Source of the DNA: an uncultured Pelagibacteraceae bacterium
Lineage (GTDB): Bacteria > Pseudomonadota > Alphaproteobacteria > Pelagibacterales > Pelagibacteraceae
NCBI GenBank assembly: GCA_902579285.1
Contig: CACHGA010000001.1
Location: 186,001-250,000 of the forward strand
DNA length: 64,000 nucleotides
Reading direction: 5' to 3'
Shown: piece by piece, positions 1 through 64,000 of the stretch
How the letters are laid out: every line of letters starts with the position of its first letter
Numbering within the stretch: position 1 is the stretch's first letter
Made by a program: the position numbers and the translations under genes
The notes under the pieces: model-generated
Seen by the model: only the letters and a program-made list of their open reading frames with translations
The model's database searches: none
What the model was told of the DNA's origin: nothing

Positions 1-2
1 TA

Positions 3-986
3 TTAAGACTTGAAAATAATCCTATTATAAAAAAAAGAAATTTGGGAAAATATGTTAGAAAACTTTTAAGAGATGAAAAATGGCTTTCTAAAAAAAAATT
101 TAAAAATATTTATTTGGTAGGAGGGACTTGGAGATCATTATTTAAATATCATCTCTTTAAAGAAAAACACCCATTACATATTTTGCATCAATATAAGCTC
201 TCAAAAGATGTAGCAGTAAAATACTTAAATAGAATTTCAAAATTTAATAAATCATCTTTGAAATCAATGGAATATATTACTAAATCTAGAACTCCCTATT
301 TACCTTTTAGCTCTATAATACTAAACGAAATAATTGAAGCAGCAAGCCCCTCAAAAGTTATTTGCTCAATCAGTGGACTGAGAGAGGGACATATGAATAC
401 AATTATAAACCAAGGAATGAGCGAGGATGAAATTTTCAAATTAAAAACTGATGGTATATCTTTTAAAAAAGGGGACTATGGAAAGAGTTTTGAGAAATAT
501 TTTAATTTTATTTCACCATTATTTGAAGACAACGAATATTTTAATCGAAGATTACTAACCTTGGCTTGTATCTTAAGTAAAATGGATTGGGGCCTAGGAG
601 CTTTTCAAAAAGCAGAGTTAGTTTTTATGGAAGTGTTAAATACTCCATTACTAAAACTAAAACATAAAGATAGGGTAAAAGTTGCATCAGCAAGTTTTTG
701 GAGACATTGTGGCTTAAAATATAACCCGGATTATCAGTTTCTATCCTTATTAAATAACAACGAGATTTTATCCTCAAAGCAAGTGGGATCTGCTTTAAGA
801 TTAGCAGAGTCACTTACAAGCATGTCTTCTTTGTTGTTAGATGAATTTAAAATTTATAAAAGAAATAAGACTATTTTTTTGAAAATACCTAACAATCATA
901 GCGATATAGTCTCAAAACAAGTAACTAAAAGACTTAAAAATTTAGCAAAAGAGATGAATGTCGACTCTAATATCATTTATTCTTGA
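3..986 (+). CDS. ppx: Exopolyphosphatase / Ppx-GppA family, 5'-truncated by window edge
   Basis: The frame is open from the first bases of the window, so the gene begins upstream and only about 327 C-terminal residues are seen. An internal TTG at 42 could be mistaken for a start. The stretch LVGGTWRSL followed by PLHILHQY is typical of the middle of alphaproteobacterial Ppx/GppA phosphatases, which hydrolyse polyphosphate or pppGpp. The segment SGLREG is the usual motif at the start of the C-terminal HD-like helical region. The N-terminal ASKHA nucleotide-binding half lies outside the window. Ppx versus GppA activity cannot be settled from this part. No gene follows on the same strand until 3606; two hairpins lie downstream. 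Confidence 0.82.
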   Translation, partial: LRLENNPIIKKRNLGKYVRKLLRDEKWLSKKKFKNIYLVGGTWRSLFKYHLFKEKHPLHILHQYKLSKDVAVKYLNRISKFNKSSLKSMEYITKSRTPYLPFSSIILNEIIEAASPSKVICSISGLREGHMNTIINQGMSEDEIFKLKTDGISFKKGDYGKSFEKYFNFISPLFEDNEYFNRRLLTLACILSKMDWGLGAFQKAELVFMEVLNTPLLKLKHKDRVKVASASFWRHCGLKYNPDYQFLSLLNNNEILSSKQVGSALRLAESLTSMSSLLLDEFKIYKRNKTIFLKIPNNHSDIVSKQVTKRLKNLAKEMNVDSNIIYS

Positions 987-1098
987 AAATTAATAAATCT
1001 TTAACTTAATTTTAATATTTTTTTAGCATTTCTATATTATTAATTAATTATGAGACTTCCTTAATATTTATTTTAATTAATTTATTACGTTTCCCTCA

Positions 1099-1131
1099 AA
1101 ATACGCTCGGTAAAATTTATCGAGCGTATTT
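1099..1131 (+). terminator. Hairpin downstream of ppx
   Basis: An 11-bp perfect inverted repeat: AAATACGCTCG at 1099-1109 pairs with CGAGCGTATTT at 1121-1131. The loop can pair further (TAAA/TTTA). It stands out in AT-rich surroundings because of its GC core. The T-run that follows is weak, so it could be a terminator, possibly working in both directions, or a 3'-stabilising structure for the ppx transcript. Confidence 0.5.
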
Positions 1132-1164
1132 CATTATAAATAAAATATATATCTCTTTATAAGA

Positions 1165-1257
1165 TATAATGTTTAAAATCATCATTATCCCCGTTAAATC
1201 TTGTTAATTCACTACTTTCTCCCTCTTATTTAAGAGAAGGGAGAAAGACAATTTTTT
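1165..1257 (+). ncRNA. Candidate small RNA or orphan transcript with terminator
   Basis: A perfect -10-like TATAAT lies at 1165-1170. A start about 1177 would give an RNA of about 80 nt ending in a hairpin (CTTTCTCC at 1215-1222 pairs with GGAGAAAG at 1240-1247, with an inner CTCTT/AAGAG stem) followed by six Ts at 1252-1257. No convincing -35 is seen and no ORF longer than about 12 codons is present. It could equally be only a terminator for read-through from ppx. The call is tentative. Confidence 0.25.
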
Positions 1258-1261
1258 GATA

Positions 1262-1471
1262 TTAATTATTTATAGATGCAGGAGACTTCTCTGCATTTTT
1301 CTTAGCAAGCTTTTTTGCTTTTTTTTCTGCAACCTTTTTTTCTAAACCAGCAATTTTAATATTAACTTTTGACAATTTTTTTTCTTTGGCCTTAATTTTA
1401 TTTTTCAGTCTATCAATTGCTTTTAAAATTTTTGTTTTTTTCTTCTCATTTTTTTTTAGTTTTTTTCCCAT
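1262..1471 (-). CDS. Lysine-rich small basic coiled-coil protein, unknown function
   Basis: A 69-residue protein in which well over a third of residues are lysine and most of the rest are Ala, Glu, Leu and Ile. It is predicted to be almost entirely helical, with heptad-like spacing through about residue 55 and a short non-basic tail. A strong Shine-Dalgarno GGAGGT sits about 5 bases before the ATG, which supports real translation. It stands alone, with no same-strand partner closely coupled. The composition recalls histone H1-like or nucleoid-associated tails, but no fold-specific motif is visible, so nucleic-acid binding is only an inference. Confidence 0.65.
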   Translation of the reverse strand: MGKKLKKNEKKKTKILKAIDRLKNKIKAKEKKLSKVNIKIAGLEKKVAEKKAKKLAKKNAEKSPASINN

Positions 1472-1607
1472 TTTTACCTCCAGATTATTAGATGATAAAT
1501 TTAATCACAGAATTCATAAATCTAAAAGTTAATTTTATACAACCTGTAGTTTACAAATTTTTAATATTTTTTAATTAAACTTATCCGATTGGCAAGTTTT
1601 GTATTTT

Positions 1608-2261
1608 TCAATTTTTCACTAAAAATAACTTTTTAACAATAAATACAGCAATTAACATTCCTACAAGTTCAGCTAAGATATAATAAGGAGTGTTTAAATA
1701 ACTAATACCAGTAAACGATTCTGTAAAAGTTCTAGCAATCGCAACAGCTGGATTTGCAAAAGAAGTAGACGAAGTAAACCAGTAACCAGCTGTAATATAA
1801 AGACCAACACTAGCAGCAACAGCAATTTTTCCTGACTTCATAGAGCCAAAAATTATTATTATAAGCCCTAATGTTGCTATTACTTCAGATGTGAATATGT
1901 AAATTCCATCTCTTGATTTAGTAGATAATTCATAAATGTCATGTTCAAAAAAGAAATTGGCTAAACCAACACCAATCAAGCAACCAATCAATTGAGCAAT
2001 GATATAGTAGGGTAGCAGTTTCTTTTTTAATTTTCCCGTTATTGTCATGGCAATACTTACAAATGGATTAAAGTGAGCTCCTGATACATCAGCAAATACT
2101 GTAATAAGCACAAATAAACCTGCTCCTGTTGCTATTGTGTTTGCAATTAACATCACAGCAACGTCATTACTTAAGTTTTCAGCCATTAAACCTGAGCCAA
2201 CAATTATCATGACTAAAAAACAACTTCCTATAAATTCACCAACAAATATTTTATTCTTCAT
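1608..2261 (-). CDS. aqpS: Aquaporin / MIP-family channel, probable AqpS-like arsenite channel
   Basis: A 217-residue, six-helix major intrinsic protein. The two half-helix signatures are visible: a modified first NPA box in HFNPF and a canonical second box in FANPAVAIAR. I choose the ATG at 2261 (start MKNKIFVGEFIG) rather than an upstream in-frame ATG inside the preceding gene. It overlaps the 3' end of the arsenate reductase gene by 11 bases, so the two are translationally coupled. In Sinorhizobium AqpS works with ArsC by letting arsenite flow out after arsenate reduction. The same pairing here suggests that role, though water or glycerol transport is not excluded. Confidence 0.8.
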   Translation of the reverse strand: MKNKIFVGEFIGSCFLVMIIVGSGLMAENLSNDVAVMLIANTIATGAGLFVLITVFADVSGAHFNPFVSIAMTITGKLKKKLLPYYIIAQLIGCLIGVGLANFFFEHDIYELSTKSRDGIYIFTSEVIATLGLIIIIFGSMKSGKIAVAASVGLYITAGYWFTSSTSFANPAVAIARTFTESFTGISYLNTPYYILAELVGMLIAVFIVKKLFLVKN

Positions 2262-2685
2262 TTGAGACCCATTCTTTAATCTTATTAGATAATATTTCAT
2301 AAGTTTCATCAATTACTTTTTCAATCTCTGTATCAGAAGTAGCAGATTTAATTTTTTCAACTGGGTCTTCAATATCCCAATGAATTATATCTTTTTTTTC
2401 AGGCCAGACCGGACAGACCTCATTATGGGCATTGTTACAAACTGTTATAACTTGATGAATTTTTATTTTATTGTTTAAAAACTGGTCAAAATTCTTTGAA
2501 GAATAATTTGATATATCGAAATTTTTTTTTTCTAAATATTTTTTTATATTAGGGTTTATTTTCCCTGTTGGATTGCTACCTGCACTAAAAGCTTTAAATT
2601 TTAAACTATAATTTTTATTGATCAAAGCTTCTGCAAGAATACTTCTTGCTGAATTGCCTGTGCACACAAACAAAATATTCCTCAT
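2251..2685 (-). CDS. arsC: Arsenate reductase, low-molecular-weight phosphatase type
   Basis: A 144-residue LMW protein-tyrosine-phosphatase fold. The P-loop CTGNSARS is at residues 8-15 (CX5R: nucleophile Cys8, Arg14), and the CNNAHNEVCPVWP segment carries the additional cysteines of the thioredoxin-coupled ArsC class. It reduces arsenate to arsenite in the cytosol. It sits between a small membrane protein gene (5 bases upstream) and the overlapping aquaporin gene, forming a probable three-gene arsenic detoxification unit. In phosphate-poor ocean water arsenate enters through phosphate uptake, so this context fits. A plain tyrosine phosphatase is the alternative. Confidence 0.82.
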   Translation of the reverse strand: MRNILFVCTGNSARSILAEALINKNYSLKFKAFSAGSNPTGKINPNIKKYLEKKNFDISNYSSKNFDQFLNNKIKIHQVITVCNNAHNEVCPVWPEKKDIIHWDIEDPVEKIKSATSDTEIEKVIDETYEILSNKIKEWVSNEE

Positions 2686-2689
2686 AAAT

Positions 2690-2917
2690 CTATATCGAAT
2701 ATTTTATTATACCCGCAAACATTATAGGTATTTGCAATGCAAAGTTTGTAAGTAGCGGTTTATCCTTTGTTATGGTTCCTACAACTGTCCATCCAATAAT
2801 ACCAAGTCCGTGAGGTATCATGCTGTAAGGATAGTAATCTAAATAGAATGCTAATATTCCAAACAAGGTTAAAAACGTACTTGTCCATTTAAGATATTTT
2901 ATAGTAATTTCATTCAT
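2690..2917 (-). CDS. Small membrane protein of the aqpS-arsC operon, unknown function
   Basis: A 75-residue protein with two or three predicted membrane segments (about residues 11-27, 35-49 and 56-73). A clear AGGAG-type ribosome binding site precedes the ATG. It ends 5 bases before arsC on the same strand, so it is probably the first gene of the arsC-aqpS unit. I do not recognise the family. Co-transcription suggests a membrane role linked to arsenic or phosphate handling, but nothing in the sequence proves it. Confidence 0.6.
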   Translation of the reverse strand: MNEITIKYLKWTSTFLTLFGILAFYLDYYPYSMIPHGLGIIGWTVVGTITKDKPLLTNFALQIPIMFAGIIKYSI

Positions 2918-2969
2918 ATTTTTTCTCCTAATTATTATATTAAAGTATTGTTAAGGTTTTATTAAAGGA

Positions 2970-3470
2970 TTACTTAGAAGCTTTAACTTTCTTCTCTATG
3001 AAGTCAGGAATATCATCCTCTTTATCTATCAATTCGTCCTTTTGATCTCTGGTCTGAAATGCGTATAAAACATGGAGTTTGCAATATGAAAAACCCTCAA
3101 TTGGTGATCTTCCACAAAAATAGAAATTTTCTTCATCCGGGTGACCTATGGGCCATCTACAATTTTTATCATCTAATTCTTCCAATTTTTTTGGATTTTC
3201 TGGCTCAAAGTTTTTATCAAGAAGTAAGGATTTGAACCTACTTCTTCTACTTATATTTCTCTCCTCTTTACTTTGAACACTCGTAGCAGGTTTATTTTGC
3301 TTTTGCTTTTTTGTAGATTGAACACGGCCAGCAAGCTTTAACCTATGGGCTTTACCAATAACTGCGTTTCTAGTGGTTCCGCCTAAAGCTTCAGCTATCT
3401 GACTAGCTGTATGGCCTTTTTCCCATAACTCTTTTAATTTTGCTTCGCGTGTTTCGTCCCAATAACTCAT
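2970..3470 (-). CDS. gcrA: GcrA cell-cycle regulator
   Basis: A 166-residue protein with the GcrA N-terminus: an SYWDETREAKLKELWEKG helix-turn-helix (residues 1-45) and the conserved C-terminal region from about residue 105, CRWPIGHP, followed by CGRSP and YCKLH (a Cys/His cluster). In Caulobacter GcrA binds sigma-70 RNA polymerase and activates promoters methylated at GANTC by CcrM. A ccrM homologue is encoded at 60819-61889, so both halves of this circuit are in the window. The linker (residues 50-95) is basic and low-complexity. Confidence 0.93.
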   Translation of the reverse strand: MSYWDETREAKLKELWEKGHTASQIAEALGGTTRNAVIGKAHRLKLAGRVQSTKKQKQNKPATSVQSKEERNISRRSRFKSLLLDKNFEPENPKKLEELDDKNCRWPIGHPDEENFYFCGRSPIEGFSYCKLHVLYAFQTRDQKDELIDKEDDIPDFIEKKVKASK

Positions 3471-3605
3471 ATTTAGAAAACTACATCTTGTTTTATAGTT
3501 TTAAGCTATTACAAAATCTAGTAGTGTTGAAACAAATAAGTCTCAAAATCTGTTTATAAAAAAAGTTTTTCACAGAAATTTTTTTTTGGAGTTATAAGAC
3601 TACGT

Positions 3606-4418
3606 ATGGTTGAAATGAGAACAAAATATAAATTTGGCGCTAGAAGATTTGGCCTAATAAATTGGATAGGTTTTTGGACACTTTATAAAAAAGAAGTTTT
3701 AAGATTTCTTATAGTTTGGATTCAAACACTTTTATCCCCAATAATATCTTCTTTGTTATTCCTTGGAGTTTTAGCAGTTGCAATCGGAGATGGCAGATCA
3801 GATATGCTTGGTTATCCATTTATAACTTTCCTCGCGCCTGGATTGATTGCAATGCAAATAATACAACAAGCTTTCTCGCATTCTTCTTCAAGCTTCATGA
3901 TTGGAAAAATTCAAGGAAATATTGTGGATATTTTATATGCACCTCTCTCACCATCTGAAGTAACTATTGCGGTAGCTCTTGCGGCTACAACGAGAAGTTT
4001 CATGATAGGACTAGTGTCTCTAATTGTATTCTATTTTTTAGTTGATATAGAAATTAAAAGTTTTTCTGCGGTGATTTTCTACACTTTCATTTCATCTTTT
4101 ATACTCGGGTCGGTAGGTGTCATAGCAGGACTTTGGGCAGAAAAATTTGATCATATGGCGACAGTAACAAATTTCTTAATCATACCATTGTCATTTTTAT
4201 CAGGAACTTTTTATACCATTGATAACCTGCCAGTTTTTCTTCAAACAATAAGTAAATGTAATCCATTTTTTTACATGATTGATGGATTTAGATATGGCTT
4301 CCTTGAGAAATCAGACGGATCAATATTTGTTGGATCATTATATTTAACGATCTTAGCAATTGTTCTTTGGTATGTGTCTTATTTGCTTTATAAAAAGGGG
4401 TATAAAATAAGATCTTAA
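3606..4418 (+). CDS. ABC-2 type transporter permease
   Basis: A 270-residue inner-membrane protein with about six hydrophobic segments and the ABC-2 permease signature region (LFLGVLA, then PGLIAMQ, then LSFLSGTFYTIDNLP). It resembles the YadH family that exports polysaccharides, lipids or drugs. The matching ATP-binding subunit is not adjacent and not elsewhere in the window. It ends 1 base before argD, an arrangement that looks like packing rather than function. Two in-frame ATGs (3606 and 3615) are possible starts. Confidence 0.8.
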   Translation: MVEMRTKYKFGARRFGLINWIGFWTLYKKEVLRFLIVWIQTLLSPIISSLLFLGVLAVAIGDGRSDMLGYPFITFLAPGLIAMQIIQQAFSHSSSSFMIGKIQGNIVDILYAPLSPSEVTIAVALAATTRSFMIGLVSLIVFYFLVDIEIKSFSAVIFYTFISSFILGSVGVIAGLWAEKFDHMATVTNFLIIPLSFLSGTFYTIDNLPVFLQTISKCNPFFYMIDGFRYGFLEKSDGSIFVGSLYLTILAIVLWYVSYLLYKKGYKIRS

Positions 4419-4419
4419 A

Positions 4420-5592
4420 ATGAGCGCACTAGCAAAAAATTATAATAGAAGAAAAATTGCTTTCAGTAGAGGAAAAGGAAGCTTTTTATACTCGAGCAAA
4501 GGTCAAAAATATTTAGATTTTGTTCAAGGAATAGCTGTAAATTCTCTTGGTCATGCAAACAGCTACTTAACAAAAGCTATAAATAAACAATCAAAAAAAG
4601 TTTGGCATGTTTCGAATGCTTTCATAATTCCAGAAGGTGAAAAATTAGCTAAAAGATTAAGACAAAAAACCTTTGCTGATTATGTTATTTTTCAAAATAG
4701 TGGTGCTGAAGCAACCGAATTAGCAATAAAGGCAGCTAGAAGATATTTTTATAAAATCGGCAAACCTCAAAAAAATAGAATACTTTGTATTAAAAATTCT
4801 TTCCACGGCAGAACGCTAGCAACTATATTTGCAAGTGGATCAAAAAAAATGACCGAGGGATTTGAGCCAAAAGTTCCTGGTTTTGATCATTTTAATTTTG
4901 GTGACCACAAAGCTCTTAAAAAATCTATTACCAAGAAGACTGCAGCAATAATGGTAGAAACTGCAATGGGGGAGTCAGGAATAAAAGTTATTCCAGACTG
5001 GTGTTTAAGAGAACTTAGAAAACTCTGTAATAAAAAGAAAATTTTATTAATTTTAGACGAAGTTCAATGTGGTATCGGCAGATCCGGTAAATTTTTTGCC
5101 TTTGAATATGCAAAAATCAAACCAGATATAGTACCAATCGCAAAAGGCATTGGCGGTGGTTTTCCAATCGGGGCTGTTTTGATGAATAAAAAAGTTGCAA
5201 AAGGTATGACACCTGGATCACACGGAAGTACTTTTGGAGGAAATCCCTTAGCAATGAGCGTTGGTAATGCAGTTTTAGATCAAATTTTTAAAAAAGGTTT
5301 TTTAACAAATGTACAAAAATCTTCAAAATATTTTATGGAAGAACTAAATGACATTAAAAACGAATACCCAAATATTATCAAAGAAGTTAGAGGGATAGGA
5401 TTATTAATTGGTCTGCAGCTCCATGAGGATCAAAATAAATTTATTAAAAAATTAGAAGACAACAAATTACTTACAATGAGAGCAGGTGAAAACGTAGTCA
5501 GAATCCTGCCGCCTTTGAATGTTAAGAAAAACGAAATAGACATTGCAATTAAAATAATAAGAAAAGTTTGTAATGAAATGGATAGTATATGA
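4420..5592 (+). CDS. argD: Acetylornithine aminotransferase
   Basis: A 390-residue class III PLP-dependent aminotransferase. Visible motifs are the NSGAEATELAIK phosphate-binding loop, the LDEVQCGIGRSG strand with the PLP-contacting Asp, and the Schiff-base lysine near residue 242 in AKGIGGGFPIG. It transaminates N-acetylglutamate semialdehyde to N-acetylornithine (and often the succinyl-diaminopimelate step too). It overlaps argF by 4 bases (ATGA), giving an argD-argF unit common in alphaproteobacteria. Confidence 0.93.
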   Translation: MSALAKNYNRRKIAFSRGKGSFLYSSKGQKYLDFVQGIAVNSLGHANSYLTKAINKQSKKVWHVSNAFIIPEGEKLAKRLRQKTFADYVIFQNSGAEATELAIKAARRYFYKIGKPQKNRILCIKNSFHGRTLATIFASGSKKMTEGFEPKVPGFDHFNFGDHKALKKSITKKTAAIMVETAMGESGIKVIPDWCLRELRKLCNKKKILLILDEVQCGIGRSGKFFAFEYAKIKPDIVPIAKGIGGGFPIGAVLMNKKVAKGMTPGSHGSTFGGNPLAMSVGNAVLDQIFKKGFLTNVQKSSKYFMEELNDIKNEYPNIIKEVRGIGLLIGLQLHEDQNKFIKKLEDNKLLTMRAGENVVRILPPLNVKKNEIDIAIKIIRKVCNEMDSI

Positions 5593-6512
5593 ATCATTTT
5601 ATAAATATTTCAGACCTTAATAAAGATGAATTAAGATCGATCATCGATAGTGCAAAGAAAAAAAAATCTGAAAGAGGAAAAAAATCTGCATCACAACCTG
5701 ATAATGATCAACCACTTCAGGGCAAGAACATGATTATGATTTTTGAAAAAACCTCTACTAGAACAAGAATATCTTTTGATCTTGCTGTAAAACAATTAGG
5801 AGGTTCTTCAATTATTCTTAATCAAGATGAGATTCATTATGGGAAGGGAGATGAAACAATTAAAGACACAGCAAAAGTTTTATCTCAATATGCTGATATT
5901 TTAATGATCAGAACAGACTCACACAAAAATGTGAATGAGTTTAAAAAATATTTGGATATCCCAATTATAAATGGACTAACTAATGAGGGCCATCCTTGCC
6001 AAGTTATGTCAGATATACTCACATTTGAAGAATTAAAAGGTGATATTAAAAATAAAACTATAGCTTGGATAGGTGATGGAAATAACGTCTCTGTTTCTTT
6101 TATGGAGGCGGCCTCAAAATTTGACTTTAATTTAAACATTGCTTGCCCAAAAAAATATCAACCAAGTAGCAATGCGATTAAACTAGCAAAAAAAAATAAA
6201 ACTAAACTTTTAATTACAGAAGATATTTTAGAGGCAGCATCTAACGCAGATTGTGTAATGACGGATAAATGGATTTCAATGGGAGATAAGGGCGATAAAA
6301 AGAAAAAAAAGAAAATTTTAAAAAAATATCAAGTGAATAAAAAATTGATGAAAGCTGCAAAATCTGATGCTATTTTTATGCACTGTCTTCCTGCTAGTAG
6401 AGAAGAAGAAGTAACAAGTGAAGTAATGGATGGAAAACAATCTGTTGTTTGGTTGCAAGCATTTAATAGAGTTCATGCTCAGAAGAGTATTATAGAGTGG
6501 TGTATAAAATAG
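5589..6512 (+). CDS. argF: Ornithine carbamoyltransferase
   Basis: A 307-residue enzyme that makes citrulline from ornithine and carbamoyl phosphate. The carbamoyl-phosphate motif is seen as STRTRISF, the HPCQ motif follows in the middle, and the ornithine-side motif appears as HCLPASREEEV near the C-terminus. A lysine-rich insert (about residues 233-250) is typical AT-driven drift. It is translationally coupled to argD and ends 1 base before the convergent cytochrome gene. Confidence 0.94.
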   Translation: MNHFINISDLNKDELRSIIDSAKKKKSERGKKSASQPDNDQPLQGKNMIMIFEKTSTRTRISFDLAVKQLGGSSIILNQDEIHYGKGDETIKDTAKVLSQYADILMIRTDSHKNVNEFKKYLDIPIINGLTNEGHPCQVMSDILTFEELKGDIKNKTIAWIGDGNNVSVSFMEAASKFDFNLNIACPKKYQPSSNAIKLAKKNKTKLLITEDILEAASNADCVMTDKWISMGDKGDKKKKKKILKKYQVNKKLMKAAKSDAIFMHCLPASREEEVTSEVMDGKQSVVWLQAFNRVHAQKSIIEWCIK

Positions 6513-6513
6513 A

Positions 6514-7047
6514 TTAAGGCTTTGGAAGCGGGTTATCGCTAAAAGTATTCATATAAAGAATTACTGAGGCTCTATCTTTTTCACTTTTTAAACCAGCGAA
6601 AGCCATCTTAGTTCCTTTTATATGAGCCTGAGGTTTTAATAGATAAGCATTCATTTCACCGTATGACCATTTTTTTCCGTGGGCTACGAGTGCTTTTGAA
6701 TATTTATAATCTGATATTGCTGCTGATTGTCTGCCCAGAACTCCGTAAAGAACTGGTCCAATTTTATTCTTTCCACCTTTTGCAACAACGTGACATGCAG
6801 TACATTTTTTAAATACTTTTTTGCCATGTTCTAATGTTCCCATTGCTAACAAAGCTTTTATGTCAACACTTCCAGACTCAGAAGAAGCAGAAGTTGTAGT
6901 TTGGATTGTTGGGGCTTCAACCACATAAGCGGCTTGAGATGGTTTTTCAACGTTAAATATTATGTCAGAAATTTTTCCTATTCCAAAAACAACTAATACA
7001 GTGAAAATAAGTGCTGCAATAATTTTATTTATTTCAAAACCGTTCAT
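6514..7047 (-). CDS. Membrane-anchored class I cytochrome c (CycM/c552 type)
   Basis: A 177-residue protein with an N-terminal membrane anchor (about residues 9-30), a Ser/Thr/Ala linker and one heme-c domain: CTACH at residues 82-86, and a probable distal ligand Met148 in GTKMAF. I start at 7047 (MNGFEINK) rather than at the longer in-frame start. Family members pass electrons from the bc1 complex to cytochrome c oxidase, and an oxidase operon is encoded at 37570-43585. It is convergent with argF and divergent from kdsB. Confidence 0.87.
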   Translation of the reverse strand: MNGFEINKIIAALIFTVLVVFGIGKISDIIFNVEKPSQAAYVVEAPTIQTTTSASSESGSVDIKALLAMGTLEHGKKVFKKCTACHVVAKGGKNKIGPVLYGVLGRQSAAISDYKYSKALVAHGKKWSYGEMNAYLLKPQAHIKGTKMAFAGLKSEKDRASVILYMNTFSDNPLPKP

Positions 7048-7143
7048 AAATTTGATAATTAATATGGTAGATATATCACGAGTTAACAAAAAAAACTTAA
7101 AGTAATTTAGTTGATATTGCGTCTTTGAGCCGCATAAATATTT

Positions 7144-7878
7144 ATGAGTAATACAGTTGTAATAATACCTTCGCGTTTAAAAGCAAAAAGACTTCCTAAT
7201 AAACCCTTAAAATTGATTAACAAAAAAGAAATGATTCTTCATGTATGTGATTTAGCCAAGAACTCAGGTGTTGGAAAAGTATTAGTGGCTACTCCTGATA
7301 AAGATATTTTTCAGCTAATAAAAAAAAATAATTATGATGCTTATTTGTCGTTACAAAATCATGAGACAGGAACTGATAGAGTTTTCGAAGCATATAAAAA
7401 TTTTTTCTCTAAAAAACCCAGCATAATTATAAATTTACAAGGAGATATGCCAAGCTTAGAACCTTCCACAATTTCTAAATTAAATGAACATCTAGCAAAA
7501 GGCTCTTGTGATATGGCGACCTTAGCCTCTGGTATTAAAGATGACAGGGAGAACGAAAATAAAAATATCGTAAAAGTAATTACAAAAGATGATATTAAAA
7601 ATTCTGAACTGTCTAAGGCAATTGATTTTGTAAGAGATCCCGTATCAGATAAAAAATTATTTGTTTATCATCATATTGGTATTTATGGGTTTACCAAAAA
7701 TGCATTAAACAAATATATTAATTTAAAAAGAAGTAATTTAGAATTAAGTAGAAATCTTGAGCAAATGAGAGCACTTGAAAACAATATGAAGATTGACGTA
7801 CTTTATACAGATTCAGACCCGCTAAGTGTTGACACAGAAGCTGACTTAGAGGAGATTAAAAATTTAATGGAGAAATAA
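7144..7878 (+). CDS. kdsB: 3-deoxy-manno-octulosonate cytidylyltransferase
   Basis: A 244-residue CMP-KDO synthetase that activates KDO for lipopolysaccharide inner core. The nucleotide-binding start IIPSRLKAKRLPNKPL and the metal-binding segment NLQGDMP are clear. It ends one base before pheA, an association also common in Rhizobiales. The KDO transferase waaA and MsbA are encoded at 30816-33833. Confidence 0.92.
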   Translation: MSNTVVIIPSRLKAKRLPNKPLKLINKKEMILHVCDLAKNSGVGKVLVATPDKDIFQLIKKNNYDAYLSLQNHETGTDRVFEAYKNFFSKKPSIIINLQGDMPSLEPSTISKLNEHLAKGSCDMATLASGIKDDRENENKNIVKVITKDDIKNSELSKAIDFVRDPVSDKKLFVYHHIGIYGFTKNALNKYINLKRSNLELSRNLEQMRALENNMKIDVLYTDSDPLSVDTEADLEEIKNLMEK

Positions 7879-7879
7879 A

Positions 7880-8725
7880 ATGTCTAAACTTAAAGTAGCT
7901 TTTCAGGGGGAACTGGGTGCTTACTCACACATAGCATGTGAGGTGCTTTTCCCAGGAGCTGATATAAAAACTTGTCCAACTTTTGAAGAAACATTTAAAA
8001 CAGCTCATCAAGATGACAGTTATAGAATAGTTATCCCTATAGAAAATTCTCTAGCAGGTAGAGTAGCTGATATTCATTATTTATTACCCAAATATAAATT
8101 ACAAATTTATGCAGAACATTATCAGAAGGTCGAACATAATCTCTTAGTAAAAGAAAATACTGAGATTAAAGATATAAAATATGTCAGAAGTCATGCACAA
8201 GCTATAGATCAGTGTCAAAAAATAATTCAAAAGCATAAGTTTAAGACTATTATTTCAGCAGATACTGCTGGATCAGCAAAAGAATTATCTAGTGGAAAAG
8301 ATAATTCAATTGCTGCAATTGCTTCAGTGCTTTCAGCAAAAATTTATAATCTTAAAGTTTTGATAAAAAATATTGAGGATGAAACTAATAATGTTACAAG
8401 ATTTATTATAATGGGGAAAAGTGTTCAGCAACCATCTTTTGAAAAAAATAAAAAATATATTACTAGCTGTATTTTTAGGTTAAAAAGTATTCCAGCAGCA
8501 CTTTACAAATGTCTTGGTGGATTCGCTACTAATCAAGTAAATATGACAAAACTTGAAAGTTTCTCAGTTAAAAACACATTCGACCAAACAAATTTTTACT
8601 TAGATCTAGAAGGTCACATCGAAGATACAAAAGTTCAAAAAGCTCTTGAGGAACTAGGTTTTCATACTGAAAGCTTGGATATTCTTGGAGTTTATGAGGC
8701 CTCTAAATTTAGACAAAAAAAATAG
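7880..8725 (+). CDS. pheA: Prephenate dehydratase with ACT domain
   Basis: A 281-residue monofunctional enzyme converting prephenate to phenylpyruvate for phenylalanine. The N-terminus FQGELGAYSHIA and the IPIENSLAGRV segment mark the catalytic domain (about residues 1-180). The C-terminal ACT regulatory domain starts with FRLKSIPAALYKCLGGFA and includes the TKLES motif, indicating allosteric feedback by phenylalanine. It lacks a chorismate mutase domain. One-base spacing from kdsB suggests co-transcription. Confidence 0.92.
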   Translation: MSKLKVAFQGELGAYSHIACEVLFPGADIKTCPTFEETFKTAHQDDSYRIVIPIENSLAGRVADIHYLLPKYKLQIYAEHYQKVEHNLLVKENTEIKDIKYVRSHAQAIDQCQKIIQKHKFKTIISADTAGSAKELSSGKDNSIAAIASVLSAKIYNLKVLIKNIEDETNNVTRFIIMGKSVQQPSFEKNKKYITSCIFRLKSIPAALYKCLGGFATNQVNMTKLESFSVKNTFDQTNFYLDLEGHIEDTKVQKALEELGFHTESLDILGVYEASKFRQKK

Positions 8726-8748
8726 TCCACAAATTAATGATTACACAC

Positions 8749-8778
8749 TTGTAGAATTCAATTTTATATTGATATAAT
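8749..8778 (+). promoter_or_regulatory. Sigma-70-type promoter of the SRP RNA
   Basis: The -35-like TTGTAG at 8749-8754, an 18-base spacer and a perfect -10 TATAAT at 8773-8778 lie in the gap after pheA. The first base of the RNA (8784) falls 6 bases after the -10, exactly where transcription should start. Confidence 0.7.
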
Positions 8779-8783
8779 AAATT

Positions 8784-8872
8784 GGGGGCCATTCAGGCGG
8801 TTTTGATACGTTTAACGTGTCAGGGTGTAACAACAGCAGCACGAACTTTTAAAAGCGGGTTGTTTGGTCTCC
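8784..8872 (+). ncRNA. ffs: Signal recognition particle RNA (4.5S-type, small SRP)
   Basis: The two ends pair completely: GGGGGCCA (8784-8791) with TGGTCTCC (8865-8872), using two G-U pairs. The conserved helix 8 core is recognisable at 8821-8839: CAGG, 10 bases, then AGCAG, with the same 19-base length as E. coli 4.5S RNA, and flanked by CGTG/CACG pairing. The position just before dnaX is a known bacterial location. The apical loop is not the usual GGAA: TAAC occupies that place (8828-8831). About 89 nt long; together with Ffh it would target membrane proteins. Confidence 0.85.
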
Positions 8873-8876
8873 TTAT

Positions 8877-10544
8877 ATGGAAAAAAATAATTCAAAAATT
8901 TTAGCGTTAAAATATAGGCCGAGGATTTTTAAAGATTTAATTGGCCAAGAAATAATTGCACAAACAATTTCTAACGCAATAAAAATAAACAAAACACCTA
9001 ATGCTTATCTTTTAACTGGGATTAGAGGAGTTGGAAAAACAACAACTGCTAGATTAATTGCAAAGGCAATGAATTGTACCAAAAATTTTGAAACAGGGGA
9101 AATGTGTGGTGAAAAAGAAACTTGCCACTGTCGAGAAATTGAAAATTCAAATCATATCGATGTTCTTGAGATGGATGCAGCATCGAAAACTGGAATAGAC
9201 GATGTAAGAGAGTTAATAGAAAATGCAAAGTATAATCCTACCAGTGCAAAATTTAAAATATTTATCATAGACGAAGTTCACATGTTATCTAAACAGGCCT
9301 TCAATGGTCTTTTAAAGACTTTAGAAGAGCCACCAGAAAAACTAAAATTTATCCTAGCAACTACTGAAGCTAGGAAAATACCTATAACAATTTTATCTCG
9401 ATGCCAGAGGTTTGATCTTAGAAGAGTAAATTTAGAGCAGATTTTTAAACATTTAAAAAAAATATCAGATATCGAAAAAGGAAAAATCTCCGATGATGCT
9501 TTAAAATTATTAGCTCGAGCATCAGAAGGATCAGTTAGGGATGCTGTATCGTTATTAGATAGGGCATTAATTTTTCAAAGTCTCGATGCAAATAACACTA
9601 TTCAAGAAGCTGACGTAAGAAAAATGCTAGGGATAGCTGATAAATCCAAAATAATAAACTTGATTAACTGTATTTTTGAAGGAAATGAAAAAGGAGCATT
9701 AGATCAACTAAAGGATTTGAGCGATGGAGGATTAGATGCAAAAAACTTTTTAAATGATTTTTTAGAACTACTTTATTTATTTGGAAGAAGGGCAAGTCTT
9801 GGACCTATCGAAAAAGACTTATTTCTTTCGGAGGGGGAAATTAAATTGATTGATAAAATCTCCAAAGACTTAAATATGCAAGATCTTGGTTTATTTTGGC
9901 AACTATCTTTAAAAACTATTGAAGATTTAAAACTTGTTTCAAACGAGGATGTTGCTCTTAAAATGTTTGTGATGCAACTAATACATATTAAAAATTTTGA
10001 TGAAAACACAGAAGAAACAGTTTCTATTGATAAAAAAAACGAGGTTTCAGATTTAAAAGCCAAAGAAAGTATGGAAACAACTGAAGAAACTAAGCCAGTC
10101 AACTTTGTAAAAGAGCAGATGAAGAATACAGATCAAATAAAAAAACAGGATAAAAATGAAATCCTGAATCAAGAAAATTTAGAGATAAGATCTTTTTCAA
10201 GTCTTATAGATATCGCTGAAAAGAATAAAGAAATGGAACTTAAATTTGACTTGGAAAGGAATGTTAAATTATCTAAATTCGAGCAAGGAAAAATTGAAAT
10301 TAGCTTTAATGAGAATTTGAACAAAAATTTTATTAAAAAGTTGTCTCATTGTTTGCACGAATGGACAGGTAAAAGATGGATTATAAGTTTAAGCAAAGAC
10401 AATAATCTCAAGACTTTTCATGAACAAAAAATAGAAAAAAAACAAAGTAAATTAGAAAATGAAAAAAATAGTGAAGTTTATAAAGAAGTTTCAAAATTCT
10501 TTCCAGATTCTGAATTAATTGATGTGAGCGAAACAAATGAGTAA
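8877..10544 (+). CDS. dnaX: DNA polymerase III subunits tau/gamma
   Basis: A 555-residue clamp-loader ATPase. Motifs in order: LALKYRPRIFKDLIGQE, Walker A GIRGVGKTTTARL near residue 48, a cysteine zinc cluster (C...C...CHC, residues 64-85), Walker B IIDEVHML and the sensor LSRCQRFD. Residues after about 375 are charged linker and then the tau C-terminal domain. The ATG lies only 4 bases after the SRP RNA end, with no Shine-Dalgarno in between. Its 3' end overlaps ebfC by 8 bases in the classical dnaX-ebfC-recR order. Confidence 0.95.
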   Translation: MEKNNSKILALKYRPRIFKDLIGQEIIAQTISNAIKINKTPNAYLLTGIRGVGKTTTARLIAKAMNCTKNFETGEMCGEKETCHCREIENSNHIDVLEMDAASKTGIDDVRELIENAKYNPTSAKFKIFIIDEVHMLSKQAFNGLLKTLEEPPEKLKFILATTEARKIPITILSRCQRFDLRRVNLEQIFKHLKKISDIEKGKISDDALKLLARASEGSVRDAVSLLDRALIFQSLDANNTIQEADVRKMLGIADKSKIINLINCIFEGNEKGALDQLKDLSDGGLDAKNFLNDFLELLYLFGRRASLGPIEKDLFLSEGEIKLIDKISKDLNMQDLGLFWQLSLKTIEDLKLVSNEDVALKMFVMQLIHIKNFDENTEETVSIDKKNEVSDLKAKESMETTEETKPVNFVKEQMKNTDQIKKQDKNEILNQENLEIRSFSSLIDIAEKNKEMELKFDLERNVKLSKFEQGKIEISFNENLNKNFIKKLSHCLHEWTGKRWIISLSKDNNLKTFHEQKIEKKQSKLENEKNSEVYKEVSKFFPDSELIDVSETNE

Positions 10545-10857
10545 TTTTTCAGATATGTTATCACAGGCCAAAAATATTCAAGAAAAAATGAAAGAGGTAC
10601 AAGAAAATTTGAAAAAAATTGAGGTGGAAGGAGTATCTGGCGGTGAACTAGTTAAGGTAGTACTCAAAGGGGATTATGAAATGAAGTCTATTTTTGTTCA
10701 CGACAATGCAAAAAATGAAAAAAAAGAAATCATTTATGATTTAATTGTGGCTGCCTATAATGACGCAAAAGACAAACTTAAAAAAAAAACTTCATCAGAA
10801 ATAAGTAAAGTGACTGGAATACCAAACCTACCTCCAGATTTTAAAATGCCTTTTTAA
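10537..10857 (+). CDS. ebfC: YbaB/EbfC nucleoid-associated protein
   Basis: A 106-residue DNA-binding protein of the YbaB family: a charged N-terminal helix with the AKNIQEKMKEVQENL pattern, a central VEGVSGGELVKVVLKGDYE sheet, and a C-terminal region with PNLPPDFKMPF. Family members form tweezer-like dimers on DNA. It overlaps dnaX and ends directly against the recR ATG, so the three are one translational unit. Confidence 0.92.
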   Translation: MSNFSDMLSQAKNIQEKMKEVQENLKKIEVEGVSGGELVKVVLKGDYEMKSIFVHDNAKNEKKEIIYDLIVAAYNDAKDKLKKKTSSEISKVTGIPNLPPDFKMPF

Positions 10858-11466
10858 ATGGAAAATAATAATCAAGAAATAGATGAATTAATTAAACAGT
10901 TCTCAAAACTTCCTGGTTTAGGCCCGAAGTCCGCCAAGAGAATAATTTTAAAGCTTATTACAAATAAAGAAAATATGATCAAACCCTTAGCAAAATCTTT
11001 AGCTAGTGTTTATAAAAATGTAGTCCGTTGTAACATATGTGGAAATTTAAAAATGAAAGATACACAGTGCACATGTGAAAAAAATATTAATGGTTATGAT
11101 AAAATCTGTGTTGTAGAAAATTTAGCTGATATGTGGGCAATAGAGTCATCAAATATTTTCAAAGGATATTTCCATATATTGGGTGGAACATTAAATAATA
11201 ACGACAATAATGGTCAAAAAAATCTTTTAATAGACTCTTTACTTAAAAGAATAGAAAAAAATAAATTAAAAGAGGTAATAATTGCAACTAGCGCAACTGT
11301 CGAAGGTCAAACAACAGCACATTATATTGAGGATGAAATTAAAAATAGTGAAATTAAAATTTCTAAATTAGGCCAAGGATTACCTGTTGGTGGAGAAATA
11401 GAACAGCTAGACGATGGCACATTGGTCTCTGCATTTAAAAACAGGGTACCGGTATCTAGTGAATAG
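10858..11466 (+). CDS. recR: Recombination mediator RecR
   Basis: A 202-residue RecR: a helix-hairpin-helix (LPGLGPKSAKRI), a four-cysteine zinc finger (CNICGNL...CTCEK, about residues 58-75), and a Toprim domain with ICVVENLADMWAIE and the LGG motif. The C-terminal Walker-B-like region is intact. It helps RecFOR load RecA at gaps. The 3' end overlaps the convergent glcB by 11 bases, so the two transcripts must be antisense at their ends. Confidence 0.94.
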   Translation: MENNNQEIDELIKQFSKLPGLGPKSAKRIILKLITNKENMIKPLAKSLASVYKNVVRCNICGNLKMKDTQCTCEKNINGYDKICVVENLADMWAIESSNIFKGYFHILGGTLNNNDNNGQKNLLIDSLLKRIEKNKLKEVIIATSATVEGQTTAHYIEDEIKNSEIKISKLGQGLPVGGEIEQLDDGTLVSAFKNRVPVSSE

Positions 11467-13600
11467 ATTTTTTTTCTAATCTTCTTTTGTGAAGTAAAGG
11501 CTCTGTGTATCCAGATGGTTGAATTCTTCCTTTAAAAATTAAATCACACGCTGTCATAAAAGCTTTAGATTTTTCAAAATTTAAAGACATTGGCTCGTAT
11601 TTTTTATCTGAACTGTTTTGTTCATCTACTATTTTAGCCATTTTTTTCATAACTTTCATAACTTGGTCTTTAGAACATATATTATGATGCAACCAATTTG
11701 CTATATGTTGGGATGAAATTCTAAGAGTAGCTCTATCCTCCATTAAACCAATATTGTTTATGTCAGGTACTTTTGAGCAACCTACGCCCTGGTCAATCCA
11801 CCTTACTACATAGCCTAAAATCCCTTGTACATTGTTTTCAAGCTCTTTATTTATGTCATCTAAAGACCAATTAGGTCTATCAGCCTTTGGTATTTCGAGT
11901 AAGTTTTCTAACTTTGCTCTCTTCTTATTTTTTAATTCATTTTGTTTTTTAAAAACGTCAAAGTAATGATAGTGCGTTGCATGAAGTGTAGCTGCTGTTG
12001 GAGACGGTACCCAAGCACAATTTGCGCCAGATTTTGGATGATTAATTTTTTGCTTCATCATATCAGACATTTTATCTGGCATAGCCCACATACCTTTTCC
12101 TATTTGGGCCTTACCAGAAAAACCACATGCTAAACCAATATCTACATTCCAATCTTCATAAGTATTTAACCACGTAGATTTTTTCATATCCCCTTTAAAA
12201 ATCATAGGACCAGCCTCAAAAGATGTATGCATTTCATCACCAGTTCTATCTAAAAATCCAGTATTTATAAAAACAACTCTTTCCTTAACTTTTCTTATAC
12301 ATTCTTTTAAATTAACTGTTGTCCTTCTTTCCTCATCCATTATTCCAACTTTAATTGAATATTTTTTTATTTTTAAAGCATCTTCTACTCTTGAAAATAA
12401 ATTATTAGTAAAGTCAACTTCTTCAGGGCCATGCATTTTCGGTTTAACAATGTAAACCGACTCTTTTCTAGAATTATTCTTTAATTTAAAGTCATGCATA
12501 GCACATAAAGTAGATATGAAAGCATCCATGATACCCTCAGGTATTTCAGACCCATCTTTTAATATTATTGCAGGATTCGTCATTAAATGACCTACATTTC
12601 TATTAAGTAATAAAGCTCTACCGTGTAAGGTAATTTTTGACCCATCTGCTCCCATGTAACTTCTGTTAGAATTTAATTTTCTTACAAATGTTTTTCCATT
12701 TTTATTAACCTCAGTTTTTAAATCTCCTTTCATCAAACCAAGCCAATTCCTATAACATTTTACTTTATCAAAAGAGTCCACAGCAGCTACAGAATCCTCA
12801 TTATCAACAATAGTTGATATAGCCGACTCCACAATTATATCTGAAATTCCTGCTTTATCCGTTTTTCCAATCTTGCTATTTTCATCAATTATAACATCAA
12901 TATGTAAGTTATTATTTTTAAATAAAATAGATTTTGGATTACTTTTCTCACCACTAAAGCCAACAAATTGATTTTTATTTTTTAGATTATGCCTTTTGTC
13001 ATCTACTAGAAAAACCAAATTATTATTTTCAATTTTTATTTTAGATATATTTTTCCAACTAGTGTTTTCAATTGAAATTATTTTATCAAAGAATTCTCTA
13101 ACATAATTTATGACTTCAATCGCTCTTTGTTTGTCCCAAGTATCAACTTTATTTTCAGATATAACATCTGTTCCATAAATTGCATCATATAAGCTTCCCC
13201 ATCTAGCATTCGCTGCGTTCAAAGCATATCTAGCATTATCAACTGGAACAACTAATTGAGGTCCCGCTATAGAAGAAATCTCTTCATCAACATCTGATGT
13301 ATTGATCTTGAAATTGTCTTTTTCTTCTACAATATAATTAATAGATTTTAAGAATTCGGTATATTTATTTTTATCCAATGTACTATCCTTGTTTGACAAA
13401 TGCCAGTCGTCAATTTTTTTTTGTATCTCTTCTCTTTTTTTGATTAAATTTTTATTTTTTGGGGCTAATTCATGAACTACATTACTAAATTCTTTCCAGA
13501 AATGATTTGAATCTAAGCCGGTTCCAGGAATGGCTTCGTCATTAATAAATTTGATAAGATTTTCGTCAATCTTCAAATTATTTATGGTTATTTTTTTCAT
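11456..13600 (-). CDS. glcB: Malate synthase G
   Basis: A 714-residue enzyme of the isoform-G size class. It condenses glyoxylate with acetyl-CoA to malate. Seen are NARWGSLYDAIYGTD, the catalytic-barrel sequence GFLDRTGDEMHTS, and the C-terminal WVPSPTAATLHATHYH region. In cultured SAR11 this gene is tied to glycine/glyoxylate metabolism and reported to have a glycine riboswitch. The 100-base leader here shows no such element (see findings). It is divergent from accA and convergent with recR. Confidence 0.94.
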   Translation of the reverse strand: MKKITINNLKIDENLIKFINDEAIPGTGLDSNHFWKEFSNVVHELAPKNKNLIKKREEIQKKIDDWHLSNKDSTLDKNKYTEFLKSINYIVEEKDNFKINTSDVDEEISSIAGPQLVVPVDNARYALNAANARWGSLYDAIYGTDVISENKVDTWDKQRAIEVINYVREFFDKIISIENTSWKNISKIKIENNNLVFLVDDKRHNLKNKNQFVGFSGEKSNPKSILFKNNNLHIDVIIDENSKIGKTDKAGISDIIVESAISTIVDNEDSVAAVDSFDKVKCYRNWLGLMKGDLKTEVNKNGKTFVRKLNSNRSYMGADGSKITLHGRALLLNRNVGHLMTNPAIILKDGSEIPEGIMDAFISTLCAMHDFKLKNNSRKESVYIVKPKMHGPEEVDFTNNLFSRVEDALKIKKYSIKVGIMDEERRTTVNLKECIRKVKERVVFINTGFLDRTGDEMHTSFEAGPMIFKGDMKKSTWLNTYEDWNVDIGLACGFSGKAQIGKGMWAMPDKMSDMMKQKINHPKSGANCAWVPSPTAATLHATHYHYFDVFKKQNELKNKKRAKLENLLEIPKADRPNWSLDDINKELENNVQGILGYVVRWIDQGVGCSKVPDINNIGLMEDRATLRISSQHIANWLHHNICSKDQVMKVMKKMAKIVDEQNSSDKKYEPMSLNFEKSKAFMTACDLIFKGRIQPSGYTEPLLHKRRLEKKSIH

Positions 13601-13700
13601 TATATTAACAATACACTAGAAATTGGGCATTTTATCAAGAATTTATTGACACATTTGAAATTTAATAGGATTAATAATATTGTTTCAATAATTAAATTTT

Positions 13701-14810
13701 ATGAGAAATTATCTTGAATTTGAGAAAGAAATAAAATCTCTTGAGGAAAATTTAGAAAAATCTAAGAATCCTTTTGATAAAGACGGCATATCCCAGGTTG
13801 ATACTGCTAAAATTGAAAAAATTCAGGAAGAAATTAATTCAAAATTAAAAACAACTTACTCAAAACTCAACAGTTGGCAAAAGACATTAGTTGCAAGGCA
13901 CGAAGATAGACCAAGAGCTAAATTTTATATCAATGAAATATTTTCAGATTTTACTTTAATCTCAGGAGATAGGTTATTTTCAGATGATAAATCAATAATT
14001 GCTGGTTTTGGACTCATAAACAATAAATCTGTTTTGGTTTTAGGACAGGAAAAAGGTTTGGATCTTAATAGTAGAATGGAAAGCAATTTTGGCATGATGA
14101 GACCCGAGGGCTATAGAAAATGTATCAGACTTATGAAACTTGCTGATCGCTTCAGAATTCCAGTTATTTCTTTAATTGATACACCTGGCGCATACCCAGG
14201 AATAGGTGCTGAGCAAAGGGGGCAAGCAATAGCCATTGCAAACTCTATTGAGTGTTGCATGTCCCTTAAGGTACCAAACATTTCAATAATAATAGGCGAG
14301 GGTGGGTCTGGAGGCGCAATTGCACTGGCTTCATCGAATAAAGTAATAATGTTAGAGCACTCAATCTATTCTGTTATATCACCTGAAGGCTGTGCATCTA
14401 TATTGTGGAGAGACCCAAGCAAATCTCTGGAAGCCGCTGAAGCTATGAAATTAACGGCACAACAACTTTTAAAATTAGGTATAGTTGACGAGGTTGTAGA
14501 AGAACCACTTGGTGGAGCCCATAGAGATCATAAAGAAACAGCGGAAAAAATTAAAAATATAATTTTAAAATATCTTGAAAATTTTGAAAGTTTATCTGGA
14601 GATCAAATTTTAAATCATAGAAAGACAAAATTTCTTAAAGTAGGTAGAGATCAGGGATTTAAAAAAGCTAAAGACACGATTGATAACAATTTGGCATTTG
14701 TTGAACCTACAACTTCAAAAATAATTAGATTATTTCAAAAAAGAAAAAGTTTAGTGCTAGGATCAGCAATTGTCCTTATCTTATTAGTAATTCTAAGTAA
14801 TTTTCTGTAG
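13701..14810 (+). CDS. accA: Acetyl-CoA carboxylase carboxyltransferase alpha subunit with C-terminal membrane tail
   Basis: Residues 1-318 match the usual AccA: N-terminal helical region, WQKTLVARHEDRPRAKFYI, then the crotonase core with LIDTPGAYPGIGAEQRGQ, GEGGSGGAIAL and SPEGCASILWRD. It provides half of the carboxyltransferase that makes malonyl-CoA. The protein is 369 residues, about 50 longer than usual. The last 21 residues (349-369) are a hydrophobic stretch after KRK, which looks like a single tail anchor. I see no frameshift that would explain the extension. Confidence 0.93.
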   Translation: MRNYLEFEKEIKSLEENLEKSKNPFDKDGISQVDTAKIEKIQEEINSKLKTTYSKLNSWQKTLVARHEDRPRAKFYINEIFSDFTLISGDRLFSDDKSIIAGFGLINNKSVLVLGQEKGLDLNSRMESNFGMMRPEGYRKCIRLMKLADRFRIPVISLIDTPGAYPGIGAEQRGQAIAIANSIECCMSLKVPNISIIIGEGGSGGAIALASSNKVIMLEHSIYSVISPEGCASILWRDPSKSLEAAEAMKLTAQQLLKLGIVDEVVEEPLGGAHRDHKETAEKIKNIILKYLENFESLSGDQILNHRKTKFLKVGRDQGFKKAKDTIDNNLAFVEPTTSKIIRLFQKRKSLVLGSAIVLILLVILSNFL

Positions 14811-14941
14811 CAAATTGGTAATACAAGGGTTTTTTTTATTAAAAACCAATCATTTGCTTGACTTTTAATCTATTAAACTGTTTAAGGGCAATATTAGTAA
14901 ATTTTACTAATATTAAGTTAACTAAGTATAAGGAAAGAAAA

Positions 14942-15151
14942 ATGAGTCTAAAAGGCAAAGTAAAGTGGTTCAATGGAACTAAAGGTTACGGTTTTATTGA
15001 AAGAGAAGATAAAGAAAAGGACGTTTTCGTTCATTCTTCAGCAGTAAGAGCAGCTGGTTTAAAATATTTAAACGAAGGTGATGAGCTTACTTTTGATGTA
15101 GAGAACGGAGAAAAAGGACCTGCCGCGGTAAATCTACAGAAAACATCTTAA
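14942..15151 (+). CDS. cspA: Cold-shock-domain protein (CspA family)
   Basis: A 69-residue OB-fold RNA/DNA chaperone with both RNP motifs: [10 protein letters not shown] (RNP1) and DVFVHSSAV (RNP2). It begins with [15 protein letters not shown] use the ATG at 14942 because an AAGGAAAG site precedes it and this gives the standard length; longer upstream starts do not match the family. A TTGACT box at 14858-14863 may be part of its promoter, leaving a leader of perhaps 50 bases. Confidence 0.95.
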
Positions 15152-15175
15152 ATCTTATTACCAGCAAATTCGAAA

Positions 15176-15216
15176 ATTGGGGCAATGGTTACCTAGATTT
15201 AGGTTATTGTCCCAAT
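15176..15216 (+). terminator. Hairpin after the cold-shock gene
   Basis: An 11-bp stem (15176-15186 with 15206-15216; core TTGGGGCAAT with ATTGTCCCAA, one G-U pair) encloses a second small stem ACCT/AGGT. It lies 25 bases after the csp stop. No strong T-run follows, so it may be a weak terminator or a processing/stability element rather than an intrinsic terminator. Confidence 0.45.
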
Positions 15217-15261
15217 AATCAAGGGTTGAAATTAATTTTTAATTTGTTAAAAAAGCTACAA

Positions 15262-15336
15262 ATGTTGAAAAGAAAATACATCGTTATTTCACACAAACAC
15301 TCTCACAGAGTGCACGCTAGGCTATTGCTTAGCTAA
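15262..15336 (+). CDS. Candidate histidine leader peptide (hisL-like)
   Basis: A 24-codon ORF, ATG to TAA, in the gap before tRNA-His. Residues 11-18 read HKHSHRVH: four histidines in eight codons, all encoded by CAC even though this AT-rich genome prefers CAT. Two small hairpins overlap the His codons and the end of the ORF: CACTCT/AGAGTG (15298-15312) and GCTAGGC/GCTTAGC (15316-15333). Genes downstream are tRNA-His, hisS, hisZ and hisG, all histidine functions. Together this resembles a transcription- or translation-attenuation leader. No T-rich terminator and no strong ribosome binding site are visible, so the mechanism is unresolved. Confidence 0.55.
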   Translation: MLKRKYIVISHKHSHRVHARLLLS

Positions 15337-15391
15337 ATCACTACATATTTAAAATACAAATTTATAAACAATTAATATAAAAAGGAGTTAT

Positions 15392-15468
15392 GCAGCAGTA
15401 GCTCAGTTGGTTAGAGCACTAGTTTGTGGAACTAGGGGTCGGTGGTTCGAATCCACCCTGCTGTACCA
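15392..15468 (+). tRNA. tRNA-His (GTG)
   Basis: A full 77-nt cloverleaf including an encoded CCA (15466-15468): acceptor GCAGCAG/CTGCTGT with a G-U first pair, D-arm GCTC/GAGC, anticodon stem CTAGT/ACTAG with loop TTGTGGA (anticodon GTG at 15426-15428), and T-arm GGTGG/CCACC with TTCGAAT. Base 73 is A and the preceding base is T, so no G-1 is encoded, as known for alphaproteobacterial tRNA-His. The gene lies 5 bases before the hisS start codon. Confidence 0.97.
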
Positions 15469-15473
15469 AAAAA

Positions 15474-16808
15474 ATGGTAAAAGATAAAAAAACAAAACCT
15501 TCTAAGGAATTACCATTAGGTTTTGTAGATAGAAAAGAAAAAGAATTATTAATCCGTGATTTTGTAATTTCTAATATCAAAGAAGTTATGATTAAGTACG
15601 GTTTTCAATATCTCGAAACACCTAGTTTTGAGTATACAGATAGTATTGGAAAATTTTTACCTGATAAAGAAAGACCAGACTCTGGAGTGTTTTCTTTTAA
15701 AGATGAAAATAAATGGATATCACTTCGTTACGATCTAACCGCACCTTTAGCAAGATATGTTGCAAAGAATTATCTTGAAATACCAAAACCATTTAAACGT
15801 TATCAATTAGGTTCTGTTTGGAGAAACGAAAAACCTGGACCTGGAAGATTTAGAGAATTTTTACAATTTGATGCGGACTATGTTGGGACAAAAAATTTAC
15901 AAGCAGATGCAGAGCTTTGTGTATTAATTTCTGAAATATTAGAAAAGTGCGGTTTAGATAAAAAAGATTATACAGTAAAAATTTCCTCTAGAAAATTAAC
16001 AGATAAATTATTCGAAAAATTAAAAATTACATCAAAAGACCAAGTTTCTACTACACTGAGGGCCCTAGACAAAATTGATAGACTTGGCTGGGAAGAAGCA
16101 AAAAAACTTCTAGGAGAGGGCCGAAAAGATAAGTCAGGAGATTATACAAAAGGAGCAAAACTGAGTAACGATCAGATCAAAAAAATCGAAACTACTTTGC
16201 AAGGCAAAATTCCTGATAGCGAAGATATTTCAGAAATTCTAGAAATATTCAAAGCTTACAATTTTAAGAATTACAAATTTGACCCATCAGTTATAAGGGG
16301 ACTAGAATATTACACTGGACCCATTTTTGAAGTTAATTTAAATTTTCAAATTAAAAATTTAAAAGGGCAGACCATTCAATTTGGATCAATAGGCGGGGGA
16401 GGAAGATATGATAATCTCGTAAGTAATTTTGGAAATTTAGATTGTCCCGCAACAGGAATATCAATTGGTTTAGATAGACTTGTATTTGCTTTGATGCAGA
16501 AAAAAGATTTTAAAATAAAGTCTACACGACCAGTCATTATATGCGTTTTTGATAAAGATAAAATTAAGGAATACGTAGGCATACTAAACAAACTTAGAGC
16601 ATTGAATATAAGTTCAGAGATTTATCCAGGGGAGGGTAAGTTAAAAAAACAAATGGAATATGCAAACAAGTTAGGATCCCCAGCTGTTATTTTGTATGGT
16701 GATAATGAAATAAAATCAGGAAAAGTAACTTTAAAAAATTTAGAAAGTGGAAATGAGAGTTCAATTAAAATTGAGGAACTAGCAAATGAAATCAAAAAAC
16801 TACTCTGA
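15474..16808 (+). CDS. hisS: Histidyl-tRNA synthetase
   Basis: A 444-residue class II aminoacyl-tRNA synthetase. Motif 2 is visible in FKRYQLGSVWRNEKPGPGR, the histidine-specific segment as RGLEYYTGPIFE, and motif 3 as GISIGLDRL. The anticodon-binding domain occupies about residues 345-444. The ATG at 15474 follows the tRNA-His CCA end by 5 bases; longer frames run back through the tRNA and are not plausible. After tRNA 3' processing the mRNA would be almost leaderless. It overlaps hisZ by 23 bases. Confidence 0.95.
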   Translation: MVKDKKTKPSKELPLGFVDRKEKELLIRDFVISNIKEVMIKYGFQYLETPSFEYTDSIGKFLPDKERPDSGVFSFKDENKWISLRYDLTAPLARYVAKNYLEIPKPFKRYQLGSVWRNEKPGPGRFREFLQFDADYVGTKNLQADAELCVLISEILEKCGLDKKDYTVKISSRKLTDKLFEKLKITSKDQVSTTLRALDKIDRLGWEEAKKLLGEGRKDKSGDYTKGAKLSNDQIKKIETTLQGKIPDSEDISEILEIFKAYNFKNYKFDPSVIRGLEYYTGPIFEVNLNFQIKNLKGQTIQFGSIGGGGRYDNLVSNFGNLDCPATGISIGLDRLVFALMQKKDFKIKSTRPVIICVFDKDKIKEYVGILNKLRALNISSEIYPGEGKLKKQMEYANKLGSPAVILYGDNEIKSGKVTLKNLESGNESSIKIEELANEIKKLL

Positions 16809-17835
16809 AAGTATAATAAAAGCATTTAAGAAAGATGGTTTTGTTTTATCAGAACCAGATGTACTTTTAGATTCAGATTATATTATCGAAAGATCTGGGG
16901 AGAATTTTAGGAAGATAATGCTTACTTTTGAGGATGATGCTGGAAAAAGCATGTGTTTAAGACCAGATTTAACCGTTGCTTCATGTATTAAATATTTAAA
17001 AGATAATTCTAAAGCAAATTCAAAAATATATTATTCAGGTCAAGCTTATAGAAGGTCTCAAAGTTTAAACAAGGTTATCAACTATCAATTGGGTTTAGAG
17101 ATCTTTGGTTCAAAAAATAAATCTATTGATGATTTAAAAGTTCTAAAAACAATAACTAATTCGATAAATAAAATAAAAATTAAAAATATATCGATTAAAG
17201 TTGGTGATGTAAGTTTATTCAAACAATTAATCGAATCTTTAAAAATACCTGAAAGATGGAGAATGAGATTAAAAAGACACTTTTGGCGGCCACAATATTT
17301 CGAAGATTTACTTAATAGGCTTGAAACAAATTCTGACGTCGATCCTTCTACAGTCGAATTAGATAAGAAAAAGTTTTTTGAAATGAAGAATATTGATCAG
17401 AACAAAGAAGTTGCAAACCGAAAAGTTTCAGAAATCGTATCAAGATTCGATAGGAAGATAAAAGATCCAAGGTCATTTAAAGAAAATAAAAAAACAGTAA
17501 AAATTATTAAAGATTATTTAAAAATTAATTGTCCATTAAATAAATTAGAAAAAACATTAAATAATTTTATTAACAAAAACCAATTAAACAAAAGAGTTTT
17601 TAAAGACCTTTCAAGTTTGAAAAACTTATCAAAGTTAAATTCTAAAATAATTTTTTCTACAAATTTTGGTAGAGATATTGAGTACTATTCTGGAGTAGTA
17701 TTTGAGATATATAATTCTTCAAAAAAAGAGATAGCAAGAGGTGGTAGATACGATGGTTTATTAAAGAGCCTTGGATCTAAGAAAAATATTTCAGCAGTAG
17801 GTGCTGCAATAAATTTAAATAATCTAAAGATATGA
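16786..17835 (+). CDS. hisZ: ATP phosphoribosyltransferase regulatory subunit
   Basis: A 349-residue HisRS paralogue that lacks aminoacylation function and forms a complex with short-form HisG. The class II core is visible as LRPDLTVASCIKYL, YYSGQAYRRSQ and a late GGRYDGLLKSLG. It lies between hisS and hisG with overlaps on both sides (23 and 4 bases). HisZ is needed for histidine feedback control of the first histidine-pathway step when HisG is the short type. Confidence 0.9.
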   Translation: MKSKNYSESIIKAFKKDGFVLSEPDVLLDSDYIIERSGENFRKIMLTFEDDAGKSMCLRPDLTVASCIKYLKDNSKANSKIYYSGQAYRRSQSLNKVINYQLGLEIFGSKNKSIDDLKVLKTITNSINKIKIKNISIKVGDVSLFKQLIESLKIPERWRMRLKRHFWRPQYFEDLLNRLETNSDVDPSTVELDKKKFFEMKNIDQNKEVANRKVSEIVSRFDRKIKDPRSFKENKKTVKIIKDYLKINCPLNKLEKTLNNFINKNQLNKRVFKDLSSLKNLSKLNSKIIFSTNFGRDIEYYSGVVFEIYNSSKKEIARGGRYDGLLKSLGSKKNISAVGAAINLNNLKI

Positions 17836-18509
17836 AAAATTTAATAACTATTGGATTACCAAGTAAAGGAAGGCTAAAGGAAGGAGCAGTCCATTTTTTC
17901 AAAAAAAATAATTACGAACTTACTTCAAATGGTGGAGAAAGAAATTATTTTGCAAGTTTTGAAAAATATCCAAATATAAAAATTATATATTTACATGCTA
18001 AAGAAATTATTCAAAGACTAGGTGATGGTACACTTGATATAGGAATTTCAGGTTTAGATCTTTTAAATGAGTCGGCTACAAACTTGAAACGAAAAATAGA
18101 AGTAAAGAAAAAATTGGATTTTGGTTCAGCCAATGTTGTAGTTGCTATACCTAATGATTGGATTGATGTGCAAACTGTTGCTGACTTAGAAGAAGTATCC
18201 TTTGATTTTAGAGATAAAAAAAATACCAGATTGAGAGTTGCAACAAAATACCCAAATTTAACTAACAATTTTCTAGTCTCAAAAGGTGTTACCCAATACA
18301 AATTAGTTCCTAGTCTTGGAGCAACAGAAACTTACCCTTTTATTGGTTCTTCAGAAATTATTACTGATATCACCTCAACTGGAAAAACTTTAAAAGATAA
18401 TAATCTTAGAATTTTAAAAGATGGTTTGATTTTAAAGTCTCAAGCATGTGTTCTTTACTCAAAAAAAAAGGCTGCAAAATTGCAGCCCTTTTTAAATTCT
18501 TTGAAATAG
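17832..18509 (+). CDS. hisG: ATP phosphoribosyltransferase catalytic subunit, short form
   Basis: A 225-residue HisG without the C-terminal regulatory domain, matching the HisZ-dependent short class. It opens with IGLPSKGRLKEGAVHFF, has the DIGISGLDLL segment, and the phosphoribosyl-binding motif EIITDITSTGKTL. It catalyses the first committed step from ATP and PRPP. It overlaps hisZ by 4 bases (ATGA). Its last 15 codons contain an intrinsic terminator hairpin (separate entry). Confidence 0.94.
   Translation: MKNLITIGLPSKGRLKEGAVHFFKKNNYELTSNGGERNYFASFEKYPNIKIIYLHAKEIIQRLGDGTLDIGISGLDLLNESATNLKRKIEVKKKLDFGSANVVVAIPNDWIDVQTVADLEEVSFDFRDKKNTRLRVATKYPNLTNNFLVSKGVTQYKLVPSLGATETYPFIGSSEIITDITSTGKTLKDNNLRILKDGLILKSQACVLYSKKKAAKLQPFLNSLK
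18461..18493. terminator. Bidirectional intrinsic terminator within the hisG coding end
   Basis: An 8-bp perfect stem GGCTGCAA (18470-18477) / TTGCAGCC (18480-18487) is flanked by nine As on the left (18461-18469) and CTTTTT on the right (18488-18493). On the plus strand it gives a hairpin plus five Ts for the his operon. On the minus strand it gives a hairpin plus nine Ts for groEL, whose stop is at 18516. It is read as codons for KKKAAKLQPF in HisG. Confidence 0.8.
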
Positions 18510-18515
18510 TTAGGA

Positions 18516-20482
<1,967 letters not shown>

Positions 20483-20512
20483 GAAAACTCCTTTAATTTA
20501 TAATAATGAGAA

Positions 20513-20540
20513 ATATGGTATGTATTTAAAATATTTCAAG
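20513..20540 (-). promoter_or_regulatory. Sigma-32 (RpoH) heat-shock promoter of groES-groEL
   Basis: On the minus strand CTTGAAA (20540-20534) is followed after exactly 14 bases by ACCATAT (20519-20513). Against the RpoH consensus CTTGAAA-N13-14-CCCATNT only one base differs. No CIRCE inverted repeat is present in this leader, so control by RpoH rather than HrcA is the better reading. Confidence 0.75.
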
Positions 20541-20583
20541 TCTATGATAAAAAAAAAACTGTCAAAAAAACGTTGAATTTCCT

Positions 20584-21396
20584 ATGAAAATTAAAAAATT
20601 AGATCATTTATCAAGAATATATAAAGATTATGATGCATTTTTAATAGATTTATGGGGTGTAATGCATAATGGAATTAAACTTTACGCTTCAGCTTTAGAG
20701 GTCATTCAAAAATTAGATGAGAATAATAAAAAAATAATTTTTCTCTCAAATGCACCCAGACCCAACTATAAAGTTAAAGAATTTCTGAAAAAATTAAATA
20801 TGGAAGAGAAGTTCTTAAAAAATATACTTACATCGGGAGAGGCAGCTAGAAATTCTTTAAAAGAAAAAAAATTTGGTAAAAAGTTTTTTCATTTAGGACC
20901 ACCAAGAGATCAATCTTTATTTTTTGAGTTTAAAGAAAATAAAACTACTCTTGAAAATTGCGATTTTATTTTATGTACTGGCTTACTTGATGAAGAGGAG
21001 GAAAATTTAAAATTTTATGAAAATTTGCTTAAAAATTTTAAAAATAAAAAATTTATCTGTACTAATCCAGATCTAACTGTTCATAGGGGATCGGAGGAGG
21101 AATATTGTGCAGGAAAAATTGCACAAGTTTTTGAAAGTATAGGGGGCAGTGTAATATACTTCGGAAAACCTTATAAAGAAGTTTATCTTTCTTGTTTGGA
21201 TATGAGTCAAAAAACTTTAGTAATTGGCGACAACCTTAAAACAGACATTAAAGGCGCAAACAATATGAAATTAGACTCTATATTTATTACAGGTGGCGTT
21301 CATAAAGATAAAGCCACAAATGAAAAATTTATTAATGATTTATTAAAACAAAATGAAGTAGAATCTAATTTTTTCCAAAAAGAGTTAACTTGGTAA
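20584..21396 (+). CDS. HAD-superfamily class IIA phosphatase (TIGR01459-like)
   Basis: A 270-residue HAD hydrolase. Motif I is DLWGVMHNG (residues 22-30, nucleophile Asp22), motif II IIFLSNAPRP, and motif IV GDNLKTDIKGANNMKLDSIFITGG, as in NagD-like class IIA enzymes. Alphaproteobacterial members sit beside ribF, as here (it abuts ribF with no gap). The physiological substrate is unknown; a sugar or nucleotide phosphate is likely. Confidence 0.85.
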   Translation: MKIKKLDHLSRIYKDYDAFLIDLWGVMHNGIKLYASALEVIQKLDENNKKIIFLSNAPRPNYKVKEFLKKLNMEEKFLKNILTSGEAARNSLKEKKFGKKFFHLGPPRDQSLFFEFKENKTTLENCDFILCTGLLDEEEENLKFYENLLKNFKNKKFICTNPDLTVHRGSEEEYCAGKIAQVFESIGGSVIYFGKPYKEVYLSCLDMSQKTLVIGDNLKTDIKGANNMKLDSIFITGGVHKDKATNEKFINDLLKQNEVESNFFQKELTW

Positions 21397-22305
21397 ATGA
21401 AAATCTATAAAAATTTTAAAATAGAAAAAAAATTTCAAAATTCTGCAATTGCTATTGGAAATTTTGACGGCTTTCACTTAGGTCACCAGAAAGTTATTAA
21501 TCAAGGCAAATTAATTGCTAAAAAAAATAATCTTAAATTCGGTCTATTGGTGTTTCAACCATTACCAATTATGTTTTTTAACAAAAAATTAAAAAATTAT
21601 AGAATCGATTCATTAGACCAAAAGATTCTATCATCGAAAAAACATGGTTTTGATTTTTTAATTATTAAAAAGTTTGATAAAAAATTTTCAAGTATTTCCC
21701 CTGAAAATTTCATTAAAGAAATTATTTATAAAAAACTTAAAATTAAATTAATTTTTATAAGTAAAAATTTTAGATTCGGAAAAAATAGGGCTGGTGATGT
21801 GAAATTATTAAAAAAAAGAGAAGATTTTTTTAAATACAAAACTAGAACTATATCTCCTTTAAATAAAAAAAATTTAATAATTTCCTCAACACTAATTCGA
21901 AATAAAATTAAAAACGGTAAAATAGAATATGCCAATAAGCTTTTAGGAAGATCTTGGACAATAGAGGGCGTGGTCCAAAGAGGAGATAGAAGAGGAAGGG
22001 CAATTGGTTTTCCGACATGTAATATAGATATAAAAAATTATATAGTTCCAAAACTTGGAGTATATTCAGCTAAAATTCTTATAGGTAATAAAACAAAAAA
22101 AAAAGGCATTATAAATGTTGGATATAGACCAACATTTGGAAAGAAAAAATTAATTCTCGAGGCCCATATTTTTGGCTTTAATAAAAATATATATGATAAA
22201 AGAATTAAAATAATGCTAATTAAATTTATACGAGGTGAAAAAAAATTTAAAAACATTTTACAGTTAAAAAAGCAGATTAATAAAGATATAAAAGATGTAA
22301 AATAA
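21397..22305 (+). CDS. ribF: Bifunctional riboflavin kinase / FAD synthetase
   Basis: A 302-residue enzyme that phosphorylates riboflavin to FMN and adenylates FMN to FAD. The adenylyltransferase domain has AIGNFDGFHLGHQKVI (a HxGH motif, about residues 19-34) and the ISSTLIR motif near residue 165. The kinase domain starts about residue 185 with GDRRGRAIGFPTCNID. It is shorter in loops and very lysine-rich, like its neighbours. It lies in a tight HAD-ribF-ileS-lspA-bamF run. Confidence 0.92.
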   Translation: MKIYKNFKIEKKFQNSAIAIGNFDGFHLGHQKVINQGKLIAKKNNLKFGLLVFQPLPIMFFNKKLKNYRIDSLDQKILSSKKHGFDFLIIKKFDKKFSSISPENFIKEIIYKKLKIKLIFISKNFRFGKNRAGDVKLLKKREDFFKYKTRTISPLNKKNLIISSTLIRNKIKNGKIEYANKLLGRSWTIEGVVQRGDRRGRAIGFPTCNIDIKNYIVPKLGVYSAKILIGNKTKKKGIINVGYRPTFGKKKLILEAHIFGFNKNIYDKRIKIMLIKFIRGEKKFKNILQLKKQINKDIKDVK

Positions 22306-22310
22306 ATAAT

Positions 22311-25055
22311 ATGGCTGACAATAATTTAAATCTTCCCAAAACATCTTTTTCTATGAAGGCAAATCTACCTTCTAAGGAACCAAAAATATTGGAAACTTGG
22401 GATAAAATTAAACTCTACGAAAGATTACGAAAAAAATCTTTGGGCAAAACCAAATTTGTTCTTCACGATGGGCCCCCTTATGCAAATGGACATATACATA
22501 TGGGAACAGCGCTTAATAAAATTTTGAAAGACATTATTACAAAATTTCATCAAATGGATGACAAAGACTCAGTCTATGTTCCAGGTTGGGATTGCCACGG
22601 ATTGCCAATAGAGTGGAAAATTGAGGAACAATACAAAAAAAGAAAAAAGAACAAAGATGAAATACCTATCAAAGATTTTAGGAAAGAATGTAGAGAATTT
22701 GCAGAGAAGTGGATAGTAATCCATAAAAAAGAATTTAAAAGATTAGGCGTAATTGGTGATTGGGAAAATTATTATTCCACAATGAGTTATGATGCAGAAG
22801 CACAGATTGTAAGAGAACTTGGAAAATTTCTTAAAGAAGGAAGTCTTTACAGAGGCTTTAAGCCAGTATTATGGTCAACAGTTGAAAAGACAGCGCTAGC
22901 AGATGCAGAAGTAGAATATAAAGATCATAAGTCAAATACTATTTACGCAGGTTTTAATGTAAAAAAATCTGATAAAGATTATCTAAAGAATACATCTATT
23001 ATTATTTGGACTACAACGCCATGGACAATACCAGCAAATAAAGCTTTAGCTTATAATAAAGATATTGATTATGTAGTTTTAGATATTGGTAAAAATAAAA
23101 TTGTTGTTGCTGAAAAATTAATTAAATCAGTTATCGAAAGTTGTAATCTAGGGAGATACAAAATTTTAAAAACTTTTAAAGGAAGCGAATTCAAGAATAC
23201 TTTGTGTTCTCATCCATTTAAAAATTTAGGTTACGACCATCATGTGCCAATGCTAGATGCCGATTTTGTTACTTTAGATCAAGGTACTGGAATTGTTCAT
23301 TGTGCGCCTAGCCATGGACCTGACGATTTTAATTTGTGTTTAAAACACGGAATGAAAGCAATCGAAACAGTGAATAATGACGGTCTTTATACAAAAAATA
23401 TACCAATCTTCGAGGGAACCCATGTGTTTAAAGCAGATGAAATTATTATAAAAAATTTAAAAGAACAAAATAATCTTTTGGGAAACGGTAGTTTGTTACA
23501 TAGCTATCCTCATTCATGGAGATCTAAAGCACCATTAGTTCATCGAGCTACACCTCAGTGGTTTATATCGATGGAGAGTCATAAACTTAGAAAAAAGGCG
23601 ATCGACTCAATTGATAAGACAATATTTTACCCAGAAAAAGGGAAAGCTAGAATTAGATCAATGATCGAAACAAGGCCCGATTGGTGTATTTCAAGGCAGC
23701 GTTCTTGGGGAGTCCCTTTACCGATTTTTATTGATAAAAAAACAAATGAACCTTTAAGAGATCTTGAAGTAATTGAAAATATAGCAAAGATTTATGAGAA
23801 AGAGGGATCAGACTGTTGGTTTCATGATGATCCACAGAGGTTTCTTGGAAAAAAATACAATAAACAAAATTATATTAAATCAAATGACATTGTAGAGGTT
23901 TGGTTTGATAGTGGATCGACTCATTCATTTGTTTTGGAAAAGAGAGAAGATTTAAAATGGCCAGCATCAATGTATTTAGAGGGCTCTGACCAACACAGAG
24001 GTTGGTTTCACTCCTCTCTTTTAGAGTCTTGCGGAACCAGGGGTAGAGCTCCTTTTGAAAGTATACTTTCACACGGGTTTGTAGTGGATGGAAAAGGGAT
24101 GAAAATGTCTAAATCTGCCGGCAATATTATTTCACCCGATGAAATTTTAAAAAAATATGGTGCGGATATACTTAGACTTTGGGTTGCTTCTTCAGATTAT
24201 GCAGAGGATTTAAGAATAGATCACTCGATATTAGAACAACATGCTGAATCTTACAGAAAAATAAGAAATACTTTCAGATATATTTTAGGAAATCTAAGGG
24301 ATAATTATAGTCCACAAAATTTTAAGTCAATCAAAGTGGATGAGTTACCAGAGTTAGAACAAGTAATTTTGCATAAAATTTATTTTTTAAGTTTAGAAAT
24401 TAAAAATAGTTTAAAAGATTATAACTTTCATAAGCTTCAAAAGGAGTTGCTAAATTTTTGTACGCTTGATCTATCTTCATTTTATTTTGATATAAGAAAA
24501 GATACGTTATATTGTGATGAAGTAACTTCACAAAAAAGGAAGTCATGTGTAACTTTATTAAATATAATCCTTGAGTGTCTATTAAAATGGTATGCGCCAG
24601 TGTTATCGTTTACAACTGAGGAAATAACCGATTTATCAAATAAAAATAAGAAAATTAGCATCCACGAGGAAACTTTTTCTGACTTACCAGAAAATTGGCA
24701 AAATGAAATTCTATACAAAAAATGGGAAAAATTACTTTCTTTCAGACAACAAGTTAACATTGCTATAGAGGAAAAAAGAGCAAAAAAAATAATTGGCTCC
24801 AGTTTAGAAGCTGATGTAAGAATTTCTCTATCTAAAAAAGATCATGAAACTCTAAATAGTGTAGACGCAGAAGAGCTTTTTATTACATCTAATGTTACAA
24901 AAACTGTGCAAGATGATATAAAAGATAAGTTATTAGTATCAGTTAAAAAAGCCGACGGGACAAAGTGTGCAAGATGCTGGAAAATAGTAAAAAATATAAA
25001 TGAAAATAAATGTTCAAGAAATAAAATTTGCCCGTTACAAAATGTTAAAAAATAA
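22311..25055 (+). CDS. ileS: Isoleucyl-tRNA synthetase
   Basis: A 914-residue class I synthetase. HIGH appears as PPYANGHIHMGTA, KMSKS as GKGMKMSKSAGN, and the editing (CP1) domain carries TTTPWTIPANKA. The C-terminus has the CARCW zinc-finger start and a later C...C pair, as in bacterial type IleRS. The upstream gene ribF ends 5 bases before the ATG. The end overlaps the lspA start. Confidence 0.97.
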   Translation: MADNNLNLPKTSFSMKANLPSKEPKILETWDKIKLYERLRKKSLGKTKFVLHDGPPYANGHIHMGTALNKILKDIITKFHQMDDKDSVYVPGWDCHGLPIEWKIEEQYKKRKKNKDEIPIKDFRKECREFAEKWIVIHKKEFKRLGVIGDWENYYSTMSYDAEAQIVRELGKFLKEGSLYRGFKPVLWSTVEKTALADAEVEYKDHKSNTIYAGFNVKKSDKDYLKNTSIIIWTTTPWTIPANKALAYNKDIDYVVLDIGKNKIVVAEKLIKSVIESCNLGRYKILKTFKGSEFKNTLCSHPFKNLGYDHHVPMLDADFVTLDQGTGIVHCAPSHGPDDFNLCLKHGMKAIETVNNDGLYTKNIPIFEGTHVFKADEIIIKNLKEQNNLLGNGSLLHSYPHSWRSKAPLVHRATPQWFISMESHKLRKKAIDSIDKTIFYPEKGKARIRSMIETRPDWCISRQRSWGVPLPIFIDKKTNEPLRDLEVIENIAKIYEKEGSDCWFHDDPQRFLGKKYNKQNYIKSNDIVEVWFDSGSTHSFVLEKREDLKWPASMYLEGSDQHRGWFHSSLLESCGTRGRAPFESILSHGFVVDGKGMKMSKSAGNIISPDEILKKYGADILRLWVASSDYAEDLRIDHSILEQHAESYRKIRNTFRYILGNLRDNYSPQNFKSIKVDELPELEQVILHKIYFLSLEIKNSLKDYNFHKLQKELLNFCTLDLSSFYFDIRKDTLYCDEVTSQKRKSCVTLLNIILECLLKWYAPVLSFTTEEITDLSNKNKKISIHEETFSDLPENWQNEILYKKWEKLLSFRQQVNIAIEEKRAKKIIGSSLEADVRISLSKKDHETLNSVDAEELFITSNVTKTVQDDIKDKLLVSVKKADGTKCARCWKIVKNINENKCSRNKICPLQNVKK

Positions 25056-25533
25056 AATACAAGTAAAAAAATTCGATATAATTAGTCTGTTATTAATTCT
25101 AATATTTTTCGGAATTGATAGAATTTCAAAAATAAGCGTTATTAAAAGAATTCAATCAGAACAAGGAGACATTTTTTTAAATGACTTTATTAATATAACC
25201 CTAAATTGGAATCGCGGAATTGCCTTTGGCCTTTTAAGTTTAGACAAGAGTTTTTTATATCATTCAGTATCTGTGATAATTTTATTGATAATAGTTTATT
25301 TGGTATACCTCATGGTTATTTCTGATAACTCTGGAAAAGTAATAATATCTTTTATTTTGGGTGGAGCTTTAGGAAATATCTATGACAGACTAACCTATTT
25401 TGCTGTTCCTGATTTTATTGATTTCCACATAGGTTCAATACATTGGTTTACCTTTAATTTTGCAGACATTTTTATTACTCTTGGTATTTTTGCTATGGTT
25501 ATTAAAGAATTTGTATTAAAAAAAAGCACATGA
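25042..25533 (+). CDS. lspA: Lipoprotein signal peptidase II
   Basis: A 163-residue inner-membrane aspartic protease with four membrane segments. Conserved blocks: LNWNRGIAFGLL, GGALGNIYDRL (with the catalytic Asp region) and VPDFIDFHIG...FNFADIFI (second catalytic Asp). I choose the ATG at 25042; an ATG at 25000 would add 14 residues that overlap ileS further. It cleaves prolipoproteins such as the one encoded directly downstream, which starts within its stop codon region. Confidence 0.92.
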   Translation: MLKNKIQVKKFDIISLLLILIFFGIDRISKISVIKRIQSEQGDIFLNDFINITLNWNRGIAFGLLSLDKSFLYHSVSVIILLIIVYLVYLMVISDNSGKVIISFILGGALGNIYDRLTYFAVPDFIDFHIGSIHWFTFNFADIFITLGIFAMVIKEFVLKKST

Positions 25534-25829
25534 AATATTTTAAAATTATTCTAATTTTTTTAATTTTCGTTGGAGTCAATGGGTGTGGTAATTTTAGGGA
25601 TGCAGTGACTGGTCAAACAAAAAAAACGACTGATGAATTTTTAATTAAAAAAAAGGATCCATTAATATTACCACCCGATTACGATACTTTGCCAATTCCA
25701 AAAACAAAAAAAACTAGAGAGGCCAATTCTTCTTTAGAGTCAGCCATAAGTACTGCAAATAATTCAAAATCAGACTCAGAAGCATCTTCAAGTTTAGAAA
25801 ATATGATTTTGAGAGAATTAAGAAAATAA
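25530..25829 (+). CDS. bamF: Outer-membrane lipoprotein, BamF/DUF3035 family
   Basis: A 99-residue lipoprotein: hydrophobic signal of about 18 residues with lipobox VNGC (Cys19), then the family motif TDEFLIKKKDPLILPPDYDTLP. DUF3035 proteins are the BamF component of the outer-membrane beta-barrel assembly complex in Caulobacter. It overlaps lspA by 4 bases, a sensible pairing because LspA must process it. The Ser-rich tail is low complexity. Confidence 0.82.
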   Translation: MKYFKIILIFLIFVGVNGCGNFRDAVTGQTKKTTDEFLIKKKDPLILPPDYDTLPIPKTKKTREANSSLESAISTANNSKSDSEASSSLENMILRELRK

Positions 25830-25836
25830 AGTTAAC

Positions 25837-26958
25837 ATGGTCACTACAAATTCTATAGAGAACAAAGTTTTTGATGAAAATCCCAGTTTATTTAGATCTT
25901 TAAGCGATAAAAAAAAAAATAATTTTAATTTTAATGAAATTAAAAAATTTCAAAAATTTAAGACAGTTGTAATAATAGGAATGGGTGGTTCAATTCTTGG
26001 ATCAAAAGCTTTATACTCATTTCTAAGACACAAAATTAAAAAAAATTTTATATTCATTGATAATCTTGATTTTAAATTGTTAAAAAGCGTTAATATAAAA
26101 AAGAATGCCTCAAAATTTTTATTTATAATTATATCAAAATCCGGAAATACTACTGAAACTATACTAAATGCTGGATATTTTAAAAATTACTTGAAAAAAA
26201 ATAATGTAATTATAATATCAGAAAAAAAAAATAATTCTTTGTCAAACCTTGCTAAAAACAAAAATTTTTTTTTCATAAAACACAATCCACATATTGGTGG
26301 GCGTTACTCGATTTTTTCAGAAGTTGGCATGGTCCCAGCTTATCTGATGGGTCTTAACCCATATAAGATCAAAAAAAAACTCTTGCAATTTTATAAAAAC
26401 AAAAAAAATTTGGTTCTTTCAAAAAAAAATACCAAAAAATTATACCAAAAAAAAATTAAGACATTAGTTTTTTTTAATTATGTTCCTCGATTGAACGACT
26501 TTTTATTTTGGTGCCAACAACTTTTAGCGGAAAGTTTGGGAAAAAATAAAAAGGGATTTATGCCGGTTATTTCTAATGCACCGAAAGATCATCATAGTTT
26601 AATGCAATTATATTTAGATGGGCCAAAAGATAAATTTTTTTATGTTTTTAGTTCTAAAAACAATAATTATTTTAAATTTAATTCAAAAATTTTTGGAGAC
26701 AAAGTTAAGTTTTTAAATAAAAAAAACTATGAGCAAATTAAAAATTCGCAAAAAAAAGCATTCACAGAAGTTTTAAAAACAAGTAAAATTCCCTTTAGAG
26801 AGTTTAAAATAAATTCATTCGATGAAAAAACTATAGCAGATCTATTTCTTTTATTTATATTTGAAACTATTTTAATGGCAAAGTTAATGAAGGTAGACGC
26901 ATTCGACCAACCCGCGGTCGAAAAAGTTAAAATTTTAACAAAAAAGTTTTTGACCTAA
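25837..26958 (+). CDS. pgi: Glucose-6-phosphate isomerase, compact form
   Basis: A 373-residue double-SIS-domain protein with phosphoglucose isomerase motifs: GMGGSILGSKALYSFL, SKSGNTTET, GGRYSIFSEVGM, and the C-terminal DQPAVEKVK segment. It interconverts glucose-6-P and fructose-6-P. It is much shorter than the ~540-residue enterobacterial enzyme, missing mainly the N-terminal part and loops. Active-site motifs are intact, so it is a compact homologue rather than a fragment. It overlaps the convergent rsmD by 4 bases. Confidence 0.87.
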   Translation: MVTTNSIENKVFDENPSLFRSLSDKKKNNFNFNEIKKFQKFKTVVIIGMGGSILGSKALYSFLRHKIKKNFIFIDNLDFKLLKSVNIKKNASKFLFIIISKSGNTTETILNAGYFKNYLKKNNVIIISEKKNNSLSNLAKNKNFFFIKHNPHIGGRYSIFSEVGMVPAYLMGLNPYKIKKKLLQFYKNKKNLVLSKKNTKKLYQKKIKTLVFFNYVPRLNDFLFWCQQLLAESLGKNKKGFMPVISNAPKDHHSLMQLYLDGPKDKFFYVFSSKNNNYFKFNSKIFGDKVKFLNKKNYEQIKNSQKKAFTEVLKTSKIPFREFKINSFDEKTIADLFLLFIFETILMAKLMKVDAFDQPAVEKVKILTKKFLT

Positions 26959-27524
26959 CAAATTCTTCCAAAAAATATTTCTGATCGACCGTAAACTCTA
27001 TTTTCGATAATATTCAAATAATTTTGTAAATTATCGTTAGATTTCACTTCCCTGTGTATTATCAAAATATGTTTTTTGTCTAAAAGATCTTTTTTTTTAA
27101 TTACTTTCAAACAATTTATAAAACTTTTATCTTTGTAAGGTGGGTCTAAGAAAATTATATTGAATTTTTTATTATGTTCCAAAATTATATCATCAAAGAA
27201 TCTACTAATGTCTTTTGGGATAATTTTAGAATTTTTTGATAAATTAATATTATTAATATTTTTTTTTAAATTAAATAATGCATCTAAGTCTTTTTCAACA
27301 AAAATTACATTTGAAGCGCCTCTTGAAAGACACTCTATTCCAAAAGACCCCGATCCAGCATAAAGATCAAGAACATTTAAACTTTCAAAATCTATATCAA
27401 GAATATTAGAGTGAATAAGTATATTAAAAATATTCTCTCTTACACTGTCTTTTAGCGGTCTTGTTTTAATATTTTTTGTAAAATTAATCTTTTTATTCCT
27501 AAATTTACCACCAATGATCCTCAT
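26955..27524 (-). CDS. rsmD: 16S rRNA (guanine966-N2)-methyltransferase RsmD
   Basis: A 189-residue SAM-dependent methyltransferase: start MRIIGGKFRNKK, SAM loop VLDLYAGSGSFGIECLSRGA, and catalytic IIFLDPPYKDKS (DPPY). The ATG at 27524 overlaps the purD stop by 4 bases (ATGA). A longer in-frame start adds 7 residues inside purD and is not needed. Confidence 0.92.
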   Translation of the reverse strand: MRIIGGKFRNKKINFTKNIKTRPLKDSVRENIFNILIHSNILDIDFESLNVLDLYAGSGSFGIECLSRGASNVIFVEKDLDALFNLKKNINNINLSKNSKIIPKDISRFFDDIILEHNKKFNIIFLDPPYKDKSFINCLKVIKKKDLLDKKHILIIHREVKSNDNLQNYLNIIENRVYGRSEIFFGRIC

Positions 27525-28789
27525 TTTTTTTTGATAGCTCTCCAACCTATGTCTTTTCTAAAAAACCCACTATCCCAATTGATTTTTTTAAGGTTTGATA
27601 AAGAGCTATTTCTAGCCTCATCAAGATCTTTACTTGAGGAAGTTACATTTAAAACCCTACCACCTTTTGAAAATACTTTACTGTTAAACTCGTAAGTTCC
27701 AGCATGAAATATTTGATTATTTTTATCTAAATGAATTTTAGATAAATTTTTAATTTCTTTATCTTTAACATATTCCCCAGGATATCCTTTAGCGCATAAA
27801 ACAATAGTAATACATTTTTTATTATCCCACTCAATTTTTAATTGATTCAAATTATTATTTGTTGTTGCTTCTATTATACTCAACAAGTCTGTTTTTAATT
27901 TCATCATTAGCACTTGGCATTCTGGATCTCCCATTCTAATATTGTACTCTATTAAATAAGGCTCACCGTTCTTAATCATTAAACCCGCATATAAAAAGCC
28001 AGTATATGGATATCCGAGAGCTTTCATTGCCTTAAGTGTTGGTTCTATAATTTTATTTCTTATTTTAGTCTCCAAATCTTCCGTCAAATTTCTTGCAGGA
28101 GAATAAGCACCCATACCCCCAGTATTTAACCCAGTATCCCCCTCGCCAACTTTTTTATGATCCTGTGCAGATCCAAAAAAACTATAAGAATTTTCGTCAA
28201 CCAAAACAAAATAGCTTAATTCTTCTCCTTCTAAAAATTCCTCTAGCACCACCTTTTTTGATGACTTAAATTTACCATTAAGAATTTTTTTAGTTTCAAT
28301 TATTGCCTCATCTTTTGAATTACAAATTAAAACACCTTTTCCTGCAGCAAGGCCGTCAGCCTTAACTACAATAGGAATTTTAGACTTTTCAATAAAATCC
28401 GAAGCCTTGTCATATTTTTCAAAAACACCAAAATCAGCAGTTGGAATATTATTTTTTTTACATAAATTTTTCATAAAAGCTTTGGAACCTTCTAATTGAG
28501 CTGCAAATTTGCTTGGACCCAAAACCTTTACTGATTTTCCTCTAAGGAAATCGGTTATGCCATTTACCAGCGGTTCCTCTGGACCAATAATGACGATATC
28601 AACTTTATTTTGTTTTATAATTTTATAAATTTCCTCAAAATTTGAAATATCTTGATTAATATTTTTTGCAATTTTTTTTGTACCAGCATTTCCAGGTAAG
28701 CAAAATAATTCATTAATTCTGTTAGATTGTCTTAATTTATAGCAAATAGCATGCTCTCTTCCACCACTTCCTATAACTAATAAATTCAT
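27521..28789 (-). CDS. purD: Phosphoribosylamine-glycine ligase
   Basis: A 422-residue GAR synthetase of purine synthesis. N-terminus MNLLVIGSGGREHAICYKL, central ATP-grasp region VVKADGLAAGKGV, and substrate-binding YNIRMGDPECQVLM, all canonical. It forms a coupled pair with rsmD and is divergent from the DUF2093 gene 28 bases away. Confidence 0.96.
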   Translation of the reverse strand: MNLLVIGSGGREHAICYKLRQSNRINELFCLPGNAGTKKIAKNINQDISNFEEIYKIIKQNKVDIVIIGPEEPLVNGITDFLRGKSVKVLGPSKFAAQLEGSKAFMKNLCKKNNIPTADFGVFEKYDKASDFIEKSKIPIVVKADGLAAGKGVLICNSKDEAIIETKKILNGKFKSSKKVVLEEFLEGEELSYFVLVDENSYSFFGSAQDHKKVGEGDTGLNTGGMGAYSPARNLTEDLETKIRNKIIEPTLKAMKALGYPYTGFLYAGLMIKNGEPYLIEYNIRMGDPECQVLMMKLKTDLLSIIEATTNNNLNQLKIEWDNKKCITIVLCAKGYPGEYVKDKEIKNLSKIHLDKNNQIFHAGTYEFNSKVFSKGGRVLNVTSSSKDLDEARNSSLSNLKKINWDSGFFRKDIGWRAIKKK

Positions 28790-28817
28790 ATAATGTAAAA
28801 TCTTATTTCAAATTAAC

Positions 28818-29015
28818 ATGAACGGAAATAAAGCAAAACTTAAATTTCATCCCAACAATTTTGAAATTGTTGAAAAAGGGGATTACGTTATTTGTGCAAT
28901 ATCTGGAAAAAAAATCCCACTTAAAGAACTAACTTATTGGAATGTAGAACTTCAGGAGGCATACTATTCTCCCCTAGAAGTTAAAAAAAAAATTGATCAA
29001 ATCCAGAAAAAATAA
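28818..29015 (+). CDS. DUF2093 family small protein
   Basis: A 65-residue protein of a family restricted largely to alphaproteobacteria. The body NFEIVEKGDYVICAISGKKIPL, followed by a conserved Tyr-Trp stretch, matches the family as I know it. Function is unknown. It lies between purD and the lipid A block, and its position near purD and lpxK genes is shared with other alphaproteobacteria. Confidence 0.75.
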   Translation: MNGNKAKLKFHPNNFEIVEKGDYVICAISGKKIPLKELTYWNVELQEAYYSPLEVKKKIDQIQKK

Positions 29016-29017
29016 TC

Positions 29018-29893
29018 TTATTTCCATCTAGAATGTGTCCAAATCCATTGACTAGGATTTTTTAAAATCATCTTTTCGATAATTCTGTTAATTTCAACTG
29101 TGATATTTTTTTTGTCCTCATTAGAGTTTTGGGTTTTTTTGTATTTAATTGGCTGTTGTATTTCCATTTTAAAAAAATTATTTTCCCTTCTTTCTAAATA
29201 AATAGGAATTATTTCTAAATCATATTTAAGAGCTAATTGTGCTGGTATGGTTGTTGTATGAGCGGGTACACCAAAAAACGGGTATCTTTCTGACTCCCCA
29301 ACTCTTTGATCAACCATTAAGGCAATACTATTGTTATTTTTTAAATAATTGATAGTTTCTCGTGTACCAATTAAACCTTTTTTAACTTGCCTCTTGCAAA
29401 GATATTTTTTTCTTAGATAAACCATGAACGGATTTAAGAAAAAATTATTTAATGGTCTATATATGGCTGCAAGATTAATATTTTTTTTTTCTAACTCCAT
29501 TGCCATAAGCTCAAAGTTTCCTAAGTGTGCAGAAATAAATATTACTGGCTTACCCTTATTTTTTATTTCTGTAATAATTTCTTCACCAGATATTTCGATA
29601 TGATTATTTTGAAATTTATTAAATCTAAATTTGTCTAAGAAAACATACTCTGCAAACGTCAAACCATAGTTGGACCACATTTTCTCTATTAATTTATCTA
29701 TTTCATGATTTGAATAATTTTTAAAAACTTTTAAAATATTATTTTTTATTATTTTCTTTCTTCTAAAAAAAAACCCAAATTTAGATAATAAAAAAGAAGA
29801 AAATTTTCTACTAAATTTTATACCAAAAACTCTAAATAAAAAAAATAATAGATAGATAATAAAAGCTTCGATTAAATATTTGAAAAATTTCAT
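29018..29893 (-). CDS. lpxL: Lipid A biosynthesis acyltransferase (LpxL/HtrB family)
   Basis: A 291-residue membrane-associated acyltransferase. It has an N-terminal membrane segment, the HX4E catalytic motif in SAHLGNFELMA (about residues 121-131), and the conserved VDQRVGE and FFGVPAHTTT blocks. It adds a secondary acyl chain to KDO-lipid A. It is the last gene of a tight minus-strand run msbA-waaA-lpxK-lpxL. Confidence 0.88.
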   Translation of the reverse strand: MKFFKYLIEAFIIYLLFFLFRVFGIKFSRKFSSFLLSKFGFFFRRKKIIKNNILKVFKNYSNHEIDKLIEKMWSNYGLTFAEYVFLDKFRFNKFQNNHIEISGEEIITEIKNKGKPVIFISAHLGNFELMAMELEKKNINLAAIYRPLNNFFLNPFMVYLRKKYLCKRQVKKGLIGTRETINYLKNNNSIALMVDQRVGESERYPFFGVPAHTTTIPAQLALKYDLEIIPIYLERRENNFFKMEIQQPIKYKKTQNSNEDKKNITVEINRIIEKMILKNPSQWIWTHSRWK

Positions 29894-30819
29894 TTAAATA
29901 TTTTATTAACCTCAGCAATTAAATCATTTTCATTTTTTATATCCACATTAATTGATACAAATCCAAAACGTCTTCTTTTTAAAGGATTAATTCTTAAATA
30001 ATCTTTTTCTGTTGTAATTAATTTGGCTTTATTTTGATCTTCCATAATACCCAGTTTCTCCAAGTCTTTATCGGTGAAATCATAATGGTCTGGAAATGAA
30101 ATTTCTCTAATTACATTTAGTCGATTATTCCTAAGTGTATTAAAAAAATTTATAGAATTACCTATTCCCGCAAATGCTATCAATTTTCTATTTTTAAATT
30201 CATCAAATTTTTTTAAATTGTAACTAAAATAAAAAAATTTTAAATTGCTATTATATTTTTTTAATTTTAATTCAAATTCAATATTTTTTTCGCCATTTAT
30301 CATTATAATATTTGCACTTCTAAGTGAGGACAATGTTTCACGAAGGGGTCCAGCAGGCAAAACTTGGCCATTTCCAATTTGCTGATTACTATTAAAACAA
30401 AGTATACTTAAATCTTTTTTTATACTTTTATCCTGAAAACCATCATCAAGAATTACAGTGTCAAATTTTTTTTCTATTGCAGAAGTAATTCCAATATTTC
30501 TTTTTTCACAAACTATTAATTTTGAGTATTTCTTTAAAAGTTCAATCTCGTCATTTTGATCTTTATAATTTTTTTTTATTATTATTGTTTTTCTATTATT
30601 ATCTAATAAATTCTTTAATTTTATGCTTATTGGTGTTTTACCTGTACCTCCGATATAAATATTTCCGATACATATAACTGGAATTGAAAAACTTTCTTCA
30701 TTTTTAAATAATTTATTAATAAAGACTAATAAACTATATAAATATGAGAATGGTAATAATAATAATGAAAAAAACGTTAAACTTTTTTCATCCCAAAATT
30801 TTGGTTTATTAATTTTCAT
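29890..30819 (-). CDS. lpxK: Tetraacyldisaccharide 4'-kinase
   Basis: A 309-residue kinase adding the 4'-phosphate of lipid A. An N-terminal membrane helix is followed by the Walker A sequence GNIYIGGTGKTP, then VILDDGFQDKSIKKD and GQVLPAGPLRE, all typical. It overlaps the waaA end and the lpxL start by 4 bases each, so the block is translated as a coupled unit. Confidence 0.93.
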   Translation of the reverse strand: MKINKPKFWDEKSLTFFSLLLLPFSYLYSLLVFINKLFKNEESFSIPVICIGNIYIGGTGKTPISIKLKNLLDNNRKTIIIKKNYKDQNDEIELLKKYSKLIVCEKRNIGITSAIEKKFDTVILDDGFQDKSIKKDLSILCFNSNQQIGNGQVLPAGPLRETLSSLRSANIIMINGEKNIEFELKLKKYNSNLKFFYFSYNLKKFDEFKNRKLIAFAGIGNSINFFNTLRNNRLNVIREISFPDHYDFTDKDLEKLGIMEDQNKAKLITTEKDYLRINPLKRRRFGFVSINVDIKNENDLIAEVNKIFK

Positions 30820-32084
30820 AGAATAATACTTTCATATTCTTTTATTACTTGCTGAAAAATTTCTTTACTATATTTATTAAGTTTATCTATTTTATTGTTA
30901 TTTTCAGCAAAGTTTGAGTTGAAGTTATTAATTAATTTTTTGGCTAAAATATTCTTATCTTCAATAGTATTTGATATATTTTCGGTATCTAAATAATCGT
31001 ATATTTCTTTAAAATTTGAAACATAGGGTCCATGATAAATAAAACAACCCATTCTTGCAGCATCAATTGGATTTTGGCCACCGTCATTCTTAAACTTTTT
31101 GATTAAAGATTTTCCAATGAAAATTTGTTTAAATTTTTCATAATATTTAAAAACAGAACCATAGTAGTTAATGACTATAATTTCAGCGTCATCATTAATA
31201 TTATCATTTTCATTTTTTATTTGAGTTTTTAATCCCATCTTATTTAAGCTAATTAAAATCTCATTAACTCTATTGATATGTCTTGGAATAATTATAGTTT
31301 TTACATTTTTATGTGATTTTATTAAAAGTTTGTGCACTTCAGCACAAAATATTTCTTCGCCAGAATGTGTACTAACTGCACACCAGATTTTGCTATTTTT
31401 TTCTGTTTCTAATTTGATATTTTTGACTGTGTCAATATTTTGTAAAGTTGAACAATATTTTAAGTTACCAAAATACTTTATATTTTTTGCATCAAAATAC
31501 TCTAAATAATTTATAGTTTCTTTGTTTGAACAAATTGATAATTTGATAGAACCAAATATTTCTGAGGCAAAACTTCTTACAATTTTCCATCTTTTAAAAG
31601 TTTTTTTCGTCAATCTTGCGTTCAACAATATTAGAGGTAAATTTTTTTTTCTTATTTTTAAAAAGAAATTAGGCCAAATTTCTGAATCCACGAATGAAAC
31701 AATATTTGGTTTCCAGTTTTTTAAAAAATTTTCAACTAAAATATTCGAATCATATGGCAAAAATTGATGGTGCACCCTATTGTTACTGCCATATTTTTTT
31801 TTAAATAAACTATAAGAGCTTACAGTTACTGTCGTAATTAGAAAATTATAACTTTTATCTTTTTTTAAAAAAAAATCTACTAAAGGCAAGATCGAGCTTA
31901 GTTCACCAATGCTAGCAGTATGAAACCAAAACAAAAATCCCTCAGGTCTGCTGATTTTTTTTAATAAAATTTTGTCTTTATATTTATTTTTATGCTCTTT
32001 ATTTAAAATTTTTCTATAAAAAATAATAATCAAATAAGGTATATAAAAAAAATTTATTAAAAAGTTATAAAAAACTTTTAACAT
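30816..32084 (-). CDS. waaA: 3-deoxy-D-manno-octulosonic acid transferase
   Basis: A 422-residue GT-B glycosyltransferase that adds KDO to lipid A. It has an N-terminal membrane anchor, FHTASIGELSSILPLV, the VDSEIWPNF strand, and IIPRHINRV in the nucleotide-binding half. KDO activation by the KdsB encoded at 7144-7878 supplies its substrate. It overlaps lpxK. Confidence 0.93.
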   Translation of the reverse strand: MLKVFYNFLINFFYIPYLIIIFYRKILNKEHKNKYKDKILLKKISRPEGFLFWFHTASIGELSSILPLVDFFLKKDKSYNFLITTVTVSSYSLFKKKYGSNNRVHHQFLPYDSNILVENFLKNWKPNIVSFVDSEIWPNFFLKIRKKNLPLILLNARLTKKTFKRWKIVRSFASEIFGSIKLSICSNKETINYLEYFDAKNIKYFGNLKYCSTLQNIDTVKNIKLETEKNSKIWCAVSTHSGEEIFCAEVHKLLIKSHKNVKTIIIPRHINRVNEILISLNKMGLKTQIKNENDNINDDAEIIVINYYGSVFKYYEKFKQIFIGKSLIKKFKNDGGQNPIDAARMGCFIYHGPYVSNFKEIYDYLDTENISNTIEDKNILAKKLINNFNSNFAENNNKIDKLNKYSKEIFQQVIKEYESIIL

Positions 32085-32090
32085 TTCAAT

Positions 32091-33833
32091 TTAAATTACT
32101 TGCTTACTGTAAAGACTTTCATAATCTTTAGATTTCATCATAAGATCATCATGTTTTCCAGCACCTACGATATTTCCATCTTTCATTACAACAATGCTAT
32201 CTGCTTTCTTTATTGTAGATAGTCTATGCGCAATAACTAATGTAGTTTTATTTTTGGTTAAATTAAATATTGCATTCTGAACTTTTTCCTCAGACTCAGT
32301 GTCTAACGAAGAAGTTGCCTCGTCCAATAAAATTATCGGAGAATTTTTTAGTATGGCCCTTGCAATTGATAGTCGTTGTTTTTGGCCACCTGATAATCTA
32401 ACGCCGTTTTCACCAATAATTGTCTGATATTTTTCTGGTAATGTTTCAATAAATTCTTCTGCAGCAGCTAACTGACATGCTGTCTTAATTTCTTCCTCAT
32501 TAGCATCAAATTTTGCAAATTTAATGTTATTTTCTACAGTATCATCGAATAAAATAATATCTTGGCTCACAAGGGATATTTTGTCTCTTAGCGAGCTAAG
32601 GGATACTTTTTGAATATCTTGATCATCAACAAATATTTTTCCTTCTTGTTGCTGGTAAAATCTTGGAATCAAATTCATAATTGTACTTTTTCCAGCGCCA
32701 CTATGACCAACTAGTGCTGTTATTTTTTCCCCCTCAATATTTAAATCAATATTTTTTATGGCACTTTCTTTTCCTGAGGTATATTTAAAGCTCACATCTT
32801 TAAATTTTATATTTGCTTTATCAATTTTGATTTGAGGTAACTTATCATCATTTTTAATTTCTATTTTTTCATCAATAATTTTAAAAATTCTTTTTGCTGC
32901 TGCTGTTCCTTGATAAACTGACATATTCAACGTTGCTAAAGATCTTACTGGTTGATAAGACAGCATCATTGCAGCTAAAAATGAAAAAAAGTTATTAATA
33001 CCAATTTCTCCAGATGAAATTAATTGCCCAGCATAATAAATAAAACCAGCGATCATTATACCTGTTAAGGTTTCCATAATTGGTGTGGCTCTAATTAAAA
33101 CTGTACCAATTTTTATTTGTTTTTCAGCTAAATCTTTAATTGCTTCTTTTGACTTTTTTTGTTCAATATTTTCTCTTTGGTAAATTTTTATAATTTTTGA
33201 ACCTTTTAATATCTCTGAGAGTAAAGTAGTGAAATTTCCAGCAGATACAGCACTCTGCGTTGTTGCTTTCCCCATCCTTTTACCAAGTGATTTAGCAAAA
33301 AAGGCTGCTAATGGCATCATTATCATTGAAAATAGAGCCAGCTTCCAATTTTGATAAAACATAACGCAGAGCAGTGTTATTAAAGTTAAAGAATCTTTCA
33401 TTATATTTAAAAAACCTGTACTTATTAAATTTTGGATCATACCGACATCATATAGAAAACTCGCAACGTATCTTCCCGAGTGTTTTGACTCAATACTTTG
33501 CGTGTCCGATAGCAAAATATGTTCAGACATTTGATTTTGAATTTTTTGTATAACTCTAAATCCTAAAACTATTATTAAATATCTTGCAAAATAAAGAGAA
33601 AGACCTTTTGCACTAAAGACAATAATTATGGCAATTGGAATTACAAATGCAAAAGTTCTGTCATTTTCGATAAAAATTTTTTTAACTGCAGGATCTAATA
33701 GCCAGGCTATTGAAGCCGTGGTTCCAGCCACCACAAGTGAGAGAGTAAGTGCTAATACTAATCTCCACATATGTTCTTTTACATAATGCTTGTATAATCT
33801 TTTTAAATAAAATTTTATTTCTTTAAGTTCCAT
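32091..33833 (-). CDS. msbA: Lipid A flippase-type ABC exporter (MsbA-like)
   Basis: A 580-residue half-transporter: six membrane helices (residues about 20-310), then an ATPase with Walker A GHSGAGKST, Q-loop LVSQDIILFD, signature LSGGQKQRLSIARA and Walker B ILLDEATSSLD. Its place at the head of waaA-lpxK-lpxL strongly favours lipid A or LPS core flipping. It lies 4 bases downstream of ubiA. Confidence 0.9.
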   Translation of the reverse strand: MELKEIKFYLKRLYKHYVKEHMWRLVLALTLSLVVAGTTASIAWLLDPAVKKIFIENDRTFAFVIPIAIIIVFSAKGLSLYFARYLIIVLGFRVIQKIQNQMSEHILLSDTQSIESKHSGRYVASFLYDVGMIQNLISTGFLNIMKDSLTLITLLCVMFYQNWKLALFSMIMMPLAAFFAKSLGKRMGKATTQSAVSAGNFTTLLSEILKGSKIIKIYQRENIEQKKSKEAIKDLAEKQIKIGTVLIRATPIMETLTGIMIAGFIYYAGQLISSGEIGINNFFSFLAAMMLSYQPVRSLATLNMSVYQGTAAAKRIFKIIDEKIEIKNDDKLPQIKIDKANIKFKDVSFKYTSGKESAIKNIDLNIEGEKITALVGHSGAGKSTIMNLIPRFYQQQEGKIFVDDQDIQKVSLSSLRDKISLVSQDIILFDDTVENNIKFAKFDANEEEIKTACQLAAAEEFIETLPEKYQTIIGENGVRLSGGQKQRLSIARAILKNSPIILLDEATSSLDTESEEKVQNAIFNLTKNKTTLVIAHRLSTIKKADSIVVMKDGNIVGAGKHDDLMMKSKDYESLYSKQVI

Positions 33834-33837
33834 AAAT

Positions 33838-34698
33838 TTAGCTCGATAAAAGGAAAATTGATAAAAACAGAAAAAGACCCGAATAATTATTTAATTTAAA
33901 AGCTTTTAAACAATCATAGGATTTTTTTGGTTTAATAACTTTAATTTGATAAAATAAACTAAACATAAATAAAATTAAAAATATAAAAAAATAATTTATC
34001 TCCAGGTTAATTATCACATATGTCATCAGAATTGAGCTTATAAAGTAACAGCTTGTTACAAAAAGAGTTAAGTTTTTTTTAAATTTAATTGCAGTAGATT
34101 TAACTCCTATTATTTCATCTTCCGATGCATCTTGTAATCCATAAATCGTGTCATAGCCTAATGTCCAAAATATGGCCCCAATATAAAATATTATTGGTAA
34201 ATAATCGATATCATTCATTATTGAGGTCCAAGCCATTACCGATCCCCAATTGAAAGTAAATCCTAAAAATAATTGTGGCCAATAAGTAAACCTTTTCATG
34301 AAGGGGTAGCTAAATGCAAATACCATTGAAAAAATTCCAAGGCAGATAGTTAGAAAATTAAATTGAATTAATATTATAAAAGCTAATAAACATAAAATTA
34401 ATACATATAACCATGCTAATTTTTTATCCAAAGAACCAGACGCAATCGGCCTTTTTTTTGTTCTAGAAACTTTTTTATCTATTTTTTCGTCGACAATATC
34501 ATTTACAATACATCCTGCGCTTCTCATTAAAATAGATCCTAAAAAGAAAAGAGTTAAATGAAATAAAAAAATATTTATATCTTTATCAAAGTAATATGCC
34601 AGTGATAAACCACAAGCACATGGCCAAAATAACAAAAAGTATCCAATAGGCTTATTTAATCTTGTTACATCAATAAAATTTTTAAGATGTGATGACAT
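33838..34698 (-). CDS. ubiA: 4-hydroxybenzoate polyprenyltransferase
   Basis: A 286-residue membrane prenyltransferase of ubiquinone synthesis. Aspartate motifs are seen as NDIVDEKID and DASEDEIIGVKS, with eight or nine hydrophobic segments. The start at 34698 (MSSHLKNFIDVTRLNKPIG) fits family length. Ubiquinone feeds the respiratory chain whose oxidase is encoded at 37.5-43.6 kb. Confidence 0.93.
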   Translation of the reverse strand: MSSHLKNFIDVTRLNKPIGYFLLFWPCACGLSLAYYFDKDINIFLFHLTLFFLGSILMRSAGCIVNDIVDEKIDKKVSRTKKRPIASGSLDKKLAWLYVLILCLLAFIILIQFNFLTICLGIFSMVFAFSYPFMKRFTYWPQLFLGFTFNWGSVMAWTSIMNDIDYLPIIFYIGAIFWTLGYDTIYGLQDASEDEIIGVKSTAIKFKKNLTLFVTSCYFISSILMTYVIINLEINYFFIFLILFMFSLFYQIKVIKPKKSYDCLKAFKLNNYSGLFLFLSIFLLSS

Positions 34699-34749
34699 TA
34701 TTCTTCTTGTAAATATCAAACAGTAAATACATAATCAATTCGATTCGAA

Positions 34750-35154
34750 ATGAATATTGACTACACTGTTACAGCACTAATGTTTCCTGCTATACCTCTT
34801 ATAATGGCAGTTTACAGCAATAGATTTCACACACTTAGTGCTCTAATAAGAAAACTACACGATGAATATGTATTTGAAAAACACATACCTCCTGAATGGG
34901 AAAAACAACTTAAAAACCTAAATCAAAGAATTAATTATTTAAAATATTCTATCGGAGCATCTAGTTTGGGCTTCTTATTTAATATGTCTACAGTTCTAGC
35001 TTTATATTTAGACGCTATTTTTGTTGCAAGATTGATATTTGCATCATGTTGTATTTCTATGATCATTTCGATACTTTTGTTTCTTCTTGAAATTTTTCTT
35101 TCGACAAATGCATTAAAGTTACACCTTTCTGATATGAAAATTGATAAGGACTAG
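34750..35154 (+). CDS. DUF2721 family membrane protein
   Basis: A 134-residue protein with three membrane segments (about residues 6-22, 69-90 and 95-118) and a charged cytoplasmic stretch between the first two. The pattern PAIPLIMAVYSNRFHTLSAL resembles DUF2721 proteins. Function unknown. It heads a short group of small membrane protein genes. Confidence 0.65.
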   Translation: MNIDYTVTALMFPAIPLIMAVYSNRFHTLSALIRKLHDEYVFEKHIPPEWEKQLKNLNQRINYLKYSIGASSLGFLFNMSTVLALYLDAIFVARLIFASCCISMIISILLFLLEIFLSTNALKLHLSDMKIDKD

Positions 35155-35158
35155 ATTT

Positions 35159-35326
35159 ATGAAAATTAACGCTATTAGAGCCTTTATAATTGCAGCAATT
35201 GTAATAATTCTTTTATATGCTCTTGGATTATTCTTGCCAATTATTATGACATCAAAATCCACCTCGATTAAAAGTTTTGAAAACAATTTAGTTTTAGAAT
35301 ACCATAATAAACATAATGTTTTCTAA
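35159..35326 (+). CDS. Small single-pass membrane protein, unknown
   Basis: A 55-residue protein starting at the ATG at 35159 (MKINAIRAFII), with an AAGGA sequence 8 bases ahead. One hydrophobic segment spans residues 6-27. No family recognised. It overlaps the next small ORF by 11 bases, so they are probably co-translated. Confidence 0.5.
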   Translation: MKINAIRAFIIAAIVIILLYALGLFLPIIMTSKSTSIKSFENNLVLEYHNKHNVF

Positions 35327-35507
35327 ACCGGTAATACTTGTAATTGTATTAGTCCTTTTACTTGTCTTTTATTTTGTAATCAGAATAGGAGCAGGCAAAA
35401 GCAAAGAAATTGAAGACTCAAAAAATTTAAAAAGATATTTACTTGGAGTGAGAATATTAATATTAATTTTAGCTTTAGTGGGTATAGTTTTATGGTTCTT
35501 TCTTTAA
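35316..35507 (+). CDS. Small two-pass membrane protein, unknown
   Basis: A 63-residue protein with two hydrophobic segments (residues 5-23 and 44-62) separated by a charged loop. The architecture resembles twin-transmembrane small proteins of the HIG1/DUF2909 kind, but the identity is unproven. Its 3' end overlaps the convergent DUF1289 gene by 18 bases. Confidence 0.55.
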   Translation: MFSKPVILVIVLVLLLVFYFVIRIGAGKSKEIEDSKNLKRYLLGVRILILILALVGIVLWFFL

Positions 35508-35747
35508 TTTTTTAGAATAAACCATTTTCCCGAACTCAATTTTTTCATTATAAGATTGGTTAAAAGTTTTAAGTTGAGTTTCACTCATTCTATTCCTTAA
35601 AATAATCAAATTTTCCTCTTTCCAAGAATTTACTGTCTCTGGATTTTTCCAAATCTTTTTTTCTTCGTCTGTTCTTGCACATCCATAACAAAAACCAGTT
35701 TTAGGATCACTTTTACATATACTTATACAAGGACTAATAAATTTCAT
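35490..35747 (-). CDS. DUF1289 family protein, possible Fe-S or zinc binding
   Basis: An 85-residue protein with an N-terminal cysteine cluster: SPCISICKSDPKTGFCYGCART (Cys residues at 7, 11, 19 and 22). This matches DUF1289, a widespread proteobacterial family often called a putative Fe-S protein. Function unknown. It ends the cluster and lies 3 bases downstream of the quinone oxidoreductase gene. Confidence 0.78.
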   Translation of the reverse strand: MKFISPCISICKSDPKTGFCYGCARTDEEKKIWKNPETVNSWKEENLIILRNRMSETQLKTFNQSYNEKIEFGKMVYSKKLKKEP

Positions 35748-35750
35748 AAT

Positions 35751-36728
35751 TCAATTTGGTATTAATACAGCTGGACCCAAAATTTTTCTCCCCTCAAGAT
35801 CTTCATGGGCTTTTTTTGCTTCAGAAAGTTTGTATTCTTTAAATATATTAATTTTAATTCTACCAAATTTAATTTGTTCAAAAAGAGCACTAGCACCCTC
35901 TTCAAGCGCTGCTTTTCCCGCCCCGTAATGTGCTAATCCTGGTCTTGTAAAAAATAAACTTTTATGCGCTATATATTTTTTTACGTCTATAGGATCAAGA
36001 GCACCAGATGCGTTTCCAAAAGAAATCATCATACCCATTGGCTTTAGACAATTAATAGATTTTTCAAAAGTTTTTTTTCCAACACCATCATAAACTACTC
36101 CGACACCTTTGTTATCAGTTATCTCAAGAACTTTTTTGTCAAAATCTTCTTTATTATAATTTATAACAAATTCACATCCATTTTTTTTTGCAACATCAAT
36201 TTTACTGTCCGATCCAACAGTTCCAATAACTCTACAACCTATACTTTTTGCCCACTGACAAAAAACCTGCCCAACTCCACCTGCAGCAGCATGAAATAAA
36301 ATCAACTCCCCAGCTTTTGCTTTATAAGTTTTAAATAAAAGATAATGTGAAGTTAAACCTTTTGTCATTACACTTGCAGCAACTTTATCGCTTATTCCCT
36401 CTGGTATTTTAACTGCGATTTTTTCAGGAATAATCCTTTCGTCAGAGTAAGATCCTAACGGCATTTGAGAGTAAGTTACTCTATCACCCCTATTAAAATT
36501 TTTAATTGAAGAGCCAACTTCTTCAATAATACCAGCTCCCTCCATTCCAATACCTGATGGTAACTTTAATTTATATAGTCCAGATCTGTGATAAGTATCA
36601 ATAAAATTTAAACCGATAGCTAAATTTTTGATTTTAATTTCTTCAGGACCAGGCGAACCAACATTTACATCCTTTAATTCCAAAACTTCTGGACCACCAT
36701 GCTTAGTAATTATAATTGATTTTGCCAT
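35751..36728 (-). CDS. qor: Quinone oxidoreductase, zinc-free medium-chain dehydrogenase
   Basis: A 325-residue NADPH-dependent reductase of the QOR family. It has the N-terminal GroES-like fold with DTYHRSGLYKLKLPSGIGMEGAG, then the Rossmann segment AAAGGVGQVFCQWAK. Zinc-binding cysteines of alcohol dehydrogenases are missing, as expected. It reduces quinones. It may be co-transcribed with the DUF1289 gene. Confidence 0.87.
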   Translation of the reverse strand: MAKSIIITKHGGPEVLELKDVNVGSPGPEEIKIKNLAIGLNFIDTYHRSGLYKLKLPSGIGMEGAGIIEEVGSSIKNFNRGDRVTYSQMPLGSYSDERIIPEKIAVKIPEGISDKVAASVMTKGLTSHYLLFKTYKAKAGELILFHAAAGGVGQVFCQWAKSIGCRVIGTVGSDSKIDVAKKNGCEFVINYNKEDFDKKVLEITDNKGVGVVYDGVGKKTFEKSINCLKPMGMMISFGNASGALDPIDVKKYIAHKSLFFTRPGLAHYGAGKAALEEGASALFEQIKFGRIKINIFKEYKLSEAKKAHEDLEGRKILGPAVLIPN

Positions 36729-36749
36729 CCTAACTTATATAAATTCTTC

Positions 36750-37469
36750 ATGGCATCAAAAGCAAGACTTTTTTACTCAAACAAATTAAAAACAGGCACT
36801 ATTTCTAGACTTTCTGAAAAACAATCTCATTACACAAAGAATGTAATGAGATTAAAAGCAGGCGATAAAATTTCACTTTTTAATTCACAAGACGGTGAGT
36901 GGGATGTAAAAATTTTAGCTCAAGGAAAAATATTTACCGAATTTAAAGTTGAAAAACTATCAAGACCTTTATCTAATGAAAAAGATATCTGGTTAGCTTT
37001 TTCACCAATCAAAAAAGTTCCCCAAGAATTGATGATACAAAAAACTACAGAATTGGGAATTCAAAAATTCATTCCATTATTATGTGAAAGAAGTGTTGTT
37101 AGAGAAATTAATATAAAAAGGGTAGAAAAAATTATAACCGAAGCTTGTGAGCAGTCTAATCGTATCACAGTGCCTAAAATTCAAGAATTACAAAGGCTAG
37201 ATGAATTTATTAAAAATTTCCCTGACAATGGCAAAATAGTTTTTTGTGATATTAATTCTGAGTCAAAAGATTTAAAAAATAAATTACCCAAAAAAAATCC
37301 AATTTGTATTTTAATTGGGCCAGAAGGAGATTTCTCAGAAGAAGAGAGGCAGTTAATAATTAATTATAAAAATGTAATATCTATCACTTTATCTAAGAAT
37401 ATTTTACGTGCAGAGACAGCGGCAATTGCTTCAACAACAATTTTAAATTACAACTTAGAAAACAACTAA
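36750..37469 (+). CDS. rsmE: 16S rRNA (uracil1498-N3)-methyltransferase
   Basis: A 239-residue SPOUT methyltransferase. The N-terminal PUA-like part ends about residue 70. The knot motif is visible as ILIGPEGDFSEEE and LSKNILRAETAAI. The gene is in single copy and followed by a 100-base gap that holds the cox promoter region. Confidence 0.92.
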   Translation: MASKARLFYSNKLKTGTISRLSEKQSHYTKNVMRLKAGDKISLFNSQDGEWDVKILAQGKIFTEFKVEKLSRPLSNEKDIWLAFSPIKKVPQELMIQKTTELGIQKFIPLLCERSVVREINIKRVEKIITEACEQSNRITVPKIQELQRLDEFIKNFPDNGKIVFCDINSESKDLKNKLPKKNPICILIGPEGDFSEEERQLIINYKNVISITLSKNILRAETAAIASTTILNYNLENN

Positions 37470-37499
37470 ATATCCGCCAAATTTGAAGAGATTTTAACC

Positions 37500-37540
37500 T
37501 TGCAAAAGTGTCGCAAAACCTTATTAAACATGCATATAAA
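37500..37540 (+). promoter_or_regulatory. Candidate promoter/operator of the oxidase operon
   Basis: Two near-identical 8-base boxes, TTGCAAAA at 37500-37507 and TCGCAAAA at 37511-37518, stand 11 bases apart, one helical turn. A -10-like TATAAA follows at 37535-37540. The boxes could be a -35 region plus a regulator site. This is inference only. Confidence 0.35.
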
Positions 37541-37569
37541 CTATATATATAGTATTAGTAAATTAAATT

Positions 37570-37830
37570 ATGAGTACAGCTTACGCATTATTACTTGGAT
37601 TGGTAGTATTTTTAATACTATTCATTTATTTCGTTTTCTTTTCAGTTTCTTTGAGACTAGAAAAAAATGAAAACGAAGCTGAGATAGCAGTAAAAAGAAA
37701 ATCAGTTCCTTTTAAATGGAAAGATTTGATTGACCCAAAAAATAAAAAGCTTGGACTAATAGATTTGGGTAATCATGTTTTAATTGCAGGGATTGTTCTT
37801 ATAGGAATTTTTATTATTTCAAACGCATAA
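37570..37830 (+). CDS. Membrane protein at the head of the cox operon, unknown
   Basis: An 86-residue protein with two hydrophobic segments (residues 6-28 and 65-84) joined by a charged soluble loop. It ends one base before coxB. I do not recognise the family. Its place as first gene of the oxidase operon suggests an accessory or assembly subunit of cytochrome c oxidase. Confidence 0.6.
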   Translation: MSTAYALLLGLVVFLILFIYFVFFSVSLRLEKNENEAEIAVKRKSVPFKWKDLIDPKNKKLGLIDLGNHVLIAGIVLIGIFIISNA

Positions 37831-37831
37831 A

Positions 37832-38668
37832 ATGATAGTCGCTTTAAGTATATTCTTAATAACAGTTGGCTCAATAGCTTTTCACTTTTGGTCGCCTTGG
37901 TGGTGGACAGAAGTAGCTTCCAATTGGGGCAACATGGATGATACAATTCTTTTGACATTTTGGATTACTGGAGCAGTATTTGTAGCTATATTGTTTTTTG
38001 TTGCTTACTGTGTTTGGAAATTTAGTTACAGAAAAGATAGAAGAGCTGAATATAAACCAGAAGATAAAAAATTGGAGAGCAGATTAACTTGGGCAACCGC
38101 GATTGGGGTTGCAGCATTATTAGCTCCTGGACTAGTTGTTTGGAACCAATACGTCTCAGTTCCAGAAAATGCTTATAAAGTAGAAGTGTTTGCTTACCAG
38201 TGGGGTTGGAAATATAGACTTCCAGGCGAAGACAATATACTTGGAAAAACTGACATTAAATATATTAATGACGAAAACCCTTTTGGATTAATTTTAGAAG
38301 ATCCAAACGGTAAAGATGATCTATTAGTTGATGCTCAAGAACTTCACGTATTGAAAGATCGACCAGTAAAATTTGAATTAAGAACCATAGATGTTTTACA
38401 CAACTTTTATGTACCTCAATTCAGAGGCAAAATGGATATGGTCCCCGGCATTGTAACTTACTATTGGCTGACCCCAACTAGAGTAGGGGATTTCGAAGTC
38501 CTATGCGCTGAATATTGTGGAACTGGACATTATGCCATGAGAGGCAGAGTTGTAGTAGATGAAGAAAAAGAATATAAAAAATGGGAAGCAAAACAAATAA
38601 CTTTTGAGAAAATGTTAGCAAAAAATCGAAAAAACGACAATTTGCAACTAGTAAAAAAGGATAAATAA
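37832..38668 (+). CDS. coxB: Cytochrome c oxidase subunit II
   Basis: A 278-residue subunit carrying the dinuclear CuA centre. Three hydrophobic segments come first. The periplasmic domain has the aromatic YQWGWKY and the copper ligands in VLHNFYVPQFRGKMDMVPG and CAEYCGTGHYAM. It accepts electrons from cytochrome c. It follows the 86-residue ORF and precedes coxA by 18 bases. Confidence 0.94.
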   Translation: MIVALSIFLITVGSIAFHFWSPWWWTEVASNWGNMDDTILLTFWITGAVFVAILFFVAYCVWKFSYRKDRRAEYKPEDKKLESRLTWATAIGVAALLAPGLVVWNQYVSVPENAYKVEVFAYQWGWKYRLPGEDNILGKTDIKYINDENPFGLILEDPNGKDDLLVDAQELHVLKDRPVKFELRTIDVLHNFYVPQFRGKMDMVPGIVTYYWLTPTRVGDFEVLCAEYCGTGHYAMRGRVVVDEEKEYKKWEAKQITFEKMLAKNRKNDNLQLVKKDK

Positions 38669-38686
38669 ACTATAAAACAATTAAAT

Positions 38687-40516
38687 ATGTCAGACGAATA
38701 CGAACATAAATTAGAAGCTAAATCAGACTATACGGGCGACGCCTCATCTGTATCAACACCAGACATTGATGCAGTTCCAGATGCTGAATTACCCGATCAG
38801 GAACTTTATCATTCACATAGTTGGTGGACTACATACGTTTTTTCACAAGACGCAAAATATATTGGAATTCAATATGCTTTAACAGCAATAGGAACTGGAC
38901 TTTTAGGATTAGTTTTATCATGGTTAATGAGAATTCAGTTGGCTTGGCCAGGACTTGGTTGGCTTGAACCTTCTTCTTATTATCAATTTGTGACGATGCA
39001 CGGAATGATAATGGTAGTATATCTTTTAACCGCATTATTTCTTGGAGGATTTGGAAATTTATTAATACCGTTGATGTGTGGAGCTAGAGACATGGCATTT
39101 CCTTACGTAAACATGCTTAGCTACTGGGCATTCGTGGTTGCAGTCGTAGTTTTATTAGCAAGCTTTTTTGTTCCTGGGGGGCCCACCGGAGCAGGGTGGA
39201 CGCTTTATCCACCACAAGCAATTACAGCCGGAACACCTGGTTATAATGGTGGAATAATACTGATGTTAATTTCACTCATATTATTTGTGGCTGGTTTCAC
39301 AATGGGTGGATTAAATTACATCATAACTGTTTTACAATTAAGAGCTAGAGGTATGACTTTAATGAGATTGCCTTTAACAATTTGGGGAATTTTTACCGCA
39401 ACTGTTCTTGCGATGTTTGCATTTCCAGCTTTATTAGTTGGATGTTTAATGATGACACTTGACAGTTTGTTAGGAACAAGTTTCTTCATGCCAGCTATGG
39501 TTTCTTTAGGGGAAACATTAACCCATGAAGGCGGTAGCCCAATATTGTTCCAACATTTATTTTGGTTTTTTGGCCACCCAGAAGTTTATATAGTTGCACT
39601 ACCAGCTTTTGGTATTGTTTCAGATTTGTTATCAGTCCACTCAAGAAAAACTATTTTCGGTTATAGAATGATGGTTTGGGCCATAGTAGGGATTGGTGCT
39701 TTAAGCTTTTTTGTTTGGGCTCACCATATGTATGTAAGTGGGATGAACCCGTGGTTTGGTTTCTTCTTTGCAACAACAACATTAATTATTGCAGTTCCAA
39801 CAGCTATTAAAGTTTATAATTGGATTTTAACTTTATGGAGAGGAAATATAGTTTTATCTCTTCCCATGTTATTTTCTCTTGGTTTTATTGTGACTTTTTT
39901 AAATGGTGGATTAACTGGTTTATTTTTAGGAAATGTAACAGTAGACGTTCCTTTATCTGATACTTATTTTGTTGTAGCTCATTTTCATATGGTTATGGGT
40001 ATTGCTCCCATACTTGTTGTTTTCGGAGCAATTTACCACTGGTATCCATTAGTTACGGGAAGAATGATGAATGAAACTTTAGGAAAAGTTCATTTTTGGA
40101 TTACCTTTATAGGTTCATATGCAATTTATTTTCCAATGCATTATCAAGGTTTTGTTGGTGTACCGAGAAGATATTACGAAATCTATGATAGTCCGTATAT
40201 AGATGTATCGACATTGCTTTTAAATAAATTTATTACTATTGCAGTTTTAATAGTTGGAGCTGCACAATTACTTTTCTTATACAATTTATTTGCAAGCGCT
40301 AGACTTGGGAAGAAAGCAGAAAAAAATCCATGGAAAGCTAACTCTCTAGAGTGGCAAACGCCGCAAATGCCTCCAGAACATGGTAATTGGGGCAAAGAAC
40401 TTCCAAAAGTGTACAGATGGCCTTACGATTTCAGTGTGCCAGGTGCGAAAGAAGATTATATACCACAAACCCAACCTCCAAGTGAGATTATAGGAGCGAA
40501 AGTTGAGAAGACGTGA
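38687..40516 (+). CDS. coxA: Cytochrome c oxidase subunit I
   Basis: A 609-residue catalytic subunit with twelve membrane segments. The heme-copper signature is clear: WFFGHPEVYI (CuB histidine and cross-linked Tyr), VWAHHMYVSGMNP, and the late HFHMVMGIAP histidines that bind the two hemes. A charged N-terminal extension of about 45 residues precedes the first helix. Its TGA overlaps the GTG start of the next gene. Confidence 0.96.
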   Translation: MSDEYEHKLEAKSDYTGDASSVSTPDIDAVPDAELPDQELYHSHSWWTTYVFSQDAKYIGIQYALTAIGTGLLGLVLSWLMRIQLAWPGLGWLEPSSYYQFVTMHGMIMVVYLLTALFLGGFGNLLIPLMCGARDMAFPYVNMLSYWAFVVAVVVLLASFFVPGGPTGAGWTLYPPQAITAGTPGYNGGIILMLISLILFVAGFTMGGLNYIITVLQLRARGMTLMRLPLTIWGIFTATVLAMFAFPALLVGCLMMTLDSLLGTSFFMPAMVSLGETLTHEGGSPILFQHLFWFFGHPEVYIVALPAFGIVSDLLSVHSRKTIFGYRMMVWAIVGIGALSFFVWAHHMYVSGMNPWFGFFFATTTLIIAVPTAIKVYNWILTLWRGNIVLSLPMLFSLGFIVTFLNGGLTGLFLGNVTVDVPLSDTYFVVAHFHMVMGIAPILVVFGAIYHWYPLVTGRMMNETLGKVHFWITFIGSYAIYFPMHYQGFVGVPRRYYEIYDSPYIDVSTLLLNKFITIAVLIVGAAQLLFLYNLFASARLGKKAEKNPWKANSLEWQTPQMPPEHGNWGKELPKVYRWPYDFSVPGAKEDYIPQTQPPSEIIGAKVEKT

Positions 40517-41145
40517 GCAAGAAAAAATCTATCTTTCAATTACTAACTGAAAAGCCTTGGGAACAAGATCAAATAGAAGCTGACAACGATCATCAAGGTC
40601 AGACAGTTAACTTATCTAAACAAAAGTTGGGTCTAAGAACCTTAATGGCCGCAAGCACTGTTTTGTTTTCTTTATTTATAGTTGCCTACTCCGACCGAAT
40701 GCTTGTGCATGACTGGAGAAATATGCCAGAGCCTTGGCTTCTTTGGTTTAATACGGGAATTTTAGTAATAAGCAGTTTAGTTTTTCATCAAACAGTAAAA
40801 TATGCAAAAAACGATCTTTTTGATAAGACTAAAAACGGTTTATATTTTATTGGTTTTTTAGCATATTCTTTTTTGATTGGTCAGCTAATAGTGTGGTATC
40901 AACTAATGAATACTGGGTATTACGCTACAAGCAATGTTGCTAATGCATTTTTTTATTTATTTACAACAATTCACGGCCTTCACATTATTGGTGGAATATA
41001 TTTTTGGGGAAAAACTACATCAAAATTCATAAAAAGAAGTCTTAAGAAAGAAGAAATTAATAATTTAATTGATATTTGTGCAGTTTACTGGCATTTTTTA
41101 TTAGCTGTTTGGTTAGTGCTTTTTGGATTAATGTTATCAAGTTAA
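40513..41145 (+). CDS. Heme-copper oxidase subunit III family protein, first copy
   Basis: A 210-residue membrane protein with a charged N-terminus and five hydrophobic segments. FTTIHGLHIIGGIYFW and the C-terminal VYWHFLLAVWLVLFGLM match subunit III. It starts with GTG inside the coxA stop (GTGA overlap). A second subunit III gene follows. This doubled arrangement recalls the coxMNOP-type oxidase of rhizobia. Confidence 0.85.
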   Translation: MSKKKSIFQLLTEKPWEQDQIEADNDHQGQTVNLSKQKLGLRTLMAASTVLFSLFIVAYSDRMLVHDWRNMPEPWLLWFNTGILVISSLVFHQTVKYAKNDLFDKTKNGLYFIGFLAYSFLIGQLIVWYQLMNTGYYATSNVANAFFYLFTTIHGLHIIGGIYFWGKTTSKFIKRSLKKEEINNLIDICAVYWHFLLAVWLVLFGLMLSS

Positions 41146-41157
41146 GGAAGATTCATT

Positions 41158-41862
41158 ATGTCAGACTCATCATTAGATAATTTACCTAAAGGTTGGAAAA
41201 GCGTTCCTAACGACTTAGGTTCAGACCAAACTGCCTTTAAAGGTGTTCAATGGGGTAAAGCGATGATGTGGATATTCCTATTGAGTGATACTTTTATATT
41301 TAGCTGCTTTTTAATTTCTTACATGAAGGGAAGGGCTTCGACAGTTGTTGATTGGCCTAATACAAGTCATGTCTTTTCACTTGATTTTATGGGAGTGCCA
41401 GTACCATTGCTTTTAATCGCAATTATGACATTTGTACTTATCACTAGCAGCGGGACTATGGCTTTGGCTGTCAAATATGGTTATGAAAAAAACAGGAAAA
41501 TGTGTGGCCATCTAATTCTTGCCACAGCCATTGGGGGACTAATTTTTGTAGGAATGCAAGCTTTTGAGTGGTCTAAACTAATACATGAGGGTGTGAGACC
41601 ATGGTCAAATCCTTTTGGCGCTGGTCAATTTGGATCTTACTTTTTCATGATAACCGGTTTTCACGGTACCCATGTCTCGATAGGTGTAATATTTCTTTTT
41701 ATCTTTGCTAGAAAAGTTTACAGGGGAGACTTTGATACAGGTAGACGTGGATTTTTTACAACAATGAAATCAGACTATGTTTCTATTGAAATATTAGGTC
41801 TTTACTGGCACTTTGTGGATTTAGTTTGGGTTTTTATTTTCGCATTCTTTTATCTTTGGTAA
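41158..41862 (+). CDS. coxC: Cytochrome c oxidase subunit III, second copy
   Basis: A 234-residue protein with the better subunit III match: KAMMWIFLLSDTFIFSCFL, then the central QAFEWSKLI, FFMITGFHGTHVSIG, and the C-terminal GLYWHFVDLVWVFIFAFFYLW. Subunit III stabilises subunit I and guides oxygen and protons. It is preceded by an AGGAAG site and follows the first copy by 12 bases. Confidence 0.9.
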   Translation: MSDSSLDNLPKGWKSVPNDLGSDQTAFKGVQWGKAMMWIFLLSDTFIFSCFLISYMKGRASTVVDWPNTSHVFSLDFMGVPVPLLLIAIMTFVLITSSGTMALAVKYGYEKNRKMCGHLILATAIGGLIFVGMQAFEWSKLIHEGVRPWSNPFGAGQFGSYFFMITGFHGTHVSIGVIFLFIFARKVYRGDFDTGRRGFFTTMKSDYVSIEILGLYWHFVDLVWVFIFAFFYLW

Positions 41863-41871
41863 GGTTTTAAA

Positions 41872-42222
41872 ATGAATGAAAATACAGAAGTAAACAAAAA
41901 TAAAGAGAAACCGGCAACAACCCATAAGATTGGAATATACCTATGGATATGGGGTCTCCTATTTGTTCTGAGTTTTTTTTCCTACATGGTTGACTGGTAC
42001 CAATTTCAAGGTCTTTTAAGATGGTCTCTGATTTTATTCTTTATGTTTTTAAAAGCAGGTTTGATCATGGCTTTTTTTATGCACCTGTTTTGGGAGCGTT
42101 ATGCACTTGTAAATGTTTTGTTATGGCCAATGACTGCTATAGCATGTTTTGTAGGTTTGATGGTTGCAGAAGGTAAGTACACTGTCTTTACAAGGCTTAT
42201 TTATTTCGTCTTAGGTGAATAA
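41872..42222 (+). CDS. Cytochrome c oxidase subunit IV-like membrane protein
   Basis: A 116-residue protein with three hydrophobic segments after a charged N-terminus. The body LKAGLIMAFFMHLFWER resembles the prokaryotic subunit IV (CyoD/CtaF-type) family. It lies 9 bases after coxC and completes the structural part of the operon. Confidence 0.8.
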   Translation: MNENTEVNKNKEKPATTHKIGIYLWIWGLLFVLSFFSYMVDWYQFQGLLRWSLILFFMFLKAGLIMAFFMHLFWERYALVNVLLWPMTAIACFVGLMVAEGKYTVFTRLIYFVLGE

Positions 42223-42240
42223 TTAATAACAGGATCATAA

Positions 42241-43155
42241 TTGCTCAACACCGATACAAAAACAAGAGAGTTTAAATTCAACAGTGTTCACTACATCAAA
42301 GCTCTATTTGAATTAATGAAGCCAAGAGTTATGTCTCTTGCCATTTTTACTTGTGTTGTTGGTTTCTTAATTGCCCCATATAAAAGTGTTGATTATTTAT
42401 ACGCAATCTTATCGATTACAGCTGTTGCTCTTGGATCTGGCGCTGCTGGCTCCTTAAATTGTTGGTATGAGGCTGACGTCGACAAGGTCATGTCTAGAAC
42501 TTGTTTAAGACCAATTCCAACTGGAAAATTAACTAAAAATGAGGCACTTGTTTTTGGTATTGTATCTTCTTTTGTATCGGTCGGAGCTTTATATTTTTTT
42601 TCAAACCTTATGGCAGCCGCATTACTTGCCCTAACAATTTTATTCTATGTTTTTGTTTACACTATTTGGCTCAAAAGGAAGACTCCACAAAATATTGTGA
42701 TTGGCGGAGCAGCAGGTGCTTTGCCTCCTGTGATTGGATGGGCAATAGCTACAGGGAGTATTTCTATTGAACCAATTATTCTTTTTTTGATAATTTTTGT
42801 TTGGACCCCTTCACATTTTTGGGCCCTAAGTCTTTTTAAGTCAGAGGATTATAAAAAAGCAAATATACCAATGTTACCAGTTACATCAGGTGTAGAAACA
42901 ACAAAGAAAAATATATTTGCGTATTCAATTTTATTATTTCCAGTAGCCGTTGCTCCTTACTACTTAGAATTTTTAGGTATAATATATTTGCTATTTTCTT
43001 TTCCTTTAAGCGTATACTATATATTTATTTGTTATAAACTGTTGAAAACAAAAGATAAAAAATCTGAAAAAAGTATTTCAAAACAAATTTTTGCTTTCTC
43101 AATTCTTTATTTATTTGCAATCTTCATCTCAATCCTAGTTGATAAATTTGCCTAA
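42241..43155 (+). CDS. ctaB: Protoheme IX farnesyltransferase (heme O synthase)
   Basis: A 304-residue UbiA-type prenyltransferase that adds the farnesyl chain to heme for the oxidase. The signature NCWYEADVDKVMSRTCLRPIPTG is diagnostic, followed by WTPSHFWALSLF. It starts with TTG preceded by an AGGATC sequence; the first internal ATG would cut into the first helix. It overlaps the cox11 start. Confidence 0.93.
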   Translation: MLNTDTKTREFKFNSVHYIKALFELMKPRVMSLAIFTCVVGFLIAPYKSVDYLYAILSITAVALGSGAAGSLNCWYEADVDKVMSRTCLRPIPTGKLTKNEALVFGIVSSFVSVGALYFFSNLMAAALLALTILFYVFVYTIWLKRKTPQNIVIGGAAGALPPVIGWAIATGSISIEPIILFLIIFVWTPSHFWALSLFKSEDYKKANIPMLPVTSGVETTKKNIFAYSILLFPVAVAPYYLEFLGIIYLLFSFPLSVYYIFICYKLLKTKDKKSEKSISKQIFAFSILYLFAIFISILVDKFA

Positions 43156-43585
43156 AAACAAAAAGTTAATTTCTGTCCTAATAAGCTCATTAGTTATACT
43201 TATAATTACTTCTTTTGTTTTTCTTAAAGGTGAAAATAGCAATAGCCAGTTAATCCCAACAAAATTAATTACAAGTGTTCATAGTGATTTACCCTTTAAA
43301 TTTGAGACAGAAGAGAAAAATGTAATTTTAAAACCTGGTGAAGTGCAAACAATTAATTATTCAGTAGAAAATTTAAGTAAAAAAAGTATATCTGCAATGG
43401 CCACTTTTCAGGTTTACCCTCCTGAACTGAAAGACTACATGACTAAAATGAACTGTTTTTGTTACGAGAAACAAACATTAAAAGGAGGGGAAAAAGAAAA
43501 ATACGCGTTGGTTTTATTAGTTGACCCAAATGTGACAAAGAATATAAAAGAAGCTATAATTCAATTTGTTTATTTTAAAAAATGA
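43139..43585 (+). CDS. ctaG: Cytochrome oxidase copper chaperone Cox11/CtaG
   Basis: A 148-residue protein with an N-terminal membrane anchor (residues 9-29) and a periplasmic beta domain with the CFC copper motif in KMNCFCYEKQTLKGGEKEKY. It inserts CuB into subunit I. It is somewhat shorter than typical CtaG. No ATG is available: the start is TTG at 43139 or 43148, both within the ctaB end. Its stop overlaps the next small gene (ATGA). Confidence 0.88.
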   Translation: MINLPKNKKLISVLISSLVILIITSFVFLKGENSNSQLIPTKLITSVHSDLPFKFETEEKNVILKPGEVQTINYSVENLSKKSISAMATFQVYPPELKDYMTKMNCFCYEKQTLKGGEKEKYALVLLVDPNVTKNIKEAIIQFVYFKK

Positions 43586-43755
43586 TAATTAATAGTTTAA
43601 ATTCCGAAGTCTTAACTATGTGTGCCGTTTGTATATCTGAAACTTCAGGTGGACAAAATGCCTTATTAATCATAGTACTTTCATTTATCTTGTTAGGATT
43701 ATTAAATTCGTCCTGGAAAAAATATTTTAAACAAGGACAGAAATCGTCTAGTTAG
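43582..43755 (+). CDS. 57-residue single-pass membrane protein between cox11 and thrC
   Basis: An ORF of 57 codons that fills the gap exactly. Its ATG overlaps the cox11 TGA (ATGA), and its TAG shares one base with the thrC GTG. Two cysteines in a CAVC motif (about residues 14-17) precede one hydrophobic helix (about residues 27-41) and a basic tail. The perfect coupling on both sides supports a real gene; the CxxC before the helix would suit metal or thiol handling in oxidase assembly. No family recognised. Confidence 0.6.
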   Translation: MIINSLNSEVLTMCAVCISETSGGQNALLIIVLSFILLGLLNSSWKKYFKQGQKSSS

Positions 43756-45131
43756 TGGAATACATTAGCACAAGAAACAAAAATCAAAGTTATAGTTTTA
43801 AAGATATATTTCTAAGGGGTTTAGCGCCTGACGGAGGTCTATTTGTTCCTAAAAATATTAAAATTTATAATGAAGATGAAATAAAAAAACTTAGTGAGTT
43901 ATCTTATATAGAATTAGCAACTGAAATAATTTTTAATTTTTGTTCGTCTGATATAACAAAAACAAATCTAAAAAATCTCGTTCAAAAATCCTATAAAAGT
44001 TTTTCTAGTGAAGAAGTAATTAAAATAAATAAAATCGGTGATATTAATTTAGTAGAACTTTATCACGGACCAACATTAGCTTTTAAAGATATTGCCATGC
44101 AGGTTCTTGGTAACATGTATGATGAACTAAAAGTTTCGGCTAATAAAACTGTAAATATAATAGTCGCAACTTCCGGAGATACAGGATCAGCTGCAATTGC
44201 AGCATTGAATGATAGAAAAAATATTAATGTTTTTGTTTTACATCCTGATAACAAAATATCTAAAATTCAAAGAAAAATTATGACAACTATAGGCTCAGAT
44301 AATATTTATAATGTAGCAATCAAAGGATCATTCGATGATTGTCAAAAAATTGTTAAAGAAATGTTTTCAGAAAATAGTTTTAGAGAAAAAATTAATATGT
44401 CAGGGGTGAATTCTATTAATTGGGCAAGAATAGTTTGTCAAATCGTTTACTATTTTTACTCAGCATTTAAATTTAAAAACAAAAAAATTAATTTTTCAGT
44501 TCCAACTGGAAATTTTGGAGATATTTTTGCGGGATATATGGCAAAAAAAATGGGACTTCCAATTGAAAAATTGATCGTTGCCACAAATGAAAATGATATT
44601 TTGGAAAGAGCAATTAATTTAGGACAGTATAAACCTAACAAAGTAAGACCAACATTGTCACCAAGTATGGATGTTCAAATCGCAAGTAATTTTGAGCGAC
44701 TCCTTTTTTATATTTTTAAAAATGATGATAAAAAAGTTTCCAGTTTAATGTCCGAATTTTCCTCAAATGGATCATTCAGTTTAGATGAAGAACAAAAAAA
44801 AAATATACAAAAAGATTTCTGTGCTTGTAAAGTGAGCGATAAAGAAACTTTAGAAATTATAAAAAATATAGCAGATAAACTTGATTTCATAATTGATCCA
44901 CATACTGCAACTGCTGTAGGTGCATCAAAAAAATTAAATTTGAAGTCTGAAACTTTGATACTAGGCACAGCGCATCCTTATAAGTTTTTGGAAACAATTA
45001 AAATTGCGACAAGTAAAGAAGTTAAGATGCCAAATCAATTAAGCAATATATTAAATAAAAAAGAAAAGTATGATATTTTAGAAAATAATATTTCTGATGT
45101 AAAAAGCTATATTTTAGGAAAAATTAAATGA
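43755..45131 (+). CDS. thrC: Threonine synthase
   Basis: A 458-residue PLP enzyme making threonine from O-phosphohomoserine. N-terminus YISTRNKN, APDGGLFVPK, PLP lysine in GPTLAFKDIAMQ, and the phosphate-binding ATSGDTGSAAIAAL. It starts with GTG, one base overlapping the preceding small gene. The homoserine kinase ThrB is encoded nearby on the other strand. It overlaps the peroxiredoxin gene by 4 bases. Confidence 0.95.
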   Translation: MEYISTRNKNQSYSFKDIFLRGLAPDGGLFVPKNIKIYNEDEIKKLSELSYIELATEIIFNFCSSDITKTNLKNLVQKSYKSFSSEEVIKINKIGDINLVELYHGPTLAFKDIAMQVLGNMYDELKVSANKTVNIIVATSGDTGSAAIAALNDRKNINVFVLHPDNKISKIQRKIMTTIGSDNIYNVAIKGSFDDCQKIVKEMFSENSFREKINMSGVNSINWARIVCQIVYYFYSAFKFKNKKINFSVPTGNFGDIFAGYMAKKMGLPIEKLIVATNENDILERAINLGQYKPNKVRPTLSPSMDVQIASNFERLLFYIFKNDDKKVSSLMSEFSSNGSFSLDEEQKKNIQKDFCACKVSDKETLEIIKNIADKLDFIIDPHTATAVGASKKLNLKSETLILGTAHPYKFLETIKIATSKEVKMPNQLSNILNKKEKYDILENNISDVKSYILGKIK

Positions 45132-45616
45132 AAATTAAAGTTGGGGACAAACTACCAGTTTGTGAATTTTTTTACTTAAACCAAAAAAGTGAAGTTAAAA
45201 AAATTAGTACAAGCGATATTTTCAAAAATCAAAAAGTTGTGCTTCTGGGTATGCCAGGGGCATTTACCAAAACTTGTTCTACAATACATTTGCCAGGATA
45301 TGTTAAAAATTATGACACTGCAAAAAAAAAGGGCATATCCAAAATAGTTTGTGTTGCCGTGAATGATCCAAATGTAATGAAAGCATGGGGGGAAAACCAA
45401 GAAGTAGGAGATAAAATTTTTATGATAGGGGACCCATTTCTTAACTTTACTAAAGCTATTGGTGCAGAAGTAGATAAATCAGAGAAAGGTCTAGGAATAA
45501 GATCAAGCAGATACACCATGTTGATTGAAAACCAGATTGTCAAAAAATTTGAAGTAGAAAAAGAAACTGCAACGTGTGAATTATCTTCAGCAGAAAATTT
45601 TTTAAATAAAATTTAA
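45128..45616 (+). CDS. Peroxiredoxin, Prx5/AhpE-like
   Basis: A 162-residue thiol peroxidase. The active-site loop MPGAFTKTCSTIHLPGY holds the peroxidatic Cys, as in the Prx5 subfamily. A further Cys at ATCELSSAENFL may be resolving. It probably removes peroxides using glutathione or glutaredoxin. It abuts the convergent rhodanese gene with no gap, so there is no space for a separate terminator. Confidence 0.9.
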   Translation: MKIKVGDKLPVCEFFYLNQKSEVKKISTSDIFKNQKVVLLGMPGAFTKTCSTIHLPGYVKNYDTAKKKGISKIVCVAVNDPNVMKAWGENQEVGDKIFMIGDPFLNFTKAIGAEVDKSEKGLGIRSSRYTMLIENQIVKKFEVEKETATCELSSAENFLNKI

Positions 45617-45997
45617 CTATTTAGTCGGAAGCTTATTATTTTTCCAGCCAATCTTTTCTTCACCGTCTCCTCTAAACCCATCAGAAACATTAGAGCATTT
45701 AAAACCTTTTTCAGTTAATAATTCTGCTGCTCTCTGAGATCTATTTCCTGATCCACACATTATAAGAACTTCACAACTTTTATCGATTTTCAAGTTTTCG
45801 AATTCTTTTGTAAAATTTTCATTAATAATTCTCCCTTGAAATTGTGAAGATAAAAAATATGTTTTAATCCCAATTTTATCGCCATCTGGTTTTCCAATTT
45901 GATCCCACTCTTCTTTTGTTCTTACATCTAACAAAACACTTTTTGGGTTTTCTTTTACAAAATTTTGTATTTCGTTACTTGGTATTTGTTTAATCAT
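45617..45997 (-). CDS. Rhodanese-like sulfurtransferase
   Basis: A 126-residue single-domain rhodanese: LLDVRTKEEWDQIG, and the active-site loop VLIMCGSGNRSQRAAELL with catalytic Cys near residue 81. It handles sulfane sulfur; the exact substrate is not predictable. It is the last gene of the long minus-strand run from 58692. Confidence 0.88.
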   Translation of the reverse strand: MIKQIPSNEIQNFVKENPKSVLLDVRTKEEWDQIGKPDGDKIGIKTYFLSSQFQGRIINENFTKEFENLKIDKSCEVLIMCGSGNRSQRAAELLTEKGFKCSNVSDGFRGDGEEKIGWKNNKLPTK

Positions 45998-46426
45998 TTA
46001 TCTTCTTATAGCTCCCTGCGCTAGTTCATCAACAATATTATTATATTTATTTTGAGCATGCCCTTTAACCCAAATCCACTTAATAGAATGTTTTGATGAT
46101 AAATCTTTTAATTTCTTCCATAGGTCTTTATTTTTTACAGGCTTTTTAGATGCTGTTTTCCAACCATTTTTTTCCCATTTTTTTATCCACGTTGTTATCC
46201 CATCTCTCACATATGTCGAATCCGTATAGATCGAAATTTCTGATTTCTTTTTAAATTTTTGAATTGCTTTTATTGGCGCTAAAAGCTCCATTTTATTATT
46301 CGTTGTGCTATTTTCACTTCCTGAGATTTCATTTTTAATTTTATCATCTACTAATATTATGGCTGCCCAACCACCAGGACCTGGGTTTCCCGAACATGCA
46401 CCGTCTGTATAAATTTTATATTTCAT
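45998..46426 (-). CDS. rnhA: Ribonuclease HI
   Basis: A 142-residue RNase H: YTDGACSGNPGPGGWAAI, ENSTTNNKMELLAPI and YTDSTYVRDGI, with catalytic Asp7, Glu and Asp residues conserved, and WVKGHAQNKYNN near the end. It degrades RNA in RNA-DNA hybrids. The same window also encodes RNase HII (61969-62538). Confidence 0.95.
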   Translation of the reverse strand: MKYKIYTDGACSGNPGPGGWAAIILVDDKIKNEISGSENSTTNNKMELLAPIKAIQKFKKKSEISIYTDSTYVRDGITTWIKKWEKNGWKTASKKPVKNKDLWKKLKDLSSKHSIKWIWVKGHAQNKYNNIVDELAQGAIRR

Positions 46427-46427
46427 T

Positions 46428-47396
46428 TTAAACTATATAATCATCTAAACTCTTTGCATTTTTATGAAATTCAAGACGTTTAAGATATTCAATTGGATCT
46501 TTAATTTTTACGATTGCATCATCAACAATATTTATAGAGTCAAAAACTCTTGTTAGAAGAAATCTTAACGCGGCGCCTTGCGATAAAACTTTAATAGAGT
46601 TTTTTTCCTCATCAGAGATTTTACGTATTTCATTATAACCCTCAAAGAACTTTTTTGCTTTAGTCACATTAAAACTTAAATTTTCACTTATACCATCAAA
46701 ACAAAGTGCATTTAAACATATTGCTATTTCAAATGCATAAAAATCATTACACGAAAAATAAAAATCTATAAAACCCGAAAAATTATTATTTTTGAAAAAA
46801 ATATTATCGTGAAAAAGATCTGCATGAATTATACCTTTTGGTAAATTTTCAGGCCAATCTTTCTCAACATCCTCCAAATTTGTCTCAATTAATTTTGGAA
46901 GATCTGGATGGATTTGGTTGCATTTATCTTTAACTTGTTCAAAAATTCTTCTCCATGACTTTACAGAAAGATCATTATCCCTCTTAAAATCAAAATTTTT
47001 CGTAATTTCATGGAGCCTTGCCGCTTGTTTTCCAACCGAACTACAATCATCCGGTGACAAGTTTGTTTTTGACTTTCCTTCTAAATAACTCACTAACATA
47101 AATTTTTTGGAACCAAGATCGCTTATATATTTATTATTTTTATTTAAAATTGGTTTTGGACAAATGAATTTTTTATTACTTAGTTCCTCCATCAATTTTG
47201 AAAAAAATGGCAGATCATCCTTATTAACTCTTTTTTCATAAATTGTTAAAATATATTTACCTTTATCAGTTTCCACTAAATAGTTTGTGTTTTCTATACC
47301 TTCCTTAATACCTTGATAATTACTCATATTTCCCAAATTATAATTTGAGATTATTGAAACAACTTTTTCCTTATCAAGCTTTGTATAAATAGCCAT
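46428..47396 (-). CDS. thrB: Homoserine kinase, ThrB type II (APH fold)
   Basis: A 322-residue kinase of the aminoglycoside-phosphotransferase fold used by many alphaproteobacteria. Motifs: IKEGIENTNYLVET, catalytic loop GIIHADLFHDNIFF, and FIDFYFSCND (metal site). It makes O-phosphohomoserine for ThrC (43755-45131). It abuts ispH with no gap. Confidence 0.92.
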   Translation of the reverse strand: MAIYTKLDKEKVVSIISNYNLGNMSNYQGIKEGIENTNYLVETDKGKYILTIYEKRVNKDDLPFFSKLMEELSNKKFICPKPILNKNNKYISDLGSKKFMLVSYLEGKSKTNLSPDDCSSVGKQAARLHEITKNFDFKRDNDLSVKSWRRIFEQVKDKCNQIHPDLPKLIETNLEDVEKDWPENLPKGIIHADLFHDNIFFKNNNFSGFIDFYFSCNDFYAFEIAICLNALCFDGISENLSFNVTKAKKFFEGYNEIRKISDEEKNSIKVLSQGAALRFLLTRVFDSINIVDDAIVKIKDPIEYLKRLEFHKNAKSLDDYIV

Positions 47397-48332
47397 TTAA
47401 TTTAATTCTTTAGGGAGTTTAAACACCACTTCTTCATTTGCTGTAACTACCTCTTCAATTGAAACATCCATATTATTTTTTATTTCTGAAATAAAATTCT
47501 GAACCAATTCTTCAGGTGCAGATGCACCAGAGGATAGACCAATAGTTTTACAATTTTTTATTTTATCTAATGGCGCGTTTTTTCCATAAAAGATTAGTTC
47601 AGAATTTTTACACCCTGACTTTTTCGCAACCTCTACTAATCGTGCAGAATTTGATGAGTTTCTACTTCCAATCACAAAAAACATTTCACAATTTGGTGCA
47701 ATTTTTTTTACTGCTTCCTGTCTATTAGTTGTTGCGTAGCAAATATCCTCTTTTATAGGACCTTTAATATCTGGAAATTTATTTTTCAAAGCATCTATTA
47801 TTTCTTTGGTATCATCTACTGACAAAGTTGTTTGAGTTACATAAGCCAAAGGTTTAGAGAAATTTAAATTTTTTATCTCATCTTTTTTTTCGATTAATTT
47901 AATTGACCCATTTGGTAGTTGTCCCATTGTTCCTATAACCTCTGGATGATTTTTGTGACCAATTAAAACAATATCAAATCCCCCTTTATATAATTGTTCC
48001 GATTCCCTATGTACTTTTGAAACAAGCGGGCATGTAGCATCAATATAAAAAATTTTTTCAAGGTTTGCTTCTTCAGGAACTGATTTAGGTACACCATGTG
48101 CTGAAAATATTACTGGTCTAGATTTATCTTTAATCTCAGAAATTTCCTCAACAAATATAGCTCCCAAATTTTTTAAATTTTCAACAACATTCTTATTATG
48201 TACGATTTCATGTCTGACATAAACTGGACTACCATATTTATTTAGAGTTTTTTTAACTATTTCAATTGCCCTGTCTACACCAGCACAAAAACCTCTAGGT
48301 GCTGCTAAAAAAATTTTAATTTTTCGTTTCAT
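47397..48332 (-). CDS. ispH: 4-hydroxy-3-methylbut-2-enyl diphosphate reductase
   Basis: A 311-residue Fe-S enzyme, the last step of the MEP pathway to IPP and DMAPP. Cluster-binding cysteines are in AAPRGFCAGVDRAIEIV, DATCPLVSKVHRE and EDICYATTNRQ. The ATG at 48332 gives the usual N-terminus; an upstream TTG adds three residues. It overlaps blh by 17 bases. Its product feeds the carotenoid genes directly upstream in the same run. Confidence 0.94.
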   Translation of the reverse strand: MKRKIKIFLAAPRGFCAGVDRAIEIVKKTLNKYGSPVYVRHEIVHNKNVVENLKNLGAIFVEEISEIKDKSRPVIFSAHGVPKSVPEEANLEKIFYIDATCPLVSKVHRESEQLYKGGFDIVLIGHKNHPEVIGTMGQLPNGSIKLIEKKDEIKNLNFSKPLAYVTQTTLSVDDTKEIIDALKNKFPDIKGPIKEDICYATTNRQEAVKKIAPNCEMFFVIGSRNSSNSARLVEVAKKSGCKNSELIFYGKNAPLDKIKNCKTIGLSSGASAPEELVQNFISEIKNNMDVSIEEVVTANEEVVFKLPKELN

Positions 48333-49257
48333 TTTTTTCAATCAAGTACTCAAGTAATATATGCGGGAACGTAAGAGAGGCCAAACCAATAAAAATAACT
48401 TGCATAATTGCAGTGTTAAAACCAGAAAAGTTTGCAATAAAAAATACCGCCAACAAGTACAATATTGCAGTTATGATCGTTAAAGGTAGCGCTTTTTTAA
48501 TAAACAATTTGATCCCATTTGAAAAATTAGCTTCATCTATTTCAAGAGCAATAGAAATTATATGTCTTATTGAGTGCAAAAAACAAAAGTAAATAGTAAA
48601 AGCTAATAAGGGTGAAAAAACAAAATTTATAATTAGAATTAAAAGTAAATCTAAAAATAAAATTTGAAAATTATCGAAATTATTTCTAAACACAAAGTAT
48701 AAATAGCCTAAAAAATTAAGCATAATACAAATATTGATTAACCAATGTTCGTTTTTTATAAAAATCAAAAAATTATTATTTATAAGTAATGTTTCAAATA
48801 TTTTTAAAGTTTCGTCAGTATGAAAGAACAAAGGTGAGAATATAATTAATGAACCTTTTACCACATATATAAGTTGATCGAAATTTGAATGTTTTTTAAT
48901 TAGAAACGCAGTATCCTCTTTACCAAAATGGTGAGAGGCAATTAATAAAAAAACTATTAAAGTTACTAAAGAAAAAAATATCCAAGATAAAATGATTAAA
49001 ATTGAAATAAAAATATAAGAAAGATAAAATACTAATTTACTATCCATTTTGTAAATTTTTAAAATCTTATTTGCTTTATAGTTGTCCAAAGCTCCATGAG
49101 ATACTCCAATAGACAAAATCAAAAAAAGGCATATAAAAGGAACTACTGATTGATTAAAAAATTCTAAATTTTTACCAAAAGTTAACACGATGACCGAAAA
49201 AATTATTGTCAAAGCAGAAAAATAAAATGAGTGTTTACCGTAAATATTTTTTATCAT
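48316..49257 (-). CDS. blh: Beta-carotene 15,15'-dioxygenase, Brp/Blh family
   Basis: A 313-residue integral membrane protein with about nine hydrophobic segments. Brp/Blh histidine motifs are present: HGALDNY (His54), HHFGKED (His109/110) and LHSIRHI (His228/232). The enzyme splits beta-carotene into two retinals, the chromophore of proteorhodopsin. It follows crtY by one base. Proteorhodopsin itself is not in this window. Confidence 0.9.
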   Translation of the reverse strand: MIKNIYGKHSFYFSALTIIFSVIVLTFGKNLEFFNQSVVPFICLFLILSIGVSHGALDNYKANKILKIYKMDSKLVFYLSYIFISILIILSWIFFSLVTLIVFLLIASHHFGKEDTAFLIKKHSNFDQLIYVVKGSLIIFSPLFFHTDETLKIFETLLINNNFLIFIKNEHWLINICIMLNFLGYLYFVFRNNFDNFQILFLDLLLILIINFVFSPLLAFTIYFCFLHSIRHIISIALEIDEANFSNGIKLFIKKALPLTIITAILYLLAVFFIANFSGFNTAIMQVIFIGLASLTFPHILLEYLIEKNETKN

Positions 49258-49258
49258 A

Positions 49259-50320
49259 CTAATTAAAAATAGATTTTATAAATAACCATTTTGGCATTTT
49301 TAAAATTATGGTCATATCCTCGATAATATTACTTTTATTTGATAAGAATTTTATAGCCGAGTCTGTTTGTCCATTAAAAATTTTCTCAAATATATTGGGC
49401 ATTTTATCAGGATTTTTTTCTAAAACTTTTAAAAATATTTTATCTAATAATTTGTATTTTGTTTTTAATTTATATTTGTAAATTTTTTCTATATTATTCA
49501 AATTCTGGCTTATAAATTTACTATGTTCTTGAATATTTAAAAAAGTATAGCCTGTACTCAAGCGTGTCATGCCACCAGCCGTACCAATATTAATTTTATT
49601 TTTTTCTTTTTTATAAACTGGGTAAAAAAGTGGAATTGCACCTTCTTCTTTAAAGGTAATTTTATAATTTTTAATACCTAAATGATTAATATAATTTTTT
49701 ATTTGTACATCATAATCTTTTAAGGATGAATCATCTTTAGATAACCACGTAGTCTCAATCATTGCTCTATTTTTTTCAAATGGAAGAACATAAAAAAAAT
49801 GAACATTATTTCTTTGGTCACAATTAAAATCCATTAAATCTACAGTTCTATCATTAAAAAAATCCTCATCAGTTTCAATTTCAACACCATAAAAATGTTG
49901 CCAAAGATTTGAACTTGTATTTTTTAATGAAGATACACTATTAAATATAAAAGCATTATTTATATTTAAATCTTTAATATTTTTAAAAAAACTAATATTC
50001 TTATTTTTATTTAATTTATTAATAATTTTTTTATAAAAAAGACCACTATCTACACTTTGATAGGGAAAATTATCACATCTAATAACTTTTGAACTCGATG
50101 GTTTCTTTATTGAAAATTCCTTCCAATTTTTTTTAACACAATCTTCGAAATTATGAGGACCCACTTTCCAAAAAGACCAAGTTTTATCCCTCAAATATTC
50201 TTTCCTTGGTTCAATGATTGCGAGTGTTTTATTACTAAGTTTTTGATGAAGATCTAATTCATATGCCAAAGATAATCCTGCGCATCCACCCCCGATAATT
50301 ACATAATCAAATTCTCTCAT
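49259..50320 (-). CDS. crtY: Lycopene beta-cyclase
   Basis: A 353-residue flavoprotein: FAD-binding start YVIIGGGCAGLSLAYEL, DKTWSFW, and the bacterial CrtY-type block IGTAGGMTRLSTGYTFLNIQ. It closes both ends of lycopene to give beta-carotene. Its start overlaps the crtB end by 14 bases. Confidence 0.92.
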   Translation of the reverse strand: MREFDYVIIGGGCAGLSLAYELDLHQKLSNKTLAIIEPRKEYLRDKTWSFWKVGPHNFEDCVKKNWKEFSIKKPSSSKVIRCDNFPYQSVDSGLFYKKIINKLNKNKNISFFKNIKDLNINNAFIFNSVSSLKNTSSNLWQHFYGVEIETDEDFFNDRTVDLMDFNCDQRNNVHFFYVLPFEKNRAMIETTWLSKDDSSLKDYDVQIKNYINHLGIKNYKITFKEEGAIPLFYPVYKKEKNKINIGTAGGMTRLSTGYTFLNIQEHSKFISQNLNNIEKIYKYKLKTKYKLLDKIFLKVLEKNPDKMPNIFEKIFNGQTDSAIKFLSNKSNIIEDMTIILKMPKWLFIKSIFN

Positions 50321-51170
50321 TTAAAGATATATCCTCATTAATTAAATTATATTCATATTCTTTTTCAATTTTTCTTGGTTTTAAAAAAGTAAGTATTATT
50401 AGATCCAATAAAGAAAGAATTGTTTGCATAACTTTACCAAAATTTGAAACATAAATTTTTCCAGCCCCTTTATAAGTACTTAAATCTTTTATATTAAATA
50501 TTTTTTTTCCAATTTGTCTGTAAACTCTTCTTGCTACAATTATAGAAAAACGGCAACTTAAAGGAATATCTTTTATACCGGCAAAAGAACTATTATAGAA
50601 TGTGTCAGCAGTATAAATAATTTTCTTAATATTTATTAATTTATCTTTAGAGTAATTGATTAAATAAACTCTATTTTTTTTTTCATCTTCGACGACGTCT
50701 CTTGCAATATTTGTTAATTGCATAGCGATTCCTAGATATATAGCTCTTTGAAGAGTATCTTTTTTTTTTATATTAAAAATTTTTGCCATCATCAAACCAA
50801 CAGTTCCAGCAACTCTATATGAATAAACAAATAATTCTTTCTCATTTTTAATCTTTACTTCTTCTTGTATATCCGACTCTACACCATCAAATAAGTCATC
50901 TACTATTTTCTTAGATATGTTAAATTCATCCATTAATTCCCACATATTTTTTATTACTTCATTTTTTAAATCTTTATTTTCAAAATTAGTTCTAAATTTA
51001 ATTAGTTCCTTTTTTTTGTAATCTAAACTGGCTTCCTGATCTGCAATATTGTCTACAGTTCTACAAAAATCGTATAATTTAGAACACTTAATATAAATAT
51101 CTTTTGGTAAAAAAAATCCTGACCAATTAAATGATTTTGCATAAATTGATAAATAATTTTTTGTACTCAT
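50307..51170 (-). CDS. crtB: Phytoene synthase
   Basis: A 287-residue head-to-head prenyl synthase. The first aspartate-rich region is YDFCRTVDNIADQ (residues about 32-44) and the second NIARDVVEDEKKNRVYL. It joins two GGPP molecules into phytoene. It shares one base with the crtI stop. The GGPP synthase gene (crtE) is not next to it. Confidence 0.92.
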   Translation of the reverse strand: MSTKNYLSIYAKSFNWSGFFLPKDIYIKCSKLYDFCRTVDNIADQEASLDYKKKELIKFRTNFENKDLKNEVIKNMWELMDEFNISKKIVDDLFDGVESDIQEEVKIKNEKELFVYSYRVAGTVGLMMAKIFNIKKKDTLQRAIYLGIAMQLTNIARDVVEDEKKNRVYLINYSKDKLINIKKIIYTADTFYNSSFAGIKDIPLSCRFSIIVARRVYRQIGKKIFNIKDLSTYKGAGKIYVSNFGKVMQTILSLLDLIILTFLKPRKIEKEYEYNLINEDISLNERI

Positions 51171-52636
51171 TATAAAATTTTATCTAGAACTTTTGCTGAA
51201 GAAATAACACCTGGCATACCAGCTCCAGGATGTGTTCCTGCACCAACAAAATATAAATTTTTAAAAATTTCTGATTGATTATGAAATCTAAAATATGCAG
51301 ATTGAGAAAATTTAGGTTGAATTGAAAAACCTGAACCATGTAATGTAGATAAATCTTTTTCAAAATAATCAGGTGTGAGATAGAAGTCGTTTACTACATT
51401 TTTCTTAATATCTGGTAAAACTGATTTATCCATTTTATCTAAAATTAAGTTTTTAAACCTTTCACCCTCATTTGACCAATTTATATTTGAGAGATTATTT
51501 GGAACTGGAACTAAAACATAGAAAGCATCTTGTCCATCTGGGGCCATATTAGGATCAGTTGCGGATGGTCGATGTAAATAATAGCTTATATCTTCTGAGA
51601 GAATTTTATTTTCAAAAATTTTTTCCAAATGTTTTTCATAAGTTTTGCCAAAATAAATTGTGTGATGTGCTACATCCTTATATTGCTTTTTAGATCCAAA
51701 ATAATAAACAAAAAGACCCATAGAATAATCCATTCTCTTCATTTTCTGTTTGAATAAAAAACCATAATTATTTTTAGATTTAATTAAATTTTTGTATACA
51801 TTTGGTGGATCTGAGTTACATACCACATAGTTACATTCAATAATTTTTGAATTATTAATTTTTACAGACTTAACACTTTTATTCTCCGTAATAATCTCTG
51901 TAACTTCGGAATCTTTAATAATTTCAATTCCCTCTTCAAGCATCAATTTTTCCAACGCCTTTACAACTTTGCCAGTGCCACCCATAGAATAATGAATACC
52001 CCATTTTTTTTCTAAAAATAGAATAAGCGTATATATCGAAGTTGTAGTAAAAGGATTACCGCCAACCAATAGAGGATGCATGCTAAAAACTCTTCTCAAT
52101 TTCTCACTAGATATATAATTTGAAACCAATTTATAAACAGATTTATAGCTTTTAAGTTTTAATAAAGCCGGAACCTGCTTGAGCATAAATGACAAATTAT
52201 TAAATGGCTTATCAGATAAATCTGTAAAACCTTTATTAAAAATTTTTTCAGTAAAATTAACTAATTCATTGTATCCTTTAAAATCTTTATGTGAAAATTT
52301 TTTAATTTCTTTCTCCATTGATTTTTCATTGCCAGAGTAATCAAAAGTTTTTCCATCATCAAAAACAAAACGGTACCACAAGTTAAGTGGGACGATTTCA
52401 GCATAGTCTGAAATTTTTTTATTAAATAAAGAAAACAATTCTTCAAAAAGATAAGGAGCAGTTATCACTGTGGGGCCACCATCATAAATGAAATTTCCTT
52501 TTTTAAAAACTCTTGCTCGCCCTCCCAAATCAGGGTGTTTCTCAATTAAAGTAACATCATAACCTTTTGCTTTTAATCTTAAAGCTGAGGCTAGACCACC
52601 AAAACCTGATCCGACAACAATAACTTTTTTTGTCAT
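51170..52636 (-). CDS. crtI: Phytoene desaturase
   Basis: A 488-residue flavoprotein: dinucleotide-binding VVGSGFGGLASALRLKAKG, LGGRARVF, and the C-terminal bacterial-type signature FVGAGTHPGAGMPGVISSAK. It converts phytoene to lycopene by four desaturations. It lies only 16 bases after atpF on the same strand, with no visible promoter or ribosome binding site in between, so retinal genes are likely transcribed at least partly with the F0 genes. Confidence 0.95.
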   Translation of the reverse strand: MTKKVIVVGSGFGGLASALRLKAKGYDVTLIEKHPDLGGRARVFKKGNFIYDGGPTVITAPYLFEELFSLFNKKISDYAEIVPLNLWYRFVFDDGKTFDYSGNEKSMEKEIKKFSHKDFKGYNELVNFTEKIFNKGFTDLSDKPFNNLSFMLKQVPALLKLKSYKSVYKLVSNYISSEKLRRVFSMHPLLVGGNPFTTTSIYTLILFLEKKWGIHYSMGGTGKVVKALEKLMLEEGIEIIKDSEVTEIITENKSVKSVKINNSKIIECNYVVCNSDPPNVYKNLIKSKNNYGFLFKQKMKRMDYSMGLFVYYFGSKKQYKDVAHHTIYFGKTYEKHLEKIFENKILSEDISYYLHRPSATDPNMAPDGQDAFYVLVPVPNNLSNINWSNEGERFKNLILDKMDKSVLPDIKKNVVNDFYLTPDYFEKDLSTLHGSGFSIQPKFSQSAYFRFHNQSEIFKNLYFVGAGTHPGAGMPGVISSAKVLDKIL

Positions 52637-52652
52637 ATGTTTGGATCTTACG

Positions 52653-53147
52653 CTAGATTGATTTGTTTTTTAAAATTTTTTTTGCCTCATCAATGCTTGA
52701 AATATAAATTTTATCAAGCTTTTTCTTATCAATAGAATTTTTAATGATTTTCTCAACAGAGTTAACTGCTATCTCTACTGCTGAATTTTTCATATCTTTG
52801 ATAGCTTGTAATTTCATTTGTTTAATTTTGTCCTCTGCTGTCTTTTTTCTATTCTCAATTACAAAATGAAAGTCCTCATTTGTTTTTATGATATTTTGCT
52901 CAGATTGTTTTTCGGCATTTTCTAACATTTTTTTAATTTCTGCTTTTGACTTACTAACTTTAGAATCGTAATCACTCAAAATATTTTTCGCCTCATCTTT
53001 AAGTTTCTCTGCATGTTCAATTTCATTTTTAATACCTTTAATACTTTCATTTAATGATTGATCAATTTTCTGTGGAACTTTAAAGTAAAAAAGTAAAACC
53101 ACAAAAAGTAAAAAAGAAATTGCTACCCAAAACGTTGCGTCTATCAT
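52653..53147 (-). CDS. atpF: ATP synthase F0 subunit b
   Basis: A 164-residue stalk protein: N-terminal membrane helix (residues 4-24) and a long charged coiled coil. It is one of two b-type subunits; its partner b' is directly upstream (2-base gap). F1 genes are not in the window, as in alphaproteobacteria where F0 and F1 operons are separate. Confidence 0.9.
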   Translation of the reverse strand: MIDATFWVAISFLLFVVLLFYFKVPQKIDQSLNESIKGIKNEIEHAEKLKDEAKNILSDYDSKVSKSKAEIKKMLENAEKQSEQNIIKTNEDFHFVIENRKKTAEDKIKQMKLQAIKDMKNSAVEIAVNSVEKIIKNSIDKKKLDKIYISSIDEAKKILKNKSI

Positions 53148-53149
53148 TT

Positions 53150-53722
53150 TTATTTACCCTTCTCGTATTCTTTAATAGTTTGTAAAACTGAAGCCTCAAT
53201 GCTGCTTTTATTTAAATCTTCTCCAAATATATCCTTAATTAAATTAGAAACAATATCTTGTGATATCAAATTTACTTTATTGAAAGAATCCACTTTAAAT
53301 TTTTTAATCTCAGTTTCAGCATTTAAAATTTCAGCGTCTATTTTTTTTTGAGCGTCTTCTCTTTTTATTCGCATATCTTCATTCAATTTTTGTCTACTTT
53401 TAGAGATAATTTTTTTAACATCGATTTTTGCAGTTTCCATTAAGCTGTTGTATTCCTTCAACTTCAATTCAGCTTGCTCCCTAAAAGTCTTTGCTTCTTC
53501 TAAATCTTTTCTGATTTTATCTTCCCTCATATCGATACTACCTTTTATTTTAGGAATAAAAATTTTTGAAATCAGGATGTAAATTGTTAAAAAGATGATT
53601 ATTAACCAGAATACTTGTGAAGGCCAATACTCTGGATCAAGCTGAGGCATACCTGCCTCAGCTGCATAAAGATTTCTCTCTACTAATAATAGAGAAGTTA
53701 ATAAAGCAAAAAACTTTTTCAT
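53150..53722 (-). CDS. atpG: ATP synthase F0 subunit b'
   Basis: A 190-residue b' subunit: possible signal-like N-terminus, then GMPQLDPEYWPSQVFWLIIIF (the usual alphaproteobacterial b' start), a membrane helix about residues 36-54, and a coiled-coil stalk. It pairs with b to hold F1. It follows atpE by 10 bases. Confidence 0.92.
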   Translation of the reverse strand: MKKFFALLTSLLLVERNLYAAEAGMPQLDPEYWPSQVFWLIIIFLTIYILISKIFIPKIKGSIDMREDKIRKDLEEAKTFREQAELKLKEYNSLMETAKIDVKKIISKSRQKLNEDMRIKREDAQKKIDAEILNAETEIKKFKVDSFNKVNLISQDIVSNLIKDIFGEDLNKSSIEASVLQTIKEYEKGK

Positions 53723-53732
53723 ACTTATTTAA

Positions 53733-53960
53733 TTAAAATGCAAAAAGTATAATCAAAGCTATTACTAAACCAAAAAGACCAGTGGCTTCTGCTAATGCAA
53801 ATCCCAAAAGTAAATTTGGAAACTGTTTTTGAGCTGCAGATGGATTTCTCATTGCACCGGATAGATAATTTCCAAAAATTATTCCAATACCGACACCAGC
53901 ACCTGCCAAAGCAATTGCGGCAAGACCTGCACCGATCATTTTTGCTGCTTCTAGTTCCAT
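53733..53960 (-). CDS. atpE: ATP synthase F0 subunit c
   Basis: A 75-residue two-helix hairpin: glycine-rich helix AGVGIGIIFG, polar loop RNPSAAQKQF, and the ion-binding carboxylate Glu58 in FALAEATGLF. The residue after Glu is Ala, and the sodium-type pattern is missing, so protons are the likely coupling ion. A strong AGGAGG site precedes it. Confidence 0.95.
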   Translation of the reverse strand: MELEAAKMIGAGLAAIALAGAGVGIGIIFGNYLSGAMRNPSAAQKQFPNLLLGFALAEATGLFGLVIALIILFAF

Positions 53961-53979
53961 TTTTCCTCCTTGTTTATTG

Positions 53980-54714
53980 TTAGTGATGTAAATTCAATGC
54001 ATCATTTAAATAAATGCATGTTAAAATTGCAAATACGTAAGCTTGTAAAAAAGCAACTAAAATTTCTAAACCAGTTAAAGCTACAGAAAAACTTAAAGGT
54101 AACCAACCCCCAATTAAACCAAGACTAATTACAAATCCTCCGAAAACTTTTAACATTGTGTGTCCTGCCATCATGTTCGCAAAAAGTCTAACCGATAGGC
54201 TGATAGGCCTACTGAGGTAAGAAATTATTTCTATAATACTTATTATTGGCAGCAAAACTATTGGTACCCCACTAGGAATAAAAATTTTTAAATATTTAAA
54301 TCCATGCATTACAAATCCTAGTATAGTAACACCAACAAATATGAATAAAGCAAAAGTCAAAGTCACTATAATATGACTAGTTACAGTGAAAGAGTACGGC
54401 AACATACCTACCATATTGCAAAAAAGTATGAAAACAAACAAACTAAATATAAATGGAAAAAAAGGTTTAGCTTTTTTTCCAGCTGTATCACTTATCATTT
54501 TTGAAATAAAATTATAAAGCATTTCCGATATTAATTGTATTTTACCCGGAACTAACTTTTTTTGCCTAGTTCCAAAAAGCAGTAATACCAAAATTAATCC
54601 TGCACTAATAACCATAAAAAGACTCGCATTCGTGAAAGATAGATTTATTCCTGAAACTTCAATTTCTGGTCCAATTTTATGAACTTTAAATTGTTCCATC
54701 GGATTTGTTGCCAT
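53980..54714 (-). CDS. atpB: ATP synthase F0 subunit a
   Basis: A 244-residue membrane subunit forming the proton half-channels. The essential arginine lies in SLSVRLFANMMAGHTML. C-terminal VAFLQAYVFAILTCIYLNDAL is typical. Its start overlaps the atpI stop by one base and it precedes atpE by 19 bases. Confidence 0.95.
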   Translation of the reverse strand: MATNPMEQFKVHKIGPEIEVSGINLSFTNASLFMVISAGLILVLLLFGTRQKKLVPGKIQLISEMLYNFISKMISDTAGKKAKPFFPFIFSLFVFILFCNMVGMLPYSFTVTSHIIVTLTFALFIFVGVTILGFVMHGFKYLKIFIPSGVPIVLLPIISIIEIISYLSRPISLSVRLFANMMAGHTMLKVFGGFVISLGLIGGWLPLSFSVALTGLEILVAFLQAYVFAILTCIYLNDALNLHH

Positions 54715-55001
54715 TATTTTATATCCTTTTGCATTCTCTTTGCTGTTTTAATTACGTTTATAATTCCAGCTGCAGCTCCAAAAAAGAAAAATATTATAAT
54801 TAATAATGGTTTAGTACCAAACCAATTATCCAAAATAAACCCAATTATTGTCCCAACTATAACTGCAGCAATTAATTCAGTTCCTAATTTAAACGCATTA
54901 CCAAGAAAAATACCCTTTTTATCAGTATTTTCAGATTTATTTTTTTGCAATTTTGATTTTGCAATTTTAAGGCGAGTTTTTAAATTCTCCAAATCACTCA
55001 T
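54714..55001 (-). CDS. atpI: ATP synthase accessory protein AtpI
   Basis: A 95-residue protein with a charged N-terminus and two membrane helices (about residues 36-55 and 61-83). It matches the AtpI/AtpQ-type small subunit that heads F0 operons and helps c-ring assembly. The ATG at 55001 gives MSDLENLKTR; an upstream TTG adds two residues. It starts 9 bases after the smc stop. Confidence 0.85.
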   Translation of the reverse strand: MSDLENLKTRLKIAKSKLQKNKSENTDKKGIFLGNAFKLGTELIAAVIVGTIIGFILDNWFGTKPLLIIIFFFFGAAAGIINVIKTAKRMQKDIK

Positions 55002-55010
55002 GAGCAAATT

Positions 55011-57590
55011 TTAAGCTACTAACTCTTCAGCTTTTTGTAAGTCAACAGCTACAAGCTTACTAACACCTTTTTCTGGCATTGTTACACCATAAAGCCTATT
55101 CATTTTGGACATAGTAAGTGCATGATGTGTAATTATTATAAATTTAGTTTTTGTAATTGATATTAGTTGATCTAATAAAGAGCAAAATCTAGTTACATTT
55201 GCATCATCGAGTGGCGCATCTACTTCATCCAAGATACATATTGGCGAAGGATTAGTAAGAAAAATTGCAAATATCAGAGAAATAGCCGTTAAGGCCTGCT
55301 CGCCACCAGATAAAAGAGTGATTGATTGCAACCTTTTCCCAGGTGGTGAAACCAACATTTCTAATCCAGCTTCTAAAGGATCTTCAGAGTCGACTAGTTC
55401 AAGCTTTGCATTTCCACCGTTAAAAAGTTTTGTAAAAACTTCATTAAACTTTCTGTTTACTTTATTAAAAGCATCTAGAAGTCTTTCTCTTCCTTTTTGA
55501 TTTAATTCGTTAATACTGGACTTCAATTTAACAATTGCAGAAACAAGATCAGCTCTATCTTCTTCCATTTTTTTGATGGTTTTTCTATATTTTTCAGTTT
55601 CTACATCGGCTCTTAAATTTACAGAACCCAAAGACTCTCTATCTTTTTTGAAATCATTCAATTTTTCTTCTTGTTCATTGACCGATGGTAGTTGAGGTAA
55701 ACCATTTAAGTCAGAGAAAGATAATAAATTGTTAATATTTTCTAATTTTAATTCATTTTTTACTAAGTATATAAGATCCATTTTTCTTTGATCAATTCCC
55801 TCAATAGTAGCTTCAAATCTTGCTTTATTTTCCCTTAAAACAACAGATTTTTCCTCTATATCTTTCAATTTATTATTAGCCTCAATATAGCTAGCTTCAA
55901 CTTTTTCAATTTCTAAATTCAAATCAGTGTTTTGTTTTTCAGTATTTTCAAGTTTTTGAATATTTTGTCCCTTGTTAATTGCGATCTGCTCGGGATTCTT
56001 TTGATTTTCTTTTAACTCTAATTCAACTTTTTCGACTCTTTTACTTAATTCCAAAATCATTTTTTCTGAATTGACTTTTAGGTCTTTCCAGTTTTCCAAT
56101 TCTTGATCAATATTTTTTATTCTTTCCTTTCTCTTAATAGAGTCACTTCTAATCGTCTGGTTTTTACCAAATGAAGATGCATATCTTTCTTGTGATAATG
56201 TTATATTTTCAATAAGTCCTTTTATATTTATACTCAAATCATTCCTATCTATAACTTCAATATTTTCTATTTGATTTTCTATGAGCTCATTAATTTTTTT
56301 TAAACTTGAGTTTGTCTCATCAAACTTAGAGTCCTCTAAATTTTTTATTGCAGATTTATTTATTTCATCAATTTTAATAAAAATTTTAAGCTGTTCTTTT
56401 AAGTCAATAGTTTCTAGTTTTTTCTCTACAAATTCATCAAGTTTAATCTGATGATCTTTTAGTTCGCTTCTTGACAAATCAAGGTCTATCTCTGATTTTT
56501 TTTCTATATCAAATAATTGCCTTTCAGTTTTTAAAAGCTCATTTTTTTCTTCCAAGATTCTCTTTTCATTCAATGATGCATCTAAAGATATGCTTTTCTC
56601 CCTTTCGAGATCTGATTGAATTGTTTTAATATTATTTATTAGTTTTATGTTTAAATCTTTTACCCTTTTTTCTTTTTCATTCAGACTGGAAATCTCTAAA
56701 TTAATTTTTTGAATTGATGATGAATTTTCAATTTTTTTGTCTTTAAGTGGCTCAAGTTTTTTATTTTCTTCTTCTACTAAATCTTTATTATGTTCAATAT
56801 CTTTTTTAATTGAATTAACATCGTTATCGATCGCCGAAAGCTTGACCTTTACTTGAGAGGTTTCGTTTTCAATATCTTGAAGTTTCAAATAAAAAAGTCC
56901 TGCTTCAACTTTTTTAATTTTTTCAGATATTTCTCTATATCTCGTTGCTTCCTCTGCTTGTTTTTTTAAATTTTCAAGTTGTTTTTCTTGTTGTTTTTTT
57001 AATTCGTCAGCTCTTTTTAGATTATTTTCTGCAGCATTTAATCTTGTTTCTGCTTCATGTCTTCTAATATGGATTCCAGAAATTCCGGCAGCTTCCTCCA
57101 AAACAGATTTTCTCTCATGCGGTTTTGCAGTAACAATCATGCCAATCTTCCCTTGGCTTATAATCGATGGAGAATGGGCACCAGTAGATAAGTCAGCAAA
57201 AAAAGTTTGAACATCTCTTGCTCTAACTTCTTTATCATTAATAAAATATTTTGATCCTTTTTCACGTTCAATTTTTCTTTTAATTACTATCTCATCCATT
57301 TGCAAATATTTTCCAGGACCTTCTTTTTTTGAATTATCGATTGTAATGGCTACTTCTGATATATTTTTTGCTGGTTTATTCGATGTTCCTGAAAATATAA
57401 TATCTTCCATGCCTGAACCCCTCATACTTTTCGCAGATGTTTCACCCATGCACCATCTTAAAGACTCAACAATATTAGACTTTCCACAACCATTCGGGCC
57501 AACTATTCCTGTGAGACCTTCTTGAATAAAAAAAGTTGTTTTGTCAAAAAAAGATTTGAAACCAACTAATTCTAATTTTTTAAAATTCAT
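55011..57590 (-). CDS. smc: Chromosome-segregation SMC ATPase, short form without recognisable hinge
   Basis: An 859-residue SMC protein. Head motifs are intact: Walker A GPNGCGKSN (residues 31-39), signature LLSGGEQALTA (from 759) and Walker B ICILDEVDAP (about 784-793). Between them lies charged coiled coil. The usual SMC is about 1150-1190 residues with a globular hinge of about 150 residues in the middle; no glycine-rich hinge sequence is seen here. Upstream order mutY-DUF721-dsbA-smc is the alphaproteobacterial one, which supports orthology. Confidence 0.9.
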   Translation of the reverse strand: MNFKKLELVGFKSFFDKTTFFIQEGLTGIVGPNGCGKSNIVESLRWCMGETSAKSMRGSGMEDIIFSGTSNKPAKNISEVAITIDNSKKEGPGKYLQMDEIVIKRKIEREKGSKYFINDKEVRARDVQTFFADLSTGAHSPSIISQGKIGMIVTAKPHERKSVLEEAAGISGIHIRRHEAETRLNAAENNLKRADELKKQQEKQLENLKKQAEEATRYREISEKIKKVEAGLFYLKLQDIENETSQVKVKLSAIDNDVNSIKKDIEHNKDLVEEENKKLEPLKDKKIENSSSIQKINLEISSLNEKEKRVKDLNIKLINNIKTIQSDLEREKSISLDASLNEKRILEEKNELLKTERQLFDIEKKSEIDLDLSRSELKDHQIKLDEFVEKKLETIDLKEQLKIFIKIDEINKSAIKNLEDSKFDETNSSLKKINELIENQIENIEVIDRNDLSINIKGLIENITLSQERYASSFGKNQTIRSDSIKRKERIKNIDQELENWKDLKVNSEKMILELSKRVEKVELELKENQKNPEQIAINKGQNIQKLENTEKQNTDLNLEIEKVEASYIEANNKLKDIEEKSVVLRENKARFEATIEGIDQRKMDLIYLVKNELKLENINNLLSFSDLNGLPQLPSVNEQEEKLNDFKKDRESLGSVNLRADVETEKYRKTIKKMEEDRADLVSAIVKLKSSINELNQKGRERLLDAFNKVNRKFNEVFTKLFNGGNAKLELVDSEDPLEAGLEMLVSPPGKRLQSITLLSGGEQALTAISLIFAIFLTNPSPICILDEVDAPLDDANVTRFCSLLDQLISITKTKFIIITHHALTMSKMNRLYGVTMPEKGVSKLVAVDLQKAEELVA

Positions 57591-57593
57591 ATT

Positions 57594-58226
57594 CTATAAA
57601 AGTTTTTCAATTTCTTTTTTAAATAAATCATAATTATGATTACCATTATATTTTTTATCATTTATAAAAATAGTTGGGGTTGATTGAATTGAGTAGTTTT
57701 TATTAGCATTTATTCTAATTTCTAATATTTGGTCTTCCAAATTTTCATTTACCAAACAATTTATTATCCTATCATCATTTAAATCGTATTTCTTAGCGAT
57801 TTTCGTTAATCTAAAGTTAATGTTGTTAATATCATTTCCCGAGGCCCATTCCCCCTGTTTTTCATAAATTTCATTTAAAATAGCAATCCTTTTTTTATAA
57901 TCGTTTGTACACCTCAAAATCTTTTCTGCATTTAGAGCGGCCAAATCTAATGGAAAGCTATGATGTTCGAATCGAACAAGATTTGAGTCTACAAATTCTT
58001 TTTTTAATTTAATAAAAATTTTTTTATGAAAATCAGCACAATAAGGGCAAGTAAGAGAAGAAAATACTTTCACAACTATTTTAGCATCTTTGTTTCCAAA
58101 AAAAATATTTTTATCGACATCTAAAGCGTTAGAATTCACTTTGAATACGGATGAAAGTGTTAAAAAATAAATTATAAAATAGACAATATATTTAATTTTT
58201 ATTTTATTTTTTGTTACTAAATGCAT
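57594..58226 (-). CDS. DsbA-family thiol-disulfide oxidoreductase
   Basis: A 210-residue secreted or membrane-tethered thioredoxin-fold protein. Signal-like hydrophobic segment (residues 13-32), CPYC active site (Cys60-Cys63), and a cis-Pro loop as STPTIFI. The family oxidises or reshapes periplasmic disulfides. It overlaps the DUF721 gene by 23 bases and precedes smc by 3 bases. Confidence 0.88.
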   Translation of the reverse strand: MHLVTKNKIKIKYIVYFIIYFLTLSSVFKVNSNALDVDKNIFFGNKDAKIVVKVFSSLTCPYCADFHKKIFIKLKKEFVDSNLVRFEHHSFPLDLAALNAEKILRCTNDYKKRIAILNEIYEKQGEWASGNDINNINFRLTKIAKKYDLNDDRIINCLVNENLEDQILEIRINANKNYSIQSTPTIFINDKKYNGNHNYDLFKKEIEKLL

Positions 58227-58692
58227 TTATTAAATTATTAATTTTCTTTTTTAACTCAGGATTTTGTATTTTTACTAAATTTTTTTGATATTTCGAAACT
58301 TTATTATTTCCTAAAATTATATCTTTTTTAGGATCAATTCTTTCTTTAATTAAAATAATTCTTATATCTTTTACGAATTGATATCCAAAAAAAACATTTA
58401 TTTTATCTATAATGTTTGTTTTATTATATTCCACTAAAAGCTGGTCGCCATGAAAAACATTTAAATGAAGAATTCCATCTTTTAACTCTCTACCAGTTTT
58501 AATTGATTTAGGGTAACAAACATCAGATATTTGTTTGCCAACCAAATCTGACCAATAATTAATTATCGAAGCATAGTTGTATCCACCTTTTTTTAAAATT
58601 GTTTTTAAACCTTTTGGAAGGGATTTTGACATAGGCCTTAATCCTTGAATAGGGAAGTCCAATTTATTATTATAATTTTTTTTACTATGCAT
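58204..58692 (-). CDS. DUF721/DciA-like protein
   Basis: A 162-residue protein: the family core runs from GLRPMSKSLPKGLKTIL through YWSDLVGKQISDVCYP. DciA-type proteins load the replicative helicase in most bacteria lacking DnaC, though alphaproteobacterial DUF721 function is less certain. The ATG at 58692 is back-to-back with the mutY ATG on the palindrome ATGCAT. A start at 58632 is an alternative, but it would cut into the family core. Confidence 0.75.
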   Translation of the reverse strand: MHSKKNYNNKLDFPIQGLRPMSKSLPKGLKTILKKGGYNYASIINYWSDLVGKQISDVCYPKSIKTGRELKDGILHLNVFHGDQLLVEYNKTNIIDKINVFFGYQFVKDIRIILIKERIDPKKDIILGNNKVSKYQKNLVKIQNPELKKKINNLINAFSNKK

Positions 58693-59688
58693 TTAAACTT
58701 TAATTTATCAAAAAAAATAATTGGTTGGTATGATAATAATAAGCGCGTATTACCTTGGCGTGTACCGTTTCGTTCATCAAAAAAGCTTTACTACAGACTA
58801 TTAAGTGAATTTATGCTTCAACAAACGCAAGTAAAAACTGTGATTCCTTATTTTTTAAGATTTGTAAATAAAATTAAAACGCTTGAAAGGCTTTCACAAA
58901 CTAATGAGAAACAAATCCTTAAATATTGGGAGGGATTAGGATATTATAGAAGAGCCAGGAATTTATTAGTAACCTCAAAAATTTTAGTCAAAGAAAAAAA
59001 TTCAATTTTACCAAAAACTTTAATTGATATCAAAAAGCTTCCAGGTGTCGGGGATTATACTGGAAATGCTTTATTAGGTCTCGTTTATAACCAGCCAAGA
59101 ATAGCTTTAGACGGAAATGTAAAAAGAATTTTTTCAAGACTTATTAACAAAAGAGAAAATAAAATCAATTTTGAAAATTTTGTAAAAAAAAATAAATCAA
59201 AATTATTTGTTTCAGGAAGAAATGCAGATTTTGTTGAAGCTATCATGGAGTTTGGATCGCTTGTATGCAAACCACAGGATCCTCATTGCAATATATGTAC
59301 TTTAAGAAATTTTTGTAAATTTAAAAAATCTAATAAAAAAAATAAACTCACATCTCCTGCAAATTTTAACAAAAAAAATTACAACATTTTTTGCTACATA
59401 AATAAAAATAAACAAATAGGCTTAACCAATAAGAATAATTTAGGATTTCTAAAAAACTTTAATCTTCCTATTGTTAAAGAAAAAAAAGACAGTATAAAAA
59501 TAAAAAACTGGAATTTTTTGTGCAACTATAAAAACTCTATTTCAAACAAAACTTTGAATATAGATTTGTATTATAAATTTTCCCACAAGATTCCAAAAGG
59601 CTTAAACTGGTATTCATTATATGATAAAAAAGAATTTATTCCAACTTTTAACAAAAAAATATTTAGAAGATTAGAAAACTTATATTAA
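58687..59688 (+). CDS. mutY: A/G-specific adenine glycosylase
   Basis: A 333-residue base-excision enzyme removing A opposite 8-oxoG. The helix-hairpin-helix with catalytic Asp is in KKLPGVGDYTGNALLG and LDGNVKRIFSR. The Fe-S cluster ligands are C-X6-C-X2-C-X5-C in CKPQDPHCNICTLRNFC. The C-terminal MutT-like domain is reduced. The ATG at 58687 gives the normal N-terminus WYDNNKRVLPWR; the upstream in-frame extension is hydrophobic and unlike MutY. Confidence 0.94.
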   Translation: MHLNFNLSKKIIGWYDNNKRVLPWRVPFRSSKKLYYRLLSEFMLQQTQVKTVIPYFLRFVNKIKTLERLSQTNEKQILKYWEGLGYYRRARNLLVTSKILVKEKNSILPKTLIDIKKLPGVGDYTGNALLGLVYNQPRIALDGNVKRIFSRLINKRENKINFENFVKKNKSKLFVSGRNADFVEAIMEFGSLVCKPQDPHCNICTLRNFCKFKKSNKKNKLTSPANFNKKNYNIFCYINKNKQIGLTNKNNLGFLKNFNLPIVKEKKDSIKIKNWNFLCNYKNSISNKTLNIDLYYKFSHKIPKGLNWYSLYDKKEFIPTFNKKIFRRLENLY

Positions 59689-60818
59689 TGAAAAAAAAAA
59701 TTGCCGTTATAGGTTCTGGTATTGCTGGTCTCACTATTGCAAACTTATTTAAGGAAAAATCAAACTTCGAGGTAATGGTTTATGAAAAAGAAAAAATTTT
59801 AAGTTTGGACGAAGGCTATGGAATCCAATTAGCACCAAACACTATATCTATTTTAAATAAAATAGGATTATCAAATATAAATAATAAAGATTTTTTTAAT
59901 CCAACTAAATTAAATTTTTATTCAAGCGACAACCAAAAGATTTGTGATTTAGATTTATCAAGATTTAATTCAGAAAAATCAAAATATACAACTTTAAAAA
60001 GGTCAACTTTAATTGAATTTCTAAAAAATAAATTATTTTCAAATAATTTAAGATTTGGAAAAGAGGTTAAAAAAATTTCAAAAATTAAAGAAAAACTTTT
60101 AATTAATTTTAAAGATAATACTAATGATTTAGTAGACTTTGTTGTTGTTTCAGATGGTGTTTTTTCAAATACAAAATCAGTTATAGAAAATAAAGTTACT
60201 CAACCAATCTACAATGGATCAATTGCAATAAGAACAATTCTTAAAAGTTTACCAGAATTTAATTATGACAAAAATAATATATCATTAGTTATGCTTAGAA
60301 ATGCACATATTGTAATCTATCCAATTAATAAAAAAGAGGAATTCAATGTTATTTGTATAATACGTCAAAAATTATCTAATAGTATTGATTTGAAAGCACT
60401 AATTAAAAAAGAAATACTTTCACAAAATAAAAATTTGGAAAATCTTTTTGAGAACCAATTGAAATATTGGCCGATTTATATTTCAAAAAAACCATCAAAA
60501 TCAAATTACGAAAATTTATTTTATATAGGAGATGCGTTTTATACTTTTCCACCTACCATGGCCCAGGGCGCCTCTCAATCAATCGAGGCCGCTGATGAAT
60601 TATTTAATTTATTATCTAAGGATAATAAAAAAACACCAGATCTTTTTTTCAAAAAAAGATTAATGAGAACAAAAATTATTAACCGAAGATCTAAATTAAA
60701 CTATAATATATTCCATTTTTCTAATCCACTTTTAAAAACGATAAGAAATAAATCACTAAAAATATTGATGAAAAATAAAATCTTTTTGAATAATTATATT
60801 GGAAAAGTTTATAATTAA
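59688..60818 (+). CDS. FAD-dependent monooxygenase (UbiH/PHBH-like)
   Basis: A 376-residue class A flavoprotein hydroxylase: N-terminal IAVIGSGIAGLTIANL, the middle DFVVVSDGVFSNTKS, and GDAFYTFPPTMAQGASQSIEAADEL, which binds FAD and substrate. Likely substrates are aromatic rings, including ubiquinone precursors, but the specificity cannot be read. It shares one base with the mutY stop. Confidence 0.85.
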   Translation: MKKKIAVIGSGIAGLTIANLFKEKSNFEVMVYEKEKILSLDEGYGIQLAPNTISILNKIGLSNINNKDFFNPTKLNFYSSDNQKICDLDLSRFNSEKSKYTTLKRSTLIEFLKNKLFSNNLRFGKEVKKISKIKEKLLINFKDNTNDLVDFVVVSDGVFSNTKSVIENKVTQPIYNGSIAIRTILKSLPEFNYDKNNISLVMLRNAHIVIYPINKKEEFNVICIIRQKLSNSIDLKALIKKEILSQNKNLENLFENQLKYWPIYISKKPSKSNYENLFYIGDAFYTFPPTMAQGASQSIEAADELFNLLSKDNKKTPDLFFKKRLMRTKIINRRSKLNYNIFHFSNPLLKTIRNKSLKILMKNKIFLNNYIGKVYN

Positions 60819-61889
60819 TTAGGTATTTTTTGATATTAACTTCTGTCTTAAATTATCAATACAAACTGAGTTTCCATTTATATTACAATACCAATACGTC
60901 CAGCCATTATAACTTTCGGTTCTCATAATTTTGGCTGCTACTCTGTGAATTGAACCTTCATTACCTTTGTGCTTTAAACTTCCATCAGCCATTATTTTTG
61001 CATTAAATTTCTTTTTTTGATCGAATAATATAGATCCTGGTTTTATTATACCCATTTCAACTAAAGAGCCAAAAGGTATTCTGGGTTTAGACTTAGTATT
61101 CTCAATTGTATCGAGATAATTATCTTCAATAATTTTAGCTGAATTTATTCTGATATTTGCTGCGCTAAAATATTTTTTATCTTTTTCTATTCCAAAATAC
61201 TTTCTACCAAGTTTTTTTGCTACTACAGCCGAGGTTCCTGTACCTAAAAATGGATCACATATTAAATCGCCTTTATTTGTTGTTGCCAATATAATTCTAT
61301 GCAATAAGGCTTCAGGTTTTTGTGTAGAATGAATTTTTTTTCCATTCTTTTTTAATCTTTCTTTTCCATTACAAATAGGAAGTGTCCAGTCAGATCTCAT
61401 TTGTAAGTCATCATTTAAGCATTTTAACGATTGATAATTAAATGTGTATTTTGATTTTTTACTTTTTGATGCCCAAATCAAAGTTTCATGAGCATTTGTA
61501 AATCGTGTTCCTTTAAAATTTGGCATTGGATTATTTTTTCTCCAAATCACATCGTTTAATATCCAGTAATTTAAGTTTTGAATATGATAACCGAGTCTAA
61601 AAATATTATGGTAAGTACCTATCACCCAAATAGAGCCATTATCCTTTAAAATTCTCTTACATTCTTTTAACCATTCTTTGGAAAAGTCATCGTAATGTTT
61701 AAAGTTTGAAAATTGATCCCACTTATCATTAACTCCATTAACTTTACTATCATCGGGCCTTTTTAATTTTTCACCGATTTGCATATTGTAAGGAGGGTCA
61801 GCAAAAACTAAATCAAAAGTTTTATTTGGAATCTTTTTTAAAATTTCCAAAGATTCACCGTGTATAATTTTGTTAAGAAACTTTGTCAT
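60819..61889 (-). CDS. ccrM: CcrM-type DNA adenine methyltransferase (GANTC)
   Basis: A 356-residue beta-class N6-adenine methyltransferase: VFADPPYNMQIG (DPPY) near the N-terminus, then the SAM-binding CDPFLGTGTSAVVAKKLGR. The C-terminal 85 residues, with GWTYWYCNINGN, match the RAMA-like tail of CcrM. It methylates GANTC in Caulobacter, working with GcrA (encoded at 2970-3470). There is no linked restriction gene. It abuts the convergent monooxygenase gene. Confidence 0.94.
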   Translation of the reverse strand: MTKFLNKIIHGESLEILKKIPNKTFDLVFADPPYNMQIGEKLKRPDDSKVNGVNDKWDQFSNFKHYDDFSKEWLKECKRILKDNGSIWVIGTYHNIFRLGYHIQNLNYWILNDVIWRKNNPMPNFKGTRFTNAHETLIWASKSKKSKYTFNYQSLKCLNDDLQMRSDWTLPICNGKERLKKNGKKIHSTQKPEALLHRIILATTNKGDLICDPFLGTGTSAVVAKKLGRKYFGIEKDKKYFSAANIRINSAKIIEDNYLDTIENTKSKPRIPFGSLVEMGIIKPGSILFDQKKKFNAKIMADGSLKHKGNEGSIHRVAAKIMRTESYNGWTYWYCNINGNSVCIDNLRQKLISKNT

Positions 61890-61911
61890 TTACTTAATTC
61901 AACCCGAAATT

Positions 61912-61916
61912 GAATC
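61912..61916. promoter_or_regulatory. GANTC methylation site upstream of ccrM
   Basis: GAATC lies 23 bases before the ccrM start, in the 79-base gap after rnhB. A CcrM target in the ccrM leader is how Caulobacter limits ccrM transcription. Here it is a single site, so autoregulation is an inference. Confidence 0.35.
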
Positions 61917-61968
61917 CGCCGTCAAATTTTTTTTTTAAATATTAGAGTTTATTATGTGTTGAAGATTC

Positions 61969-62538
61969 TTATCTGAACAAGATGTTGTGTACTGGTTTGT
62001 AACTTCTTCTATGATAACTGGTTACCCCAAATTTTTTTAAGGACTCAAGATGTTGTGAGGTTCCATAGCCAAAGTTTTTGTTCCATTTATACTTTGGATA
62101 TTTATTCCCTAATTTTATCATATATAAATCTCTATAAGCTTTTGCCACTATAGAAGCTGCCGATATACATTTAACTTTTCCGTCACCTTTAATTATTGTT
62201 TTTGAATTCTTCAATTTTTTAGGCGCATGCATTCCATCTATCAGAAAAATATGTGGTTTTCTTTTAAGTTTTTTTGCAGCTCTTTCCATGGAAAGTAAAG
62301 AAGCATTTAAAATATTATACTTATCTATTTCTTTAACAGAAGCAGAACCAATAGCGTACCAAGAGTTTTTTTTAATATGTTCTGCAATTTTTAACCTATT
62401 TTTAAAAGAAATAGTTTTTGAATCCTTTAGAATTTTTTTGTTAATATTTTTTTTTAAAATGACAGCACAAGAAATAACTGGACCAGCCAAACAACCTCTT
62501 CCGACTTCGTCAACACCTGCAAAAACTTTACTAGCCAT
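61969..62538 (-). CDS. rnhB: Ribonuclease HII
   Basis: A 189-residue enzyme: AGVDEVGRGCLAGPVISCAV (catalytic Asp-Glu), LIDGMHAPKKLK and SAASIVAKAYRD are all RNase HII signatures. It removes ribonucleotides from DNA. Its start overlaps the uracil-DNA glycosylase gene by 8 bases. Confidence 0.95.
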   Translation of the reverse strand: MASKVFAGVDEVGRGCLAGPVISCAVILKKNINKKILKDSKTISFKNRLKIAEHIKKNSWYAIGSASVKEIDKYNILNASLLSMERAAKKLKRKPHIFLIDGMHAPKKLKNSKTIIKGDGKVKCISAASIVAKAYRDLYMIKLGNKYPKYKWNKNFGYGTSQHLESLKKFGVTSYHRRSYKPVHNILFR

Positions 62539-63247
62539 TTAATTTAATCTTTAACTCAGATATTTTTTTTCTTACCATTTTTAAATCTTCCCAAGCATAT
62601 TTTTTTTGCTCGGGTTGTCTCATTAAAAATGCGGGATGGAATGATGCAATAACTTCGGTATTTGTTTTACCTATTTTCTTTTTTATCCATTTTCCTCTAG
62701 CTTTGGAAATTACGATTTCATTTCCAACCAATGCATTTAAAGCCGTACTACCTAATAACAAAAGAATTTTAGGACTTATTATTTCTATATGATTGGTTAG
62801 AAAAGGTAGGTATCTGTTTATTTCTGCATCGGTTGGCCTTCTATTCAAAGGAGGTCTAAAATTTACGACATTAGAGATATAAACATTATTTCTACTAAGT
62901 TTAATGGCTTGAAGCATTTTGTCCAAAAGTTTTCCAGCTCTTCCTACAAAAGGCTTGCCTTCCTTGTCTTCGTTTGCTCCTGGACCTTCTCCGATTATCA
63001 TTATTTTAGCATCCGGATTGCCATCTGAAAATACAATTTGTTGTGCACTATTCTTAAGTTCACAATTTTTAATAGAATTAATTTTATTTTTCAATAAATC
63101 TAGATTTTTAAATTTATCTTTTAAATGTTCTGATGTGATATTTTGCTTATATCTTTTTAATGGTTTTTTGTCGTAAACCACTTCATTATTTAATAGTTTG
63201 TGATAAAACTTATTCTTAGTATTTTTAATAATGAATTTATTTTTCAT
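62531..63247 (-). CDS. Uracil-DNA glycosylase family 4/5-like protein
   Basis: A 238-residue glycosylase: IIGEGPGANEDKEGKPFVGRAGKLLDKML with motif 1 and the uracil pocket, NVVNFRPPLNRRPT, and the late SFHPAFLMRQP motif. Family 4 enzymes hold a 4Fe-4S cluster through four cysteines. Only one cysteine (Cys62) is seen in the whole protein, so the cluster is probably missing. The catalytic segments are intact, and it pairs with rnhB in one transcript. Confidence 0.87.
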   Translation of the reverse strand: MKNKFIIKNTKNKFYHKLLNNEVVYDKKPLKRYKQNITSEHLKDKFKNLDLLKNKINSIKNCELKNSAQQIVFSDGNPDAKIMIIGEGPGANEDKEGKPFVGRAGKLLDKMLQAIKLSRNNVYISNVVNFRPPLNRRPTDAEINRYLPFLTNHIEIISPKILLLLGSTALNALVGNEIVISKARGKWIKKKIGKTNTEVIASFHPAFLMRQPEQKKYAWEDLKMVRKKISELKIKLNG

Positions 63248-63259
63248 ACTTTATAAATT

Positions 63260-64000
63260 ATGAACAAATTTAATCTTTTTTGGAAGACTTTATTATACAC
63301 TTTTATTTTTATAGGTATATTTAATTCTGCCTTAGCAAAAATATTAGAATTCAATCAAGACGCTAAATCTATCTCAAATTATTTTTCTGGGATCATTTCT
63401 TTTGACAATTTTGATTACAAGACATCCCAAGTTTTTTTTAAAAAAATGGATAAAAATGAAACTAAAAATGAAAAATATTCATCAATGCATATCCAATCTT
63501 TGATAAACTTAGAAAAATATCAAGAGGCATATAAATATTCAAAAAAATTAGAAAAAATGAATCAATCAAATTTTAACTCGAACCTTTTTTTAGGAATATA
63601 TCAATTTAAATCTAATAACTTCGCAAAGGCTAAAAATTATTTTGATCGACTTAAGCTTAAAAACAATCGTAATTTAGTCCCTGAAATTTTACAAAATTCA
63701 CTATCAGCATGGTCAAAAATTTCAAATACTCAAAATCAAGATGATTTAAATCTTCTTAATTTTCAAAATCCAGCATTCGAAAACTTAACTATTATACAAA
63801 AAACTTTTGGTAATTGTTTTCTTAAATTAGATAATACAGAGACTGAGTTTATGAAAGTTTTAAATAACGATAAACTTAACTTCTCAAGATACCATTTTTT
63901 TGTATCAAATTACTTTTATAATAATAATAATGAAAAATATGCAACAAATTTAATTAGTTCAGCTTCAGAAAAATTTCCTTCTAATTTATTAATTAATCAA
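63260..64000 (+). CDS. Secreted TPR-like protein, 3'-truncated by window edge
   Basis: The ATG at 63260 opens a frame that stays open to the window end (247 codons). It has a signal peptide with a probable cut after SALA (about residue 26) and helical repeats resembling TPR units (INLEKYQEAYKYSKKLEK; YQFKSNNFAKAKNYFDRL). It is divergent from the glycosylase with only 12 bases between starts. Alphaproteobacterial TPR proteins often lie beside this glycosylase gene. The C-terminal half is not visible. Confidence 0.72.
   Translation, partial: MNKFNLFWKTLLYTFIFIGIFNSALAKILEFNQDAKSISNYFSGIISFDNFDYKTSQVFFKKMDKNETKNEKYSSMHIQSLINLEKYQEAYKYSKKLEKMNQSNFNSNLFLGIYQFKSNNFAKAKNYFDRLKLKNNRNLVPEILQNSLSAWSKISNTQNQDDLNLLNFQNPAFENLTIIQKTFGNCFLKLDNTETEFMKVLNNDKLNFSRYHFFVSNYFYNNNNEKYATNLISSASEKFPSNLLINQ

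Follow-up and report, generated by a model that had tools for sequence, protein, structure and literature searches.

A UAAC apical loop in the SRP RNA encoded against dnaX in SAR11 bacteria, a candidate GNRA mimic

The apical loop of the SRP RNA is widely conserved and has a known function in recruiting the receptor and in GTPase activation. In an uncultured SAR11 bacterium, a short RNA gene lying directly against dnaX carries TAAC at the place of the usual GNRA loop, which raises the question of whether this is a real SRP RNA and, if so, how such a loop could serve the receptor. The locus lies in a stretch of 64,000 nucleotides (the window), and all coordinates refer to its forward strand. 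The small SRP RNA gene (4.5S RNA, ffs; 89 nt) is placed at 8784-8872 by its alignment to the Rfam family RF00169, its fold and its position 5′ of dnaX. Alignment and fold agree on a single long hairpin shut by a terminal helix, in which GGGGGCC (8784-8790) is complementary to GGTCTCC (8866-8872) and pairs with it in the minimum free energy structure. None of 200 dinucleotide shuffles equals or betters the fold of 8784-8873 (z -4.2). The Ffh-binding core at 8818-8841 reads TGTCAGG-GTG-TAAC-AAC-AGCAGCA (TGTCAGG 8818-8824, GTG 8825-8827, TAAC 8828-8831, AAC 8832-8834, AGCAGCA 8835-8841), with CAGG and AGCAG at the 10-base spacing and the TAAC loop flanked by G8827 and A8832. The RNA thus shares with RF00169 the single hairpin, the CAGG/AGCAG core and its spacing, the terminal helix and the place before dnaX. 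It differs in its loop, UAAC (UAAA or UAAU in relatives) closed by G.A where GNRA has a Watson-Crick pair, and in its outer core pair, U-A rather than G-C. A preliminary description of this DNA had proposed an SRP RNA here with TAAC in place of the GGAA tetraloop and a different closing stem, and all three points hold. The same core in 27 of the 31 genomes of the window's genus (g1) excludes a sequencing accident, and a phage source was rejected on finding no match among 50,697 phage records. On its sequence features, 8784-8872 is a genuine SRP RNA of SAR11, ordinary in place, and the apical loop is a new variant within it whose fold, like the transcript ends, is predicted.

The locus escapes routine annotation. 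The covariance-model alignment that had been proposed as a check runs end to end across RF00169 but reaches only 24.9 bits, short of the gathering score of 40; a search of the window with Rfam at gathering score did not list it, nor did a whole-genome search with RF00169 at E values up to 10. None of 19 g1 loci reaches the gathering score and only three are visible at E up to 10. Among 13 other Pelagibacteraceae loci six reach it, with relatives L182, L183, L188, L194, L217 and L222 above the threshold, and seven fall below, one of them giving no match at all. The loop alone does not explain the low scores, since two GAAA-bearing loci (L200 and L212) also fail and planctomycete loci with UAAC, described below, pass. 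The gathering score is a detection cut-off, typical of SRP RNA and not defining for it. The SRP RNA genes of many abundant marine SAR11 bacteria therefore score too low for Rfam's cut-off and are readily overlooked.

The surroundings of the gene bear on how it is expressed. Upstream lies an open reading frame at 7880-8725, presumably pheA (prephenate dehydratase) from its position, in the same order as in P. ubique. Downstream, an open reading frame at 8877-10544 is taken from its translation to be dnaX (DNA polymerase III subunits gamma/tau), a name that we assign from its motifs and from the location of dnaX in P. ubique. Between the RNA helix and the start codon lie four bases, TTAT (8873-8876), and the ATG at 8877 is the first ATG, GTG or TTG after an in-frame stop inside the RNA gene. 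The preliminary description had noted this four-base distance and the lack of a terminator or ribosome binding site, and both were confirmed: there is no Shine-Dalgarno sequence before dnaX, and within 8600-9000 no terminator-like or promoter-like site was found from the RNA start to the dnaX start. Neither the missing Shine-Dalgarno sequence nor the gene order sets this junction apart: in a rough count such a sequence precedes 8 of the window's 55 long open reading frames, with 3 of 55 for a control stretch, and the gene order is already known. Published tables place an SRP RNA 5′ of dnaX in Sinorhizobium meliloti (PMC2573895, Table 3) and give the order pheA - SRP RNA - dnaX for P. ubique (PMC2704228, Table 1). 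The distance between the RNA helix and the ATG is 4-11 nt at all 27 g1 loci, 4-14 nt at the 36 g3 loci (of 38) that were measured and 19-21 nt at all 14 g8 loci.

A promoter-like pair lies at 8749-8778, TTGTAG (8749-8754) and TATAAT (8773-8778) separated by 18 bases, with five bases between it and the RNA's first G; the pair, with both spacings, recurs at 27 of 27 g1 loci. A consensus promoter scan missed it because TTGTAG has only three of six consensus matches in the -35 hexamer; over 8600-9000 the scan listed TACACA-17-TATATT at 8742-8770, where 1.3 pairs are expected by chance, and a second pair at 8928-8956, inside dnaX. These features suggest that the SRP RNA would be transcribed from its own promoter and that transcription would continue into dnaX, so that the RNA 3′ end would probably be made by cutting and the dnaX mRNA probably left with a leader of a few bases. 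Co-transcription, which the preliminary description had also thought probable, is likely on this evidence, and the very short gap leads to two testable predictions, that the RNA is cut at its 3′ end and that the dnaX mRNA has almost no leader. An account in which the RNA ends by termination or by 3′ processing of its own, with a dnaX promoter within or near the RNA gene, is possible but rather unlikely: closeness alone does not prove a single transcript, and AT-rich DNA limits the power of consensus scans, as the missed promoter before the RNA illustrates, but no promoter-like pair was seen inside the RNA (one there would, by the preliminary description, have spoken against its reading), no terminator-like site follows it within 8600-9000, the other promoter-like pair lies inside dnaX, and the gap stays short throughout the genus.

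Whether the loop is peculiar to one locus was addressed by a survey of the order. The family genomes were searched for dnaX, giving N-terminal homologues in 225 of 247, and 140 SRP RNAs upstream of dnaX were read as a sample of the order (123 of the window's own family, 17 of another; two g3 loops, in G466 and G586, were read by eye). All 140 loci examined have the SRP RNA at the same place 5′ of dnaX. In g1 the loop is GUG-UAAC-AAC in 21 genomes, GUG-UAAA-AAC in five and GUG-UAAU-AAC in one, with GUGUAA and AAC invariant in all 27 genomes having the locus; in the remaining four of the 31 (59-77% complete) the core is absent, as is any dnaX match at E 1e-40. Writing UAAH for UAA followed by C, A or U, the loop across the order is GAAA in 85 and UAAH in 55 of the 140 (UAAC 49, UAAA 5, UAAU 1). 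The genus g3 has UAAC in 24 of 38 genomes and GAAA in 14, its UAAC loops sitting on UCU/GGA (20), UCU/AGA (3) or a broken UCU/CGA stem (1). In g2 a single CGC-UAAC-GCG stands beside four CUA-GAAA-UAG and six ACG-GAAA-CGU, g266 and g267 contribute one UCC-UAAC-GGA each, and g4 has GAAA in 21 of 21 genomes. The loop is no oddity of this locus, being the rule in g1 and present in most of the g3 genomes sampled. The closing pair differs with the loop: it is Watson-Crick in 84 of the 85 GAAA genomes (U.G in the other) and in six of the 55 UAAH genomes (G.A 27, U.G 21, U.C 1), counts that share ancestry and are not independent. Among 398 genomes drawn from the window's phylum, UAAH within a GTCAGG...AGCAGC core occurred only in the window's own, a pattern that misses cores of the g3 type, and a survey of the class (a match in at least 220 of 337 genomes, chance matches included) gave no UAA loop among the matches listed.

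The Ffh-binding core is itself varied in places, with AGCAA for AGCAG and CAGA or TAGG for CAGG (L212, L251, L252 and L258-L262 in g3; L245 and L253 in g267 and g266). Both CAGG and AGCAG are retained in only three of the 36 g3 cores tabulated.

The genus g3 contains a genome (G410) that we infer to be P. ubique HTCC1062, because its dnaX match starts at 493,671 and the published 4.5S RNA occupies the intergenic region 493521-493664 between pheA and dnaX (PMC2704228). Its core is CCAGA-UCU-UAAC-GGA-AGCAG and it scores 37.5 bits against the gathering score of 40. The P. ubique RNA resembles that of the window in its UAAC loop, in the order pheA - SRP RNA - dnaX and in the short gap, and differs in its UCU/GGA stem and CAGA...AGCAGU core. 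It has been said to conform to well-established consensus sequences, in passages that do not comment on the loop (PMC2704228).

Placed on a tree of DnaX proteins from 83 genomes (a DnaX of sufficient length was available for 92 of the 140, and nine g1 rows were dropped as near copies), the GAAA/UAAH state changes seven times, with at least six of these changes forced by starred branches. The tree comes from a short search with SH-aLRT support only; its changes carry no direction, and the count lumps point change and replacement together. The genus g1 groups with the GAAA-bearing g4 on a starred branch (99). Some of the switches could stem from local recombination of the RNA gene, since two genomes inside g3 (G496 and G498), where CAGA is commonest, carry a canonical GGTCAGG...AGCAGCC core. 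The swap has been made several times in the SAR11 group and is probably workable, since the two loops can fold alike. Such repeated exchange between two loop classes inside one family amounts to a natural experiment on the features that the receptor reads, and makes the SAR11 family a natural test, with replicates, of the loop that contacts the receptor.

The same loop is found at a distance. A scan of genome contigs from 84,980 species for GTCAGGNNGTAAHANNAGCAGC returned 58 stretches, which were judged by eye from their flanks as 28 of the g1-type in SAR11, 16 planctomycete SRP-like and 14 unrelated. The planctomycete loci (L051, L054, L055, L064, L065, L068, L069, L071, L072, L074, L085, L086, L088, L097, L099 and L108, with L051 and L064 from one isolate and both counted) have GUAACA at the same apical place as the window RNA in 16 of 16 cases, although A or T would also have been accepted at the fifth position; since the pattern fixed all other positions of the loop, the figure is no measure of the frequency of GUAACA in planctomycetes. 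At the gathering score of Rfam 14 of the 16 are confirmed, L064 (cut by a contig end) and L099 not being listed, so that a GNRA loop is typical and not defining for the bacterial small SRP RNA. The two bases on each side of the loop, left free in the pattern, can pair in 16 of 16 loci (CC/GG 8, GU/GC 5, GG/CC 2, UC/GA 1), with one U.G in each of the five GU/GC stems. Unlike the g1 RNAs, these have two Watson-Crick or wobble pairs under the loop, and because they belong to a different phylum their GUAACA is convergent or independently kept.

Loops of this type are known to resemble GNRA. UNAC loops mimic GNRA through a variant of the U-turn (PMC5311481), and the CUAACC hexaloop of phage phi21 boxB is a UMAC loop with a GNRA-like fold and a C-C flanking pair (PDB 1NYB; PMC12550061). 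The window loop shares with it the letters UAAC and a non-canonical flanking pair; it differs in that the last base may be A or U in g1 and in that its fold is a prediction. Given that UNAC and UMAC loops have been described as mimics of GNRA, the change of letters need not mean that contact with FtsY is lost, and a GNRA-like loop is preferred over lost function. The apical loop would have been swapped for a UNAC-type loop, shut by the non-Watson-Crick G.A pair and offering a GNRA-like shape to FtsY, or a GUAACA hexaloop at G8827-A8832 if the G.A pair does not form. By analogy with the published loops, the window SRP RNA is most likely functional through GNRA mimicry, with FtsY recruitment presumably retained. 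The UNAC rule fits the window locus and 21 of 27 g1 genomes; in the other six (UAAA 5, UAAU 1) the final C is missing, which counts against the mimic. The whole reading, a functional SRP RNA with a UNAC-type, GNRA-like loop, its own promoter, read-through into dnaX and 3′ cutting, has a probability of about 0.7.

Energy calculations give a different register. RNAfold and RNAalifold favour one shifted by one base, with a UGU/ACA stem and an AACA loop that uses the first A of AGCAG. The bare hairpins have near-equal energies (+0.3 kcal/mol unshifted, +0.5 shifted), and the shifted one wins (-2.0) through an additional G-C pair within the core. In the same test g3-type 22-mers with UCU-UAAC-GGA or -AGA give no fold (0.0). 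The program's preference carries little weight, as it shifts the CGC-UAAC-GCG and CUU-GAAA-AAG hairpins as well. The shifted register was not adopted and stands as a caveat; besides taking the first A of AGCAG, it is opposed by the CC/GG, GG/CC and UC/GA stems of the planctomycetes, which suit the unshifted register only, while GU/GC fits both. Covariation cannot settle the register in g1, where the stem is invariant. A GUAA-tetraloop register was discarded, as it would have to be closed by U opposite C, A or U.

The receptor provides the other side of the contact. In E. coli the FtsY patch for the tetraloop consists of K399, R402, K405 and K406 (PMC11404819). Of 76 FtsY sequences of the order that were aligned, 69 are readable at the patch, the other seven being g1 fragments; among the 69 are eight from genomes in which no loop was read. 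All 69 retain Lys399, and the lysines at 405 and 406 are each conserved in 68. At position 402, 29 of the 30 readable UAAH genomes have T, N, S or H and one, the window's own, has Lys, with Arg in none; among 31 GAAA genomes the residue is Arg in 15, Lys in three and another in 13 (g4 6, g2 4, g3 3). In an independent-pairs test residue 402 is no different in about four of five pairs, and its link to the loop is not significant. The patch thus does change at 402, out of step with the loop; the counts are suggestive of a compensating change, but it was rejected as unsupported by the independent pairs, and loss of Arg402 may be permissive at most. All 22 distinct g1 FtsY sequences also have Phe401 and Asn408. 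As to Ffh, the motif GSR..R...GSG is kept in 25 of 25 g1 sequences read, as GSRRKRI in each; 14 of 14 others that match the motif expression have GSRKKRI, and three further Ffh of the order read GSRRKRI with GAG for GSG (g4), ASRKKRI (g6) and SSRKQRI (g9). The preliminary description had proposed inspecting the Ffh M domain for matching changes; its motif shows only a conservative change, which is common to the GAAA-bearing sister g4 (one Ffh read).

It is accordingly improbable that the loop no longer contacts FtsY normally, with RNA-assisted recruitment weakened or rewired and FtsY changed alongside. The distribution of Arg402, the 29 of 30 UAAH genomes with neither Arg nor Lys there, the Phe401 and Asn408 of g1 and the occurrence of C, A or U as fourth base of its loop would all fit a weaker or altered contact, but the rest of the patch is held almost without exception, 13 of 31 GAAA genomes likewise lack both Arg and Lys at 402, the independent pairs show no significant link, the window's own FtsY has Lys402, and GAAA also occurs in 14 of 38 g3 genomes. 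A degenerating RNA, its loop drifting under streamlining and AT bias with SRP RNA function relaxed in SAR11, is very improbable and already disfavoured: sub-gathering scores at the window locus, at 19 of 19 g1 loci and at seven of 13 other Pelagibacteraceae loci could be read that way, as could the tendency of P. ubique RNAs, SRP RNA included, to be short (called not statistically significant; PMC2704228), but the invariant GUGUAA and AAC of g1 and a loop that is GAAA or UAAH at 140 of 140 loci are the opposite of free drift, and the Ffh motif is intact.

A bolder extension of the mimicry reading is offered only tentatively, and is unlikely to hold in full. The repeated GNRA-UAAH exchange in the SAR11 family, mostly with a wobble or mismatched closing pair and in lineages without FtsY Arg402, might be a natural rewiring in which only Lys399, 405 and 406 are still essential, and the g1 loop may be a GNRA-like G(UAAH)A hexaloop. 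Natural departures from GGAA at this loop include a 10-base loop in moss chloroplast SRP RNA (PMC5115805) and GGGA and GAGA in archaea (PMC2905702); these are longer or still GNRA, and none is UNAC. In the portions of the literature on natural SRP loop variants that were consulted, no UNAC loop and no G(UAAH)A hexaloop assigned to SRP was found, nor was any paper found on a URRC tetraloop in SRP RNA or on the SRP RNA tetraloop in alphaproteobacteria. Older SRP RNA databases list URRC loops, and novelty in print is therefore uncertain.

Some further observations were made along the way. The G4 region of FtsY reads mostly TKLDTSAKGG in g1 (L169 is the ftsY of the window's genome), TKLDSSAKGG in g4, TKFDSNAAGG in family f2 and TKLDGTAKGG in E. 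coli. A genome of the window's class (G189; 1.0 Mb, 96% complete) has the core GGTCAGG-TCT-TGAT-TGA-AGCAGCC, with a UGAU-type SRP loop, and it yields no FtsY above the TIGR00064 cut-off, only an Ffh-like frame (locus L181). Two contigs labelled Alphaproteobacteria bacterium SAT166 and Euryarchaeota archaeon NAT11 (L058 and L106) carry a g1-type SAR11 SRP RNA and the start of dnaX, and the archaeal label of the latter looks wrong.
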